Source of the DNA: Gilliamella sp. wkB108
GTDB lineage: Bacteria > Pseudomonadota > Gammaproteobacteria > Enterobacterales > Orbaceae
Length of the DNA stretch: 64,000 nt
Direction: 5' to 3'
Assembly (NCBI RefSeq): GCF_001690195.1
Contig: NZ_LZGM01000015.1
Coordinates: forward strand, 1 to 64,000
Shown: positions 1 to 64,000 of the stretch, one piece after another
How the letters are laid out: every line of letters starts with the position of its first letter
Position numbering within the stretch: the stretch's first letter is position 1
Notes under the pieces: generated by a model
The model's database searches: none
What the model was told of the DNA's origin: nothing
Seen by the model: the letters and a program-made list of their open reading frames with translations, nothing else
Program-made: the position numbers and the translations under genes

Positions 1-267
1 TCAATAATCTCGTTTGTCTAAAAATCACTAAATCTAGATCAATTTTATTTTGGATGAGGTGATTTTTTCATTGTTTTAATTTATAACGGTATAATTTGTT
101 GTTATTTATTCGATGTTAAGTAAAAAAATTATAATTAAATGTAAAGATATTTTTTTGAGAGGACATTTTTTGATAAATAAGGTAAATTAGTTAACATATA
201 AAATAAACAACTTATTTAAAAAACAGATTTGTTATTTGTTGCTTGGCTGGAGGAATAAAGCTAATTT
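1..267. other. AT-rich region upstream of dciA
   Basis: No gene is seen here. The stretch is very AT-rich and must hold the promoter of dciA. GGAGG at 249-253 is the only Shine-Dalgarno-like sequence near the start codon at 268. I could not fix promoter boxes with confidence. Confidence 0.4.
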
Positions 268-729
268 ATGCGTTATAATGAGCCACAAAAATTAGCGTCA
301 ATTTTGGCGAAAGTTTCCTCATTGTCGAAAATACAAGAAAGAACGAATGCACTCAGTAAGTTATCTAATGTTGTTAGTGATTTATTACCATCACCATTAA
401 ATCAACAATGCAGAGTTGCAAACTATCGACGCGGTATATTAGTTATAGAAGTAAGCTCTGCAAGTTGGTTAACTAGATTGAGATATGAACAAAGTGAATT
501 AATCTCAGGTATACGTAGGCAAATATTACCTTCTTTATCCTCAATCCAATATCAGATTAATCCAAATATTACAGCACAATTATCCCAAGTTGATAATCAG
601 TTACTGAATAAAGCGAAGACACCAAGCATCATGACGCAGAAAAGTGCAGAGTTTTTATATACGTTAGCGGAAAATGTGCCAGATAAGTTAAAAAAACAAT
701 TGATAAAACTTGCTAACCATGCAAAATAA
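268..729 (+). CDS. dciA: DciA-type (DUF721) replicative helicase loader
   Basis: A 153-residue protein with the DUF721/DciA pattern over about residues 10-105: an N-terminal helical part, then the hydrophobic strand region and a WLTRLRYEQSEL segment typical of the family. The C-terminal tail is polar. DciA proteins help load the replicative helicase DnaB in bacteria that lack the phage-derived DnaC or DnaI loaders. An in-frame stop at 262-264 makes the ATG at 268 the earliest start. GGAGG lies 14 nt upstream, farther than ideal. zapG follows 62 bp later on the same strand. Family assignment is good; the helicase-loading role comes from family knowledge only. Confidence 0.8.
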   Translation: MRYNEPQKLASILAKVSSLSKIQERTNALSKLSNVVSDLLPSPLNQQCRVANYRRGILVIEVSSASWLTRLRYEQSELISGIRRQILPSLSSIQYQINPNITAQLSQVDNQLLNKAKTPSIMTQKSAEFLYTLAENVPDKLKKQLIKLANHAK

Positions 730-791
730 GTGAAGTTAATTAAACGACAGTTTTATATAATCATATAACGAAAAGAAACAAGGAGTGAAGT

Positions 792-1196
792 ATGGATAAA
801 GATATGATGACTTATCTTGTCATTGGGATAGTAATTGGTTTTGTTATTGGATTTATTTTTATGAGCATTATTAGCCCTAAAGCACGTAAATATTCCAAAG
901 TTAAACGTGAGCTAGATCAAACAAGAGATGAGTTAAATTCACAGAAACAAATGATAGTTAAGCATTTTTCTCATAGTGCTGAAATCTTAGATAATATGGC
1001 TAAAGATTTCCGACGTCTTTATCAACATATGGCTGAAAATTCTAGTCAATTTGTCATGAATGAAGATATACCGACAATAGAACTTAATTCAGATAGTGAT
1101 AACAGCAATAAAAATGAATTAACGCTTGATAAACAACCAAAAGACTATTCAGATAATCCTTCTGGTTTATTCAAAACTGATGAAAATAAATCTTAA
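792..1196 (+). CDS. zapG: ZapG/YhcB family inner-membrane division protein (DUF1043)
   Basis: A 134-residue protein with one N-terminal membrane helix (about residues 7-27, glycine- and isoleucine-rich) followed by a charged coiled-coil segment. The family signature around HFSHSAEILDNMAKDFRRLY is present, then an acidic, low-complexity C-terminus. YhcB/ZapG is an inner-membrane protein linked to cell division and envelope synthesis in enterobacteria. GGAG sits 7 nt before the ATG. The gene lies just upstream of degQ and degS, the same order as E. coli yhcB-degQ-degS, which supports the call. Confidence 0.88.
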   Translation: MDKDMMTYLVIGIVIGFVIGFIFMSIISPKARKYSKVKRELDQTRDELNSQKQMIVKHFSHSAEILDNMAKDFRRLYQHMAENSSQFVMNEDIPTIELNSDSDNSNKNELTLDKQPKDYSDNPSGLFKTDENKS

Positions 1197-1277
1197 CTAT
1201 TGTGAACTTTTTTGCTGTTAGTTTATGGCATGACATTTATTTAATTATTTAATTATTTAAAAAGTGAGAGTTGTAAG

Positions 1278-2651
1278 ATGATCAATTCATTTAAAAAACA
1301 CAAAAAATTACTGAGCATTATTGCATTAAGTTTAGGTATGAGTTTGTCTACATTGCCTAATGCATTTGCGGCTTTTCCAACAATTCCAAACGGTGATAAT
1401 ACAGAGCAACCGAGCTTGGCGCCGATGCTTGAAACAGTATTGCCTTCAGTTGTCAGTATTAAGGTTAAAGGCACTGCGCAAATGGATAATAATATGCCGG
1501 AGGAGTTCAGACGTTTTTTTGGTTATCTTGATACTCCTCAACGGCCTTTTGTTGGTCAAGGATCGGGTGTGATAATTGATGCTGAAAAAGGCTACATAGT
1601 AACCAACAATCATGTTATTGATAATGCTGATGATATTACTGTGACGTTAAATGATGGTCATGAATATAAAGCAAAACTAATTGGTAAAGATCCACAGAGC
1701 GATATTGCTTTACTTAAAGTTGAAAATGCAAAAAAATTGATAGCTATTAAATTAGCTGATTCCGACAAATTACGAGTCGGTGATTATGTGGTTGCGATTG
1801 GTAATCCATTTGGTATTGGTCAAACAGTGACATCAGGAATAATTTCCGCACTAGCCAGAAGCGGATTGAATATGAATGGATTTGAGAATTTTATTCAAAC
1901 AGATGCTTCAATCAACCAAGGAAATTCAGGTGGGGCGTTAGTTAATTTGAATGGAGAATTAGTTGGCATAAATACAGCAATCATTGCACCGAATGGTGGA
2001 AATGTCGGTATTGGTTTTGCTATTCCAAGTAATATGGTTAAAAGTTTGACTTCTCAACTAATCGAATATGGTGAAGTTAAACGTGGTGTACTTGGTATAA
2101 AAGGAAATGAGTTAACCTCTGACATAGCCAATGCGTTTGATCTGGATGTTCAAAAAGGGGCATTTGTCAGCGAAGTTCTTGATAACTCAGCAGCTAAAGA
2201 TGCGGGTATAAAATCAGGTGATGTGATTGTATCAATGGATGGTAAACCGGTTGATAGTTTTGCAGAATTGCGTGCTAAGATTGCTACAACGGGGGCAGGG
2301 CGTACTGTTCAATTGGGTATAATTCGTGATGGTAAAGAAGTAAATCTTGAGGTTAAACTCAAAAATAGTGATGAATCTACAACTGAAGCTAAATCGCTAC
2401 ACTCAGCTTTAGAGGGAGCAACACTCAGTAATGGTGAAGTAAAAGGTCAAAAAGGTGTTTTGATTGAGAGTATTGCTAAAAATTCACCGGCCTCTCGATT
2501 AAGTCTACAAGAAGGCGATCTTATTACGGGTGTTAATAAAGAACGCGTAAATAACATTGCTGATTTGCGCAAAATTATTGATAGCAACCCATCTGCAATT
2601 GCTTTGAATATTGTAAGAGGTAATAGTCGTATTTATCTAATTTTACACTAA
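1278..2651 (+). CDS. degQ: Periplasmic serine endoprotease DegQ/DegP (HtrA family)
   Basis: A 457-residue HtrA protease. A signal peptide ends near residue 31 (positively charged start, hydrophobic core, AFA cleavage region). The trypsin-like domain carries the triad His112 (TNNHVID), Asp142 (SDIALLKV) and Ser217 (QGNSGGAL). Two PDZ domains follow, at about 260-360 and 380-457. HtrA proteases degrade or chaperone misfolded envelope proteins in the periplasm. The length and the neighbouring degS fit DegQ. DegP is the closest alternative, since one HtrA may cover both roles in this organism. A hairpin without a U-tract follows the stop. Confidence 0.93.
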   Translation: MINSFKKHKKLLSIIALSLGMSLSTLPNAFAAFPTIPNGDNTEQPSLAPMLETVLPSVVSIKVKGTAQMDNNMPEEFRRFFGYLDTPQRPFVGQGSGVIIDAEKGYIVTNNHVIDNADDITVTLNDGHEYKAKLIGKDPQSDIALLKVENAKKLIAIKLADSDKLRVGDYVVAIGNPFGIGQTVTSGIISALARSGLNMNGFENFIQTDASINQGNSGGALVNLNGELVGINTAIIAPNGGNVGIGFAIPSNMVKSLTSQLIEYGEVKRGVLGIKGNELTSDIANAFDLDVQKGAFVSEVLDNSAAKDAGIKSGDVIVSMDGKPVDSFAELRAKIATTGAGRTVQLGIIRDGKEVNLEVKLKNSDESTTEAKSLHSALEGATLSNGEVKGQKGVLIESIAKNSPASRLSLQEGDLITGVNKERVNNIADLRKIIDSNPSAIALNIVRGNSRIYLILH

Positions 2652-2668
2652 TTTATTATGCCACTTAA

Positions 2669-2701
2669 TTTCGTCGATGTTTTAGTTTTACATCGACGAA
2701 A
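2669..2701 (+). terminator. Hairpin downstream of degQ
   Basis: A perfect 12-bp inverted repeat (TTTCGTCGATGT at 2669-2680 and its complement at 2690-2701) with a 9-nt loop, 18 bp after the degQ stop. It could end or attenuate degQ transcription before degS. It lacks a clear run of T on the plus strand, so rho-independent activity is uncertain. Confidence 0.5.
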
Positions 2702-2721
2702 ACAGCAATTCTAACCTTTAT

Positions 2722-2746
2722 ATAGATATGATAGAATCATATCTAT
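2722..2746 (+). promoter_or_regulatory. Perfect inverted repeat just upstream of degS
   Basis: ATAGATATGAT at 2722-2732 pairs perfectly with 2736-2746 around a 3-nt centre. It ends 7 nt before a possible degS ATG (2754) and 25 nt before the preferred one (2772). No good Shine-Dalgarno sequence is visible between it and either start. It may be a protein-binding operator or an mRNA hairpin that limits degS translation; the sequence alone does not decide. Confidence 0.45.
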
Positions 2747-2771
2747 TCTTCCCATGGTAATCTTGATAACA

Positions 2772-3824
2772 ATGCTTAAGAAATTTTTATGGCCAGTGTT
2801 GATTGGTACAGTTTTAGCGATTGTATTATTAATTATTTTCCCTTCTTTGCGAAATGGATCTCAATCTAATTTCTCAGTCTCGTTTTTTAATAATGATCCG
2901 CTAAGTTATTCTGATGCAGTAAAAATTGCAGCACCAGCCGTTGTCAATATTTATAGCCGTTCAATTAATACTGTACCTCAGCAATCACAAAATAACGCCA
3001 TTACACCACTTGGTTCAGGAGTGATTATGAGTGAAAATGGCTACATAATTACCAATTATCATGTGGTAGATGGCGCCGAACAGATTATTGTTGCCTTGCA
3101 AGATGGGCGAATTTTTGAAGCTTTATCTGTTGGATCAGATAAACTTGTCGATATTGCAGTATTAAAAATTGAAGCAACCAATATACCTACTATTCATATT
3201 AATCCTAATCGTGAACCGAAAATAGGTGATGTCGTTTTGGCAATTGGTAATCCTTATAATATAGGGCAAACCATTACTCAAGGAATTATTAGTGCGACAG
3301 GTCGTGATGGATTAAGTCCATATAGGCGACAAAATTTTATTCAAACTGATGCTTCAATTAATCATGGTAACTCAGGTGGTGCATTGGTTAACACAAAAGG
3401 TGAATTGGTCGGAATTAATACATTGACCTTCGCTAAAAATACCGGTAATGAAGTTCCGGAAGGTATTGGATTTGCTATTCCAACATCATTAGCTGTTAAA
3501 ATAATGAATAAATTAATTCAAGATGGCAAGATTATTCGTGGTTATATTGGCATTGATGGCTTAGAGTTTGCACCAACACAAAATCCAAGTGATTTGCCAG
3601 TTATCTTAGGTATTTTAGTGACCAATGCTGAAGGCCCGTCATTGCAAGCTGGTGTACAAGCTGATGATATTTTAATTATGGTGGATAATAAACCAGTAAA
3701 ATCTATTGTAGAAACAATGGATCAAATTGCAGAGTTGAAACCAGGAACAACCATCCCCATTATAGTATTACGAAATGGGGAGAAGGTTGAGCTAAAAGTA
3801 ACAATTGGTCAATTACCCGTTTAG
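2772..3824 (+). CDS. degS: Site-1 serine protease DegS (sigma-E stress pathway)
   Basis: A membrane-anchored HtrA protease of 350 residues with one N-terminal membrane helix and no cleavable signal. The catalytic His, Asp and Ser lie in NYHVVDGAEQ, VDIAVLKI and NHGNSGGALVN. A single C-terminal PDZ domain follows, which separates DegS from the two-PDZ DegQ before it. DegS senses misfolded porins and cleaves the anti-sigma factor RseA. The rseA/rpoE genes are not in the window. I prefer the ATG at 2772 because MLKKFLWPV matches the family N-terminus and length; an in-frame ATG at 2754 adds six residues. Neither has a strong ribosome-binding site. Confidence 0.92.
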   Translation: MLKKFLWPVLIGTVLAIVLLIIFPSLRNGSQSNFSVSFFNNDPLSYSDAVKIAAPAVVNIYSRSINTVPQQSQNNAITPLGSGVIMSENGYIITNYHVVDGAEQIIVALQDGRIFEALSVGSDKLVDIAVLKIEATNIPTIHINPNREPKIGDVVLAIGNPYNIGQTITQGIISATGRDGLSPYRRQNFIQTDASINHGNSGGALVNTKGELVGINTLTFAKNTGNEVPEGIGFAIPTSLAVKIMNKLIQDGKIIRGYIGIDGLEFAPTQNPSDLPVILGILVTNAEGPSLQAGVQADDILIMVDNKPVKSIVETMDQIAELKPGTTIPIIVLRNGEKVELKVTIGQLPV

Positions 3825-3838
3825 TTGTTTTATCGCTT

Positions 3839-3866
3839 GATAATACGTCTAATTGGACGTATAATC
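3839..3866 (+). terminator. Hairpin downstream of degS
   Basis: ATACGTC (3843-3849) and GACGTAT (3856-3862) form a stem that continues as GAT/ATC after an A-A mismatch. It starts 15 bp past the degS stop. There is no immediate U-run, so this is only a candidate terminator. Confidence 0.4.
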
Positions 3867-3960
3867 GCGACCTATTCTGTTTTTTAACACTCGTATGGTG
3901 TATAGATTTTGCTTTAATAGCCATTTATATAGCGATACGAACAAACTTTAGAGGCTTATT

Positions 3961-4176
3961 ATGAAAGAAGGTATTCATCCAGAATATACTGCAATTACAG
4001 CAACTTGTTCTTGTGGAAATGTTATTAAAACTCATTCAACTATTGGTCATGATATTCATCTTGACGTGTGTGGTGAATGTCATCCGTTTTATACCGGTAA
4101 ACAACGTGATGTTGCAACTGGCGGACGTGTAGATAAATTTAAACAACGTTTTGCAATGGTTGGTGGTAAAAAATAA
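3961..4176 (+). CDS. rpmE: 50S ribosomal protein L31 (zinc-binding, C+ type)
   Basis: A 71-residue L31 protein with the family segment [20 protein letters not shown]. Four zinc-ligand cysteines are intact (Cys16, Cys18, Cys37, Cys40), so this is the zinc-containing form rather than the zinc-free paralogue made under zinc starvation. It stands alone between degS and metJ and has its own strong terminator. Confidence 0.96.
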
Positions 4177-4208
4177 TATTTGCCTGATTCTAAACCAGCA
4201 ATTATAAG

Positions 4209-4235
4209 AAAGGCGCTATGTGCGCCTTTTTGCTT
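4209..4235 (+). terminator. Rho-independent terminator of rpmE
   Basis: A GC-rich stem (AAAGGCGC / GCGCCTTT) with a short loop runs straight into a T-tract. It lies about 30 bp after the rpmE stop and is the classic intrinsic terminator form. Confidence 0.85.
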
Positions 4236-4263
4236 TTTATATAATTGTGATTGAGTAATTCAA

Positions 4264-4581
4264 CTACTCATCTATTAATTGAGGATCTATTCCTAACGCT
4301 TTCATCATCTCTCTAGCTTGTTCAGGAATACCGTCATCATGATCTTTTTGTAAATCTTCATCGCATGGTAAAGGTTGCCCAGTGTACGCATGAAGGAAAG
4401 CTTCACATAATAACTCACTATTTGTGGCATGACGTAAATTATTAACTTGTCGTCGAGTGCGTTCATCAGTTAATATTTTTAATACTTTTAACGGAATTGA
4501 TACTGTAATTTTTTTGACTTGCTCACTTTTTTTACCATGTTCGGCATAAGGGCTGATATATTCACCATTCCATTTCATCAT
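4264..4581 (-). CDS. metJ: Methionine regulon repressor MetJ
   Basis: A 105-residue MetJ, almost identical to the enterobacterial protein from [16 protein letters not shown] through the ribbon-helix-helix DNA-binding strand ([19 protein letters not shown]) and the helix [20 protein letters not shown]. With S-adenosylmethionine as corepressor, MetJ dimers bind tandem 8-bp met boxes. It is divergent from metB, with an array of such boxes between the two genes. Two ATG codons are adjacent at the start; the first aligns with the family length. The C-terminal 25 residues are more variable, as usual. Confidence 0.97.
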
Positions 4582-4662
4582 AATTTATTTTCACCAAAAT
4601 CACATTACAAATAATGTGGATAATTTTAGCTTTTTTTTCAAGATACTGCAATCTACACATCA

Positions 4663-4694
4663 AGATAGTTAGACGTCTAGACATGTTGACGTCT
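4663..4694 (+). promoter_or_regulatory. MetJ operator: tandem met boxes upstream of metB
   Basis: Four head-to-tail 8-bp units match the consensus AGACGTCT: 4663-4670 AGATAGTT (4/8), 4671-4678 AGACGTCT (8/8), 4679-4686 AGACATGT (6/8), 4687-4694 TGACGTCT (7/8). Cooperative binding of MetJ to adjacent boxes is well established. The array overlaps the probable metB -35 element, as expected for repression. Confidence 0.88.
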
Positions 4695-4713
4695 TATATA
4701 AATGTGATATGCT
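4686..4713 (+). promoter_or_regulatory. Probable metB promoter
   Basis: TTGACG (4686-4691) and TATGCT (4708-4713) are separated by 16 nt. A TG one base before the -10 hexamer makes an extended -10. The -35 lies inside the last met box, so MetJ bound there would block RNA polymerase. This is a sequence-based prediction; no start site is known. Confidence 0.6.
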
Positions 4714-4760
4714 TATAACACTGTTTTTACGACAAATCATTGTTATTTAGGGATGTTATT

Positions 4761-5927
4761 ATGGCGAATCCAACTGAAAGTCTAAACCAAGGAACGATTG
4801 CTGTTCGCGGCGGTTTAAATACAGATGAACAATATGGCAGTGTTATACCGGTTATTACTCCTTCAACTTGTTATCGTTATCATGAGTTTGCTACACCGAG
4901 AGAATTTGATTATGCTCGAAAATCTAATCCTAGTCGTCGTTTAGTTGAAGAAACTGTTGCTAAATTGGAAGGTGGGGCAGATGCAATTTTAACTAATTGT
5001 GGTATGTCCGCGATTCATCTCATTAGTATTTCGCTTTTAACACCAAATGATTTAGTCGTTGCACCTCATGATTGTTACGGAGGTAGTTATCGCCTATTTA
5101 ACAGTCTCAGCCAACGAGGTTACTTTAAAGCGAAATTTGTCGATCAATCCGATCCGGTAGCATTAAAAGAGGCTTTAAATTTAAAACCAAAGTTGGTATT
5201 AATCGAAACACCAAGTAATCCATTATTACGTGTAGTTGATATTTATGAGATTGCAAAGCAAGCTCATGAAGTAGGTGCATTAGTATTAGTTGATAATACC
5301 TTTATGACGCCAATCTTACAAAAACCTTTGGCACTGGGTGCAGATATTGTTACCCATTCATGTACCAAATTTTTAAATGGTCACTCCGATTTATTAGCTG
5401 GCATTTTAGTTTTTAAAGATCAGCAACTCGCTACAGATGTATTATGGTGGGCGAATAATATAGGTACCTTAACGTCTTCATTTGATAGTTTCTTATTATT
5501 ACGTGGTTTACGCACTCTTTCTGCCCGTATCACGTTGCAACAGATAAATGCACAAAAAGTTGTCGAATTCTTAGTCAATCATCCTAAAATTGCCAATGTT
5601 TATCATCCTTCTTTACCTTTGAATCATGGACATGAAATTGCTAAAAAACAACAAAAAGGTTTTGGCTCTTTGTTAAGCTTTGAATTAGCCGGGAAAGCAG
5701 AAGCGTTACCGAAATTTTTAAAAGCACTCAATATTTTTACCCTTGCGCAATCTCTGGGTGGAGTTGAAAGTCTAATTTGTCATCCAGCTACAATGACTCA
5801 TTCAGGCATTACTGCTGAAGCTCGAAAAACAGCCGGTATTTCTGATCAGTTATTACGTATTTCTGTGGGACTTGAAGATATTAGTGATCTACTTAATGAT
5901 TTGCAACAAGCGCTAGCAGTAATTTAA
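4761..5927 (+). CDS. metB: Cystathionine gamma-synthase
   Basis: A 388-residue PLP enzyme of the Cys/Met metabolism family that joins O-succinylhomoserine (or the acetyl ester) and cysteine to give cystathionine in methionine synthesis. The PLP lysine lies in HSCTKFLNGHSD (about residue 203), with the substrate- and cofactor-binding motifs SNPSRR, APHDCYGGSYRLF and SLGGVESL. I chose the ATG at 4761 because AGGGA sits 7 nt upstream; an ATG at 4740 would add seven residues. It is divergent from metJ behind met boxes. No metL follows, unlike the E. coli metBL operon. Confidence 0.94.
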   Translation: MANPTESLNQGTIAVRGGLNTDEQYGSVIPVITPSTCYRYHEFATPREFDYARKSNPSRRLVEETVAKLEGGADAILTNCGMSAIHLISISLLTPNDLVVAPHDCYGGSYRLFNSLSQRGYFKAKFVDQSDPVALKEALNLKPKLVLIETPSNPLLRVVDIYEIAKQAHEVGALVLVDNTFMTPILQKPLALGADIVTHSCTKFLNGHSDLLAGILVFKDQQLATDVLWWANNIGTLTSSFDSFLLLRGLRTLSARITLQQINAQKVVEFLVNHPKIANVYHPSLPLNHGHEIAKKQQKGFGSLLSFELAGKAEALPKFLKALNIFTLAQSLGGVESLICHPATMTHSGITAEARKTAGISDQLLRISVGLEDISDLLNDLQQALAVI

Positions 5928-5941
5928 ATGATTTGAAGCAG

Positions 5942-5979
5942 TAGGATTGATGATGAATAGTGATTATCGATCCTATTTT
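5942..5979 (+). terminator. Terminator between convergent metB and citX
   Basis: TAGGAT (5942-5947) pairs with ATCCTA (5970-5975), with extra GAT/ATC pairing inside, followed by TTTT on the plus strand. It sits 15 bp after the metB stop and overlaps the citX stop codon on the other strand, so it probably serves metB. Confidence 0.5.
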
Positions 5980-6539
5980 ACCTGTTTTCTAGAAGCATTT
6001 AAACTTGATGAGTCAAGATAATCTTTAATTCTCCTTTCTATTGCTAGGAAAATTTCCTCTAGTGAGTGTTTTTTTGCCCGACTACATATTTTGGCTGCCT
6101 CTTGGCAAACTAGGCATTGTCTGGATCGATGATTAAATTTACTACGAGAAACACTCCTTTGTGAGAGTGGGTCGATGACATCAATATCCCACAATCGACC
6201 TAAAGGGTGATTATCCTCAATATCGATACAGAGCTGTTTTAATTTATCAATAGAGCATGGAACCGAAATAATAGCTTCAGATCCTGTGACATAATGATAG
6301 TGTTGTTCATCGATCAATGCTATTGCATTTGCTATAAAACAGTTATGTAATGCGGTTATAGCTTCTTTAAATAAGAAAAGGCTACCACTACTATTTTTTA
6401 TTGCACCCGGAATGACCAAACTTAATGAAATAACTGGATAGTGGTAACGAGTAATTGCAATGAGTTGATTTTCAACGCGTTTTTCTTTAGCTAATAACAT
6501 TTGCTCAAGGTTAATAGGTTGACCATCATCAAATTTCAT
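5973..6539 (-). CDS. citX: Holo-citrate lyase synthase CitX
   Basis: A 188-residue protein with the CitX signature GRLWDIDVID and the Cys-rich segment RQCLVCQEAAKICSRAKKHS. CitX transfers the triphosphoribosyl-dephospho-CoA made by CitG onto the acyl carrier subunit CitD. It is the last gene of the minus-strand cit operon, 75 bp after citF, with a strong hairpin in that gap. Length is close to the E. coli protein. Its partner citG is not next to it but about 15 kb away at 21.0-21.9 kb. Confidence 0.9.
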   Translation of the reverse strand: MKFDDGQPINLEQMLLAKEKRVENQLIAITRYHYPVISLSLVIPGAIKNSSGSLFLFKEAITALHNCFIANAIALIDEQHYHYVTGSEAIISVPCSIDKLKQLCIDIEDNHPLGRLWDIDVIDPLSQRSVSRSKFNHRSRQCLVCQEAAKICSRAKKHSLEEIFLAIERRIKDYLDSSSLNASRKQVK

Positions 6540-6567
6540 TAATATTTAATCCCTACTCAAAATAGTC

Positions 6568-6597
6568 ATAGCATAACATGGTTAAATGTTATGCTAT
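6568..6597 (-). promoter_or_regulatory. Intercistronic hairpin between citF and citX
   Basis: A perfect 12-bp inverted repeat (ATAGCATAACAT at 6568-6579 with 6586-6597, loop of 6 nt) lies in the citF-citX gap. It is not followed by a clean U-run on the minus strand. It may protect the citF end of the mRNA or reduce readthrough into citX. Confidence 0.55.
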
Positions 6598-6614
6598 TAT
6601 TGTTAAAGTTAAAT

Positions 6615-8144
6615 TTATTCTTTAACTTGACGAACTACATCAATAATTGAACCGTCACGGAAATGGACAATGCCCACGATTTTATCATTAAATTCAATTG
6701 GTCGAGGTTCACCAGTTAATGCAATTGCTCGTTTATAAAGTTCATCAATAGTCATTACTGGTAAATTAGCAGCTTTAAGGCGCTCAGCAATTTCTGGACG
6801 ATTTGGATTAACGGCAATACCATGATCAGTAACCAGTACATCAACGCTTTCACCTGGTGTAACAATTGTAGTAACTTTCTTAATAACTGTCGGTATACGA
6901 CTGCGGATTAATGGTGCTACAATTATGGTTAAGTTAGCGCCGGCGGCAGTATCACAGTGACCTCCAGAAGCTCCACGCATAACACCGTCTGAACCTGTTA
7001 AAACATTAACGTTAAAGTCAAGGTCAATTTCTAAAGCACTAAGAATGACAATATCTAATTCATCAACACTTGCCCCTTTTGATGCTGGGTTAGCATAAAC
7101 ATTGGTTGATACTTCAATATGATCTTTGTTACGACCTAAAGATTGTCCCGCTGTACCATCGAAACTTTGGGTATCTAACAAACGTTTAACTAATCCTTTT
7201 TCATGCAGATCTACAATACTCGCAGTAATACCACCTAATGCGAATGAAGCAGTAATATTTTTTGCACGCATACGGTTTTCAAGGAATCGAGTCGCAGCCG
7301 TTGATGATGCTCCAGAGCCTGTTTGAATGGAAAAACCATCTTTAAAATAACCAGAATGTTCGATTACATCCGCAGCATAACGAGCGATCATTAGTTCTCG
7401 AGGATTACTGGTGATACGTGCTGCTCCTACACTGATTTTGCTTGGATCACCAACTTCATCGACCTTAACGATATAGTCAACTTGATCCTGACGGATACTT
7501 GCTGGATGATTAGGATAACCTACAATATCTTCAGTAAGTAACACGACTTTTTTGGCAAATTGTGCATCAACCATTGCATAACCTAATGCACCACACTGAG
7601 ATTTACCTGATACACCATTTGCATTACCTTGTTCATCTGCCGTTGAAACAGCTAAAAAGGCGATATCAATATTAATTTCACCGCTTTGGATCAGCTTTAC
7701 TCGACCACCATGAGAATGGATATGTACTGGGTTTTCCATTAAACCATGAGAAATAGCATCGGCTAATTTACCTCTTAATCCGGAAGTATAAATTTTAGTG
7801 ATAACGCCTGCTTGAATATGAGGAATTAATGCTGAGTTACAACTTAATAATGAACTGGATGCTAAAGTTAAATTTTTAATACCTAATTTGCTAATGGTTT
7901 CAACCACTTTATTGATAACTTTATCACCTTCTCGAAACGCATGGTGAAAAGAGATCGTCATACCGTCACGTAATTCGCATTTATGGATCGCCTGTTCAAT
8001 AGAATCACACAATTTACGTGTATATTTAGACTCATCTTTTAAATATGGTGTCATCGCATTGGCGTCAACAAAAGGAGTAATGTTTTTGAGATCTGGATGC
8101 TGTTTAAGCAAGTCATCAAGTTTTTTGTTTATAGAAGTAGTCAT
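6615..8144 (-). CDS. citF: Citrate lyase alpha subunit (citrate:acetyl-ACP transferase)
   Basis: A 509-residue protein, the usual family length, with the CoA-transferase-like fold. Typical segments are DGMTISFHHAFREGDKV near the N-terminus, GGRVKLIQSGEI, and NVLTGSDGVMRGASGGHCDTAAGA near residue 385. CitF exchanges the acetyl group on the acyl carrier protein CitD for citrate, giving citryl-ACP and acetate. It follows citE by 12 bp in the cit operon. Confidence 0.96.
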   Translation of the reverse strand: MTTSINKKLDDLLKQHPDLKNITPFVDANAMTPYLKDESKYTRKLCDSIEQAIHKCELRDGMTISFHHAFREGDKVINKVVETISKLGIKNLTLASSSLLSCNSALIPHIQAGVITKIYTSGLRGKLADAISHGLMENPVHIHSHGGRVKLIQSGEINIDIAFLAVSTADEQGNANGVSGKSQCGALGYAMVDAQFAKKVVLLTEDIVGYPNHPASIRQDQVDYIVKVDEVGDPSKISVGAARITSNPRELMIARYAADVIEHSGYFKDGFSIQTGSGASSTAATRFLENRMRAKNITASFALGGITASIVDLHEKGLVKRLLDTQSFDGTAGQSLGRNKDHIEVSTNVYANPASKGASVDELDIVILSALEIDLDFNVNVLTGSDGVMRGASGGHCDTAAGANLTIIVAPLIRSRIPTVIKKVTTIVTPGESVDVLVTDHGIAVNPNRPEIAERLKAANLPVMTIDELYKRAIALTGEPRPIEFNDKIVGIVHFRDGSIIDVVRQVKE

Positions 8145-8156
8145 TTTTCTGTCCTA

Positions 8157-9044
8157 TCAAATTTCTTTACGTACACCAGAATATTTGGCTAACTCAATAA
8201 CCTTTCTGGCACGAGCAATAATCGGCGCGTCAATCATTTTTCCATTTAGAGAAATAACACCAAGTCCTTTTCTTTCACCTTCTTCTGCAGCTTCAACCAC
8301 TTTTTGAGCATTTTCAACTTCTTTGGCAGTAGGTGCGTAAGCATTATGTAATAGTTCGATTTGTCTAGGGTTAATTAGCGATTTACCGTTATAGCCTAAT
8401 TTTTTAATTAGACTGACTTCTTTTAAGAAACCTTCGTCATCATTCACATTGGAATAAACGACATCAAAGGCATCAATTTTAGCTACACGAGCCGCGTGTA
8501 ATACAGCGCAACGAGCATAAAAGAGTTCAGTACCATCGCCTCGTTCAGTTTGCATATCAACAAGGTAATCAAAGGCAGCTAAAGCAATACCAATCAATCG
8601 TGGTGAAGATTTAGCAATAGAAACAGCATTAACCACAGCAACAGCAGATTCAATGGCCGCCATTAATTTTGTGCTACCTACTTCACGACCACACTCTTTC
8701 TCAATTCTTTCAACGTGAGCTTCCAATTCATGAATATCTTCAGCAGAATTTGTCATAGGTAAACGTACAACATCGACTCCAGCTCTTACTACAGCTTCAA
8801 GGTCTTTTAAACCGTAAGGAGTATTTAATGCGTTAATTCTAACTACTGTTTCAATACCATGTTCTTTATAGACGGGTAAAAGAAGTGTTTGTGCAACTAA
8901 TAATCGAGCTGAATCTTTTTCTTTGATAGAAACCGCATCTTCCAAATCAAACATAATCGAATCAGGTTTATACACAAAAGAGGTAGATAGCATTGCCGCA
9001 TTGGCACCAGGAAGAAATAACATACTTCTACGTAATCTTTTCAT
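8157..9044 (-). CDS. citE: Citrate lyase beta subunit (citryl-ACP lyase)
   Basis: A 295-residue TIM-barrel protein of the HpcH/HpaI/CitE superfamily. Signature segments are [31 protein letters not shown] (metal-binding acidic residues) and [13 protein letters not shown]. It splits citryl-ACP into oxaloacetate and acetyl-ACP. Its start overlaps the end of citD by 4 nt, which indicates translational coupling of the subunits. Confidence 0.96.
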
Positions 9045-9331
9045 AGTAATTTACTCCAATCTAAGTTTTCTTCATTGGCGCCACGCAAAACAGCACATTG
9101 TACTCTTGCTTTGATAGCACAATCGAGCGCGCCTTTGTCATCGATAATAATTAAACCGTCAGTCACATTAAGAGCGGTAAGTGTTTGATCTACAACAGCG
9201 CGTATTTGATCACCAAATTGTTTATTAACATCGCTATTAATCACAATTTCAATTCCTGTATTGGGCATGACTTTGACTAACAAATCACTCGATTCGAGAG
9301 TTCCTGCCATAGCTTCTTTTTGTATTTTCAT
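9041..9331 (-). CDS. citD: Citrate lyase gamma subunit (acyl carrier protein)
   Basis: A 96-residue acyl carrier protein. The N-terminal [15 protein letters not shown] motif contains the serine (Ser14 or Ser15) that carries the phosphoribosyl-dephospho-CoA arm fitted by CitX. It shuttles acetyl and citryl groups between CitF and CitE. It lies 23 bp after citC and overlaps citE by 4 nt. Confidence 0.95.
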
Positions 9332-9354
9332 TTTTTTACCTTTTCTAAAATGAA

Positions 9355-10389
9355 TTAATTTTTCGATTCAACAAAATGCTTAGCCAGGTAGGCCCATGTT
9401 GTTGAGGGAACCAATTTTTTAACCTGATCATATTGGTTTGATGCCAATAATTTTCTGACTAAAGATGCTGATATTACTGAATGACCTTCGAGTACGCGTT
9501 CAATTTCCACAACGTTGACAGCTGGGTTTTGACTGACATTTTGGTCTTGTAACCAGTAATACATAGCTTCATTGTAAGATCGGGTTATTTCACTAAAGGG
9601 TTCAGTACCAATAAATCTATGAGTAATGTTAAGTGTTGGGGCAATATAGTTACGGAAAATAAGTAGATCGATACCCATAAAAGCGTAATCAATTTTTGCC
9701 TTATCTTTTAAAAAATAAGAAGGAAATGTCGCTCTAGATATAATGTAAGTGGAGCTAGCGTGTACTTTAACATTATTGATATGCTTACAACCGTCCTTAA
9801 CTAATTGTAAGCGTACATCAAATGAAAAGAGTGACGCATTTTCATTAACGACAAAAACATGTAACCAATCACATTGGTTTGCGGCATATTCAATTAGGTA
9901 TTGGTGACCTTTAGTAAAAGGGTTAGCATTCATGACAATGCTACCAATTTTGTTACCTTCTTTTCGTTCTATACTCAATTGTTTACAATATTGTTTTATT
10001 CCAACAGGCGTGTTTTCAAGTAAAACAATCAAATTTGGTATTTCAACAATAGGATAAAAACCACAACCCTTAAAAAAATCTTTATTTTCAGGTTTGGTGT
10101 ATAAAAATAGATGAAAATAGCCATTTTCATTGGCATATTTTATGACTTTATCGATTAAAGTAAGATTGAGTTGATTACCTCTATAATCAGGATGAATAGC
10201 AACACATTTGATAATGTCACGATCAATACCGGCACAAGCAATAATATAATTATTCGATTTTGCTACAATAAAAGTAGTCACTTGAGGATCTAAATCAAGC
10301 TCAGACATGGATAACAATTCTATGATTTGTTTTTGAGCCTCTTCTGATTTAGAAATATCAACAACCACATAATCAACTAAATCGTACAT
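9355..10389 (-). CDS. citC: [Citrate (pro-3S)-lyase] ligase
   Basis: A 344-residue two-domain protein: an N-terminal GNAT-like region (about residues 1-125) and a C-terminal nucleotidyltransferase-like domain starting at IGSIVMNANPFTKGHQYLIEYAA, the HxGH-type ATP site. CitC activates citrate lyase by acetylating the CitD prosthetic group with acetate and ATP. The ATG at 10389 gives the usual MYDL-type start and lies 4 bp after the preceding gene. A start at 10416 would overlap that gene and is less likely. Confidence 0.93.
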   Translation of the reverse strand: MYDLVDYVVVDISKSEEAQKQIIELLSMSELDLDPQVTTFIVAKSNNYIIACAGIDRDIIKCVAIHPDYRGNQLNLTLIDKVIKYANENGYFHLFLYTKPENKDFFKGCGFYPIVEIPNLIVLLENTPVGIKQYCKQLSIERKEGNKIGSIVMNANPFTKGHQYLIEYAANQCDWLHVFVVNENASLFSFDVRLQLVKDGCKHINNVKVHASSTYIISRATFPSYFLKDKAKIDYAFMGIDLLIFRNYIAPTLNITHRFIGTEPFSEITRSYNEAMYYWLQDQNVSQNPAVNVVEIERVLEGHSVISASLVRKLLASNQYDQVKKLVPSTTWAYLAKHFVESKN

Positions 10390-10393
10390 AAAA

Positions 10394-11239
10394 CTACCTT
10401 TTTTCTGCAACAACAAAGTTAGTTAGACGTCCGATCTTGGAAATTTCAACTTCAATAATGTCACCATCTTGCATAAATACCGGAGGATTACGTTTTTTAC
10501 CAACACCACCCGGAGAACCGGTGAGAATAACATCGCCTGGAGATAAATGTGTAAATGTACTGATATAAGCAATTAACTCTGGTACAGTATGAACAAGATT
10601 TTTAATTGAATCATGTTGCATATCTTTACCATTTAAAAACGTAGTTAGAGTTAAAACAGTTGGATCTGGAATTTCATCTGTCGTAGTTAAACATGGACCA
10701 AATGCACCCGTATTCGGCCAGTTTTTACCGGCAGTAAACCATGTGTATTGCCAGTCACGAATTGAACCATCCATATAGCAGCTATAACCGGCAACATGGG
10801 ATAAGGCATCTGCTTGATCAATACGAAAACCAGCTTTACCGATAATAATTGCTAATTCACCTTCGTAATCTAATTCATTGGTGATTGCAGGTTTGATAAT
10901 ATTGGTTTTATGACCTGTTTGCGAATCAGGGAAGCGTACAAATAGTGTCGGTGCGGAGCTAGTTTCGTTAAATTCTGCCCGTTTTTCAGCATAATTCATT
11001 CCAACACATAAAATTTTGCTTGGATTAGGTATAACGGGTAAATAAGTAATTTGTTCTTCATTAATATCACTTGGTTCATTTATATAGGCTCTTGCGATAG
11101 ATAACCCATCCTTATCTGCCAGAAGCGATTTTAAATCGGCATATTTATTGCCGAGTTTTTGTCCTAAATCAACAATACCATTGGTAGTGTAAAGACCAAA
11201 ACTCGCTTTTCCTGAGATAAGATAACTGACCAGCTTCAT
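10394..11239 (-). CDS. Fumarylacetoacetate hydrolase family protein in the citrate operon; possible oxaloacetate decarboxylase
   Basis: A 281-residue FAH-family enzyme. The metal site (EGELAIIIG plus downstream acidic residues), CVGMNYAEKRAEF and the LTGSPGGVGKKR loop are present. FAH enzymes cleave or decarboxylate beta-keto acids such as acylpyruvates, and some members, for example FAHD1, decarboxylate oxaloacetate. The gene is embedded between citS and citC with an AAGGAG ribosome-binding site. Citrate lyase makes oxaloacetate and no oadGAB decarboxylase is seen here, so oxaloacetate decarboxylation is a reasonable inference but unproven. Other possibilities are acylpyruvase or a 2-keto-4-pentenoate-type hydratase. 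Confidence 0.8.
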   Translation of the reverse strand: MKLVSYLISGKASFGLYTTNGIVDLGQKLGNKYADLKSLLADKDGLSIARAYINEPSDINEEQITYLPVIPNPSKILCVGMNYAEKRAEFNETSSAPTLFVRFPDSQTGHKTNIIKPAITNELDYEGELAIIIGKAGFRIDQADALSHVAGYSCYMDGSIRDWQYTWFTAGKNWPNTGAFGPCLTTTDEIPDPTVLTLTTFLNGKDMQHDSIKNLVHTVPELIAYISTFTHLSPGDVILTGSPGGVGKKRNPPVFMQDGDIIEVEISKIGRLTNFVVAEKR

Positions 11240-11293
11240 AAAAACTCCTTAAAAGCTTTTTTGTGTAAATTGCGATTATAAAAATAAAATTAA

Positions 11294-11319
11294 CAACCTT
11301 AGTTAGTTCACTAAGGTTG
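11294..11319 (-). terminator. Terminator or attenuator between citS and the FAH-family gene
   Basis: CAACCTTAGT (11294-11303) pairs perfectly with 11310-11319 around a 6-nt loop. On the minus strand the stem is followed by a T-rich stretch (TTAATTTTATTTTT). It lies just after the citS stop, so it may lower expression of the lyase genes relative to the transporter. Confidence 0.6.
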
Positions 11320-11334
11320 CTTTTAAAAAATTAA

Positions 11335-12723
11335 TTAAACTAAGAAATTACCGAGAATCAGTAAAGAAACCGATACGTTGATTGCACCACCAATACGTGT
11401 TGCAATTTGAGCAAATGGCATAAGTTCCATACGTTCAGCAGCAGTTAAGATTGCCACATCACCTGTACCACCTTGACCACTTTGGCAACATGAAATTACT
11501 GCAGCATCAATTGGATACATACCAAGTTTTTTAGCTACAAAAAATCCAGTAGTAACCAAACTAACAACAGTACAAACAATAACAGCCAGGTTAACAATGG
11601 TAAACGCTGCAACTATTTTTTCCCAAGGTGTAATTGCCACACCTACTGCAAATAGGATAGGGTAAGTAACAGAAGTTTGGAAGAATTTATATACAACTTG
11701 TGAACCACTTAATACTTTTGGTGAAACACCAGAAGCTAATTTAACAATTACAGCCGCAAATAACATCCCAACAGGTGCTGGAATACCAGTTAATTTGTGA
11801 CCAATCATACCAACCATATAAAGGATAGCAGCTAATAACACGCCAGAAGCAAATGTTGTTACGTCAATAACAGAATCAGATTTATTCGCTTTGTTATTCG
11901 CGAGTTCATCTTCCTTCGAAGCAGGTAATAATCTACCATTACCAGTTAGATGTGGGTAAGCTTTACCTAAACGATTAAGAATACCGCCACAGATAATACC
12001 TGTCAAACCACCTAACATAACAATTGGTAAGACTTGACCTAACGCATCACCTTGTTCCATACCTAAAATTGAGGCATAACCTATTGATAAAGGAATTGCA
12101 CCTTCACCAACACCGCCAGCCATAATTGGTAAGACAAGGAAGAAGAAAGTTTCAAAAGGAGTTAAACCTAATAGGTAACCAACACCTACACCGACTAACA
12201 TACCAACGATTTCACCACATACCATTGGAACAAATATTTTTAAGAAACCTTGAATAAGTGTTTTCTTATCCATATTCATAATACTACCAACGATAATACA
12301 GCAAATATATAGATAAAGAATGTGGGTATCTTTATAAAATTTGGTTGTCGCCACTACAATTGGCTGAGGTAAAATACCGTAATAGACTAATGCAGAAGGA
12401 ATAAATGTTGCACAAATTGCCGCAGCACCCATTTTACCAACGATAGGTAATCTTTTGCCAATTTCTCCACAAAGGAAACCAAAGAAAGCACAAGTAACGA
12501 CCATTACCACTATTTCACTTGGTAATTTACCCGTTACTAATACTTCGGTAAAGATCATGATACCGGCGATAATAAATAGTGGTAAAGGAATTACCCCTAT
12601 TTTATAATCGTCCATCAGTTTCCACCAGCCATAGGGCCAAAAGCCATTTTTTTGGGTATTACTTTTAACAGAATTTAATACTTCTTCATTCTGCGTTTTT
12701 GTTGTTGAACTTAAATCAACCAT
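11335..12723 (-). CDS. citS: Citrate:Na+ symporter of the 2-hydroxycarboxylate transporter family (CitS-like)
   Basis: A 462-residue membrane protein with about 11 hydrophobic helices. The two reentrant-loop motifs of the 2HCT family are visible: AGGVGEGAIP (about residue 200) and SGQGGTGDVAIL (about residue 425), followed by the substrate-binding arginine region ATRIGGAIN. Members carry citrate, malate or citrate/lactate. Linkage to citrate lyase and citAB makes citrate the likely substrate. It is the first gene of the minus-strand operon, divergent from citA. Confidence 0.9.
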   Translation of the reverse strand: MVDLSSTTKTQNEEVLNSVKSNTQKNGFWPYGWWKLMDDYKIGVIPLPLFIIAGIMIFTEVLVTGKLPSEIVVMVVTCAFFGFLCGEIGKRLPIVGKMGAAAICATFIPSALVYYGILPQPIVVATTKFYKDTHILYLYICCIIVGSIMNMDKKTLIQGFLKIFVPMVCGEIVGMLVGVGVGYLLGLTPFETFFFLVLPIMAGGVGEGAIPLSIGYASILGMEQGDALGQVLPIVMLGGLTGIICGGILNRLGKAYPHLTGNGRLLPASKEDELANNKANKSDSVIDVTTFASGVLLAAILYMVGMIGHKLTGIPAPVGMLFAAVIVKLASGVSPKVLSGSQVVYKFFQTSVTYPILFAVGVAITPWEKIVAAFTIVNLAVIVCTVVSLVTTGFFVAKKLGMYPIDAAVISCCQSGQGGTGDVAILTAAERMELMPFAQIATRIGGAINVSVSLLILGNFLV

Positions 12724-12796
12724 TTTTTTTATATCTCCAAAATTATTGTATGTACTTTGAATGGCGCATATGGTGGCAAAATATTAATACAAATTT

Positions 12797-12812
12797 TGTG
12801 ATATAAATCATA
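12797..12812. promoter_or_regulatory. Possible CRP site in the citS-citA intergenic region
   Basis: TGTGA-N6-TCATA matches 9 of 10 half-site bases of the CRP consensus TGTGA-N6-TCACA. It lies between the divergent citS and citA genes, where catabolite control of citrate fermentation would be expected. The rest of the 182-bp gap is very AT-rich, as are known CitB/DpiA targets, but I could not define a CitB site. Confidence 0.45.
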
Positions 12813-12905
12813 AATTAAGTGTGGTTTTTATGGTTTTAAAGGCTCTATGTTTTTTAATGCTGTGTTAGACTCTTTCACAGTTATAAAGTTGAAATAAGAG
12901 TGAGA

Positions 12906-14498
12906 ATGCGAAAGAAAATTCAATTGTCATTTACTACAAAACTATTTTTATCTCTTTTACTTTTTTCGGTAATTCTTCTTGCACTTTTACAGAGTTATAT
13001 TTGGAATGCAACAGAGACAGAGTTATATCGTAGTTTAGGTGAAAAAGCACAAATTCAAGCTAAAGAATTATCTGTTATCCCTAATTTGATTGAGTATGTA
13101 AGAGAAAAAGATACCGATAAAATAGCCAATTTAGTTTCCGACATTTTTAAACAAAGTGATGCAAGTTATATTGTTATTGGTGATGAAAAAGCTTATCGCC
13201 TTTATCATACGGGTAATGGTTCTTTATATTCGCCAATGGTTGGTGGGGATAATCAGGATGTACTCGACGGTAAAAGTCGTATCACAATCAGTAAAGGTTC
13301 ACTTGGTTTTGCACTACGTGGTAAAGCTCCGATTGTGTATCAAGGTAAGGTAATTGGCATTGTTTCTGTTGGATATATGGTTGACGATATTTATCAATTA
13401 CATAGAAAACAGTTTATCCCATTCATCTCGTTTTGTACTTTATTATTTTTTGGCTTGTTTATTTTTTCTTTTTGTTTTGCAAAAGCAATTAAAAAACAGA
13501 TGTTTAATTTAGAACCGAAAGCAATTGCATTACTGGTTAAAAGTCAAAAATCAATCATGGAGTCTATTTTTGAGGGGATTATTGCTATTGATCTTAACTA
13601 TAAAATCATCAATATCAATCAATCAGCTAGACGTATGTTAGATATCAACATTGATGATGATAAGCTAATTAATCATGATTTATGTGATTTTATTAAATCA
13701 ACCGATTTTTTATATGGTAGTGAAAATCAGATTGCTGATATACATGACCATATCTGTTATTTCAATAATCTTATGGTTATGGCTAATCGCATCAGAGTAA
13801 TGGTTGATGATCAAATTCAAGGTTGGGTTATTACCTTTCGTAATTTTGATGATATTAATTTATTAAGTATGCAATTAACCCAAGTAACCCAATATGTGGA
13901 TAATCTACGTGCTTTAAGGCATGAACATTTAAACTGGATGGCGACCTTATCCGGTTTAATTTATATGAAACGTTATGATGAAGCGCAAGCATTTATAGCA
14001 TTACATTCCACGGATAATCAGAAAAGTTTAGATTTTGTCGCTGAACATTTTAAGGTACCTGCTGTGTGCGGGTTATTAATTGGTAAATACTCAAAAGCAC
14101 ACGAAATTGGTTTAAAGTTGCGGTTTGATCCTGCATGCCAATTACAAGCTTTACCTGCAGCAATTACTGAAACTGAATTCATGTCGATTTTAGGTAACCT
14201 ACTTGATAATGCTTTTAATGCCAGTTTAAAAAATAGTGTTGGTGATAAAACGATTACTTTATATCTCAGTGATGCAACTGAGGAAATTGTATTAGAGGTG
14301 GGGGATCAAGGGTGTGGAGTAGATAGTCGTATTCGTGATTCAATATTTGAACCCGGTGTTACATCACAAGACGCTAAAGAACATGGAATCGGTTTGCATT
14401 TAGTATCAACGTATGTAAAAAAAGCCAATGGTTATATTACATTTGAAGATAACGAACCTTACGGTACGATTTTTTCTGTTTTTATACCCAAATCATAA
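12906..14498 (+). CDS. citA: Citrate sensor histidine kinase CitA/DpiB
   Basis: An about 530-residue sensor kinase. A membrane helix near residue 15 and another near 180 flank a periplasmic citrate-binding PAS domain. The citrate ligands known from CitA are recognisable: Arg and His in YRLYHTG, Arg and Lys in LRGKAPI. A cytoplasmic PAS domain follows, then the kinase: RHEHLNWM (phospho-accepting His), GNLLDNAFNAS (N box), DQGCGV and HGIGLHLV (G boxes). AAGAG lies 5 nt before the ATG at 12906; a GTG at 12900 is also possible. Its response regulator starts 13 bp after its stop. Confidence 0.92.
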   Translation: MRKKIQLSFTTKLFLSLLLFSVILLALLQSYIWNATETELYRSLGEKAQIQAKELSVIPNLIEYVREKDTDKIANLVSDIFKQSDASYIVIGDEKAYRLYHTGNGSLYSPMVGGDNQDVLDGKSRITISKGSLGFALRGKAPIVYQGKVIGIVSVGYMVDDIYQLHRKQFIPFISFCTLLFFGLFIFSFCFAKAIKKQMFNLEPKAIALLVKSQKSIMESIFEGIIAIDLNYKIININQSARRMLDINIDDDKLINHDLCDFIKSTDFLYGSENQIADIHDHICYFNNLMVMANRIRVMVDDQIQGWVITFRNFDDINLLSMQLTQVTQYVDNLRALRHEHLNWMATLSGLIYMKRYDEAQAFIALHSTDNQKSLDFVAEHFKVPAVCGLLIGKYSKAHEIGLKLRFDPACQLQALPAAITETEFMSILGNLLDNAFNASLKNSVGDKTITLYLSDATEEIVLEVGDQGCGVDSRIRDSIFEPGVTSQDAKEHGIGLHLVSTYVKKANGYITFEDNEPYGTIFSVFIPKS

Positions 14499-14511
14499 AA
14501 AGAGGTAAAAA

Positions 14512-15213
14512 ATGAACGAAGTAAAAGAAGATAGCATTAAAGTGCTGATCGTTGAAGATGAACCGATTTTAGCCGAATTAAATGCAGAATTTATTCAAAG
14601 AGACACAAAAGTTAATGTGATAGGCATCGCTTCAAATTTAGCAGAAGCAAAGATTATGGTTGAGAAACTTAAACCAACATTAATCTTACTTGATAATTAT
14701 TTACCAGATGGTAAAGGTATCGAGCTGTTTGAATATATTATTAATAATCACCTTGCTTGTTATGTAATTTTTATTACTGCAGCAAGTGATATGGATACTT
14801 GTAGTAAAGCTATTCGGTTTGGTGCTTTTGATTATTTAATTAAACCGGTATCATATCAACGTTTAAAACATTCCTTGGAGCGTTTTGAGCTTTTTTTATA
14901 TCGACAAAGTTTGCAAAAACATGTGAATCAAAGGCGAATTGATGAACTTTTCAATTTACAAACTAAAGATTTTGTTGATATTAATCGGCACTCAAAAGGT
15001 ATTGAAGAGATCACACTGCAAAAAGTGAAAGATCTTTTTATGCAAACAGACCAAGCGCAAACGGTGGATCAAATTGTTGAAAAAGCACAAATCAGTAAAA
15101 CTACTGCAAGACGATATCTAGAATATTGTGTACAAACAAAATTATTAACAGTTGAACTTAATCATGGCAAGATAGGTCGGCCAGAAAGGCTTTATAAACG
15201 ACTAGGTAAGTAA
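14512..15213 (+). CDS. citB: Citrate response regulator CitB/DpiA
   Basis: A 233-residue regulator. The N-terminal receiver domain has the acidic pocket (VEDEP), the phospho-acceptor Asp in LILLDNYLPDGKG and the conserved Lys in YLIKPVS. The C-terminal part ends in a winged-helix segment (AQISKTTARRYLEYC) typical of CitB-type regulators. It should activate the divergent citS operon when CitA senses citrate. Confidence 0.92.
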   Translation: MNEVKEDSIKVLIVEDEPILAELNAEFIQRDTKVNVIGIASNLAEAKIMVEKLKPTLILLDNYLPDGKGIELFEYIINNHLACYVIFITAASDMDTCSKAIRFGAFDYLIKPVSYQRLKHSLERFELFLYRQSLQKHVNQRRIDELFNLQTKDFVDINRHSKGIEEITLQKVKDLFMQTDQAQTVDQIVEKAQISKTTARRYLEYCVQTKLLTVELNHGKIGRPERLYKRLGK

Positions 15214-15625
15214 CTTTTTTGCATCTGCCTGAAAAATGAACGACGTAGATCAATTAAACTGTTATAAACAATAAATTATTACAGATCCTTTTAATATTGA
15301 TGATAGAGGTATGACCTTCTAGGTAAAATTATCGCATATCAAAAAATTAATGTGATTTTCAATTAATAGCTAGCGCTATTTAGTCCAAATTAAAACTATA
15401 TCATCGAATCTTATCATATATTGAAATAAGTAAGATAACGCTTGCAATGGATTGCCATATAGTTATTTATTCATAAATAAAGATTTTGGTAAGTCATGAC
15501 TCCTGTGTATTGATAAAGCCAATAAAAGAGTAGGAATGATGAGGCATTTTCACCATTTAACGCTTATTTTATTGATGTTAATAAATCGATAACGTGTTAT
15601 TTTACAAACAAATAAATTATTTAAT
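15214..15625. other. 412-bp gap with no gene recognised
   Basis: An AT-rich stretch between convergent citB and the GyrI-like gene. I see no credible open frame or tRNA. The only symmetry is an AT-only repeat (TTATTTAT at 15463-15470 and its complement at 15473-15480), which could be chance. Confidence 0.4.
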
Positions 15626-16090
15626 TTATCCTAAAGGCAAATAAACATCAGTTATCATTTGTTGTGGATCTATATTTATACCGACATTGACATAATGAAA
15701 GATTGGAGGGAAATTGCCGATTTTCTCCTCACTATGTGGCAACCATTGTTCCAGTAAATAAATAATGGCTTTGTTGTTATTTCGGGAACCAATATCTCTA
15801 GCCTTTGCACAACGTAGTTGCGGAATGGTTTTATTGATTATGCCATAAGAATTTTGTTCTATTGGTCGATCAACGGAAATAGCAAAATCGACATGATGAT
15901 GTTCGATAGGTGTCGTAGATGGATTGGTATAATGAATACCATAGTTTTGATGTTTTTCACTATCTAAAAAATTATTTTCTTGGCGCCATTTGATAAGTTT
16001 TTTGATCGTTTGACCTTCCAGGGAAGGGGAGCCAAAATGTTCTACTGTTGCGATAAGCGTAAAAGGGAAAAATACAATTTCAATATCCAT
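15626..16090 (-). CDS. GyrI-like / AraC effector-binding domain protein
   Basis: A stand-alone 154-residue protein resembling the GyrI-like (SbmC/Rob C-terminal) ligand-binding fold. It opens with a strand running into FPFTLIATVEHFGSP, and the middle has DFAISVDRPI. There is no DNA-binding domain. Family members bind small molecules or inhibit gyrase or other targets; the role here cannot be told. It lies downstream of the phospho-beta-glucosidase gene on the same strand but behind a strong hairpin, so it is probably expressed separately. Confidence 0.6.
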   Translation of the reverse strand: MDIEIVFFPFTLIATVEHFGSPSLEGQTIKKLIKWRQENNFLDSEKHQNYGIHYTNPSTTPIEHHHVDFAISVDRPIEQNSYGIINKTIPQLRCAKARDIGSRNNNKAIIYLLEQWLPHSEEKIGNFPPIFHYVNVGINIDPQQMITDVYLPLG

Positions 16091-16130
16091 ACCACACCTA
16101 AAAAATGATTATAAGCTAAATAGCGAATTT

Positions 16131-16163
16131 TAAATTATAAGGGTTTAATGCCCTTATAATTTA
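16131..16163 (-). terminator. Terminator downstream of the phospho-beta-glucosidase gene
   Basis: A perfect 13-bp inverted repeat (16131-16143 with 16151-16163, core AAGGG/CCCTT, 7-nt loop) sits just past the stop of the GH1 gene. On the minus strand a T/A-rich tail follows. Confidence 0.65.
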
Positions 16164-16183
16164 GTTAAGAAATAGATTTATGA

Positions 16184-17584
<1,401 letters not shown>

Positions 17585-17592
17585 TTAAACCT

Positions 17593-19497
17593 CTAAACTT
17601 CAATCATTAGTAATTTATCATTATAGCTAACGGCAAATTGTTTGCTGCTTTCAATATTTTTATAATGTTCAGAATCAACGACAACAACGGACGTTGTTAA
17701 GTCAAATTTCTGTTGTTCAATCTTATCAATGTCAAATGAGACGATTTTTGTCCCTTTAGTAATATGTTGTCCAACTTGCACATAAGATTTGAAATATTTT
17801 CCTTGTAATTTGACCGTATCAATGCCGATATGGATTAATAGTTCAACACCATTATCTAGTTTTAGACCTATGGCATGCATGGTTGGATAAAGTGCAGTAA
17901 TAGTACAGTTAGCGGGGGCAATAATTTCACCAATTTTAGGATATACTGCAACACCTTTGCCCATAGCACCAGAAGCAAAAACAGCATCATTTACATCAGC
18001 TAATGGAATAATTCGTCCTTTTATTGGTGAGTCGATAGTATCGTTAGAAAATAAGACATTATTTTTCTTTAATTCATTTGATACTTCAGATTCATGCGAT
18101 TCACTAGGTATAGTTGATTGAGAAGATTCAGGTTGTTCATTAGGTATATCATTAAAACCGACTAAAATTGTGGTGATGCAAGAACCAAAAAATGCAATAC
18201 AACAGCCAATTAAATAACATAAAAAAGCGGTCGTTCCTGCTTCAGCATAAACTGGGATAGTTAAAATCCCTTGATTGGCAAAGGCAGTACCATAAGATCC
18301 CCCCCAACCCATTAATCCACCACCAATAGCCCCACAAATAACCGCACAGATCATAGGTCTTTTTAGCCGTAAATTAGCGCCATAAATAGCAGGTTCAGTA
18401 ATGCCAAATAGTGCGGTAATGGTTGCAGAGGCAGCAACCGTTTTTAAATTTTTATTCCTGGTTTTAAAAAATACGCCTAAAGCCGCACCAGCTTGTGAGA
18501 AGTTAGCTGCACCAGCAAAGGCGAGTAAATTTTGTTGTCCAGTTTGTGCAACGTCATTGATCCCTATCGGTACTATGGCTCGATGAGCGCCAAAAATAAC
18601 TAAAATACACCAGATACCACCAATAAATGCACCCAATAAAATAGGACTAATATGCATAATGTAATAGTAAAGGAAATTGATGATTTTACCGATATAGATA
18701 CCTGTTGGACCAAAAATTAATAATGTCGCAGGGATCATGATAAGGAGTGAAAAAGTCGGTACCATGATAATTTTTAATACTTCAGGAATAATTTTTTCCA
18801 AAACAATTTGTACATAGCTTAAGATAAAAACAGCTAAAATAATTGGAATGACGCTAGATGTGTAACTTGCTTTAGTTAGTTCTATAGCAAAAAAGGTGAC
18901 TTCACTTTTACCTGCCATTAGGTTAACTATGGATGGATAGCATAAAGTTGCACCAATAATCATAGAAATAAATTCATGCGCTTTAAATACTTTCGCTGCG
19001 GTATAACCTAAAATAATTGGCATGAAGTAAAATACTGCATCGGAGGCGGCGTGGAGGATAATGTAGGTATCATAGGGTTTAATATCGGTCTGATAATAGT
19101 AATTACCAATCATTACAGCAATTGCTAAAATTCCTTTTAGCATACCTGATGCCGCTATAGCAGGAATAACAGGCGTAAAAATTGCTGCAAAAGCGTTGAG
19201 AATTTTTACACCGATAGAGACTTTGGGCGTATTTTGTTTGCTAGGCTCTAATTTCCCTATTAAAGGGAGAATTGCATCGTAAATTTTAGTGACTTTATTA
19301 CCAAGTACGACTTGATATTGTCCGCTACCTTCAACCACAGAGATGACGCCTTCGGTTTGTAGTAGTTTGTTACGATCAGCTTTTTGATTATCCCTTAACT
19401 GAAATCTTAAGCGAGTAAAGCAATGCGTTAGACTGATTACATTTTCTTTACCACCAACCAATTGTAAAACTTGCTGAGCAATTTTTTGATAATCCAT
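17593..19497 (-). CDS. bglF: PTS beta-glucoside transporter, EIIBCA fusion
   Basis: A 634-residue PTS permease with domain order IIB-IIC-IIA. The phospho-cysteine is Cys26 (ISLTHCFTRLRF), about ten membrane helices form IIC (about residues 100-450), and the IIA histidine lies in LLIHIGIDTVKL near residue 555. It imports and phosphorylates beta-glucosides. The ATG at 19497 is chosen because GGAG sits 6 nt upstream; an earlier in-frame ATG at 19509 is less likely. No bglG/licT-type antiterminator gene is adjacent, although the leader has a terminator-like inverted repeat. Confidence 0.93.
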   Translation of the reverse strand: MDYQKIAQQVLQLVGGKENVISLTHCFTRLRFQLRDNQKADRNKLLQTEGVISVVEGSGQYQVVLGNKVTKIYDAILPLIGKLEPSKQNTPKVSIGVKILNAFAAIFTPVIPAIAASGMLKGILAIAVMIGNYYYQTDIKPYDTYIILHAASDAVFYFMPIILGYTAAKVFKAHEFISMIIGATLCYPSIVNLMAGKSEVTFFAIELTKASYTSSVIPIILAVFILSYVQIVLEKIIPEVLKIIMVPTFSLLIMIPATLLIFGPTGIYIGKIINFLYYYIMHISPILLGAFIGGIWCILVIFGAHRAIVPIGINDVAQTGQQNLLAFAGAANFSQAGAALGVFFKTRNKNLKTVAASATITALFGITEPAIYGANLRLKRPMICAVICGAIGGGLMGWGGSYGTAFANQGILTIPVYAEAGTTAFLCYLIGCCIAFFGSCITTILVGFNDIPNEQPESSQSTIPSESHESEVSNELKKNNVLFSNDTIDSPIKGRIIPLADVNDAVFASGAMGKGVAVYPKIGEIIAPANCTITALYPTMHAIGLKLDNGVELLIHIGIDTVKLQGKYFKSYVQVGQHITKGTKIVSFDIDKIEQQKFDLTTSVVVVDSEHYKNIESSKQFAVSYNDKLLMIEV

Positions 19498-19541
19498 TAT
19501 TATCTCCATTACATGCAGGATGGGTAAATTTTGAGAAAAAA

Positions 19542-19606
19542 AAGATCAAACGTACTAGATTATGTCGTTAAATGAGTAACAACAATCATCATATATGTTT
19601 GATCTT
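19542..19606 (-). promoter_or_regulatory. Inverted repeat with T-run in the bglF leader
   Basis: AAGATCAAAC (19542-19551) and its perfect complement (19597-19606) enclose 45 nt. Read on the minus strand, toward bglF, the second arm ends in eight consecutive T, which looks like an intrinsic terminator with a very long loop. The enclosed sequence GATTGTTGTTACT faintly resembles a BglG/LicT-type ribonucleic antiterminator. A pair of operator half-sites is an equally valid reading. Confidence 0.4.
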
Positions 19607-19764
19607 ACTTTGATTTTCAGTAACACTTTTTTTATCACCTTATTAATAGTAATCAACCTAGCACAGTTTAAAAATTAAGACAAGATTGATTTGTTTAGTT
19701 GATAAATATTTTATTTGGATATATTTTTGTGCAAAACAATTATAATTTTTAAACCTGTATACGA

Positions 19765-20925
19765 ATGAGAACTGCGAAAAAAAAATCTTATCTTTTGTTA
19801 AGTATTGTGTTTTTTTTCTGGTATGCCCAGTATGTTTATATTCCTTATCAAACACCTTATCTTGCTACGATTAATCTATCGACCAATTTTATCGGAATTA
19901 TAGTAAGTGCTTATGGTGTGTCGCAGTTATTATTACGTCTTCCGGTAGGTATTTTGGCCAATGTTAAAGAGAAACATAAAATCTTTATTGTATTAGGATC
20001 TTTTTTGGCAGGATTTGCTTCAATCATTCGAGTGATTGAGCCTGACGGCTTAGGTTTTTTGATTGGTAATATTATTTCGGGATTTGCAAGTGCCATGTGG
20101 ATCTCGTTTATGGTTTTGTTTTTAGGTTTTTATCCCAAAAACAGAAAAAGTTATGCAACTAGTCTAATTATCATGGTAAATAATATTGGTATTTTTTTGG
20201 CTTTTTTATCCAGTACGTTATTATTTGATTATTTAGGCATGAGGCTGATTTGTGTACTTAGTTGTCTAAGTGGATCCATTGCTTTTATTTTGGCTATAAG
20301 ACTTAAATATCCAGAAAAGATCCAACATGATTTTAGCTATCATAATCTTTTTAGCGTATTAACTAATCCTAAATTACTATTTTTTTCACTACTTGCCTTA
20401 ATTCAGCAAGGGATACAGATGTCCACTACAATGTCATTTACCAATCAAATAATGAGTAATCTTGGTGCAAATGCAACCATGATTGGAATATCGTCAATGG
20501 TGTATATGTTGTCATCTGTATTATTTGCTAAATTAGGGGCAAGTAAATGGATAAATAAATTAAGTATATCGACTTGGATCATTGTTTCATTTATTTTACT
20601 TGCCTTGTATTGTCTGTTAATCCCAAAAGTTACATCAAGTTATATGATTTTACTTTTACAAGTTATTCCGGGAATGGGAACGGGTATTTTATTTTCGTTT
20701 TTGACGTTTGAAGCTATTGCAGATATTCCTGCTTATGCGCGTTCGGCTGCTATGGGATTATTTCAAGCTATCTATGCAGTCGGTATGACTTTATTTCCAA
20801 TCATGGTGGGGTATGTGAGCTTACAATTTTCAATGATCCAAGCTTACTTTATTTTAGCATTAATAGCATTTTTTGCTGCCGGTTTGTATGTAGTCTATAG
20901 TTTGAAGAACAATAAAATTGGTTAA
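19765..20925 (+). CDS. MFS transporter, substrate unknown
   Basis: A 386-residue protein with 12 predicted membrane helices and the MFS pattern after helix 2 (LLLRLPVGILANVKEKHK). It has a short charged N-terminus and no extra domains. It is divergent from the beta-glucoside PTS operon and convergent with citG. Neither neighbour identifies a substrate, and I do not recognise a specific subfamily. Confidence 0.75.
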   Translation: MRTAKKKSYLLLSIVFFFWYAQYVYIPYQTPYLATINLSTNFIGIIVSAYGVSQLLLRLPVGILANVKEKHKIFIVLGSFLAGFASIIRVIEPDGLGFLIGNIISGFASAMWISFMVLFLGFYPKNRKSYATSLIIMVNNIGIFLAFLSSTLLFDYLGMRLICVLSCLSGSIAFILAIRLKYPEKIQHDFSYHNLFSVLTNPKLLFFSLLALIQQGIQMSTTMSFTNQIMSNLGANATMIGISSMVYMLSSVLFAKLGASKWINKLSISTWIIVSFILLALYCLLIPKVTSSYMILLLQVIPGMGTGILFSFLTFEAIADIPAYARSAAMGLFQAIYAVGMTLFPIMVGYVSLQFSMIQAYFILALIAFFAAGLYVVYSLKNNKIG

Positions 20926-21030
20926 ATGATACTTTTAAACTAGATAGTTTTTGTACTTTTAGCTAAATAATTAATCATGGCTAAAGAAGAAAAAGCCTGA
21001 TAAAAATAACTTTAATGCTAATATCATAGA

Positions 21031-21924
21031 TTAATACTGAGATAGAAACCAGGTAATGGCAATTAAATCGGCGGAGCCACCCGGACTTAAATTGCGTTTG
21101 ATCAGTTGATTATCCAGCTCAGATAAGTACTGACGTCCATTAGCATGTGTGATGCCACCTAGATCAATGAGTTTTTTAGCCTGCTGTTGAACAAAATTCA
21201 ATCCTTCAAGTCCGCCACGTGAAACTAAATTAGTATCTTGATTATAAGCGAGCAGATATAACATAGTTTGTAATAAACAACTCTCTTCATCATATCCTTT
21301 ATTTAGCATTTCATTATAAATAGGCAGGGAGATATTTCTTACAGTGGCATAGCCAGATTCAGCTTCACCTCTTGCGCCAGAAAGATTATGTAGTTTGAAT
21401 AACTTTTCTCCGACAGAAAGTGTGGGGTTATTTTGTTTTAATTCACTATTAACAATACCTTGGCAAATAGCCGATACCGTATCGCAAATAGTTTGTGCTT
21501 TAATTGGTGATTTTTGTTGTTCTAGCTTGCCTATGGCACCAAGTAACAAGCCAAAAGCGAAAATACCACCTTTATGGGTGTTAATATGATTTGTGGCTTG
21601 GTACATAGCTTGTTCACATTGCATTCCAATTGGCCTTATTCCGGTTAAAAATTCGTGGCTACCTTTAGTCGCAGATTCATAACCATATTGGTAAAATTTA
21701 TCAAACCAGTCTGAAATAGCTTGGATACTTTTGACAAATGTATCGAAATTCATATCTTGGTGAGATCCATTATTATGCATATCAACTAAGCCTGGTTTAG
21801 GTGAAAGACAGATCTCTTTAATTAAAGCACTAATTGCCAGTTGAGCGGGTAAACTTCGGTTTGTAACATTATTTAGTTCGGATTGTAATTGCTTAGCTTG
21901 TTGTGAATAGTCGCTCATTGTCAA
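21031..21924 (-). CDS. citG: Triphosphoribosyl-dephospho-CoA synthase CitG
   Basis: A 297-residue protein with the CitG signatures ICLSPKPGLVDMHNNGSHQDM near residue 50, the HKGGIFAFGLLLGAIG helix and LSPGGSADLIA at the C-terminus. CitG makes 2'-(5''-triphosphoribosyl)-3'-dephospho-CoA from ATP and dephospho-CoA, the precursor of the citrate lyase prosthetic group that CitX attaches. It is separated from the main cit operon by the beta-glucoside genes. The start is uncertain: TTG at 21924 has GAG 6 nt upstream, while ATG at 21918 lacks a good site. Confidence 0.9.
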   Translation of the reverse strand: MTMSDYSQQAKQLQSELNNVTNRSLPAQLAISALIKEICLSPKPGLVDMHNNGSHQDMNFDTFVKSIQAISDWFDKFYQYGYESATKGSHEFLTGIRPIGMQCEQAMYQATNHINTHKGGIFAFGLLLGAIGKLEQQKSPIKAQTICDTVSAICQGIVNSELKQNNPTLSVGEKLFKLHNLSGARGEAESGYATVRNISLPIYNEMLNKGYDEESCLLQTMLYLLAYNQDTNLVSRGGLEGLNFVQQQAKKLIDLGGITHANGRQYLSELDNQLIKRNLSPGGSADLIAITWFLSQY

Positions 21925-22176
21925 TTTTTACTCATTATCACTTATTAACATGTTGATTTAAATTAGTTTACTCGATTGAGATAATTCATAGCCAACTAAT
22001 CATAACACTATTTTTTGTTAATGCTAATTATAGGCATAAATAAAGGAAAGCATACAGCTATTTTTTGCTGAACTATTTGGGTATTAGTGGGTTTAATTTA
22101 GTTATATATCATCTATAAATTGATTAATATACTAATAAATATAAGGTTATTTTTAATCGATAAATTAATGCTTTTG
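21925..22176. other. Intergenic region between citG and ftsK
   Basis: An AT-rich gap upstream of citG (minus strand) and downstream of ftsK (minus strand). It should contain the citG promoter. I found no gene and no firmly assignable regulatory element apart from the ftsK hairpin that follows. Confidence 0.35.
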
Positions 22177-22212
22177 CTCAAGCCGTTCATTTAGCTAAAT
22201 GAACGACTTAAG
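22177..22212 (-). terminator. Long hairpin downstream of ftsK
   Basis: The centre is a 22-bp perfect palindrome (22184-22205, core TTTAGCTAAA). One mismatched pair separates it from a further six-base outer stem, with one G-T pair (CTCAAG at 22177-22182, CTTAAG at 22207-22212). It begins 8 bp beyond the ftsK stop. There is no strong T-run, so it may be an mRNA-end stabiliser rather than a classical terminator. Confidence 0.55.
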
Positions 22213-22220
22213 TCTTAAGA

Positions 22221-25200
22221 TTAATAATCGTTATGAGATGGTTGGGCTAGGACTTCACGGTTGCCGTTATGACTAGGCGCACTGATAATCCCTTCAATTT
22301 CCATTTGTTCGACAATTCGCGCCGCTCGGTTGTAGCCGATTCTGAATTTTCGTTGTACGCTTGAGATCGACGCTCGGCGTGTTTCTATTACAAAATCGAC
22401 AACCTGATCAAATAATGGATCAAGATCCTCTGCAACAGTATCTGTACCACCATTATCATTATCATCGGTTGCCACAGTGACATTTTCAATATATTTTGGT
22501 GTGCCACGAGCTTTCCAATCCTGCACAACAGCATGTACTTCTTCGTCACGGACAAAGGCACCATGAACACGTACAGGAATCGAGCTATTTGGCGCTAAAT
22601 AGAGCATATCACCCATACCGAGCAGAGATTCTGCACCCATTTGGTCTAAAATTGTTCGTGAGTCAATTTTACTCGAAACGGTAAATGCAATTCGCGTCGG
22701 AATGTTGGCTTTAATTAATCCTGTGATGACGTCAACTGACGGTCGTTGGGTTGCTAAAACTAGATGAATACCGGCAGCTCGTGCTTTTTGCGCAAGTCTA
22801 GCAATTAACTCTTCTACTTTTTTACCCACGGCCATAATAAGATCGGCAAATTCATCGACCATAACCACAATATAAGGAAGTTTTTCAAGCATAGGTATAT
22901 CAAGATCCATGCTATCGGTAGGTTTCCAGAGTGGGTCTGGGATAGGTCTGTTCATCTCTTCTGCTTGTTTTATTTTCTCGTTATAACCGGCAATATTACG
23001 AACGCCTAATTTTGACATTAATTGATAACGACGCTCCATTTCATTCACACACCAATTTAGTGCGTTAGCCGCATCTTTCATGTCGGTTACAACTTGTGTT
23101 AATAGATGAGGGATCCCTTCATAAATAGAGAGTTCAAGCATTTTAGGATCAATCATAATAAATCGGACATCTTCTGGTTGTGATTTATATAAGATGCTTA
23201 AAATCATTGCGTTAACACCAACCGATTTTCCAGAGCCTGTTGTTCCGGCGACTAATAAATGAGGCATTTTAGCTAAGTCAGCAACCACAGATTGTCCGGC
23301 GATGTCTTTACCCAATACCACGGTTAGTGGAGATTGAGCATCTCGAAATTGTGGGCTGTCTAACACTTCGCGGAAATAGACGGTTTGGCGATTTTTATTA
23401 GGTAACTCAATTCCAACATAAGGTTTACCAGGAATGACTTCAACTACACGTACTGAAGGCATTGATAATGAGCGCGCTAAATCTCGATCTAAGGTTGAAA
23501 TTCGAGCAGCTTTGATACCAGGTGCTAATTCAATTTCAAAACGTGTGATAACTGGACCAGGCATATAATCGACGACTTTTGCTTTCACTCGATAGTCAGA
23601 TAAGCTTTTTTCCAGTAGTTCAGACAAGGCATTTAATGCCGCATGATCGACTTCAATTCTTGTCTTAGGTGGTGCAGTCAGTAAATTTAGTGACGGTAAT
23701 GGTGTAGTTGGTTTCGGCAATGGTTTATCATTACGTCTTAATAGAGGATGAATAAGACTATCTTCTTCTTCGTCGTCTTCTCCTTCTCCTTCATATTCCT
23801 GATTATCTTCCCCTTCGCTTAGATTATCGGCGAGATCATCATCAAAATGATAGTCCTGATTATTCATCTCAATGGTTGGGTTTGACTGTTCTATTATCGG
23901 TAAATAGGGCGATAGAGTAGGTTGTTCCTCATCTTCCTGTGGTGATAGTATTACCGGCTCTTGGGGTTGTTCTTCGGTGAATTCCGGTACAGTTGCAAAC
24001 GCTGTTTGGTCAATAGGCGTAGTTAATGCTGTTTCAGTTTCATGGTGTGCCAATGTAAATAAGGTTTTACTTGGTGCATCAGCTATTTTATATTTTTCTT
24101 CTTCCTCAATGAAAGGTTCGGCTTCTGTTGCATTATCATGCGAACCTACTGGCACATTTTCTGCTTGTTCTGTTGATTGTGTTGCTACTTGTGAGTTCGA
24201 TGTTTGTTGTTTAGAATGTGCCAGCTTTCGCTCATTCATACTTCTTAAAATCAATTCTAAACGAGATAGAATATCATTAGGATCAGCATCTTCTTTAGTT
24301 GTGTTATTTTGCGTTTCATTGTCCACTTGAGTTTGTTGTACTGAGGTATTTTCAAGTGAATGCAGTAAATTTTCAGTTGTTTGTATCAGTGCATTTTCTT
24401 GATTAAGTGGCGTTGTTTCTGATTCTTGCTCTTCTACAGATTCAGTCGAAGCATCTGTATCACCCAAAATAGGTTGGGTTACTGATGCTTCGTTATTCAT
24501 GACTATTCTTGGTAATTGACTTGTATCTGTTGGTATAGTTTCTTTGTCAAAAGGGATCGTAAACTGGTGTTCTTTTTCCTGATCTGTTGGTGCTATCTGG
24601 TTGTCTTGTTTTATTGCTTGCTCTGTTGTTTGTTTCTTTTTGCATAAGTTGATTAACCATTTTATTGGCGTAAGCAATATCATGACAAATGCACCTAATT
24701 TTTCGGTTAAATTAATCCATGAAAAACCAGTTAATAGAGTTACACAGGCGAGGCAAGTGATAAATAGAACTAAAGAAATAATTATATTATTCATTACCGG
24801 TAAAAGGCTTTCTATGACAATAGAGCCAAGATAACCACCCGCTTCAAATTGTTCGGGGTCGCTGATATTTAATGCAAAGAAACCTGTACTACTAAAGATA
24901 AAAGCTAAAACGCCGATAATACGAAATGATAGACTAAAATAGTTAATTGGTTCACCTGTATGTCGATAAAAATGAACCATTAATTGTAAGCAAATGAATA
25001 TGGTGATAAAGGGGACACTATAAGCAATAAATCCAAAAAATTGGAATAGTATGTCTGCTACATAAGCGCCAATATAGCCACCAAAATTACTCACAGGAGA
25101 GTGCCAAGCGGTACGAGACCAACCCGGATCAGAAGGATCGTATGAGTATAGTGATAAAAATAAGTAAGCAGATAAAGCTATTATAGCCAATAAGATAAAT

Positions 25201-25241
25201 TGAGCAATTATATGCCTTCTTGTAATTTTTGACTTTTTCAA
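22221..25241 (-). CDS. ftsK: DNA translocase FtsK
   Basis: A 1006-residue protein. Four membrane helices occupy about residues 12-190. A long linker of low-complexity Gln/Glu/Thr-rich sequence follows to about residue 530, with an acidic run near 495-510. The motor domain has Walker [13 protein letters not shown] near residue 665 and Walker [13 protein letters not shown]. The C-terminal gamma winged helix ([22 protein letters not shown]) reads KOPS sites. FtsK anchors at the septum and pumps chromosome ends to XerCD-dif. The linker is shorter than in E. coli (1329 residues in total). Confidence 0.97.
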
Positions 25242-25345
25242 ACACGTACCTAAAAAACTATCACTATTAAAATTGTTGGCATTTTACCATAAATAACACC
25301 TACTCACAGCGTGATTACATATAAAAGTTAAATTTATTGTGAGAA

Positions 25346-25870
25346 TTACTTAGTTATAGGATAGAGGGTATTTTTAAATCTTAATCCATTTTGTACGTAT
25401 CTTTGGCCATTAGCAATATTGGCAGCAATTTCACGCTCTGTGAGTTTACGAATAATTTTAGCCGGCGATCCCATTATCAAGCATCCCTCTTCGTAAGGTA
25501 AACTATGCGTTACTAGTGAGTTTGCTCCAACTAAGCAGTTTTGAGCAATTTTAGCATTATTTAAAATGGTACTTCCCATGCCAATTAAGACATTATCTTC
25601 AATAGTACAACTGTGTAAAATGACATTATGTCCAACAGTGACATTTTCACCAACAATACAAGGAATGTCAGTATCAATGTGTACAGTTGAGTTATCTTGT
25701 ACATTACTGTTTTTACCGATGCGAATAGGGGCAATATCACCCCTTAATACCGCATTAAACCAAATGGAAACGCCTTCTTCCAAAGTTACATCACCGATGA
25801 TATCGGCTGATTTTGCGATAAAGCAAGTTTGGTGGATGTTAGGTTGTAAATCGCCTAATTTATATATCAT
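25346..25870 (-). CDS. yrdA: Gamma-carbonic anhydrase-like hexapeptide protein (YrdA family)
   Basis: A 174-residue left-handed beta-helix protein built from hexapeptide repeats (IGDVTLEEGVSIWFNAVLRGD, VGENVTVGHNVILHSCTI). The three metal-binding histidines of the gamma-carbonic anhydrase family are present, in NSTVHID and VGHNVILH. The physiological reaction of YrdA/PaaY-type proteins is often unproven. It follows the Bcr-type efflux gene by 2 bp, so the two are probably cotranscribed. Confidence 0.88.
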   Translation of the reverse strand: MIYKLGDLQPNIHQTCFIAKSADIIGDVTLEEGVSIWFNAVLRGDIAPIRIGKNSNVQDNSTVHIDTDIPCIVGENVTVGHNVILHSCTIEDNVLIGMGSTILNNAKIAQNCLVGANSLVTHSLPYEEGCLIMGSPAKIIRKLTEREIAANIANGQRYVQNGLRFKNTLYPITK

Positions 25871-25872
25871 TT

Positions 25873-27114
25873 TTATTTCCTTTTAATATTCCTAACGCTT
25901 AAAAATAGCCAAACAGCTAAGAAATTACATATTACCATTGAACCAACCATTAGCCACTCTGTCATATTGTTGGTGGTGGTTGTTGCTGTTTGCGATGAGG
26001 CAAAAATTGATAGTAATATACCAATAATGCCGGCAATAGCGAATCGGATTGTTCCTGCTAATGATGATGCTGTGCCAGCTATATGTGGATAAAAATCTAG
26101 CACAACGGCCATACCATTACCACCTATAATTGACATACAACCTATATAACCAGCAATACAAGCAACTAGATATAGGAAACCTAACTTAAATAGTGTTACC
26201 AGCATTAATCCAATCGCCATGATAAATTGAATAAAAAGTCCAAATTGCATCATTTTAATTGAGCCAACCCGTTTAACAAAACGACTATTTAAGGTGTTCA
26301 TTAACACCATGACAATGATGTTAAAGGCAAAATAGTAGCCGAAATTTATTGAGGCTACACCATGTATATTCATGTAAACAAAAGGGCCTAAGCTAAGAAA
26401 CGAGAATAATCCAGCGCCCGAGAATGCACCTATCATCATATAAGTTAAGACTTGTCGATGTCGAAATAAGGTAATGAAATTACTTAATATTCGTACTAAA
26501 CTGAACTTTGCACGCTTAATTTTGGGTAAGGTTTCTGGAATGAAAGTAATAACGAGTCCTAAGCATAATAGTGCAACAAAGCACAGTATGTAAAAATTTG
26601 CTTCCCAATTGAGCCAATTTAAAATAAATCCACCAATAATAGGTGCTAGAAGTGGTGCAACGTTTGAAATTAACATGACAAAAGACATCATTTTAGAAAA
26701 TTCGTCACGGTCGCGATAGATATCTTTCATTAATGCATTAATAACAATGGTAGTTGCCGCAGCAGCTATACCGTGAAAAAAACGGGCGGTAATTAGTTGA
26801 TTTATGTTAACAGCAATACCGCAAGTTAACGCTGCACAAGCAAAAATAATTAAACCTATTATTAATACCTTACGGCGACCATAACTGTCAGTTATTGGTC
26901 CAAATAATAATTGACCAAATGAAAATCCTAATAAGTAACAGCTGATTGTTAACTGTACCGTCGCATCGGTTACCCCAAAATTATGGGCTATGGTTGGCAT
27001 GCTAGGTAGATACATATCTATGGATAAAGGCATTAACATAGATATAAAACCTAGAATAAAGATAAGTGCTTTTTTGGAAATTTTAAATTGTATTTGAGTG
27101 TTTTGGGTTTGCAA
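25873..27114 (-). CDS. bcr: Bcr/CflA family multidrug efflux MFS transporter
   Basis: A 413-residue, 12-helix MFS protein with the Bcr/CflA hallmarks: LSIDMYLPSMPTIAHNFGVT in helix 1, GQLLFGPITDSYGRRKVL after helix 2 and RFFHGIAAAATTIVINALMKD in helix 4. These transporters are drug/H+ antiporters of the inner membrane (bicyclomycin, sulfonamides and others). It lies between rsuA and the yrdA-like gene. The actual substrate is unknown. Confidence 0.87.
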   Translation of the reverse strand: MQTQNTQIQFKISKKALIFILGFISMLMPLSIDMYLPSMPTIAHNFGVTDATVQLTISCYLLGFSFGQLLFGPITDSYGRRKVLIIGLIIFACAALTCGIAVNINQLITARFFHGIAAAATTIVINALMKDIYRDRDEFSKMMSFVMLISNVAPLLAPIIGGFILNWLNWEANFYILCFVALLCLGLVITFIPETLPKIKRAKFSLVRILSNFITLFRHRQVLTYMMIGAFSGAGLFSFLSLGPFVYMNIHGVASINFGYYFAFNIIVMVLMNTLNSRFVKRVGSIKMMQFGLFIQFIMAIGLMLVTLFKLGFLYLVACIAGYIGCMSIIGGNGMAVVLDFYPHIAGTASSLAGTIRFAIAGIIGILLSIFASSQTATTTTNNMTEWLMVGSMVICNFLAVWLFLSVRNIKRK

Positions 27115-27181
27115 GTGGTTACTCCCGTTTTGGTTTTGTTATGAAAGTTAATAAGATGCAAATTAATCAATAAAACAGGTA

Positions 27182-27225
27182 AAACTCTCAATAATGATTT
27201 TATTGACCTTATTCATTGAGAGTTT
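27182..27225 (-). terminator. Terminator downstream of rsuA
   Basis: AAACTCTCAAT (27182-27192) pairs perfectly with 27215-27225, with further pairing inside the 22-nt loop. On the minus strand the stem ends in TTTT. It is 28 bp past the rsuA stop and separates rsuA from bcr. Confidence 0.65.
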
Positions 27226-27253
27226 AAATTAATATAGCGTTATTTATCAGAAT

Positions 27254-27943
27254 TTAGTTAAATGAGTTGATTTCATCTTGAGTAAGCGAGCGGTATTCGC
27301 CTTCTGGCATATCAAGAACAACATTACCTATTTGTTTACGGTGCAACTGTACAACATGATTGTTGACAGCGGCGAACATGCGTTTCACTTGGTGATATTT
27401 TCCCTCACTGATAGTCAATTCAGCATGAAAATCATCAATGATTTGCAAAATAGCTGGTTTGGTAAGCGATCTCTCACTGTGTAATTGAATACCATTAGCA
27501 AATCGTTCGATTAGATCTTTTGTTAAAGGCTGTTCAACTGTTACCGCGTAGACTTTTTGGCAATGATGTTTAGGTGATGTGATGCGGTGTGACCACTTAC
27601 CATCATCAGTTAATAATACTAATCCGGTAGTATCTAGATCGAGTCGTCCGGCTGCATGTAGTTTTTCAGGCATAGGTTCATCCATAAAATAGAGAATGGT
27701 TGGATGATCAGGATCATCTGTTGAACACACATAACCTTGTGGTTTGTTTAGCATAAAATAACGTTTGTTTGTTACAGGTATAATTTCATTACCGTCGTAA
27801 TGAACAACTTGTTCAGGCATTAATTGGTAAGCGCCCGATTTTATAATTTCACCATCGACAGTTACTTTTTTGGCTTTTAGCTCTTTAGTTACAACTGTAC
27901 GGCTAGTACTTAGATGATGAGCAAGAAATTTATCTAATCGCAT
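27254..27943 (-). CDS. rsuA: 16S rRNA pseudouridine-516 synthase RsuA
   Basis: A 229-residue protein with an N-terminal S4 RNA-binding domain ([16 protein letters not shown] to about residue 50) and a pseudouridine synthase domain. The catalytic Asp lies in [17 protein letters not shown]. RsuA converts U516 of 16S rRNA to pseudouridine. The gene ends the prlC-rsmJ-rsuA run, 2 bp after rsmJ. Other RluB/RluE-type synthases are similar, but the length and S4 start favour RsuA. Confidence 0.92.
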
Positions 27944-27945
27944 AA

Positions 27946-28695
27946 TTAAATCATTTCCTTTTTTACTTCAAGGGGTGGATAAATATCAAAGCGATGATTT
28001 TTAGTTTTTATATTCGCAATTGGTTTTTGATTGGCTAAAAAGGGTGCATAATCAGGTCTTTTGACCACAACACGTTTTTTAGCTAGCTGTCTAGCAGGTA
28101 CTAGTAAACTATCTGCGTCCATATCACTGCCAACCAATTGTTGAAAAATACGCATCTCTTTTTTGACTAATGCACTTTTAGATCGATGTGGAAACATCGG
28201 ATCTAAGTAGACAACGTCTGGTTTTTCATGCAAGGAATTTAGACCTGTAATGCTCGAATTATAAATCAACTGTAAGCGTTGTACCAGCCAACTACCAATA
28301 GTGGGATCTTGATAGGCACGAAGTAGACCATCTTCTAATAGCGCCGCAACCACAGGGTGCCTTTCAAACATAGTGACGTGACAGCCTATTGATGCTAGCA
28401 CAAAGGCGTCACGACCAAGTCCAGCTGTGGCATCAATAACAGTGGGTAAATAATCACCTTTTACACCGACCGCCTTTGCAATAGCTTCACCGCGTCCACC
28501 ACCAAATTGGCGACGATGAGCCATTGTTCCTGAGACAAAATTAACGGATATTGCCCCTAACTTGGGTTCGTCCGTTTTTTGTAGTTCGATTTGGTTTGAT
28601 TGTGATACGAGTGCATAGGGAAGATGACTATGAGTGGATAACCACTGCTCAGCTAAAAGTGTTAGCTGAGCCAAATTAGAACTAGTGGATACCAT
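27946..28695 (-). CDS. rsmJ: 16S rRNA (guanine-1516-N2)-methyltransferase RsmJ
   Basis: A 249-residue SAM-dependent methyltransferase with motif [20 protein letters not shown] and the catalytic motif [22 protein letters not shown], both characteristic of RsmJ/YhiQ. The preferred ATG at 28695 overlaps the 3' end of prlC by 14 nt, matching the E. coli prlC-yhiQ arrangement. A start at 28734 would overlap by 53 nt and is less likely. No strong ribosome-binding site is seen, which fits translational coupling. Confidence 0.93.
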
Positions 28696-30709
28696 AATGA
28701 CGAAGTAAAGCCTCAAGTTGTGGTTCGCGTCCACGGAAGTTTTTAAATAGTGTCATCGGTTCGTCACTTCCACCTTGTGATAATATATTGTCAAGGAAAG
28801 CATTGCCGGTTTTAGCATTAAAAATCCCTTCTTCTTCGAAACGAGAAAAAGCATCAGCAGATAATACTTCTGCCCATAGATAGCTGTAATAACCTGCCGC
28901 ATACCCACCAGCAAAAATATGACTGAAAGCGTGTGGGAATCGTCCCCATTCAACCGTTGGAACAACGGCTACTTGTTGTCTAACTTGTTTTAAGGTCTCT
29001 AAAATGTCAGCATCTTTTTGGGTATGTAGTTTAAAGTCAAATAGACCAAACTCTAATTGGCGTAAAATGAATAATGCAGCTTGATAATTTTTAGCATCTA
29101 ACATTTTTTCTAACATTTCTTGAGGTAGTGGTTCACCGGTTTGATAATGTCCAGAAATAAAGGCTAATGCTTCGGGTTCCCAGCACCAATTTTCTAAAAA
29201 TTGACTTGGTAATTCAACCGCATCCCAAGGCACACCATTTATACCTGCTACAGAGGAAACGTCAATTTCTGTTAACATATGGTGCAAACCATGTCCAAAC
29301 TCATGGAATAGGGTAGTAACTTCATTATGAGTAAACAGAGCAGGTTTATCACCGACAGGGCGATTAAAATTGCAAGTTAAATAAGCCACGGGTTTTTGCA
29401 AATGACCGTCTGCAAAACGCATACAACCGATGCAATCGTCCATCCACGCTCCACCACGTTTGTGTTCACGTGCGTATAAATCAAGATAAAAACTACCTTT
29501 TAATTCACCATTAGCTGAATAAAGATCGTAAAATTTAACTTCCGGTGACCATACATCTACCCCTTGACGTTCTTTAGCGGTAATACCAAAGATTCGGTGT
29601 ACAACTTCAAAAAGTCCTTTAATTACTTTTGCTTCAGGGAAGTATGGTCGTAACTCTTCATCATTAATGGTATAAAGATACTGTTTTTGTTTTTCACTAT
29701 AGTAAGCAATATCCCAGGGTTTTATTTCACTTGCACCAAAAAATTCGTAAGCATAACGTTTTAATGTGGCTAACTCTTTTTCACCTTGTGGTTTTGCTTT
29801 TGTCGCTAAATCGGTTAAAAATTCAATTACTTGTTGAGTCGATTGTGCCATTTTGGTTGCGAGTGATTTATCTGCATAGGTATCAAAACCTAATAAGTGA
29901 GCAAGCTCGTCACGTAGTGCTAAAATTTGTTTTATCACATCGGTATTATCCCACTTACCTGCATTCGGTCCTTGATCTGATGCTCGAGTGTTATAAGCTT
30001 GATAAAGTTCAAAACGTAGATCACGATTATCACAATAAGTCATAACCGGTAAATAACTCGGCATATCTAGGGTGAGTAACCAACCGTCTTGACCTTTAGC
30101 TTTTGCTTGTTCTTTAGCGGCTAAAAGAGCGCTTTCTGGCATTCCGGATAGCTCTTTTTCATTGGTGATGAGTTTTGACCACCCCATTGTTGCATCAAGT
30201 ACGTTATTACTAAATTTAGAGGATAATTCCGATAATTTGGCTACAATTTCACCATAGCGTTTTTGTTTATCATCAGGTAATCCGATGCCCGATAGTTCAA
30301 AATCACGTAGTGCATTATCAATCACTTTTTTTTGAGCTTTGTTGAGTTTTGTGTACTCTACACTCTCTTTAAGTTGTTTGTAAGCTTGGTATAGTGGTTT
30401 ATGTTGTCCAACCCAAGTGCTATATTCAGACAAGAGTGGAAGGCAAGCTTCATAAGCTTCACGTAATTCAGGACTATTTTTAACTGAATTAAGATGACTC
30501 ACCGGTGACCATGCTCGACCAAATTTTTCATCCATTTCATCAATGGGTTGAATCAAATTATTCCATGTATATTGGCTATTTTGTTCAAGTACCGTTTCAA
30601 TAGTATGACGACAATTTTTTAGTGTCTCTTTTATAGCAGGAACAACATGCTCTGGTTTTATTTGTGAAAAGAGAGGTAGGGGAGCATCAGTTAATAATGG
30701 GTTAGTCAT
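28682..30709 (-). CDS. prlC: Oligopeptidase A (M3 metallopeptidase)
   Basis: A 675-residue M3-family zinc peptidase with the active-site motif [13 protein letters not shown] and the downstream zinc ligand glutamate region. It degrades short peptides in the cytoplasm, including cleaved signal peptides. The family-typical N-terminus ([20 protein letters not shown]) fixes the start. Its 3' end overlaps rsmJ. Confidence 0.96.
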
Positions 30710-30802
30710 GTCGTAATACCTTTATGCAATAATTTTGTCTTGTTATAAGACATTATGTGGTGGCAAATACTGTCAATTCAAGTTTTTTTTAGTTTAGGGT
30801 CA

Positions 30803-31060
30803 TTATAATCCCATTAGTTTGCGTTGTCGTTGCCATTCTGTTGGAGTATAAGTTTTAATTGATAAAGCATGGATCCGATTATCATTGATGAATTCAGCAA
30901 GAGGAGCATAAATAATTTGTTGTTTTTTTACTCGGCTTAATTCTGCAAATAGTTCACCTACAGCAATAATTTGAAAATGGCTTCCGTCATCAGTCATAAC
31001 ATGTATATCATCAAGGTTGAGTGTTTCTTTTAGTTTATTTATGATTTCTTGTTTATCCAT
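30803..31060 (-). CDS. ibaG: BolA-family protein IbaG
   Basis: An 85-residue BolA-fold protein. The pattern [22 protein letters not shown] and the C-terminal [14 protein letters not shown] match IbaG/YrbA. BolA proteins pair with monothiol glutaredoxins and bind Fe-S clusters; ibaG is linked to acid stress and envelope phenotypes. It follows the mla operon as in E. coli (mlaFEDCB-ibaG), but a copy of the 34-nt dispersed motif lies in the gap. Confidence 0.9.
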
Positions 31061-31106
31061 TATTAAAACTCATCGTAAAGTTAATTGTTATTTTTAATAA
31101 TTTGTC

Positions 31107-31140
31107 AAAATGTTTCAGGTTAGGTATACGTTTTAGTATA
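31107..31140 (-). repeat. Dispersed 34-nt motif, copy a (upstream of ibaG)
   Basis: Read on the minus strand it contains TATACTAAAACGTATA (a TATAC/GTATA inverted repeat with a 6-nt centre) followed by ACCTGAAAC. It lies 14 nt after the mlaB stop and 46 nt before the ibaG start. Near-identical copies occur at 39935-39968 and 51868-51901, with a variant at 35461-35494. Confidence 0.75.
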
Positions 31141-31154
31141 AAGCGTGAAATTAA

Positions 31155-31427
31155 TTAATCATCAAGAACGGGTTGTAAATCGTAAAGCGCAATTAATGTT
31201 TGTAACTGAGGATTAATTCCAGACAGTTTCACTTGATATTTAATACAAAAATAGACAAGAATTGCCAGCCCAGAAGAATCAACACGCGTAAGTTGTGCTA
31301 CATCAATTGATGTTGTTCTATTTAATAGAGAACTTTGGGTTGTCCAAATTTCATTTAAGGAGTGAGCATCTAGCTCACCACTTAAATATAAGATATCTTG
31401 TCGAGTTTCAGTTTGGATGCGCGACAT
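31155..31427 (-). CDS. mlaB: Phospholipid transport system STAS protein MlaB
   Basis: A 90-residue STAS-domain protein with the RVDSSGLAILVYF motif. MlaB binds the MlaF ATPase in the inner-membrane MlaFEDB complex and is needed for its stability and activity. It lies 6 bp after mlaC at the end of the mla operon. Confidence 0.92.
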   Translation of the reverse strand: MSRIQTETRQDILYLSGELDAHSLNEIWTTQSSLLNRTTSIDVAQLTRVDSSGLAILVYFCIKYQVKLSGINPQLQTLIALYDLQPVLDD

Positions 31428-31433
31428 GATAGA

Positions 31434-32078
31434 CTAACCTTTTTGTTTAGAATTAGGATCGATATTGCGTTTGGAAAGATCTGTTAATTGTTTGGTTAGT
31501 GCATCAATTCCGTTCTGACGTAAAATAGTTGACCATTCATTTTGTTTAGTAGAGATCATACTTACACCTTCGGCAATTAAATCATAGGCTTTCCATTCAC
31601 CGCTAACAGTGTTTTTGCGCCATTGGAAATCAATTCGTAATGGTTGTTGACTTTTATCTGGTTGGATCAGTAAAACGCGTATAGAAATTATTGATTTACC
31701 GGTTAAATCTTTCGCTGATTCAATCTGATATTCTTGTCCATTGTACATAGAAAGAGCTTGAGCAAATGCTTGTACTAGATACTCTTCAAAAGCCGAGAAA
31801 TAAGCATTTCGTTGAGCTTCAGTAGCAGTTTTGTAGTAGTTACCAAGAATTAATGCACCAGCATATTTTACTTGAACATAAGGTAGTAAATCGGATCTGA
31901 CAATATTTTTAAGTAGATTGGGATTTGATTTGATCGCCGATGATTGTGCATTTATTTTTGAAAATATTTTATCAGCGGCTACTTGCATCTCTTTATAGGG
32001 ATCGTTTTCAGCAAAAGCTAAAGTACTTACCATTAAAGCGAGTACTATAAATATGGTTTGTTTTAATTTGATTAACAT
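31434..32078 (-). CDS. mlaC: Periplasmic phospholipid-binding protein MlaC
   Basis: A 214-residue secreted protein with a signal peptide ending near residue 23 (LAFA). The MlaC/Ttg2D fold region (NPYKEMQ-like start, YVQVKYAGALILGNYYKTAT) is clear. MlaC ferries phospholipids across the periplasm between the outer-membrane MlaA complex and MlaFEDB. mlaA is not in the window. It lies 10 bp after mlaD. Confidence 0.93.
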   Translation of the reverse strand: MLIKLKQTIFIVLALMVSTLAFAENDPYKEMQVAADKIFSKINAQSSAIKSNPNLLKNIVRSDLLPYVQVKYAGALILGNYYKTATEAQRNAYFSAFEEYLVQAFAQALSMYNGQEYQIESAKDLTGKSIISIRVLLIQPDKSQQPLRIDFQWRKNTVSGEWKAYDLIAEGVSMISTKQNEWSTILRQNGIDALTKQLTDLSKRNIDPNSKQKG

Positions 32079-32088
32079 TATTAACTCC

Positions 32089-32799
32089 TTACTCTTCGCT
32101 AGTGTCTTGGTTTTTGTCTTCGTTTTTGTCTTGGTTTTTATCTTCGTTTATGTCTTGGTTTTTGTCTTCGTTTATGTCTTGGTTTATGTCTTCGTTTTTG
32201 TCTTGATTTATGTCTTGGTTTTTATCTTCGTTTTTGTCTTTGTCTTTATCTTTATCAGATGAACCACCTACGCTGTAAAGGAATTGACCAATTAAATCCT
32301 CTATAACCATAGCTGGTTTGGTATTATTTATCACAAAACCTTCTTGGAAATAAGGAGGTTTATCGGTATCTTTCGATGTTGTGTTTTTTGCACCTTCTGG
32401 CGCATCAAGCTGATCAAGTTCTAATTCTGTACCTTGATCAAGTCCAAAGTTGACATCAATAAATTGTTCACCTAATAAGCCAGATGTTTTTATTGAAAGA
32501 GAACTGGAACTTGGGATTTTATCATATTGTGTATCGATATCCATTGTTACATAGGGTTTGTAAATCGCATTATCTGATGATTTTAATGTAATATCACTGA
32601 CACGACCAATTACCACACCACCAATTTTGATAGGTGAGCGTGCTTTTAATCCACCAATATTATCAAATACTGCATAAACGCGGTAAGAGTTATGACTTAT
32701 AAATGATGTTGGATCGGTAACTCTAAAACATAAAAATAGTACCGAACAAATAACCAGTACCATAAATAACCCAACAGTAATTTCAACTTTACGACTCAT
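32089..32799 (-). CDS. mlaD: MCE-domain phospholipid transport protein MlaD with long repeat tail
   Basis: A 236-residue protein: one N-terminal membrane helix (about residues 6-24), an MCE domain (about 35-120, with AVFDNIGGLKARSPIKIGGVVIGRV and SGLLGEQFIDV), then the C-terminal helical region. MlaD forms a periplasmic hexamer that passes lipids between MlaC and the MlaFE core. The last 54 or so residues are a charged tetrapeptide repeat, D-(K/I)-N-(E/Q), about eleven times; the E. coli protein (183 residues) has no such tail. GAGG lies 9 nt before the ATG at 32799, which I prefer to a TTG at 32814. Confidence 0.93.
   Translation of the reverse strand: MSRKVEITVGLFMVLVICSVLFLCFRVTDPTSFISHNSYRVYAVFDNIGGLKARSPIKIGGVVIGRVSDITLKSSDNAIYKPYVTMDIDTQYDKIPSSSSLSIKTSGLLGEQFIDVNFGLDQGTELELDQLDAPEGAKNTTSKDTDKPPYFQEGFVINNTKPAMVIEDLIGQFLYSVGGSSDKDKDKDKNEDKNQDINQDKNEDINQDINEDKNQDINEDKNQDKNEDKNQDTSEE
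32104..32250 (-). repeat. 12-bp tandem repeat inside mlaD
   Basis: On the minus strand the unit is close to GACAAAAACSAA, repeated about eleven to twelve times and encoding D-K/I-N-E/Q. Units differ mainly by AAA/ATA (Lys/Ile) and GAA/CAA (Glu/Gln). Because 12 is a multiple of 3, gain or loss of units changes tail length without a frameshift. Confidence 0.85.
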
Positions 32800-32810
32800 G
32801 TTTAATGACC

Positions 32811-33590
32811 TCAATGACTAAACATTAATGCGGTTAAAATAAAATCTAACCCCAAAATAACTAATGATGAATAAACAACTGTATTAGTTGTCGCCCGACT
32901 AATTCCTTCTGATGTTGGTACGCAATCGTAACCATTAAAAAGCGCAATCCAGGTACTGGCTATCGCGAAGGCAAAACTTTTTACAAAACAGTTACCTAAA
33001 TCATGCCACCAATCGACATTACTTTGAATTGATGACCAAAAGAATCCTGCATCAATTCCTTTCCAATCAACGCCAACTAATACACCACCTAAAATTCCCA
33101 CCGCAACAAAAATGGCAGTTAAAAATGGCAAGCAGAAAAAACCAGCCCAAAAACGTGGTGCAATTATACGTCTTAAAGGATCTATAGCCATCATTTCTAA
33201 ACTGGATAATTGTTCGGTTGCTTTCATTAAGCCGATTTCTGCGGTTAATGCGGAACCTGCACGACCAGCAAAGAGCAATCCGGCTACTACCGGACCTAAT
33301 TCACGGAGTAACGCTAAAGCAACCATCATTCCTAGACTCGCTTCAGCGCCGAAAGTGGTAAGGATAAAGTATCCTTGTAGTCCAAGTACCATGCCGATAA
33401 ACAGACCGGATACAATAATAATGGTGAGCGATTGTACACCAATAAAATAGAATTGTTTGACAAGTAATGGGAATTGTTTGTCAAATTGAGGTTTTCCCAT
33501 TATGGCGCCAATTAACATTATGCCCGAACGACCAATCATGGCAATGAGATTAATTAGCCATTTTCCCATTTTTGCGAGTAAATTTGACAT
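32811..33590 (-). CDS. mlaE: Phospholipid ABC transporter permease MlaE
   Basis: A 259-residue MlaE/YrbE permease with about five to six membrane segments and the conserved block [22 protein letters not shown] after helix 3. Two copies form the membrane core of the MlaFEDB lipid transporter. Its start overlaps the mlaF stop by one base, indicating coupled translation. Confidence 0.94.
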
Positions 33591-34405
33591 TAGTTTGTAC
33601 CTCTGCTTAGGTCTAATTTATAATCGTCAGCAGGATAATGGAAAGGAACTGGACCGTCAGCAAGTCCTTCAAGGAACTGTTTTACACGTAAATCTTCATT
33701 ATCGCGTAATTGTTCGGATGTCCCGCCCGCAATAATATGCTGCTCTGCAACAATATAAGCATAATCAGCAATACTAAGTACTTCGTTAACATCGTGACTG
33801 ACAACAATACAAGTTAATCCTAATGATTGATTAATTTCGGCAATTAACTTAACAATTACGCCCATGGAAATAGGATCTTGTCCGGCAAAAGGTTCATCGA
33901 ACATAATCAAATCAGGATCTAATACAATTGCACGAGCTAAAGCTGCGCGTCTAGCCATTCCTCCTGACAATTCAGAAGGCATCATATAAGCTGCACCGCG
34001 AAGACCTACCGATTGTAATTTCATTAAAACTAAATTATGTAATACTGGTTCGGGTAAATTAAAATGTTCACGTAATGGGTAAGCGACATTGTCAAATACA
34101 TTGAGATCCGTAAATAAAGCGCCAGATTGAAATAACATACTCATACGCTTACGAACTTCATAAAGCCGTGAGCGTGACATGCTAGGAATATCTTCACCAT
34201 CAAATAAGATCTGACCTGATTGCGGTTTTAATTGCCCACCTATTAAACGTAATAGTGTGGTTTTACCAATCCCAGACGGTCCCATGATGGCTGTTACTTT
34301 GCCTTTTGGAACACTGAGGCTCATGTTTTTATAAATTGGTCTTGAACCACGATAAAATGACATATCATGGATTTCTACCAAGTTTTGCTGTAATGCATCC
34401 GCCAC
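33590..34405 (-). CDS. mlaF: Phospholipid ABC transporter ATP-binding protein MlaF
   Basis: A 271-residue ABC ATPase with Walker [10 protein letters not shown], signature [15 protein letters not shown], Walker [14 protein letters not shown] and H-loop CIVVSHD. It powers lipid transport with MlaE, MlaD and MlaB. It is the first gene of mlaFEDCB. The operon promoter should lie between 34406 and the 166-bp repeat array that starts at 34564. Confidence 0.95.
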
Positions 34406-34563
34406 AATGATTTCCTACACTACTTAATTTAAAATTGCGCTCATTTTACTTGATAATTATAAATAATGAAATCTATTAAAGAGATTGTCTCTGTGTGTTA
34501 TCTGTTTTGTTGGATATTTTACGCTTGAATTCAAGTACTAAGTGCGAATCTTAACTAAAATAA

Positions 34564-35455
34564 AGATGACAAATAATTTAGCCTTTTATTAACTCGATTT
34601 GCACTTAGAGGTTGAGTGTAGCCGTTTTAATAAGTTTAAACGGTATAGACTCATGAATTATTTTTACCAATCAGCTGACCTGCATAGGCAAACAACAGCA
34701 CAACTTACCACAATGTATATTAAATAGAAGATGACAGATAATTTAGCCTTTTATTAACTCGATTTGCACTTAGAGGTTGAGTGTAGCCGTTTTGATAAGT
34801 TTAAACGGTATAGACTCCTGAATTATTTTTACAAATCTGCTGACCTGAATAGGTCAAACAGTAGTACAACTTACTGCAATGTACATTAAATAGAAGATGA
34901 CAGATAATTAAGCCTTTTATTAACTCGATTTGCACTCAGAGGTTGAATGTAGCCGTTTTAATAAGTTTAAACGGTATAGACTCCTGAATTATTTTTACCA
35001 ATCGGCTGACCAGCATAGGTCAAACAGTAGTACAACTTACTGCAATGTATATTAAATAGAAGGCGACAAATAATTTAGCCTTTTACTAATTTAATTCGCA
35101 TTCAAAGGGTGAGTTGTAGCCGTTTTGATAAGATTAAACGGTATAGACTCCTGAATTATTTTTACAAATCGGCTGACATGCATAGGTCAAACAGTAGTAC
35201 AACTTACCGCAATGTACATTAAATAGAAGATGACAGATAATTAAGCCTTTTACTAACTTGATTCGCACTCAGAGGTTGAGTGTAGCCGTTTTAATAAGTT
35301 TAAACGGTATAGACTCCTGAATTATTTTTACCAATCGGCTGACCTGCATAGGCGAAACAGTAGTACAACTTACCACAATGTACATTAAATAAAAGGCGAC
35401 AAATAATCTAACCTTTTACTAACTTGATTCGCACTCAGAGGTTGAATTCAGTACG
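34564..35455. repeat. Non-coding tandem array of ~166-bp units upstream of the mla operon
   Basis: Five full units start at 34564, 34729, 34895, 35061 and 35228; a sixth, partial unit starts at 35394 and diverges near 35455. Spacing is 165-167 bp. Units are highly similar but not identical and adjoin directly, without unique spacers. Each has an invariant CCGTTT...AAACGG inverted repeat and a weaker TGACCT...AGGTCA one. A 166-bp period shifts reading frame, and no long frame runs through. Each unit also holds TTTAAACGG-TATAGACTC, resembling the dispersed 34-nt motif. The array fills most of the mlaF-metI gap. Its function is unknown. Confidence 0.92.
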
Positions 35456-35460
35456 GTTTT

Positions 35461-35494
35461 TATACTTAAACATATAGCTGACCTGAAACTTCTT
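35461..35494 (+). repeat. Dispersed 34-nt motif, variant copy d (end of the tandem array)
   Basis: On the plus strand it reads TATACTTAAACATATA, then GCTGACCTGAAACTTCTT, differing from copy c by only a few bases. It lies 6 nt after the partial sixth array unit and is not directly upstream of a gene in the same orientation. It links the array and the dispersed motif. Confidence 0.7.
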
Positions 35495-35618
35495 GTTAAT
35501 TAGCTCAATCTTATGCGTTAACACAAACCTGACGAGTATTAATTATAAATGGTCAGGTTTGGAAAAGAGGTTATTAATAGGCTAGTTAGGATAATTATCC
35601 TGTTTGATCCTAGCTTAA

Positions 35619-36317
35619 TCATTCATGTCTTGCTTTACGTGCTAAGTAATTACCCAGACTTTGTACAAATTGTACGGTAATAATGAGAATGATTACGGTG
35701 ATTATCACCGCCGTTGTATCGAAGCGTTGGTATCCATATGAAATGGCAAGATCACCAATCCCACCAGCACCAACTGCACCAGCCATAGCGGTGGCATTAA
35801 TGAGTCCAATTGTTGCAGTAGTTAATGTCAAAATTAGCGAGCTGAAAGCTTCTGGTAACATAAAATGCCAAATAATTTGTAGCGGAGTTGCGCCCATTGA
35901 TTCGGCTGCTTCAATGATACCACTGTCAACATCTAGTAGAGAGTTTTCAACTAAACGAGCTATATAAGGTGCTACATATATGGTTAATGGCACAATTGCC
36001 GCTGCAAGACCTATTGATGAACCGACAAGTAGTTTGGTTAAAGGAAGAATAGCTACTAATAGAATGATAAAAGGGAGCGATCTTACCGTATTAATAATAG
36101 GATTAACAATTCGATAGATTCGTGGACTCTCTAATAGACCAGATGGTCTTGTGGTAACCAAGCAGATGCCGAGAGGGATCCCAAGTAATGAGCCTATGAG
36201 TAAAGCAAAAAACACCATTATTAGCGTTTCATAAGAGGCTTGGGCAAATTGCAGAGCGGTGATCTGTGTTGAAAAATAAGAGGTTAAATAAGTCGTAATA
36301 GTATTGATTATTTCCAT
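35619..36317 (-). CDS. metI: Methionine ABC transporter permease MetI
   Basis: A 232-residue permease with five membrane segments and the MetI/EAA-loop region ESMGATPLQIIWHFMLPEAFSS that docks MetN. It pairs with MetN and MetQ to import methionine. The ATG at 36317 (one base after the metN stop, GGGAG 10 nt upstream) gives the family-like MEIINT start. Longer in-frame starts up to 36467 lie inside metN and are rejected. Confidence 0.93.
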   Translation of the reverse strand: MEIINTITTYLTSYFSTQITALQFAQASYETLIMVFFALLIGSLLGIPLGICLVTTRPSGLLESPRIYRIVNPIINTVRSLPFIILLVAILPLTKLLVGSSIGLAAAIVPLTIYVAPYIARLVENSLLDVDSGIIEAAESMGATPLQIIWHFMLPEAFSSLILTLTTATIGLINATAMAGAVGAGGIGDLAISYGYQRFDTTAVIITVIILIITVQFVQSLGNYLARKARHE

Positions 36318-36318
36318 T

Positions 36319-37362
36319 TTAATTAATCTCCCAGTGACTGATTTCGGATACTTGCACACCATTTGAGCGTAGGTAATATACAGCGTCGCTGATATCACTA
36401 TCACTCCCTTGTAATTGAATAAACATACTGCCAATGACTGTTTTTTGAATTTCGGACATATGCGCAAATAAAATATTTACTACAACTTTTCTTTGTAAAA
36501 TAAGCGAATTGACGACAGGTTCGGAAGCAGATCGTCCAAGGAATTCGAGTTTAAACAATTTGAAGTTATGTTTGATTTCTTCGGTTTCCAGTAAATTTTC
36601 GACGACTCCGTATGGGATCTGATCGTTAATGACCGAACTGACAAAATTTTGGGTGGTTGAGTGTTTGGGGTGACCAAATACTTCAAGTACGTTGCCATGT
36701 TCAATAATTGAACCTTTTTCCATAACAGCCACTTTATGGCAAATCTGTTGGATAACATGCATTTCATGAGTGATTAATACGACGGTGATTTTATACTGCT
36801 CGTTAATTTTTTTAATTAAATCTAAAATTGCTTGTGTCGTTTGTGGATCAAGCGCTGAAGTGGCTTCATCACATAATAAGATATCAGGGTTATTGGCTAG
36901 CGCACGGGCAATGCCAATGCGTTGTTTTTGTCCGCCCGATAACTCTTTAGGATAGCTATTGGCTTTATCTTTTAATCCAACAAATTCAAGAAGTTCATCT
37001 ACTTTTTGTTCAATATTATGTTTACTTTCTTTAAGTAAAATTAATGGGATAGCGACATTTTCAAATACTGTTTTCGATTCAAGTAAATTGAAGTGTTGAA
37101 AAATCATCCCAATTTTTCGCCTTACTTTACGCAATTCGTTATTAGAAAGATTATTCAGCGTCTTGTCTTGAATTATCACTTTACCTTGTGTAGGTTTTTC
37201 TAAAAAATTGATTAAGCGAACTAAGGTACTTTTACCAGCACCACTGTAACCAATAATCCCATAAATATCGCCTTTATTAATGGTTAAATTAATATTTTGC
37301 AGAGCTTGAGTTGTGACACCATTACGTTCATATTGCTTGGATATATTTTCGAATTTAATCAT
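36319..37362 (-). CDS. metN: Methionine ABC transporter ATPase MetN
   Basis: A 347-residue ABC ATPase with Walker A GYSGAGKSTLVR, signature LSGGQKQRIGIARAL, Walker B ILLCDEATSALDP, and a C-terminal NIL regulatory domain (about residues 265-345) that binds methionine and inhibits transport. It lies 8 bp after the amidohydrolase gene and is coupled to metI. Confidence 0.95.
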   Translation of the reverse strand: MIKFENISKQYERNGVTTQALQNINLTINKGDIYGIIGYSGAGKSTLVRLINFLEKPTQGKVIIQDKTLNNLSNNELRKVRRKIGMIFQHFNLLESKTVFENVAIPLILLKESKHNIEQKVDELLEFVGLKDKANSYPKELSGGQKQRIGIARALANNPDILLCDEATSALDPQTTQAILDLIKKINEQYKITVVLITHEMHVIQQICHKVAVMEKGSIIEHGNVLEVFGHPKHSTTQNFVSSVINDQIPYGVVENLLETEEIKHNFKLFKLEFLGRSASEPVVNSLILQRKVVVNILFAHMSEIQKTVIGSMFIQLQGSDSDISDAVYYLRSNGVQVSEISHWEIN

Positions 37363-37370
37363 TATGTATC

Positions 37371-38513
37371 CTATTTATTATTATGTTTTAATTCGATAAG
37401 TGCTTGTTTAGCGAGTTCAAATAAGTAATTAACGGCAGGCACTATCATCTTTTGATTGATTTGAAATTTGGGGTGGTGTAGGGCATGAGGGCTTTGTGAG
37501 CCGAGATTTATAAATGCTCCCGGTACTACATGTAAATAATGCGCAAAATCTTCCCCCCCAAGTTGTGGTTTGAAATCAACTACGTCATAACCCGTTTGTT
37601 TCGCCACTTGTTTGGCTAAGGTAACCCATTTAGCGACATTAATCACCGACGGCGGACCGTCAAACCATCTTAGTTCAGCTTTGGCACCCATGCTAATAGC
37701 CACGTTTTCAACAATACTAATTAATTGTTGTTTTACTTTAGCTCTAACTTCGGGAGTTAATGTTCTGACCGTACCTTCCATTTCAACTTTTTCTGGGATG
37801 ACATTCCAAGTATTACCACCTAGAAACTTAGTAATACTGACAATGACAGGATCTAAACCGCTAATGGTGCGACTGGAAATGGTTTGTATAGCACTGACAA
37901 TTTGAGCGCCAATGACAATAGGATCGATACCTGATTCTGGTCTGGCAGCATGAGCGCCTATGCCAGTTACTGTGATTTCTATGCGATCGACATTGGCAGA
38001 GAATGGTCCAACGCAGGAAGCCATTTGATTAACCAAAAGGTTAGGATTATTGTGTGATCCAAGAATTGCATCTACACCATTAAGTGCGCCTATATCTATA
38101 AAATGTAAGGCTCCGCTAAAGTTCTCTTCGGCGGGTTGAAATAGCAAGCGTACAGTTCCTTGTAAATTATTTTCTTGTGCTTTAAGCAGATAAGCTGCTC
38201 CCATTAAAACCGAAGCATGTAAATCATGACCACAAGCATGCATAACTTCACTATTTTTGGAGCGATAATCTAATTCGGTTTGTTCATTAATAGGTAAAGC
38301 ATCAATGTCTGCACGTAATGCTAAAACGGGTGATCCGGAGCCAATTTCAGCAATAACCCCTGTTTTTGCACCCAATTCTAAAATACGGATATTCGCTTGT
38401 TGTAAATAAGATCTTATTCGTTTAGTGGTTTCAAATTCTTGATTAGAGAGTTCAGGGTTTTGATGTAATTCTCTGAAAAGTTGATGAACTCTGTTTGCAA
38501 CTGAATTAATCAT
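37371..38513 (-). CDS. M20 family amidohydrolase (N-acyl-amino acid hydrolase)
   Basis: A 380-residue M20D peptidase/amidohydrolase. Metal ligands lie in VMHACGHDLHASVLMG (Cys/His), the catalytic glutamate pair in FQPAEENFSGA, and a late His near LGGEDFAHYLH. Relatives deacylate hippurate, N-acetyl-amino acids or indole-acetyl conjugates. It leads the operon with metN and metI, so a role in releasing methionine or cysteine from N-acyl forms is a sensible inference. The true substrate is not evident. Confidence 0.85.
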   Translation of the reverse strand: MINSVANRVHQLFRELHQNPELSNQEFETTKRIRSYLQQANIRILELGAKTGVIAEIGSGSPVLALRADIDALPINEQTELDYRSKNSEVMHACGHDLHASVLMGAAYLLKAQENNLQGTVRLLFQPAEENFSGALHFIDIGALNGVDAILGSHNNPNLLVNQMASCVGPFSANVDRIEITVTGIGAHAARPESGIDPIVIGAQIVSAIQTISSRTISGLDPVIVSITKFLGGNTWNVIPEKVEMEGTVRTLTPEVRAKVKQQLISIVENVAISMGAKAELRWFDGPPSVINVAKWVTLAKQVAKQTGYDVVDFKPQLGGEDFAHYLHVVPGAFINLGSQSPHALHHPKFQINQKMIVPAVNYLFELAKQALIELKHNNK

Positions 38514-38592
38514 AATGGTTTCAACATTTAATCATGGATAATGAATTAAACGGTAACATAAGTTAATTTGTTGCTCTAATAATCGTTTTTTA

Positions 38593-38619
38593 TATCTTAT
38601 TCCTTTTGGTTATAAGATA
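38593..38619. promoter_or_regulatory. Inverted repeat between the divergent amidohydrolase-metNI operon and metQ
   Basis: TATCTTAT (38593-38600) and ATAAGATA (38612-38619) are perfect complements 11 nt apart, in the 181-bp divergent region. It is a candidate operator for the methionine uptake genes. It does not resemble a met box array, so MetJ may not be the regulator. Confidence 0.4.
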
Positions 38620-38694
38620 GAATAACTTGGAATAAATGAACCTGTTATTCTGTGTTAGAGTGAGACATGTTTATAGTTTATAAGGATCGCTAAC

Positions 38695-39543
38695 ATGAGA
38701 AAATATTTCAACAAACAGAGTTTATTCAACTATATAGCAATGATATTATTAGCGAGTTTGGCTTTAGTGATGAGTGGTTGTGACAACTCGTCAAAATCAG
38801 CCAATAATCAGACTAAAAAAGAAATTAGTATGGGGGTTTCACCGGGACCTTATAATGATCTTTTCAAAGATGCAGTTAAACCCATTCTTGAATCAGAAGG
38901 GTATAAGGTGAAGTTAGTCAATTTTCCACATTTACTTGAATCTGATGTTGCATTAAGTGAAGGTAGTATTGATTTGACGGTAGCGCAACATACTGCTTAT
39001 ATGAATGTATTTAATGAGCAACGCAAAGCCAATTTGAAACCAGTTGTGCATGTACCTTCTGTACCGGCGGCGATTTTTTCCAATAAGTATACGTCATTAA
39101 AACAAGTGTTTAGTGGTGCGAAAGTGGCGATTCCCCAAGATGCTTCAAATGCAGCTCGTTCCTATAATTTATTAGAAAAAGCAGGTTGGATTAAATTAAA
39201 GGCTAATACCAATCCCATTATTGTGAGTAAAAATGATATAGCGCAAAATATTGCTGGTATTGAAATTATTGAAATGGATTCGGCTAATATCCCTCGTGTA
39301 CTTAATGAGTTAGATTTTGCCGTTATTCCCGGTAGTATTGTTTATTCAGCCAATATTGATTCAAGTAAAGCACTTTTGTCCGAAACTATTGTGCCTGATT
39401 TAGAAATCATGGTGGTGGTTAATGGTGGTAATGAAAATAGCCAATGGGCGCAAGATGTTAAACGTATCTATCAATCTCAGCAATTTAAAGATTATATGCA
39501 AGCACATAACCAAAATGGTTATTGGGTTATGCCTCAACAATAG
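38695..39543 (+). CDS. metQ: Methionine-binding lipoprotein MetQ
   Basis: A 282-residue NlpA/MetQ family lipoprotein. The signal peptide ends in a lipobox (VMSGC, Cys at about residue 29). The binding domain includes SPGPYNDLFKDAVKPILE and VAIPQDASNAARS, typical of methionine-binding proteins. It is divergent from the metNI operon rather than in it, and a compact terminator follows. Confidence 0.93.
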   Translation: MRKYFNKQSLFNYIAMILLASLALVMSGCDNSSKSANNQTKKEISMGVSPGPYNDLFKDAVKPILESEGYKVKLVNFPHLLESDVALSEGSIDLTVAQHTAYMNVFNEQRKANLKPVVHVPSVPAAIFSNKYTSLKQVFSGAKVAIPQDASNAARSYNLLEKAGWIKLKANTNPIIVSKNDIAQNIAGIEIIEMDSANIPRVLNELDFAVIPGSIVYSANIDSSKALLSETIVPDLEIMVVVNGGNENSQWAQDVKRIYQSQQFKDYMQAHNQNGYWVMPQQ

Positions 39544-39554
39544 TGATAAATTAG

Positions 39555-39572
39555 GCCTGTTTGTTAACAGGC
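39555..39572 (+). terminator. Terminator of metQ
   Basis: GCCTGTT (39555-39561) pairs with AACAGGC (39566-39572) around a 4-nt loop, followed by a T-rich tail. It starts 12 bp after the metQ stop. Confidence 0.65.
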
Positions 39573-39575
39573 TTG

Positions 39576-39908
39576 TTAATATTTTGCCATTTGTTTATCT
39601 ACTGTTGAAGCCCAAGCATCAATACCACCTGTTAGGTTATATATGTCATCAGAATCAAAGCCATTTTCGACTAAATAGTTGGCAACATTAAGACTACGAT
39701 TACCATGGTGACAATAAATTACTATCGTCACTTCATCAGGTATTTGATCTAAATAAAGTGGAATGAGATTCATTGGAATGTGCGTTGCACCGGCAATAGC
39801 ACAAATAGCAACTTCATTTGGTTCACGCACATCTAATAAAAAAAGTTGTTCGTGTTGATGTAATTTTTGTGCTAACTCGGTTGGTGTTATTTCTTTAATT
39901 GTTACCAT
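39576..39908 (-). CDS. Rhodanese-like sulfurtransferase
   Basis: A 110-residue single rhodanese domain with the active-site loop CHHGNRS (Cys66) and the supporting LLDVREPNEV motif. Single-domain rhodaneses move sulfane sulfur (GlpE or PspE type); the acceptor is unknown. It is convergent with metQ. A copy of the dispersed 34-nt motif lies 26 nt upstream of the start. Confidence 0.87.
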   Translation of the reverse strand: MVTIKEITPTELAQKLHQHEQLFLLDVREPNEVAICAIAGATHIPMNLIPLYLDQIPDEVTIVIYCHHGNRSLNVANYLVENGFDSDDIYNLTGGIDAWASTVDKQMAKY

Positions 39909-39934
39909 AATAAAAACTCATTAAATTAATTGTA

Positions 39935-39968
39935 AAGATGTTTCAGGTCTGTTATACGTTTTAGTATA
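39935..39968 (-). repeat. Dispersed 34-nt motif, copy b (upstream of the rhodanese gene)
   Basis: On the minus strand it reads TATACTAAAACGTATA, then ACAG and ACCTGAAACATCTT. It is 26 nt upstream of the rhodanese ATG and matches copies a and c across nearly all positions. Confidence 0.75.
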
Positions 39969-39989
39969 AATTATTAACTCAATCTAATT

Positions 39990-40022
39990 AACCTCATCCT
40001 ATTTTTATTCTAAGATGAGGTT
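39990..40022 (-). terminator. Terminator downstream of pepN
   Basis: AACCTCATC (39990-39998) pairs with GATGAGGTT (40014-40022) around a 15-nt AT-rich loop, starting 7 bp beyond the pepN stop. The tail on the minus strand is only moderately T-rich. Confidence 0.55.
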
Positions 40023-40029
40023 TGGTTGG

Positions 40030-42663
40030 TTATGCTGCTAATGCTTTACTGATTTTTTCATATAAATCTTTTGATAAATGATCTAATTTCAATAAAGATT
40101 CTAATGCTTGTCGCATTTGTTGCTGACGTTTTTCACCATAACGTTTTAAGCGAATAAGTGGATCAATTAGTCGTGCGGCAACTTGCGGATTTTTTTGGTT
40201 TAGCTCAGTAAGAATTTCAACTAAAAATTGATAACCACTGCCATCTTCAGCATGGAAAGCTACTGGATTATTGTTTACAAAAGCACCTATAAGCGCTCGG
40301 ATTCGGTTTGGATTGCTAAGCGTAAATGAACGGTGAGTTAGTAATTTCTTCACATTCATAAGTACATGTTTATCCGGGCTAGTGGCATTTAAAGCTAACC
40401 ATTTATCCATAACCAGTCCGTCTTGATACCATTTATTATCAAAATCAGTCAATAATTCAGCACGACAATCAAGTTCAGCTTTGACTGCAGTGGTTAAAGC
40501 CGCTAAGCAATCAGTCATATTGTTAGCATGGTGGTACTGTTGGCTAACTAACGTATTAGCTTGAGATTTATTGTCAGCATAGGCGAGTAAGGTTAAACAA
40601 CAATTTTTTAGTGAACGTTTAGCAATATCAGCATGGTTAATCTGATATTGGGTGGTTTTATTATGCTGATATACTGCATTTAATTCATCATAGAGTTCAT
40701 TAGCAAAGCGTGTTAATAAATAATGACGGACTTGATAAATCGCAATTGGATCAACAACTTTAAATAGATTCGCCAGCTCATTTTCAGACGGTAACGTTAA
40801 AATTTGTGCGATCAATGCCGGATTCGTTACTTCTGAAAGTAATACAGCTCTGAAAGCATCTATTACGGAGTCTGGTAAAATTTGCTGTTTATTGTGTTGA
40901 TAATTATTAACATTTAAGCGGACGTATTTTGCTAATAGCATTTGTGCAGCATCATAACGGCTAAAGGCATTACTCGCATGTTGCATAAGGAAAATTAAAT
41001 CACTATCTTGATAATCGTAGTTTAATTTAACTGGAGCAGAAAAATCGCGTAACAGTGAAATAATCGGTTGTTCTTTTACATTATCAAATATAAATTGCTG
41101 TTTAGTTTGGGTTAAATTTAGAACATGGTGAATAGGTTTGCCTTGATATTCTAGAGTAATTACCTCTCCATTTCGTTGATATAATTCAATATCCAGCGGA
41201 ACATGTAGCGCATGTTTTTGTTTTTGATCTTGTGTCGGTTGGGTATATTGTTCTACCGTTAAGGTATATTGTTTTGTTTGAGCGTCATAACTATCAGTAA
41301 CGGTCAACTCAGGGGTACCTGATTGGCTATACCATAATTTAAATTGTGTTAAATCAATGCCTGAAGCATCTTGCATTGCAGCGACAAAATCGTCACAAGT
41401 TGCCGCGCTACCGTCATGGCGTTTAAAATAGAGTTTCATGCCGGCTTGGAATTTTTCTTCACCAAGTAGTGTATGCATCATACGAATTACTTCCGCCCCT
41501 TTTTCATACACGGTGACCGTATAGAAATTATTCATTTCTATAACTTGTTCTGGACGAATAGGGTGTGACATTGGACTGGCATCTTCCGCAAATTGAACGG
41601 TGCGCATGATTTTTACATCATTAATGCGTTTGACAGCTCTTAATCCGCGATCTGAAGTGAATTCTTGATCACGAAATACGGTCAAACCTTCTTTTAAACT
41701 GAGTTGGAACCAGTCACGACAAGTCACACGATCGCCCGTCCAATTATGAAAATATTCATGTCCAATGACTGATTCAATACCTAAATAATCTTCGTCAGTT
41801 GCGGTTTCTGGTTTAGCTAGTACATATTTGGAGTTAAAGATATTAAGACCTTTATTCTCCATAGCACCCATATTAAAGAAATCAACAGCAACAATCATAA
41901 AAATATCTAAATCATATTCTAGACCAAAGCGAGTTTCATCCCAGCGCATGGCGTTTTTTAAGCTAGCCATAGCCCAATGAGAACGATCTAAATTACCTTT
42001 ATCCACATAAATTTCTAAATCTACTTTACGATTTGATTGAGTGATAAATTGATCTTTCAAAATATCAAAATCACCTGCGACTAAAGCAAATAGGTAACAT
42101 GGTTTTGGAAATGGATCTTGCCATTGCACCCAATGACGTCCGTCAGTAAGTTCACCTTGAGCAATACGGTTACCATTAGAAAGCAGGTAAGGGTAGTGTT
42201 GTTTATTAGCCGTAATTCGCGTTGAAAATCTGGCTAGCACATCAGGTCGATCCAGATAATAGGTGATATGACGAAAGCCTTCAGCTTCACATTGGGTACA
42301 TAGTGCATCACCAGATACATATAAGCCTTCTAGGGCTGTATTATCAATCGGTTTGATTTCGTTAACGATAGTTAAGGTAAATTCAGCAGGTACATTACGT
42401 ATAATTAAACCTGTGTCCGTGATTTGGTAATCATGCCAAGGTTGTTCATCAATATTAATGGAGATTAATTTAAGATCTTCACCATCTAAAGTGAAATCAT
42501 TGGCTAGATTATTTTTCTGAATAACCCGGCTACGCGCAGTGACGGTTGTAACTTCAGGCGCTAAATCAAAATCGAGATCGATATCAGTAATAGTAAAATC
42601 CGGTGCTTTATAATCTAGTCTATATTTTGCTAATAATTGTGTTTCTGTCGCTTTTGTACTCAT
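40030..42663 (-). CDS. pepN: Aminopeptidase N (M1 metallopeptidase)
   Basis: An 877-residue M1 peptidase with the exopeptidase motif GAMENKGLNIFN and the zinc site HEYFHNWTGDRVTCRDWFQLSLKEG split over its two halves. It removes N-terminal residues from peptides in the cytoplasm. The ATG at 42663 gives an N-terminus aligned with the E. coli protein (KYRLDYKAPDFTITDIDL); a longer start at 42693 is unlikely. Confidence 0.96.
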   Translation of the reverse strand: MSTKATETQLLAKYRLDYKAPDFTITDIDLDFDLAPEVTTVTARSRVIQKNNLANDFTLDGEDLKLISINIDEQPWHDYQITDTGLIIRNVPAEFTLTIVNEIKPIDNTALEGLYVSGDALCTQCEAEGFRHITYYLDRPDVLARFSTRITANKQHYPYLLSNGNRIAQGELTDGRHWVQWQDPFPKPCYLFALVAGDFDILKDQFITQSNRKVDLEIYVDKGNLDRSHWAMASLKNAMRWDETRFGLEYDLDIFMIVAVDFFNMGAMENKGLNIFNSKYVLAKPETATDEDYLGIESVIGHEYFHNWTGDRVTCRDWFQLSLKEGLTVFRDQEFTSDRGLRAVKRINDVKIMRTVQFAEDASPMSHPIRPEQVIEMNNFYTVTVYEKGAEVIRMMHTLLGEEKFQAGMKLYFKRHDGSAATCDDFVAAMQDASGIDLTQFKLWYSQSGTPELTVTDSYDAQTKQYTLTVEQYTQPTQDQKQKHALHVPLDIELYQRNGEVITLEYQGKPIHHVLNLTQTKQQFIFDNVKEQPIISLLRDFSAPVKLNYDYQDSDLIFLMQHASNAFSRYDAAQMLLAKYVRLNVNNYQHNKQQILPDSVIDAFRAVLLSEVTNPALIAQILTLPSENELANLFKVVDPIAIYQVRHYLLTRFANELYDELNAVYQHNKTTQYQINHADIAKRSLKNCCLTLLAYADNKSQANTLVSQQYHHANNMTDCLAALTTAVKAELDCRAELLTDFDNKWYQDGLVMDKWLALNATSPDKHVLMNVKKLLTHRSFTLSNPNRIRALIGAFVNNNPVAFHAEDGSGYQFLVEILTELNQKNPQVAARLIDPLIRLKRYGEKRQQQMRQALESLLKLDHLSKDLYEKISKALAA

Positions 42664-42927
42664 TATTTGTATGCCTTCTAAGTTTATACTCAATCAACAT
42701 TATAAATTTTGGGATATAGATAATAACGTAACCTATCTTTAGGGTATTAGAATGAAGAAAATACCATGTTAACGTCTGTTAAGTATATTTGTTTATTTAC
42801 GCTAAAATTCAATTGATAGATAGTATAGCTGATTAAAATCAATCTTATTATATAATTAATCTATATCTTAATTATTATTCTGCTATAATCGCTAATATTT
42901 TCTTTCAGGTATTAACTATAGATTCAC

Positions 42928-44121
42928 ATGTTACCAGCTATCATTACTTCAATATTAGACACTGATGCTTATAAGTTGCATATGCAACAAGCCGTCTTTC
43001 ATCATTATCCAAAGGCAACCGTTGTTGCTGAATTTCGTTGTCGAAGTGATGATTTATTAGGGAAATATGTGGATGAAATAGCTCATCAAGTCAAATTAAT
43101 GGAATCATTATCACTGTCTAATGATGAGTTTAATTATTTATCTAACATCTCATTTTTTAAATCTGACTATTTAAATTGGCTAAAAAATTGGCATTTCAAT
43201 AGTGAGTTACTTACTATTGAGAATCAAGATGGCTTACTGGTCATTCGAATAGAAGGACTTTGGTTAGATGTCATTTTATGGGAAGTTCCATTACTAGCTG
43301 TAATTAGCGAGATTGTACATAAAGATCGTTCTCCACAAATAGGTGTACCGGAAGCTTTAAAGCGTCTCAAAGATAAATTGGCACAATTTGAGCAAAATAC
43401 TGCTGATATGGATATGTCAGGATTTAATCTAATGGATTTTGGTACGCGTCGGCGTTACTCCTTTGCCGTACAAGAAGCTGTAGTCAATTATTTAAAGACT
43501 CACTTTAGCAATTTCCACAGTACGAGTAATTATCTGCTTGCTTATCGTTTAGGACTTACTCCTGTGGGTACTCAAGCACATGAATGGTTTCAGGCTCACC
43601 AACGTTTAAGTGCAACGTTAGAAAATTGTCAAAAAAATGCATTACAAGTTTGGCTAGATGAGTATCCTCATGATTTAGGTGTCGCTTTAACTGATTGTAT
43701 TACTATGGATGCTTTTTTACGCGACTTTGATCTCTATTTTGCTTCTCATTACCAAGGGTTGCGGCATGATTCAGGTGATCCAATTGAATGGGGAGAAAAA
43801 GCAATTGCGCATTATCAACAATTAGGTATCGATCCTCATACTAAGTTATTAGTCTTTTCGGACAGTTTAAATTTTGATAAAGCAATTAAGATTTATAGAC
43901 ATTTCAATCATCGTGTTCAATTGTCATTTGGTGTGGGAGGCTTTTTGGCGTGTGATATTCCTTCGTCCGATTTTAATACTAAAGCTTTGAATATTGTATT
44001 AAAATTAACCGAATGCAATAGTCAACCTGTCGCTAAATTATCTGATAGCCCAGGCAAAACCATATCACAGGATATGGCTTTTGTAGATGAATTAAAACGG
44101 ACTTTTAGTGTTCAACATTAA
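42928..44121 (+). CDS. pncB: Nicotinate phosphoribosyltransferase
   Basis: A 397-residue enzyme that makes nicotinate mononucleotide from nicotinate and PRPP in NAD salvage. Visible signatures are the N-terminal [32 protein letters not shown] and the phospho-histidine loop LRHDSGDP. It stands alone between pepN and asnS. A NadR-like adenylyltransferase lies about 10 kb downstream. Confidence 0.95.
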
Positions 44122-44269
44122 AAATGTTATAGCTAAAGTTAAAAATAAAAATCAATAAATTTTTTTATAATATTTACTGTCAACTGGTCTATAAAGTATG
44201 ATTGGTGGCATTTACAATATACCTGTATTACTTCAAATATTAATTAATAATGTAGAGATGGATAATTAA

Positions 44270-45673
44270 ATGAATTCAGTTGCACCTATTGTTGACGTGT
44301 TACAAGGCAAAATCGCTGTTGGTAGCACTATTTCAGTTCAAGGTTGGGTAAGGACTCGACGTGATTCAAAAGCCGGCATATCTTTTTTGGCTGTATACGA
44401 TGGATCTTGTTTTGATGCCGTTCAAGCTGTTATCGAAAAAGATTTACCCAATTATGAACATGATGTTTTACGCCTAACGACCGGTTGTTCGGTTAAGGTT
44501 ACAGGTAAAGTTGTCGAATCCCCGGGACAAGGTCAAAAATATGAGTTACAAGCAACATCAGTAGATGTTTATGGTTTTGTTGAAGATCCTGATACCTATC
44601 CAATGGCAGCAAAACGTCATTCTATCGAATATTTACGAGAAGTAGCACATTTACGCGCACGAACCAATATTGTTGGCGCAATCACGCGTGTACGTCATAC
44701 CCTTGCTCAAGCTATTCATCAATTTTTTGATGAACGAGGCTTTTTTTGGCTCTCCACACCAATTATTACCGCATCAGATACCGAAGGCGCGGGTGAAATG
44801 TTTCGCGTTTCCACACTTGATCTATTAAATTTACCAAAAACGGATAAAGGCAATGTAGATTTTGATAAGGATTTCTTTGGCAAAGAAGCATTTTTAACCG
44901 TTTCAGGTCAATTAAATGCCGAAACCTATGCTTGTGCTTTATCTAAAGTGTATACTTTTGGTCCTACTTTCAGAGCGGAAAATTCTAACACTACTCGCCA
45001 TTTAGCGGAATTTTGGATGATGGAGCCAGAAGTTGCTTTTGCTGATCTTAACGATAATGCCAAATTAGCAGAAGATATGTTGAAATATGTATTTAAAACA
45101 GTACTTGAAAAACGTGCTGATGATATGCAGTTTTTTGCTCAACATGTTGATAAAGATGCGATTAATCGCCTTGAAAATTTCATTAACGCTGATTTTGCAC
45201 AAGTGGATTACACTGATGCTATCACTATCTTACAAAACTGCAATGCCAAATTCGAAAATCCGGTAAGTTGGGGAATTGATTTAGCCTCTGAGCATGAACG
45301 TTATTTAGCCGAACAACATTTCAAAGCCCCAGTTGTTGTTAAAAACTATCCTAAAGACATTAAAGCTTTTTATATGCGTATGAATGATGACGGTAAAACC
45401 GTTGCTGCTATGGATGTGTTAGCACCAGGAATTGGTGAGATTATTGGTGGCTCTCAGCGTGAAGAGCGTTTAGAGATGTTAGACAAACGTATGGATGAAA
45501 TGGGACTCAAAAAAGAAGATTACTGGTGGTATCGGGATTTACGCCGTTATGGCACTGTACCACACTCAGGATTTGGTCTTGGCTTTGAACGCTTAATTGT
45601 ATATGTGACAGGGGTTCAAAACGTTCGCGACGTAATTCCATTCCCAAGAACGCCACGCAATGCAAATTTTTAA
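44270..45673 (+). CDS. asnS: Asparaginyl-tRNA synthetase
   Basis: A 467-residue class IIb synthetase. An N-terminal OB-fold anticodon-binding domain (about residues 18-110) precedes the catalytic domain with motif 2 [21 protein letters not shown] and motif 3 [15 protein letters not shown]. It charges tRNA-Asn. A long hairpin follows the gene. Confidence 0.97.
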
Positions 45674-45680
45674 ATTGGTG

Positions 45681-45716
45681 AAATCATAAACTGACTTTTC
45701 TGTCGGTTTATGATTT
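45681..45716 (+). terminator. Hairpin downstream of asnS
   Basis: A 15-bp stem (45681-45695 with 45702-45716, one G-T pair, 6-nt loop) starts 7 bp after the asnS stop. No clear T-run follows, so the evidence for termination is the strong stem alone. Confidence 0.55.
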
Positions 45717-45967
45717 AAGCAAAATTAAACTTACCTTAACAAACGGTTAAAAAACAACCAAACAATCCCAATTTATATCTTTGACATCATATTTAACTAA
45801 AAGTTCACTTGATTTTAAAAATTTTTTCTACATAATTTACACTACTGTAAAAAGTAAATAAAAATAATATATAGAATTTTATTATTTTTAAATATGTAAT
45901 CATTGTACAAAAATCGACATTAGCTTTTAGCTGTGTCTGTTTAAAAAAATAACCATGAGGGTAAGAA

Positions 45968-47188
45968 ATGAAACGTAATCTATTAGCGATCGCTATCCCT
46001 GCACTTTTAGTTGCAGCTGGAGCAAATGCGTCTATCGAAGTATGGAACAAAGATGGTAATAAAGTTGACTTTTACGGACGAGTAAAAGCAGCTAACCATA
46101 TTACTGATCGTGGACAAGACGGTGAAGGTGATGATTCTTCAGCTCGTTTAGGTATGTCTGGTCAAACTCAAATTACTGACGGCATTACTGGTTATGGCCG
46201 TTGGGAATATGAAGCTAAAGCTGGTAAAGATTCTTCTAATGAAGTGCGTTACGCATTTGCAGGTTTAAACTTTGGTGACTATGGCTCATTTGATTATGGT
46301 CGTAACGACGGTGTTTTAAAAGCACTTACAGCTTATACTGACGTATTACCAGAATTTGGTGGTGATGCTGCAAATAATGCATGGCACGTGTTAACTGAGC
46401 GTACTAAAGCAGTTGCAACTTATCGTAACAATAACTTCTTTGGTTTAACCGATGATCTTAGTTTTGCATTACAGTATGCAGATAATGGTGATGCAACTAA
46501 AGCTCAATTCTCTAAAGCTAAATATGATGATGATGATAATCTTATTAGTGCGGGAAGTGCTCGAGATCGTATTAATGGCAAGTCAAAAGAAGCTTGGGGT
46601 GCAAATTTACAATGGCGTATTTTTGATACAGGTTTAACTGCTGGCGTAGGTTATGCTCAGTCTTCAGGTAGTTCTGATCGCGCTAACACTTGGACAACAG
46701 GTATCAAATATGATAATTATAACCTATATTTAGCGGCTAACTATTTCCAAAGTAAATGGAAAAAAGGCTATGATCACGATAAAATGATTGATGGTGATTA
46801 TTATCATTATGGGGAAAGTGATATAAAAATTAAAGGTGTTGAATTAGTGGCTCAATATGGCTTTGATTTAGATGTGGGTCGCCTAACTCCATCTTTAGCT
46901 TATGTACAGCATAAAGCTGACTATGATGGTTTAAATTATAAAGATGCCACCTCCGTCACTGGGTACAATCATCTAAATGGCAAAAATTCCCCATTAGTTA
47001 AATATGTATCTGTAGGTGCAACTTACGATTTAAATAAAAACTTTAGCACATTTATAGAATATAAATTTAATTTACTTGATCGTAAAGATATTGGTGCTGA
47101 ATTAAATACTACTCATCAACGTGATCGTCATGTAAATAAACCAGGTACTAAAGATGTGTTAGGTCTTGGTATGATTTACCAATTCTAA
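45968..47188 (+). CDS. General porin, OmpC/OmpF type (first of tandem pair)
   Basis: A 406-residue outer-membrane porin. The signal peptide (MKRNLLAIAIPALLVAAGANA) is cut near residue 22; the mature part begins with the enterobacterial-type porin start (IEVWNKDGNKVDFYGRV). The L3/eyelet PEFGG motif is present and the C-terminus ends in Phe (MIYQF), the BAM recognition signature. GAGGG precedes the ATG. It belongs to the 16-strand trimeric porins for small solutes. It is a close paralogue of the next gene; the two differ mostly in loops. Confidence 0.93.
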   Translation: MKRNLLAIAIPALLVAAGANASIEVWNKDGNKVDFYGRVKAANHITDRGQDGEGDDSSARLGMSGQTQITDGITGYGRWEYEAKAGKDSSNEVRYAFAGLNFGDYGSFDYGRNDGVLKALTAYTDVLPEFGGDAANNAWHVLTERTKAVATYRNNNFFGLTDDLSFALQYADNGDATKAQFSKAKYDDDDNLISAGSARDRINGKSKEAWGANLQWRIFDTGLTAGVGYAQSSGSSDRANTWTTGIKYDNYNLYLAANYFQSKWKKGYDHDKMIDGDYYHYGESDIKIKGVELVAQYGFDLDVGRLTPSLAYVQHKADYDGLNYKDATSVTGYNHLNGKNSPLVKYVSVGATYDLNKNFSTFIEYKFNLLDRKDIGAELNTTHQRDRHVNKPGTKDVLGLGMIYQF

Positions 47189-47208
47189 TTAGTTAATGTA
47201 TCTTATAG

Positions 47209-47231
47209 AAAGGCACTTCGGTGCCTTTTTT
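47209..47231 (+). terminator. Terminator of the first porin gene
   Basis: AAAGGCAC-TTCG-GTGCCTTT with a T-run: an intrinsic terminator with a stable UUCG tetraloop. The same hairpin follows the second porin gene. Confidence 0.9.
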
Positions 47232-47483
47232 ATCAATTTTTACACTTCCTCAATGATAAAAACACATTTTATGCTTAAAAAAAATTATTGTGCGCAATAC
47301 AATATTTAAAAAATTTGTAGTTTATCTATTCAACGTTGTAAATCTACAATGTGAGCAATAAAAATCTAGTATTAATAACAAATCACAGAAATAATAATGG
47401 TTGCTTATGTTAGTAACTATTTATTAGACCAAGTGCAAAGAAATTTGCATGCTTTAATAAAAAATACCTACGAGGGTAACAAA

Positions 47484-48641
47484 ATGAAACGTAATCTTTT
47501 AGCAATTGCTATTCCTGCTCTTTTGATTGCAGGCACAGCTAATGCATCTATTGAAGTGTGGAACAAAGACAGTAATAAAGTTGACTTTTATGGTCGAGTT
47601 TATGCTCTCAATTATATTACTGATCGTGAAAATCAGACCGGAGAAGGCGATAAAACAACAGCTCGTCTGGGTATGTCAGGACAAACTCAAATAACCGATA
47701 GTGTGACAGGTTATGGCCGTTGGGAATATGAAGCTGAAACTGGTGATAATGCCGATAATGAAACGCGTTATGCATTTGCTGGTTTAAATTTTGGTGATTT
47801 TGGATCGTTTGATTATGGCCGTAATGATGGTGTGTTAAAAACCTTAACTTCTTATACTGATGTATTACCAGAATTTGGTGGAGATGCTTCTGATAATGAT
47901 CTGTATGCACTAACAGCGCGAACCAAAGCCGTTGCAACTTACCGTAATTCAGATTTCTTTGGCTTAGTTAATGGATTACGTTTTGCCGTTCAATATGCTG
48001 ATAATGGTGATAATAGTTCTACGCAACATTTTAGTAAATATGAACATAATGACGGTCATGATAGTGCAGAAGCTTGGGGTACAGTAGTCGATTGGGATGT
48101 GTTTGACACTGGTTTATCTATTGGTGCCGGTTATGCACAAACAGGTGGTCATAAAGATGCTAAAGCATGGTCAGCAGGTATTAAATATGATAACAACAAT
48201 CTTTATTTAGCTGCCCTATATATCCAAGGTAAACAAAAATATGGTTGGGAACATGCATCTACGTTAACTAATCATAAAGATGCTGATTTAAAAACTAAGG
48301 GCTATGAACTTGTTGCGCAATATGGTATTGACTTTGAGATAGGTCGTTTAACGCCATCTGTTGCTTATATCCAACACAGAGTTCAAGATGCATCTAGTGT
48401 TTCAAGAAGTGGTGATTCAGGACTTAAGGGTAATGATTTAGTTAAATATGTAGACGTTGGTTTAACTTATGATTTTAATAAAAACCTACAAGCTATCCTT
48501 GATTACAAAATTAACTTGCTAGATAAAGATGATATTGGTGCGCGTCGTAGCTTATATGGCGATAACTACAAAGATCATCATTCAATTATTAATGCGAACA
48601 CTAAAGACACTGTAGCGCTTGGTTTAATTTATCAATTCTAA
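47484..48641 (+). CDS. General porin, OmpC/OmpF type (second of tandem pair)
   Basis: A 385-residue porin with a nearly identical signal peptide (MKRNLLAIAIPALLIAG...), the same mature start, the PEFGGDA region and a terminal LIYQF. GAGGG lies 7 nt before the ATG at 47484; an upstream in-frame ATG at 47397 would place a non-signal extension in front and is rejected. Sequence, spacing and terminators show a tandem duplication with the previous gene. Confidence 0.92.
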   Translation: MKRNLLAIAIPALLIAGTANASIEVWNKDSNKVDFYGRVYALNYITDRENQTGEGDKTTARLGMSGQTQITDSVTGYGRWEYEAETGDNADNETRYAFAGLNFGDFGSFDYGRNDGVLKTLTSYTDVLPEFGGDASDNDLYALTARTKAVATYRNSDFFGLVNGLRFAVQYADNGDNSSTQHFSKYEHNDGHDSAEAWGTVVDWDVFDTGLSIGAGYAQTGGHKDAKAWSAGIKYDNNNLYLAALYIQGKQKYGWEHASTLTNHKDADLKTKGYELVAQYGIDFEIGRLTPSVAYIQHRVQDASSVSRSGDSGLKGNDLVKYVDVGLTYDFNKNLQAILDYKINLLDKDDIGARRSLYGDNYKDHHSIINANTKDTVALGLIYQF

Positions 48642-48664
48642 TTAAATCTATCGTTATAAATTAT

Positions 48665-48687
48665 AAAGGCACTTCGGTGCCTTTTTT
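48665..48687 (+). terminator. Terminator of the second porin gene
   Basis: AAAGGCAC-TTCG-GTGCCTTT plus T-run, the same stem and loop as after the first porin. Confidence 0.9.
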
Positions 48688-48771
48688 ATTATTTTTTACA
48701 CAGTAAATATCACTTGCACTTTTTTTAATTGTCTGTTAAAACACCAAAACTAATAATAAATTAGGAAAACA

Positions 48772-49233
48772 ATGATGCTTTATACCACTCGTAAATTATC
48801 AGGTAAAAAAAATATAGCTTTAGTTGCACATGATCATTTAAAAAAAAAACTATTAAATTGGTGTAAAAGGAATCGTGAAGAGCTTTCTCGTCATAATTTA
48901 TGTGCTACTGGTACAACTGGCACATTAATTAAAAAAGAGATAGGGCTTAATATTATACCAATGCTTAGTGGTCCAATGGGAGGGGATCAACAAATTGGTG
49001 CATTAATTGCTGAAGGTAAAATTGATATTCTTATCTTCTTTTGGGATCCGCTTAATGCAGTGCCACATGATCCAGATGTTAAAGCATTGCTACGAGTATC
49101 GACGGTATGGAATATTCCTGTTGCAACCAACCAAGCAACTGCTAACGCATTAATTCAATCGTCAATTTTTACCGGTGAGGTTGAAATTGATATTCCTGAT
49201 TATCAAGGCTATCTAGCGGAACGAACAAAGTAA
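48772..49233 (+). CDS. mgsA: Methylglyoxal synthase
   Basis: A 153-residue enzyme that turns dihydroxyacetone phosphate into methylglyoxal and phosphate, a bypass used under sugar-phosphate stress. Catalytic Asp72 in SGPMGGDQQ, the phosphate-binding ATGTTG loop and [20 protein letters not shown] are intact. The start could be either of two adjacent ATGs. mdtH begins at the base after its stop. Confidence 0.96.
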
Positions 49234-50445
49234 ATGCCAATACCCTCACAGATCCGTAAAACGGGTAGACGAATATTACTCCTTGATAATTTATTTATTG
49301 TCTTAGGGTTTTATGTTGTTTTTCCACTGGTTTCAACCCATTTTGTTAGCCAAATAGGGTGGAGTGCGTTATTTGTGGGGTTTGCACTAGGTTTTCGACA
49401 GTTTGTTCAGCAAGGCTTTGGTATTGTAGGGGGAGCGATAGCCGATCGCTTTGGTGCTAAACCAATGATTGTAATGGGCATGTTTTTACGCAGTGTTGGT
49501 TTTGTTTCAATGGCGATTGCTAGTGATCCATGGTTATTGCTTCTCTCCTGCTTGCTTTCCGCGCTTGGTGGGTTACTATTTGATCCACCAAGAATGGGGT
49601 TAACTATCAAATTTACTCGTCCTCATGAACGAGGTAAGTTTATCTCACTATTAATGATACAAGATAATGCCGGTGCTGTTATTGGCGCTTTAATTGGTGG
49701 GATTTTGATTGATTATGATTTCCAATTAGTTTGTTGGTGTGGCGCTTTTATATTCTTCTTGTGTGGTATTTTCAATTTATTTTGTTTACCTGCATATCAT
49801 ATTACCGTTGGTAAAACGCCGATTATAAACGGTATGAAAATGGTACTGAAAGATAAAAAATTTACACGTTATGTGTTGACTTTAACGGGTTATTATGTGC
49901 TTTGGGTGCAAATTATGTTGATGCTACCATTAACCATAACTAATGTTTCAGGTAGTCAGAGCAATGTAAAATGGATGTATGCGATTCAAGCAGGCATATC
50001 ACTTATTTTACTTTACCCGTTAGCGCGAATTAGTGAAAAATATTTTAGATTAGATCAACGTCTGAAATTTGGACTGTTTGTCATGTCATTTGGATTTATT
50101 ATTATCGGATTTACTAGTGAATTATCTTTTTTATTGTCATTTATTGCACTCTTTTATTTAGGTGCGATTATTGCTGAGCCTGCTCGTGAAACACTATCTA
50201 CGGTACTTACTAATCCCAAAGCCAAAGGTAGTTATATGGGATTTAGTCGATTGGGACTTGCTTTAGGTGGGTTTATTGGCTATACCGGCGCCGGTTGGCT
50301 TTATGATGTCGCTATACAAATAGGCTTTCCTCATCTCCCTTGGATCGTATTGACTATAATTGGTTTATTGACACTCGGTTATTTACAATACTTATTTAAA
50401 GATGAACCACCTATGATTCGGAGCAAAACGAAAAAGATTGGCTAA
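49234..50445 (+). CDS. mdtH: MFS multidrug transporter MdtH
   Basis: A 403-residue, 12-helix MFS protein with strong MdtH segments: [38 protein letters not shown] and [16 protein letters not shown]. coli MdtH gives modest resistance to quinolones when overproduced. Its start directly abuts mgsA. Its 3' end overlaps the convergent yafJ by 35 bp. Confidence 0.92.
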
Positions 50446-51202
50446 TTTCTCCATTTTTAAATAATATAGCTTCTCCTGTATTGAGTTTGTGCCAAATTTC
50501 ATTTGAGGTTAATGGAAGAGTAGAAATAATTGTTACTACATCTTTAGGAGTGGTGTGTTTTTGAAAATCAATTTCAACATCTTCATCAATTAATTTAGCT
50601 TTGCCAAAAGGTGCTTTACGCGTTATCCAATGCAAATTAGTTGAGCAGTAAGCAAACACATATTGTCCATCAGAAAGTAGCATGTTAAATATGCCAAGCT
50701 GATTTAATTTATCCGCGCATTGTTGAATGTAGTTAAATAACTCTAAATCATCAACAGGTTTTTGTGGATACTTTTGATGAAGTTGATTGATTAAATAACA
50801 AAAAGCATATTCACTATCAGTTAAACCCACCGGTTGAAAAAGTCCTGTGTCTAACTCTTGATAATCAGTTAGTTGCCCGTTATGAGCAAAAGTCCAGTTT
50901 TTTCCCCACAACTCGCGAGTAAATGGATGTGTATTTTCTAGTGCAACGGCACCGCGATTAGCTTGACGAATATGAGCAATTACCGCTTTAGATTTTATAG
51001 GGTATTGTTGAACCATTTTGGCAATCGGCGAATAGCTACAAGGCTCAGGATCTTTAAATGTCCGGCAACCTTTCCCTTCATAAAAAGTGATCCCCCAACC
51101 ATCTCTGTGAGGACCTTTGTCCCCACCTCGTTTCATTAGACTTGTAAAGCTGAAACAAATATCGGTTGGTACATTAGCACTCATACCTAATAATTCGCAC
51201 AT
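50411..51202 (-). CDS. yafJ: Class II glutamine amidotransferase YafJ
   Basis: A 263-residue protein with the N-terminal catalytic cysteine (MCELLGMS; Cys2 after Met removal), the [14 protein letters not shown] region and [10 protein letters not shown]. The Ntn-type amidotransferase fold needs a free N-terminal Cys, so the ATG at 51202 is the true start rather than 51226. The physiological substrate of YafJ is not established. It is 4 bp after gmhA, as in E. coli. Confidence 0.9.
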
Positions 51203-51206
51203 TTGC

Positions 51207-51782
51207 TTAAGCCATCTGTTTTTCAATTAATAAAATTAAGATATGGATCACTTTGATGTGAATTTCTTGTACACGATCGGCATACCCAAAATGTGGTACA
51301 CGAATATCGACATCAGCAAGTCCATTCATCTTCCCACCATCTTTACCAGTAAGTGTGATGATTTTCATACCTTTTTGTTTAGCAACTTCGATAGCGTTAA
51401 GAACATTAGTCGAATTACCTGAAGTTGAAATACCTAAAAGTACATCACCTTTCTGACCAACGCCTTCCACATAACGAGAAAAAATGGAATCAAAACCATA
51501 ATCATTACCAACGCAGGAAATATGACTTACATCTGATATTGCGATTGCCGGATAAGCTGGACGATTATCGCGATAACGACCGGTTAACTCTTCGGCAAAA
51601 TGCATCGCATCACAATGGGAACCACCATTACCACAGGATAAAACTTTGCCACCTTGTTTAAATGAGTCAGCGATTAATAGTGCTGCTTGTTGAATATGTT
51701 TTAGATTTTTATCATCAGCAATAAAATTAGTTAACACTTCTTTTGCTTGATTTAACTCATTTCGAATATCATCGATGTACAT
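51207..51782 (-). CDS. gmhA: Sedoheptulose-7-phosphate isomerase GmhA
   Basis: A 191-residue SIS-domain enzyme for the first step of ADP-heptose synthesis for the LPS core. The block [28 protein letters not shown] and the active-site [10 protein letters not shown] are intact. GAGGT lies 7 nt before the ATG at 51782; a longer frame from 51818 is not needed. A copy of the dispersed 34-nt motif is 85 nt upstream. hldE, which acts later in the pathway, is at 59.1 kb. Confidence 0.95.
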
Positions 51783-52155
51783 TGATATTACCTCATCAAT
51801 AAAAAAAACCTCTACCATTGTAGTTCCTTCAAAATAGCTTGCAAGCGTTAAAACGATTTATTTTGTTAAGAAGTTTCAGGTTAGCTATACGTTTTAGTAT
51901 AATTTATCTCTGGAATAACAAATTTGTAATCGCGTTGAAGGTTTTTTAATTCAATAGTTATTTTGTTGTTACTCATTAGCATATTTCGAATTGATTCAAT
52001 CTTTATATCTTATTTGAGCATAATACAGGTAGATCGTGGTGTTAGCGCTATTTGCTAATAGGATAAGCAGGTAATTTATGATACAATTAACAAAATCTTT
52101 TTTCACCAATATTGATAGACAAACAGCATTTAAAATCAATCAATAAGGAATTAAT
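51783..52155. other. Divergent gmhA-ribH intergenic region
   Basis: It holds the copy c motif (51868-51901) and a small TTAGC/GCTAA dyad (52042-52058). I looked for an FMN riboswitch upstream of ribH and saw none of its conserved blocks. No small gene is evident. Confidence 0.4.
51868..51901 (-). repeat. Dispersed 34-nt motif, copy c (upstream of gmhA)
   Basis: On the minus strand it reads TATACTAAAACGTATA, then GCTAACCTGAAACTTCTT. It lies 85 nt upstream of the gmhA ATG. It is the copy most similar to variant d at the end of the tandem array. Confidence 0.75.
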
Positions 52156-52626
52156 ATGCAAACAATTGAAGGTAAAGTTGCCGCGCCGAAAGCAAAAGTG
52201 GCAATAGTCGTTGCTCGTTTCAATCATTTTATTAATGATAGTTTGGTAAATGGAGCTATTGACGCATTAACTCGCATAGGTCAAGTAGATAACAAGAATA
52301 TTTCGGTTATTTGGGTACCCGGAGCATATGAAATTCCGCTGGCAACAAAAGTTGCGGCGCAATCAAAAAAATATGATGCAATTGTTGCATTAGGTACCGT
52401 TATTCGTGGTAGTACAGCCCATTTTGATTTTGTTGCTGGTGAATCAAGTTCTGGATTATTAAATGCAAGTTTAGAATTTTCCATTCCAGTAGGATTCGGA
52501 ATTTTGACTACAGAAAGTATTGAACAAGCTATTGAACGTGCAGGTACCAAAGCAGGTAATAAAGGTGCTGAAGCGGCATTAACTGCACTTGAAATGTTAA
52601 ATGTTATAAAAGCAATTAAGGAGTAA
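52156..52626 (+). CDS. ribH: 6,7-dimethyl-8-ribityllumazine synthase
   Basis: A 156-residue lumazine synthase, the penultimate step of riboflavin synthesis. Signatures are [29 protein letters not shown] and [18 protein letters not shown] (catalytic His). nusB starts 4 bp later, the conserved ribH-nusB pairing. Confidence 0.96.
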
Positions 52627-52630
52627 ATTA

Positions 52631-53050
52631 GTGGCATTAGTCAATCCTCGTCGTCGAGCAAGAGAGTGTGCCGTACAAGCCATCTACTCTTGGCAGGTTT
52701 CCAAAAATGATCTTGTAGATGTTGAGACAAGTTTTATTGCGGAACAAGATATGAAAGGCGTCGATGCTAAGTATTTTCGTGAGTTATTAAATGGTGTTGC
52801 AAAAAATACAGCTGAGCTAGACGAAAAAATGGCACCATATCTTACTGATCGCATGGTTGAGGAATTGGGACAAATTGAGTTAGCGGTATTAAGAATTGCG
52901 CTTTACGAATTGATGAAACGTCATGATGTGCCTTATAAAGTAGTGATTAATGAGGCGATTGATCTGACTAAAACGTTTGGCGCAGCTGATAGCCATAAAT
53001 TTGTTAATGGTGTATTAGATAAAATCGCACCAACTATTCGTACCCGATAA
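52631..53050 (+). CDS. nusB: Transcription antitermination factor NusB
   Basis: A 139-residue all-helical NusB with [16 protein letters not shown] at the N-terminus and [30 protein letters not shown] at the C-terminus. It binds boxA RNA with NusE (S10) in rRNA antitermination. The start codon is GTG, 4 bp after ribH. Confidence 0.95.
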
Positions 53051-53071
53051 CCGTTTAATAGTGAGAGTTCT

Positions 53072-54121
53072 ATGAGCGACAATCCCCAAAAAAGTAGCCC
53101 AACTATTTTTTATGCAAAAAACAGTCAGTCGGATAAATCCTCTCGTTCCCCAAACAGTAATAAAGTAAAAGGGAAGGGAAGGCGTACTGAACAAACTTTT
53201 CAATCAAAATCCAAAAATAAAAAAGATTCTGATCGTATTGAAACGTTTAAACCAAAAGTAAACAAGACTAATTTTGCTAAAAAGGTTGATCACGTTGATC
53301 CATTTTCATCAGAAGAAAATGACTCTCCATGGCAAAGAAAAGTTCGCGATAATGAACAAATGCCGACATTTGGGTATGATGAACACCGTCAACGTAAAGA
53401 AGAATCGCTAGTCTACAGTGAAAATAGTTGTAAATCTGTTTTTAAACATCGACGCTATGCGATTGTTAAAATGTTTGTCACGCAAGAAATGACTTATCAG
53501 TTTAAAGATTTGATTGAGTGGTTAGTTAAACAACGATTAGGTTATGATGTTGTTTCTAATGAACAAATTACTAAATTAACGCAAACCCCTCATCATGGCG
53601 GTATCTGTTTAATTATCAAAAAGCGTACGCCTTTAATGTTGCTTGATTATATTGAGAAAAATAGTCACAAAATGAATGACTATGTTTTAGCAATTGATGA
53701 TGTAAACAATCCACATAACTTAGGCGGTTTAATCCGTAGTGCTGCTTTTTATGCTGTCAATGGTGTCATGTTACGCCAAACGAATCTGCTTGATAGCGGA
53801 GCTGCAATGCGGGTTGCTGAAGGCGGTGTTGAAGCTGTAGAATCAATTAAAAGTGATGACTTTGTGGCATCACTTGATCTTTTTAAACAACATGGCTATC
53901 AAGTTGTTGCTTTATTACCTTGTCAGGCAAAGTCAATTAAATCTAGTGAATTACATCGAATTCAATTTCAGAAAAAAGTCGTTGTTGTTATTTTTCAACA
54001 AATTAATATGAAACTGATTAATTGTGCAGATGTTGTTGTTTATCTAAAAGGTAATGATAATATGCCGGCACTTAATATCTCGGTGGCCACAGGCATTTTG
54101 TTATCAAATCTACAAAAATAA
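53072..54121 (+). CDS. yfiF: TrmH/SpoU-family RNA methyltransferase homologue (YfiF-like)
   Basis: A 349-residue protein: a basic disordered N-terminus (about 1-115), a substrate-binding domain (about 120-190), and a SPOUT domain. Motif 1 (DDVNNPHNLGGLIRSAAFY, with the catalytic Arg) and motif 3 (LNISVATGILL) are present. Motif 2, normally a Gly-x-Glu loop, is degenerate here (VIFQQINMKL), so SAM binding or catalysis may be weakened. The target RNA of YfiF is not established. It follows nusB by 21 bp and has its own terminator. Confidence 0.8.
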   Translation: MSDNPQKSSPTIFYAKNSQSDKSSRSPNSNKVKGKGRRTEQTFQSKSKNKKDSDRIETFKPKVNKTNFAKKVDHVDPFSSEENDSPWQRKVRDNEQMPTFGYDEHRQRKEESLVYSENSCKSVFKHRRYAIVKMFVTQEMTYQFKDLIEWLVKQRLGYDVVSNEQITKLTQTPHHGGICLIIKKRTPLMLLDYIEKNSHKMNDYVLAIDDVNNPHNLGGLIRSAAFYAVNGVMLRQTNLLDSGAAMRVAEGGVEAVESIKSDDFVASLDLFKQHGYQVVALLPCQAKSIKSSELHRIQFQKKVVVVIFQQINMKLINCADVVVYLKGNDNMPALNISVATGILLSNLQK

Positions 54122-54136
54122 AAAATATGCTTTATG

Positions 54137-54168
54137 CTTATACCACCGACGTTTAGCGGTGGTATAAG
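54137..54168 (+). terminator. Terminator of the yfiF-like gene
   Basis: CTTATACCACCG (54137-54148) pairs perfectly with 54157-54168 around an 8-nt loop, followed by a short T-containing tail. It sits 15 bp past the stop. Confidence 0.7.
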
Positions 54169-54272
54169 TTAGTTTTAGATAAGTCAAATAGGCAAAATAG
54201 CATCATTTGATTAGAAAATACCAATTTTTTCTGTACATTGTTACCAAATTTCTAGGAGTCTTGGTAAAAATT

Positions 54273-55208
54273 ATGGTATCCAAACATCGAGTCGGTTTAA
54301 TTTTCGGTAAATTTTACCCTTTACACTGTGGTCATATCTATTTAATTGAAAAAGCGATAAGCCAAGTTGATGAATTACATATTCTTCTTGGCTGTGAAGC
54401 AATTCGAGATAAACAACTTTTTGATAAAAGTCGCTTACCAAAACAGCCTCAAGTTAGTGACCGTTTTGCGTGGTTAAAAGAAACATTTAAAGATCGTCAT
54501 AACATTCATATTCATATTTTGGATGAGACAGGTATTGAATATTATCCCAACGGTTGGCAAGACTGGAGTGATCGTGTTAAAAAAATTCTATCAGAACATA
54601 AAATTACTCCGACGGTTGTTTTCACCAGTGAAACACAAGATGTAAAAAATCATCAGTTATATTTTGGTTGTCCGGTAGTGACGGTGGATGCTGATCGTGA
54701 ATTTATGCATATTAGTGCTACTGAAATTCGACAAAACCCTTATAAGAATTGGCCTTTTATTGCTCAAGTTGCTAAACCTTTTTTTGTTAAAAAAGTCGCA
54801 ATTATTAGTCATCAAAAGTTGAATGATTTACCTGTTCAATTTGCTAATATTTACAATACTGAATATGTAGCTAATGGTTATATTAATTATATTCAGCGAG
54901 AAGTATCAACATGTCATAACCAGCGCTATTTAAGTGAATCAGATTATATTAAAATTGCTATGTTACAGGTTGAACGTATATCGACTGCTGAAAGAGTTGC
55001 AAATAAATTGCTGTTTACTTCAATTGATTTTGCTACTCTCGCTCAATATTATCATCAAATCTTTCATAAAGAACATGAAGTTCTAAAAGCATTAACAGAG
55101 AGTTATCATTTTGATTTAGTTATCAATGAAAAGGATTTAAATCCAACGCATTCATCATTAGAGCATTTTGAAACGGTTGCAAAGATGGTTGATGCATTAT
55201 TGATTTAG
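54273..55208 (+). CDS. NadR-like nicotinamide-nucleotide adenylyltransferase with a degenerate kinase domain
   Basis: A 311-residue NadR relative lacking the N-terminal repressor helix-turn-helix. The NMN adenylyltransferase domain (about 1-170) keeps GKFYPLHCGHIYLI and ISATEIR. The second half aligns with the ribosylnicotinamide kinase domain but has lost the P-loop (VAIISHQKLND where GGESSGKS is expected) and the DTD motif (SID here). It may therefore do only the NMN to NAD step. The start is uncertain: the ATG at 54273 has AGGAG 14 nt upstream. ubiE follows 63 bp later. Confidence 0.78.
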   Translation: MVSKHRVGLIFGKFYPLHCGHIYLIEKAISQVDELHILLGCEAIRDKQLFDKSRLPKQPQVSDRFAWLKETFKDRHNIHIHILDETGIEYYPNGWQDWSDRVKKILSEHKITPTVVFTSETQDVKNHQLYFGCPVVTVDADREFMHISATEIRQNPYKNWPFIAQVAKPFFVKKVAIISHQKLNDLPVQFANIYNTEYVANGYINYIQREVSTCHNQRYLSESDYIKIAMLQVERISTAERVANKLLFTSIDFATLAQYYHQIFHKEHEVLKALTESYHFDLVINEKDLNPTHSSLEHFETVAKMVDALLI

Positions 55209-55271
55209 TCCATCGCATTTATCATTGCTTGTGCTAGAATAGGCCTAATCTTTGTGATAGGTAACTTTTTT

Positions 55272-56048
55272 ATGTCTCAATCTTCCGATAAACAAGATAA
55301 TTCTAGCCAAGAAAAAATTGATTTTGGTTTTACGCAAGTTCCAAAACAAGAAAAAGTAAAACGAGTTGCTGATGTCTTTCATTCTGTTGCAGATAAATAT
55401 GATGTGATGAATGATTTAATGTCATTTGGCATTCATCGGTTTTGGAAAAAAATCACCATAGAATATAGCAGTGTTCGAAAAGGGCAAAAAGTTTTAGATT
55501 TAGCCGGAGGTACAGGTGATTTAACCGCTAAATTTTCAAAATTGGTAGGTGATGAAGGATTAGTGGTACTTGCTGATATTAATGAATCAATGTTGAAAGT
55601 TGGTCGAGATAAACTTCGTGATAAAGGCTTGTTTAAAAATATTGAATATGTACAAGCTAATGCTGAAGAGTTACCTTTTACTGACAACTATTTTGACTGT
55701 ATCACTATCTCCTTTGGCTTACGCAATGTCACTGATAAAGAAAAAGCGCTAAGGTCGATGTGGCGCGTATTAAAACCTGGTGGGCGTTTGTTAATTTTAG
55801 AGTTTTCAAAACCGCAATATCAAATCTTAAATAAAGCTTACGATCTCTACTCATTTTCCGTCTTACCTTTAATGGGTAAAATCGTTGCAAATGATGCTAA
55901 CAGCTATCGTTATTTAGCCGAATCAATTCGTATGCATCCGGATCAAAAAACCTTGAAAAAAATGATGGAAGATGCGGGATTTGTTGATGTCAAATATCAC
56001 AATATGACCGGTGGTATAGTGGCTTTACACACGGGTTTTAAATTTTAA
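55272..56048 (+). CDS. ubiE: Ubiquinone/menaquinone C-methyltransferase UbiE
   Basis: A 258-residue SAM-dependent methyltransferase. Motif I ([20 protein letters not shown]), [24 protein letters not shown] and [15 protein letters not shown] are all typical. It methylates the quinone ring in ubiquinone and menaquinone synthesis. ubiB follows at once; the ubiJ gene that lies between them in E. coli is missing here. Confidence 0.95.
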
Positions 56049-56062
56049 TGCGATGATACACA

Positions 56063-57604
56063 ATGACATTTTTTAGACTTTATAAAATATTAACCGTATT
56101 TTGCGCATACCAATTAAAAGAACTATTACCAGTCCATCGTTCTTCAAAATGGCTACGTTTTCTATTGATGTGTTTGTTTTGGGTCAGACCGAAAGCTAAA
56201 CAGTTAGAGATAGGTGAAAGATTACGGCTAGCCTTACAAGATCTAGGACCGGTATGGATCAAATTTGGTCAAATGATATCAACCAGACGCGATGTATTAC
56301 CACAACATATTGCCAATGCTTTGGCTAAGTTACAAGATCAAGTCGATCCATTTTCTGGCCAACTAGCCAAACAGATCATTGAATCAGCATTAGGTCAACC
56401 GATTGATTATTACTTTTCTGATTTTGATGAAAAACCGTTAGCTTCAGCGTCAATCGCTCAGGTACACACCGCTATATTAAAACGCAGTCAAGCCGAAATT
56501 GTCATCAAAGTCTTACGTCCAAATATTTTACCGGTTATTCAGGCGGATATCGCCTTAATGTATTGGGTGGCGAAACAGTTAACTAAGCGTATCAAGTCTG
56601 GTGAAAAATTGCGGGCAGTTGAAATTGTTCACGATTATGAACAAACGCTGTTAAAAGAGTTAGATTTACAACAAGAAGCATATAATACCGCGAAACTACG
56701 CACTAATTTTATTAATAGTGATATTTTATATATCCCTTTTGTTTATCAAGCGTTATGCCGAAAAAATGTATTAGTGGAAGAACGCATTAAAGGCGTGCCA
56801 ATTGCTGATATAGGACAACTTAAACAAAATAATGTCAATATGAAACTGCTGGCAGAAAGAGGAGTGCAAGCCTTTTTTACGCAGGTTTTTCGCGATAATT
56901 TTTTCCATGCAGATATGCATCCAGGTAATATTTTTGTTGATATTTCTGATCCACAAAGTCCACGTTATATCGGTATTGATTGTGCCATAGTTGGGGTTTT
57001 AAGTGATGAAGATCAACGTTATCTTGCTGAGAATTTTTTAGCCTTTTTCAATCGGGATTATCGGAAAATTGCTGAGACTTATATTTTATCAGGTTGGGTA
57101 CCTGAATCGACCGACGTAACCGCCTTAGAGATGGCGATGCGAAATGTATGTGAACCAGCTTTTGCCAAACCACTGGTTGAAATATCATTTTCTCAGATTT
57201 TATTTGAACTATTTCAAGTTGCTCGCCAATTTGATATGGACATTCAACCGCAATTAACTTTGCTTGAAAAAACGCTATTTTATATTGAAGGAATAGGTCG
57301 TCAACTTTATCCCGAACTTGATTTATGGCAAACGGCTAAACCATTTTTAGAAAAATGGTATGAAGATAAATATAGTGCCAAAAAATTATTGCAACAAATC
57401 TGGTCATCATTACCGCAGTGGCGAACTCTTCTGCCGGAATTGCCTGCAAAATTAGCGGATAGTGAACGAATAAATAAACGGATGACGAATCAATTAAAAC
57501 AACTTAATAAAGAGCTGCAAGAAAGTAAGCAACGCCAGCATTATTTGTTAGTTATGATTGGTTTAGTTAGCGCCTTATGTATGATTACCTTAATTATTCA
57601 TTAG
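56063..57604 (+). CDS. ubiB: Ubiquinone biosynthesis protein UbiB (atypical kinase/ATPase)
   Basis: A 513-residue ABC1/ADCK protein with the KxGQ motif WIKFGQMISTRRD, the alanine-rich loop PLASASIAQVHTA and the DMHPGNIFV catalytic loop. UbiB supports coenzyme Q synthesis, probably as an ATPase. The E. coli protein (546 residues) ends with two membrane helices; this one ends after a single hydrophobic helix (about 493-512). It starts 14 bp after ubiE. Confidence 0.93.
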   Translation: MTFFRLYKILTVFCAYQLKELLPVHRSSKWLRFLLMCLFWVRPKAKQLEIGERLRLALQDLGPVWIKFGQMISTRRDVLPQHIANALAKLQDQVDPFSGQLAKQIIESALGQPIDYYFSDFDEKPLASASIAQVHTAILKRSQAEIVIKVLRPNILPVIQADIALMYWVAKQLTKRIKSGEKLRAVEIVHDYEQTLLKELDLQQEAYNTAKLRTNFINSDILYIPFVYQALCRKNVLVEERIKGVPIADIGQLKQNNVNMKLLAERGVQAFFTQVFRDNFFHADMHPGNIFVDISDPQSPRYIGIDCAIVGVLSDEDQRYLAENFLAFFNRDYRKIAETYILSGWVPESTDVTALEMAMRNVCEPAFAKPLVEISFSQILFELFQVARQFDMDIQPQLTLLEKTLFYIEGIGRQLYPELDLWQTAKPFLEKWYEDKYSAKKLLQQIWSSLPQWRTLLPELPAKLADSERINKRMTNQLKQLNKELQESKQRQHYLLVMIGLVSALCMITLIIH

Positions 57605-57614
57605 CCGTGCTATT

Positions 57615-57642
57615 TTGGGATCTTATAAATTAAGTGTATAAT
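57615..57642 (+). promoter_or_regulatory. Possible tatABC promoter
   Basis: TTGGGA (57615-57620) and a perfect TATAAT (57637-57642) are 16 nt apart, in the ubiB-tatA gap and 33 nt before the tatA ATG. The -35 is weak. Confidence 0.4.
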
Positions 57643-57674
57643 TTGTTTTACTAACTTTATCGGAGATCTTTATC

Positions 57675-57893
57675 ATGATGCCAAGTTTGCCTCAACTTCT
57701 AATATTAATTGCGGTTATTGTGTTGCTATTTGGAACTAAAAAACTACGTTCATTAGGCTCTGATCTTGGTGCATCGATCAAAGGCTTTAAAAAAGCAATG
57801 AGTGACGATGATGATAAAAAAGAGCATGATGATTCCTACAAAGTTGAAAAGCGTGATGCATCAAACGATGCTAACGATAGTAAAAAAGAGTAG
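57675..57893 (+). CDS. tatA: Sec-independent translocase subunit TatA
   Basis: A 72-residue protein: one N-terminal membrane helix, the hinge [24 protein letters not shown] amphipathic helix, and an acidic/lysine-rich tail. It oligomerises to form the pore or membrane-weakening patch of the twin-arginine translocase. It is first in tatABC, after ubiB, as in enterobacteria. The tail is slightly shorter than in E. coli TatA. Confidence 0.95.
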
Positions 57894-57896
57894 CTT

Positions 57897-58238
57897 GTGT
57901 TCGACATCAGCTTTGGTCAATTACTCTTAGTATTAGTTATCGGGCTTGTGGTATTAGGTCCGGAGCGATTACCTGTTGCCATTAAAACCGTAGCAGGTTG
58001 GATAAAAGTGCTTCGTCGAATGTCTGCAACCGTTCAATTAGAATTGAATAAAGAACTTAAGTTGCAAGAGTTACAAGATAGTCTAAAAAAGGCTGAGCAA
58101 AGTGGTTTAAACATATTAACGCCTGAAATTCAAGAATCTATTGATGATTTAAAACGTGTAACAGAATCCTTGCAAAAAGAGATTGATTCTGCAACGCAAG
58201 TCGATAAAGATATTCATTCAAATAAAGATAAATCATGA
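57897..58238 (+). CDS. tatB: Twin-arginine translocase subunit TatB
   Basis: A 113-residue protein starting [20 protein letters not shown] with the conserved Glu and Pro of TatB ([11 protein letters not shown]), followed by a long charged helix. With TatC it forms the twin-arginine signal receptor. The start is GTG at 57897, 3 bp after tatA; its stop overlaps the tatC start by 4 nt. Confidence 0.94.
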
Positions 58239-59005
58239 CACAAGACGCTACTCAACCTTTAGTTGGACATCTCGTTGAACTCAGGACTCGACTTTTACGT
58301 TGTATTATCTGTATTTTATTGGTATTAGTTTGCCTGCTCTATTTTTCTAATGATATTTATCATATTATAGCAAATCCACTTATCCGCCAGCTTCCTAAAG
58401 GCAGTAGTATGATTGCAACGGATATTGCAGCTCCTTTTTTCACGCCGATTAAGCTTACCGCTGTAGTGGCAATTTTTGTCTCGATTCCTTATATACTGTA
58501 TCAAATTTGGGGATTTATTGCGCCGGCACTTTACCAACATGAAAAACGATTAGTTATGCCACTGATTATTTCAAGTACTATTCTTTTCTATGTTGGCATC
58601 GCTTTTGCTTATTTCGTTGTGTTTCCTCTCGCTTTTTACTTTTTTATTCATACTGCACCCGTTGATGTTGCTATCAATACCGATATCAGTAAATATCTTG
58701 ATTTTGTCATGACACTTTTTGTGGTATTCGGATTCGCATTTGAAGTTCCGATTGCAATTATATTGCTTTGTTGGTCAGGCATCACAACACCAAAAAGTCT
58801 ACGAAAAAAACGACCTTATATTATTGTTGGAGTATTCGCCATTGCCATGTTTGTTACTCCACCGGATGTATTTTCCCAAATATTATTAGCGATACCTATC
58901 TGTTTATTGTTCGAAATTGGCACTTTTTTTGCGCGTTTTTATCATCCGCGAAACCGAAAAGAAGAGATGGATGATAGCGATCAACAGTCAGATGAATCGT
59001 CATAA
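58235..59005 (+). CDS. tatC: Twin-arginine translocase subunit TatC
   Basis: A 256-residue, six-helix membrane protein. The N-terminal [14 protein letters not shown] motif, the [11 protein letters not shown] segment and the [11 protein letters not shown] region are typical. TatC recognises folded cargo with RR signals. A polar acidic tail ends the protein. It overlaps tatB by 4 nt. Confidence 0.96.
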
Positions 59006-59052
59006 ATGTAAAAGTAATGAATCTTGTTAAGCAGTAAGGATAATAAATAACC

Positions 59053-60477
59053 ATGAAAACAGCATTACCTGATTTTAATCATGCCAATATTTTGGTTGTC
59101 GGCGATATTATGCTAGATCGCTATTGGTATGGAGGTACTAATCGTATTTCACCAGAGGCCCCAGTACCCGTTGTTAAGATTGATGCGTTAGAAGAGCGTC
59201 CAGGCGGAGCTGCTAATGTGGCCATGAATATTACTTCACTAGGTGGTAATGCGAGGTTGATTGGTTTAACCGGAATTGATGAACCAGCAAAAATTCTTAA
59301 TGAAAAATTGAATGAACGTCATGTCCAATGTGATTTTGTATCAGTTCCGACACATCCAACAATTACTAAATTACGGGTATTATCACGTAATCAACAACTA
59401 ATTCGTATCGATTTTGAGGAAGGATTTGGCAACATTGACCTTGCACCTATGCTTGAACGTATTCAAATAGCATTAAATAGTCACAAAGTTATGATATTGT
59501 CTGATTATGCCAAAGGAGCTTTAAGTGCGGTTCAATCGATAATTGAGTTAGCTAATCAAGCCAATGTAGCAATATTAGTCGATCCTAAAGGAACCGATTT
59601 TGAACGTTATCGAGGTGCAACACTATTAACTCCTAATATGTCAGAGTTCGAAGCTGTTGTTGGCCATTGTGACAGTGAAGAAGCGATTATAGAAAAAGGT
59701 CATCAATTAATTAAACAATATGATCTTAAAGCGTTACTTGTTACCCGTAGTGAAAAAGGGATGACATTATTACAATTAGATAAACCAACTTATCATTTAC
59801 CAACCCAAGCAAAAGAAGTTTTTGATGTTACTGGTGCTGGTGATACGGTTATTGCAACCTTAGCAACGGCATTAGCATCGGGGCAGTCTTTAGAAGATAG
59901 CTGTTTTTTAGCCAATGCTGCTGCGGGTGTTGTTGTTGGTAAATTAGGTACGTCAACGGTTTCTCAAGTCGAACTCGGCAATGCCATTCGAGCGCGAACA
60001 GATGATGGCTTCGGTGTAATGACTGAATCGGAGTTAAAAGAAGAGGTGCGTAAGGCTCGGATCCGTGGTGAAAAAATTGTTATGACCAATGGTTGTTTTG
60101 ATATTTTACATGCAGGGCATGTCTCTTATCTAGCTAATGCCAGAAAATTAGGTGATCGTTTAATTGTAGCGGTTAATAGTGATGAGTCAGTAAAACAATT
60201 AAAAGGTGAATCCAGACCTATTAATCCATTAATGCAACGCATGATTGTATTAGGTGCATTAAACTCTGTTGATTGGGTAGTGCCATTTACAGAAGAGACA
60301 CCACAACGATTAATCGCGAGTATCTTGCCAGATATATTAGTAAAAGGTGGTGATTATAAACCTGAAGAAATCGCCGGAGGTAAAGAAGTTATCGCTGCGG
60401 GCGGTAGTGTTAAAGTGCTTAATTTTGAAGACGGATGTTCAACAACTAATATTATTAACGCCATTAAAAATCGATAA
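59053..60477 (+). CDS. hldE: Bifunctional heptose-7-phosphate kinase/heptose-1-phosphate adenylyltransferase HldE
   Basis: A 474-residue fusion. The N-terminal ribokinase-type kinase (about 1-318) has [22 protein letters not shown] and the anion hole DVTGAGDTV. The C-terminal nucleotidyltransferase (about 340-474) starts [17 protein letters not shown]. It makes ADP-heptose precursors for the LPS core, downstream of GmhA. It is 47 bp after tatC and has its own terminator. Confidence 0.97.
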
Positions 60478-60496
60478 AATCTCTCTAACTCAGCTA

Positions 60497-60530
60497 GGCT
60501 ACTTAAATAAGTAATAAGTAATAAGTAGCC
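60497..60530 (+). terminator. Terminator of hldE
   Basis: GGCTACTTA (60497-60505) pairs with TAAGTAGCC (60522-60530), with additional AT pairing within the loop, followed by ATTTT. It begins 19 bp after the hldE stop. Confidence 0.6.
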
Positions 60531-61061
60531 ATTTTCACTTCAAGAAAAATCAATTTTCATTATGTCATCTGTCACCGTGTTAATTTAACATGAATAGGTT
60601 TCTTATTTGGCTTTGAATAAGCTAATTATTGTTTTAATAAACTCTATTTGTGATTAGGCTTTAGTAACTGCATTGGTTATTTACGTTTTTTATTCAAAAA
60701 ATTGTCAATTGAGATCAAAATGATTTTTGGTGATGTTATATATCAAACCTGTATATCGTTATCAAAATAGAGTTAATGAGTTCATGTTCACAGGTTACAT
60801 ACTGTAAAAACAAAATAAATTAAATAGGATATTTTTTCATTTAGATATTTGCAGATTCAAAAACAGTGATCGGATACTCTATTTAGTGAATATGTATAAA
60901 TGATTTTATGATAATCAACATTATTTTATTGTTCTGGCAAATAAAATCATAAAGTAAACAGTAGGTTGATAATGCTTTTAATATCGAACTTTACTAATAG
61001 AATGATAAGAACTAATATTAAAAGCAATTCAATAATATTTAAAGGAATAAAGGTGAAAATA
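60531..61061. other. 531-bp gap upstream of the orphan lipoprotein gene
   Basis: A very AT-rich region with no recognisable gene. A weak AACCTGT / ACAGGTT dyad (60747-60753 and 60790-60796) could be chance. In-frame codons upstream of 61062 exist but lack a ribosome-binding site, so they are not taken as coding. Confidence 0.35.
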
Positions 61062-61553
61062 ATGAAACATAAACTATTTATATTATTAATAACATTTCTT
61101 ATAGTAGGTTGTAGTACGGGTTCATTCAAGAAAACGAAATACCGTTACCTAGCCAATAGCGATGATCCTCAACTAGAATTTACCTCTGATTTTGTCAAAG
61201 CCTATTATCAACCTGTTTATTTTACACTCAATATTGTTACGCCTGAACAAAATAGATGCAGTGATTTCAATACAGTAGGTTATTATTACCCGATAAAGAC
61301 TTTTTTTCATTATCCGAGAATGGTGACAAATTTAAATGCGAGTGTTCCAGCTAATAAGTTGGTTTCTATTGAAAGTCATTATGATATGGGTAATCTATAT
61401 TGCTATGCACCAATTAAGCAATTTACAGCTGAAAAAGGAAAGAACTATCAGATTAACTTTAAGGTAGAAAATGGTTATTGTGAGCTACATGTTATCGATA
61501 AACAGACTTCACAACCTGTAAAAGCGCAAGTAAAAAAAGCATGTACTAAATAA
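61062..61553 (+). CDS. Putative lipoprotein of unknown function
   Basis: A 163-residue protein with a lipoprotein signal (MKHKLFILLITFLIVGCS; lipobox IVGC). The mature part is polar, with strands rich in Tyr and Thr and four more cysteines that could form disulfides. AAGG precedes the ATG at 61062 by 7-8 nt, which favours it over upstream starts. I do not recognise a family. It stands alone between hldE and gor. The Asp at position +2 that would retain it in the inner membrane is absent (Ser instead), so outer-membrane sorting is likely. Confidence 0.65.
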   Translation: MKHKLFILLITFLIVGCSTGSFKKTKYRYLANSDDPQLEFTSDFVKAYYQPVYFTLNIVTPEQNRCSDFNTVGYYYPIKTFFHYPRMVTNLNASVPANKLVSIESHYDMGNLYCYAPIKQFTAEKGKNYQINFKVENGYCELHVIDKQTSQPVKAQVKKACTK

Positions 61554-61882
61554 TGAAGCTTAAGAGCGAATTATTAACAAGAGCATCATGTTATTTTTAT
61601 AGGATTTTAGGCTAACCTTATGATTTGTTAAAATTGATTGAGGATACTCTTAAAAAAACAAACCATAGATAAATCAATTATTCTCCCCAAATCAACACTT
61701 ATTGTGATTGCTAATTTAAAGACATTTGAAGCCTAAAGTGTAAATTAATAAAGTGATCTTATTTAATGAGCAGATCAATCGTTAATAGCTATTATTAAAT
61801 TCTGAATTTATCTCTTTTTTTATTCGTTACTTTGTGCAAAGCTAGTATCAGGATTTCTTTATATTAGTACCGAGGATATTTT
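61554..61882. other. 329-bp gap upstream of gor with no gene recognised
   Basis: AT-rich; it should hold the gor promoter. No OxyR-type or other assignable site was found by eye. Confidence 0.35.
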
Positions 61883-63235
61883 ATGACAAAACATTATGAT
61901 TATATTGCCATTGGTGGTGGCAGTGGTGGTATTGCCTCAGTTAACCGAGCAGCATCATATGGTAAAAAATGTGCAATTATTGAAGCGAAATTATTAGGTG
62001 GAACTTGTGTTAATGTTGGTTGTGTCCCGAAAAAAATTATGTGGTATGGTGCGCAAATTGCCGAAGCGATAAAACACTATGGCCCTGATTATGGTTTTGA
62101 TACTACGATCAACCAATTTAGTTGGAACAAACTAATAGCCAGTCGAACCGCTTATATCGATCGGGTACATGAATCTTATGATAATGTACTTAATAATAAT
62201 AAAGTTGATGTTATTCATGGTTATGCAAAATTTATTGACCGTCATACTATTGAGGTAAATGGTGAGCAGTATAGTGCAGAACATATTTTGATCGCTGTTG
62301 GTGGAAAAGCCATTGTTCCTGATATTCCCGGCGCGCAGTATGGTATTACTTCTGACGGTTTTTTTGCCTTAGATGCATTGCCAAAACGTGTAGCTGTAGT
62401 TGGTGCTGGTTATATAGCCTGTGAGATTGCCAGTGTTTTACATTCATTAGGCGCACAAACACATCAATTTGTGCGTAAAGCCACACCGTTAAGATCTTTC
62501 GATCCATTAATTGTGGATACCTTAATGGAAGTTATTGCACTTGAAGGTCAGCAATTACATACTTTTGCAATCCCAAAATCGGTAACTAAAAATAGCGATA
62601 ACTCATTAACATTAGCGTTTGAAAATGGTGAAAGTTATAGTGTAGATTGCATTATTTGGGCCATTGGTCGAGAGCCTGCGACCAAAAGCATGAATCTTGA
62701 AGCTGCCGGAATTGAAGTTAATAGCAAAGGTTTTGTGATTGTCGATAAATATCAAAATACCAATGTTCCCGGTATTTATTCGGTTGGTGATGATACCGAA
62801 GCAACTGCATTAACACCGGTTGCGGTAGCAGCTGGGCGTCGTTTATCTGAAAGATTGTTTAATCATAAACCAGAGGAACATTTAGATTATAATAATATTC
62901 CAACTGTAGTGTTTACTCATCCGCCAATAGGAACGGTAGGACTAACTGAGCCAGAGGCAATTATGCAATATGGCGAAGAAAATGTTAAAGTCTATAAAAC
63001 TTCATTTACAGCGATGTACACCGCGGTGACACAATATCGCCAACCTTGTAAAATGAAATTAGTTTGTGTAGGTAAAGAAGAAAAGATAGTTGGTATTCAT
63101 GGCATAGGTAATGGTATGGATGAGATGCTACAGGGTTTTGCTGTAGCACTAAAAATGGGTGCCACCAAAAAAGACTTTGATAATACGGTTGCTATTCATC
63201 CAACTGCCGCAGAAGAGTTTGTAACAATGCGTTAG
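61883..63235 (+). CDS. gor: Glutathione-disulfide reductase
   Basis: A 450-residue flavoprotein. The FAD site [14 protein letters not shown], redox-active disulfide [18 protein letters not shown]-binding [10 protein letters not shown] and the C-terminal catalytic [14 protein letters not shown] are all in order. It keeps glutathione reduced using NADPH. The length equals E. coli Gor. A bidirectional terminator follows. Confidence 0.96.
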
Positions 63236-63260
63236 TAAAACAACAAATTGTAATAGTATA

Positions 63261-63290
63261 AAAAAAAGCAGGATATAACCTGCTTTTTTT
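63261..63290. terminator. Bidirectional terminator between gor and the MFS gene
   Basis: GCAGG/CCTGC stem extended by seven A-T pairs on the outside (A-run then T-run), 6-nt loop. The symmetric A and T tracts allow termination from both convergent genes. Confidence 0.85.
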
Positions 63291-63311
63291 ATTTGTAGTA
63301 ATCAATGAATG

Positions 63312-64000
63312 CTACTCATTGGGTGTTTGATTTGATTCACTTTGCCAACCGTGTTTCGCCAGTGGATAGAAACCTACAGCTACAGCAACCAATGAAACAA
63401 AAGAGATATAAATCCCTGCACCAAGATAACTATATTTACCTAATAAATGTTCCGGACTTAATAAATAAAGCGTTAGTGTTGGAGTGATAGCACTAAATAG
63501 AGCATAAGCTAAATTATAAGAGAAAGATAAGCCAGAATAGCGAATAGCAGGTGGAAACGCCCTTGTACCAATCATTGGTGTAATAGCAATAGCACCAATA
63601 AATAATCCAAATAAAGCCCAAATCCAATAAAGTTTGGTTAATGACATATCTGGACTTAAAGAGTTGTAGAAATAAATACTAGTAATAGCAAGTCCACCCC
63701 AAGCAATAATCACGTTTTTAGTCGTACCAAGTTTATCTTCTAACCAACCAAAAATGATACAACCGAGGGTTAAGGTTAAAGCAGCAATACATCCACCGAT
63801 GCGCCAATCAAGATTAGCAAAATGATACATACCACCAACAATGCGTCCGGGAGTGATTAAGATCCCAACCATGATTGCGGTGGAAAGTGACCAAGTTAAT
63901 AAAGCCACAATTACGCAGGCTGTTTTATGTTTTTTGATTACTGTAACAACAGGGATACTTTTTTCTAAAGCTTTACGTGCAGCCAATTCTTTGAAAATAG
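63312..64000 (-). CDS. MFS transporter of the metabolite:H+ symporter type (partial)
   Basis: The C-terminal half of an MFS protein; the reading frame stays open to the window edge, so the N-terminus lies outside. About six membrane helices are visible, with a linker (FKELAARKALEKSIPVV) and GWLEDKLGTTK-like and TRAFPPAIRYSGLSFSYNLA motifs that fit the ProP/ShiA/citrate-type MHS family. The substrate is unknown. Confidence 0.75.
   Translation of the reverse strand, partial: IFKELAARKALEKSIPVVTVIKKHKTACVIVALLTWSLSTAIMVGILITPGRIVGGMYHFANLDWRIGGCIAALTLTLGCIIFGWLEDKLGTTKNVIIAWGGLAITSIYFYNSLSPDMSLTKLYWIWALFGLFIGAIAITPMIGTRAFPPAIRYSGLSFSYNLAYALFSAITPTLTLYLLSPEHLLGKYSYLGAGIYISFVSLVAVAVGFYPLAKHGWQSESNQTPNE

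What the first reader, a model, noticed from the sequence alone, without database searches (positions are those of the whole stretch)
34564..35455. Non-coding tandem array of ~166-bp units upstream of the mla operon
Five complete units and part of a sixth lie head to tail at 165-167-bp spacing. The sequence is strongly conserved between units, with scattered substitutions, so the array is either maintained or homogenised. It is not a CRISPR (no unique spacers), not coding (the period breaks frame) and not a known enterobacterial repeat such as REP or ERIC that I can recognise. It could be a run of small RNA genes, a cluster of protein-binding sites, or a selfish repeat.
Basis: partly seen in the sequence, partly recalled or inferred. 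Interest (0 to 1): 0.72.

Follow-up and report, generated by a model that had tools for sequence, protein, structure and literature searches.

The report
Amplified genome-wide DNA recognition site
The repeats next to the mla genes look like a local pile-up of a short DNA "address label" that occurs about two hundred times in the genome of this bee-gut bacterium and is spelled differently in related species, as if a fast-changing protein reads it.

Summary
The array is real (34558-35445, period 166 bp, 5.4 copies), non-coding and without Rfam match. It is not unique. Each unit carries one 31-bp core (type B; 87 copies in this Gilliamella genome). A sister core (type A; 109 copies) occurs singly three times in this window and, decayed, at the array's right edge. 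Cores stand alone in unrelated flanks and in tandem arrays of many periods; 9 of 11 long-period arrays in 461 kb carry them (stretches partly chosen for arrays). Type A sites stay in place between species: at 7 places held for other reasons the half-sites are 96 and 91% identical, the centre 47%, flanks 73%. G040 has another spelling (type C) at 3 of 4 such places; G048 has none. Orientation to genes is random; no covariation; no Y1 transposase. No relative shows the mla array (29 loci), but five carry type A there. Best reading: local amplification of a recognition site for an unidentified, fast-evolving DNA-binding factor. Nearest in function: DNA uptake sequences; in build: Neisseria NIME/dRS3 arrays. 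Some defining features of each were tested and not met, so I file it under neither.

The parts
34558..35455 (+). tandem array, 166-bp units, 5.4 copies (TRF end 35445)
34638..34668 (+). type B core, unit 1 (one substitution inside; last base C)
34803..34833 (+). type B core, unit 2
34969..34999 (+). type B core, unit 3
35136..35166 (+). type B core, unit 4
35302..35332 (+). type B core, unit 5
35468..35498 (+). decayed type A core at the right edge of the array; the same place has a type A site in G020, G002, G005, G007, G012 and a diverged one in G023
34524..34560 (-). inverted copy of the upstream motif U at the left edge; the same left edge occurs at the C83 array
35414..35451 (+). last copy of motif U with its upstream part, 36 bp before the type A core; TACG at 34520-34523 and 35452-35455 could be a target-site duplication
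   Evidence: and reading
31103..31133 (-). single type A site upstream of a BolA/IbaG-like gene (name recalled)
39931..39961 (-). single type A site between pepN and glpE (names recalled); followed through 30 genomes
51864..51894 (-). single type A site

Best explanation
The array is a local tandem amplification of a dispersed DNA recognition site. Shown: the type A site is a directional, bipartite sequence (left half TTTATACTNAAACGTA, free centre of about 5-9 bp, right half CCTSAAACTTTTTNACA); type B is a diverged sister. A and B together have about 200 copies at roughly a hundred places in this genome, almost all intergenic where tested. Type A keeps its place and half-sites between related species while centre and flanks diverge, and it is spelled differently in other species of the genus. 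Arrays of the site differ in copy number between close strains. Shown by absence: it does not follow transcription. Inferred: an unidentified DNA-binding factor reads it on double-stranded DNA and the sites follow its changing specificity; arrays arise when a segment holding one site and its flanks is duplicated in tandem and then expands or contracts by recombination or slippage. The most likely role I can name is a self-recognition signal that works like a DNA uptake sequence (about 0.3); the factor and the role are not shown.
For: Discrete family: in 461 kb of G000, 41 type A sites at 0-6 mismatches of 33 positions, 1 at 7-8, none up to 9 in one Markov shuffle of 6 of the 21 stretches. Constraint, free of choice for the site: 7 of 7 places of G000 held for other reasons have the site seen in G003, G020 or CAMLPV; 9 pairs there give 96.3% left half, 90.8% right half, 46.7% centre, 73% flanks. 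pepN-glpE place, found by its coding flanks, 8 A-clade genomes: left 100%, right 84.7%, centre 50.7%, flanks 66-67%. Dialects: at 3 of 4 A places compared, an unchosen 200-kb stretch of G040 has type C, and type C 12-mers rank first in that stretch. No relation to genes: tandem-context sites same/opposite 7/7 and 15/15. Arrays: 9 of 11 long-period arrays carry cores. Copy number 4 vs 2 between G019 and G009.
Against: No binding protein identified, no experiment. Density is about one copy per 13-16 kb, far below known uptake sequences, and 1 of 22 (G000) and 0 of 55 (G003, G020) type A clusters lie in an ORF. Near-consensus sites lean to one replication strand, 59 of 85, which uptake sequences do not. 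G048 has no such family in 200 kb and nothing recognisable at both A places compared (6 comparisons). At the mla place only 6 of 24 syntenic relatives keep a recognisable site. In the four nearest genomes the pepN-glpE right half (87.3%) is no better kept than the DNA downstream (88.8%). ComEC is in 34 of 35 genomes, G048 included, so it does not discriminate.
Confidence: 0.65

Rival explanations
1. A selfish mosaic element of NIME/dRS3 or BIME kind: the core is a target for a recombinase or transposase that moves and multiplies units, and the site has no use for the host.
For: Arrays mix U, A and B modules; units of the same 166-bp type sit in four arrays at three loci groups, C15, C83 and two on C102; the window array has inverted U ends and a possible 4-bp target duplication; B cores lie beside orphan cdiA-like cassettes, and silent FhaB cassettes and dRS3 arrays are both described in Neisseria (PMC3898611, passages). 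Site presence varies between species.
Against: Type A sites are inherited in place and constrained. Y1 transposase in 1 of 35 genus genomes, not in G000. No exact core in viral contigs, no unit match in phages or plasmids. The half-sites are not inverted repeats (inspection). C83 shows no target duplication.
Confidence: 0.2
2. A polar chromosome site read by a replication, segregation or fork-trap protein.
For: Near-consensus type A sites lie on the lagging strand in 59 of 85 clusters over three single-contig genomes (25/35, 12/18, 22/32), against 55 of 108 for sites with 2-3 mismatches; replichores were set from gene-corrected GC skew of 20 sampled stretches per genome.
Against: The three genomes are related and share sites, so counts are not independent. 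I saw the lean before setting the arcs. The mismatch count of G012 includes the centre (pattern), that of G002 and G007 does not. Type B gave 6 versus 8 clusters in G012 by eye. Fast change of spelling is unlike KOPS or Ter (recalled).
Confidence: 0.12
3. A run of small RNA genes or a cis-regulatory cluster for mla or metNI.
For: One unit folds better than shuffles on the + strand (z -2.47; minus strand z -1.34).
Against: Chance-level promoters and no terminators; 1 of 35 pairs with a two-sided change; no Rfam match; array absent in 29 relatives; core orientation random to genes.
Confidence: 0.03

Closest known systems
DNA uptake sequences (DUS of Neisseriaceae, USS of Pasteurellaceae)
   Same: Dispersed over-represented signal; species dialects (PMC3630211, passages); AT-rich segments 3' of the recognition part, as in USS (PMC1626085, passages); ComEC present.
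   Different: More than ten times rarer, much longer, almost all intergenic where tested, a modest replication-strand lean; no uptake data.
Neisserial intergenic mosaic elements (dRS3 + RS arrays)
   Same: Short repeats with a free centre in intergenic arrays of some hundred bp (PMC3898611, passages).
   Different: dRS3 has 6-bp inverted ends and is a phage integration target; here half-sites are not inverted repeats and no phage carrier was found; type A positions are kept between species.
REP/BIME elements with RAYT transposase (features recalled)
   Same: Hundreds of short intergenic copies, type A near gene 3' ends, clusters with other modules.
   Different: No conserved palindrome in the core and no Y1 transposase in G000.

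Membership tests
DUS/USS | about one copy per kb | tested here: not met
   109 A (148 with a looser pattern) and 87 B in 3.08 Mb; 8 C in 200 kb of G040; benchmark in PMC1626085 passages
DUS/USS | dominant over-represented k-mer of the genome | tested here: inconclusive
   top 12-mers of the G000 and G009 stretches (partly or wholly chosen for the sites) and of an unchosen G040 stretch; absent in unchosen G048
[quoted passage not shown]
   59 of 85 near-consensus, 55 of 108 degenerate; benchmark in PMC1626085 and PMC1939737 passages
DUS/USS | competence machinery present | tested here: inconclusive
   ComEC PF03772 in 34 of 35 genus genomes, also in motif-free G048; no other competence gene searched
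DUS/USS | biased uptake of DNA carrying the sequence | not testable with these tools
   needs experiment
REP/BIME | RAYT (Y1 transposase) in the genome | tested here: not met
   PF01797 in 1 of 35 genomes, not in G000
REP/BIME | conserved palindromic hairpin | tested here: not met
   type A holds only TATAC..GTATA; type B none in the conserved 31 bp (by inspection)
NIME/dRS3 | inverted terminal repeats around a free centre | tested here: not met
   free centre yes, half-sites not inverted (by inspection)
NIME/dRS3 | intergenic arrays of varied units | tested here: met
NIME/dRS3 | target of phage integration | tested here: inconclusive
   no carrier in viral contigs by exact core, none in phages by one unit; no prophage boundary examined
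CRISPR array | unique spacers between identical repeats | tested here: not met
   the whole 166-bp unit repeats
small RNA family in Rfam | match to a covariance model at gathering score | tested here: not met

The most novel reading that the evidence does not exclude
Gilliamella carries a genus-wide self-recognition code: a long bipartite DNA signal, read by an unknown fast-evolving protein, whose spelling changes in concert at the same places between species and which is piled up in arrays. It would be the first uptake- or partition-like signal known to me in Orbaceae, of a build unlike DUS or USS.
Probability: 0.3. Interest if true: 0.82.

Novelty: new variant of a known kind. Interest (0 to 1): 0.62.

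Why it matters
If the site is an uptake or recognition signal, Gilliamella species would exchange DNA through species-specific labels, which bears on how bee-gut strains diversify and on how to engineer them. Concerted change of a long site at fixed places would let one study how a DNA-binding protein and its many sites change together. The arrays are possible strain markers, because copy number varied in the pair compared.

Tried and rejected
Promoter: read backwards, type A holds TTGTAA, 17 bp, TATACG, but the last -10 base does not fit and gene orientation is random. Terminator: no hairpin of its own, though at some places type A follows a gene's terminator (by eye). IS200/605 or RAYT: the core ends in TTTAC, but Y1 transposase is absent from G000. 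IS insertion into the core: one IS3-like case in G009 (L313); its end occurs nowhere else in the loci I held. RNA structure. Plain MITE for the window array: inverted ends and TACG repeats fit, C83 does not.

Literature: searches listed no paper on such a Gilliamella repeat, but only 8-20 titles were shown of 56, 1679, 4670, 117, 3268 and 384 papers; passages of five papers were seen, none whole. The library misses most subscription journals.

Biases told. (1) The logos were drawn from copies found by patterns that fix the inner positions (CGTATA..CCTGAAAC for A; CGGTATA..TCCTGAAT for B), so those positions are full by construction; only the outer borders are free information, and some B flank positions reach 1.1 bits because arrays share units. 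(2) G000 loci L147-L176 and L031-L055, the G003 and G020 loci and the G009 and G019 stretches were fetched for their sites, so the full counts (18 of 18 query sites at 12 G000 places; 19 pairs: 97.7, 58.9, 95.0% against flanks 78-79%) lean towards presence. (3) G000 stretches were partly chosen for arrays; the rest (window, C15, C49) has 4 of 5 long-period arrays with cores, and C49 itself was taken because it had arrays. (4) One search used a G002 replichore border set by eye (27 of 32); with skew-set arcs gives 22 of 32, the figure used. (5) One search scanned the mla loci for type B only, at 21 of 28 or better: 28 of 29 had none, one (L124) had a 21 of 28 match that by coordinates is its pepN-glpE site; type A there was read by eye in the 24 loci with metI. 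(6) Handles of some loci were set by hand from listings. (7) In one search one row (L032:5455-5620) was out of phase and left out. (8) Places per genome (75 type A places in the 100 of 109 rows listed; 34 type B places; some coincide) were counted by hand.

Full report
The observation. The array at 34558-35445 has period 166 and 5.4 copies; core spacings are 165-167 bp. It lies between metI and mlaF, both on the minus strand. The longest ORF inside has 44 aa; there is no Rfam match, no promoter excess and no terminator-like site.

It is one of many. A search of the same genome (G000, 3.08 Mb, 129 contigs; genus Gilliamella by the named relatives) with one unit gave 83 matches. Units of the 166-bp type also stand on C83 and twice on C102. 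Most other matches share about 30 bp. One search counts 87 copies of this type B core (up to 3 mismatches; reversed control 0). Type A was noticed because the right edge of the array matches a sequence at the same place in relatives without the array. It has 109 copies in G000 at up to 3 mismatches (control 0), and three single sites in this window. By hand count these make roughly a hundred places.

The site. Type A reads TTTATACTNAAACGTATAGYTAACCTGAAACATCTTTACA, type B AAACGGTATAGACTCCTGAATWWTTTTTACA (26 and 24 de-duplicated copies; the inner positions were fixed by the search pattern, the outer ones not). A scan without that pattern shows a discrete family: 41 type A sites at 0-6 mismatches in 461 kb, one at 7-8, none in the shuffle up to 9. 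Elsewhere the centre varies: ACGGTATA-NNN-TCCTGAAT in G009 and G019, AAACGTA-N7-CCTSAAAC in G002, G007 and G012. A motif U (CACTTAGNNNTTGAATTCA) stands 35-37 bp before many A and B cores of G000 arrays.

Arrays. Cores sit in arrays of 108-109, 117, 142, 166, 182, about 220-246, 264 and 283 bp. Of 11 arrays with period 50 or more in 461 kb, 9 carry cores, about one or two per unit (choice of stretches told under Tried and rejected). In unchosen stretches of G048 two long-period arrays without cores were found, in G040 none. Between G019 and G009 (aligned pieces 86-98% identical) one 245-bp array has 4 cores against 2, and a 182-bp one at least 3 (contig end) against 2. Type B arrays often end in a type A core on their 3' side; in the window it is the decayed copy at 35468-35498.

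History at this locus. metI lies beside mlaF in 24 of 29 fetched relatives. No relative has the array. G020, G002, G005, G007 and G012 have a type A site at the place and G023 a diverged one; perfect copies are listed for G012 and G002. So an old A site was probably there first, and the B array was added beside it in this lineage. The other 18 syntenic relatives show no site that I recognise.

Constraint. At 7 places of G000 that I held for other reasons, the site seen in G003, G020 or CAMLPV is present in all 7; nine pairs there give 96.3% (left half), 46.7% (centre), 90.8% (right half) and 73% (flanks). At the pepN-glpE place, found by its coding flanks, eight A-clade genomes give 100, 50.7 and 84.7% against 66-67% in the rest of the spacer; over all 30 genomes 59, 34 and 74% against 47 and 60%; in the four nearest the right half is no better kept than the DNA downstream.

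Dialects. In the first 200 kb of G040 a third core, TCAAAAACCCCGYTCCTCAACTTTTTTT, has 8 copies and the top-ranked 12-mers. At 3 of 4 A places compared, G040 has type C. At pepN-glpE the 30 genomes show several spellings, C-like in G040, G006, G018, G043 and G045; in G048, G013, G042, G014, G049, G022, G044 and G046 the sequence is so far off that only a remnant can be claimed. G048 shows no such family in 200 kb. The type A pattern occurs in 21 of 44 family genomes, all of this genus, none of 9 from other genera; the type B pattern in 20 of 40 relatives, none of 16 from other families. An exact type A pattern over the 84,980-species collection gave 71 stretches, all titled Gilliamella.

What it is not. 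Orientation to flanking genes is balanced for type A (same/opposite 7/7 in G000, 15/15 in G003+G020) and not far from it for B in G009 (4/8) and C in G040 (2/4). Type A lies nearer gene 3' ends than random intergenic points (median 39-50 bp against 134-192); type B in G009 does not (230 against 241). This speaks against promoter, terminator and RNA roles. Y1 transposase is in 1 of 35 genomes, not in G000. The unit was not found in plasmid or phage collections, nor the exact cores in viral contigs.

How it may work. Inference: a DNA-level recognition site whose reader changes specificity between species. Uptake-sequence-like self recognition is the nearest analogue, with dialects and a T-rich 3' part, but density and near-absence from genes do not fit, and near-consensus sites lean to the lagging strand (59 of 85; degenerate 55 of 108; related genomes), which uptake sequences do not (PMC1626085 and PMC1939737, passages). 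A mosaic element of NIME type explains arrays but not the constraint. I therefore file it under no known family.

Noticed in passing
window 32103-32252: 12/24-bp coding repeat giving DKN(E/Q)D-rich runs at the C-terminus of the mlaD-like gene (name recalled).
   Followed up: no
window 3892-3955: L31 ribosomal protein leader (RF03157), the only Rfam match of the window at gathering score.
   Followed up: no
L044 (G000:C79), L045, L052: Type B cores stand at the 5' edge of repeated orphan cdiA-like cassettes with VENN-type pretoxin regions and presumed immunity genes (names recalled).
   Followed up: partly
L342 about 11227; L225, L235, L244, L257, L270: An A-like site near the start of a lolC-like gene is kept in several species, also in G009 and G019 where A is otherwise rare (gene name recalled).
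   Followed up: partly
   Followed up: partly
L046 1143-1980, L309 5148-5958: Two type B cores 810 bp apart flank one small ORF in G000; the same spacing recurs in G009 and G019.
   Followed up: no
window 34520-34523 and 35452-35455: TACG on both sides of the inverted U ends of the array, a possible target-site duplication; not seen at C83.
   Followed up: partly
G009 stretches: Over-represented 12-mers that join to what looks like a type I-F CRISPR repeat (type recalled).
   Followed up: no
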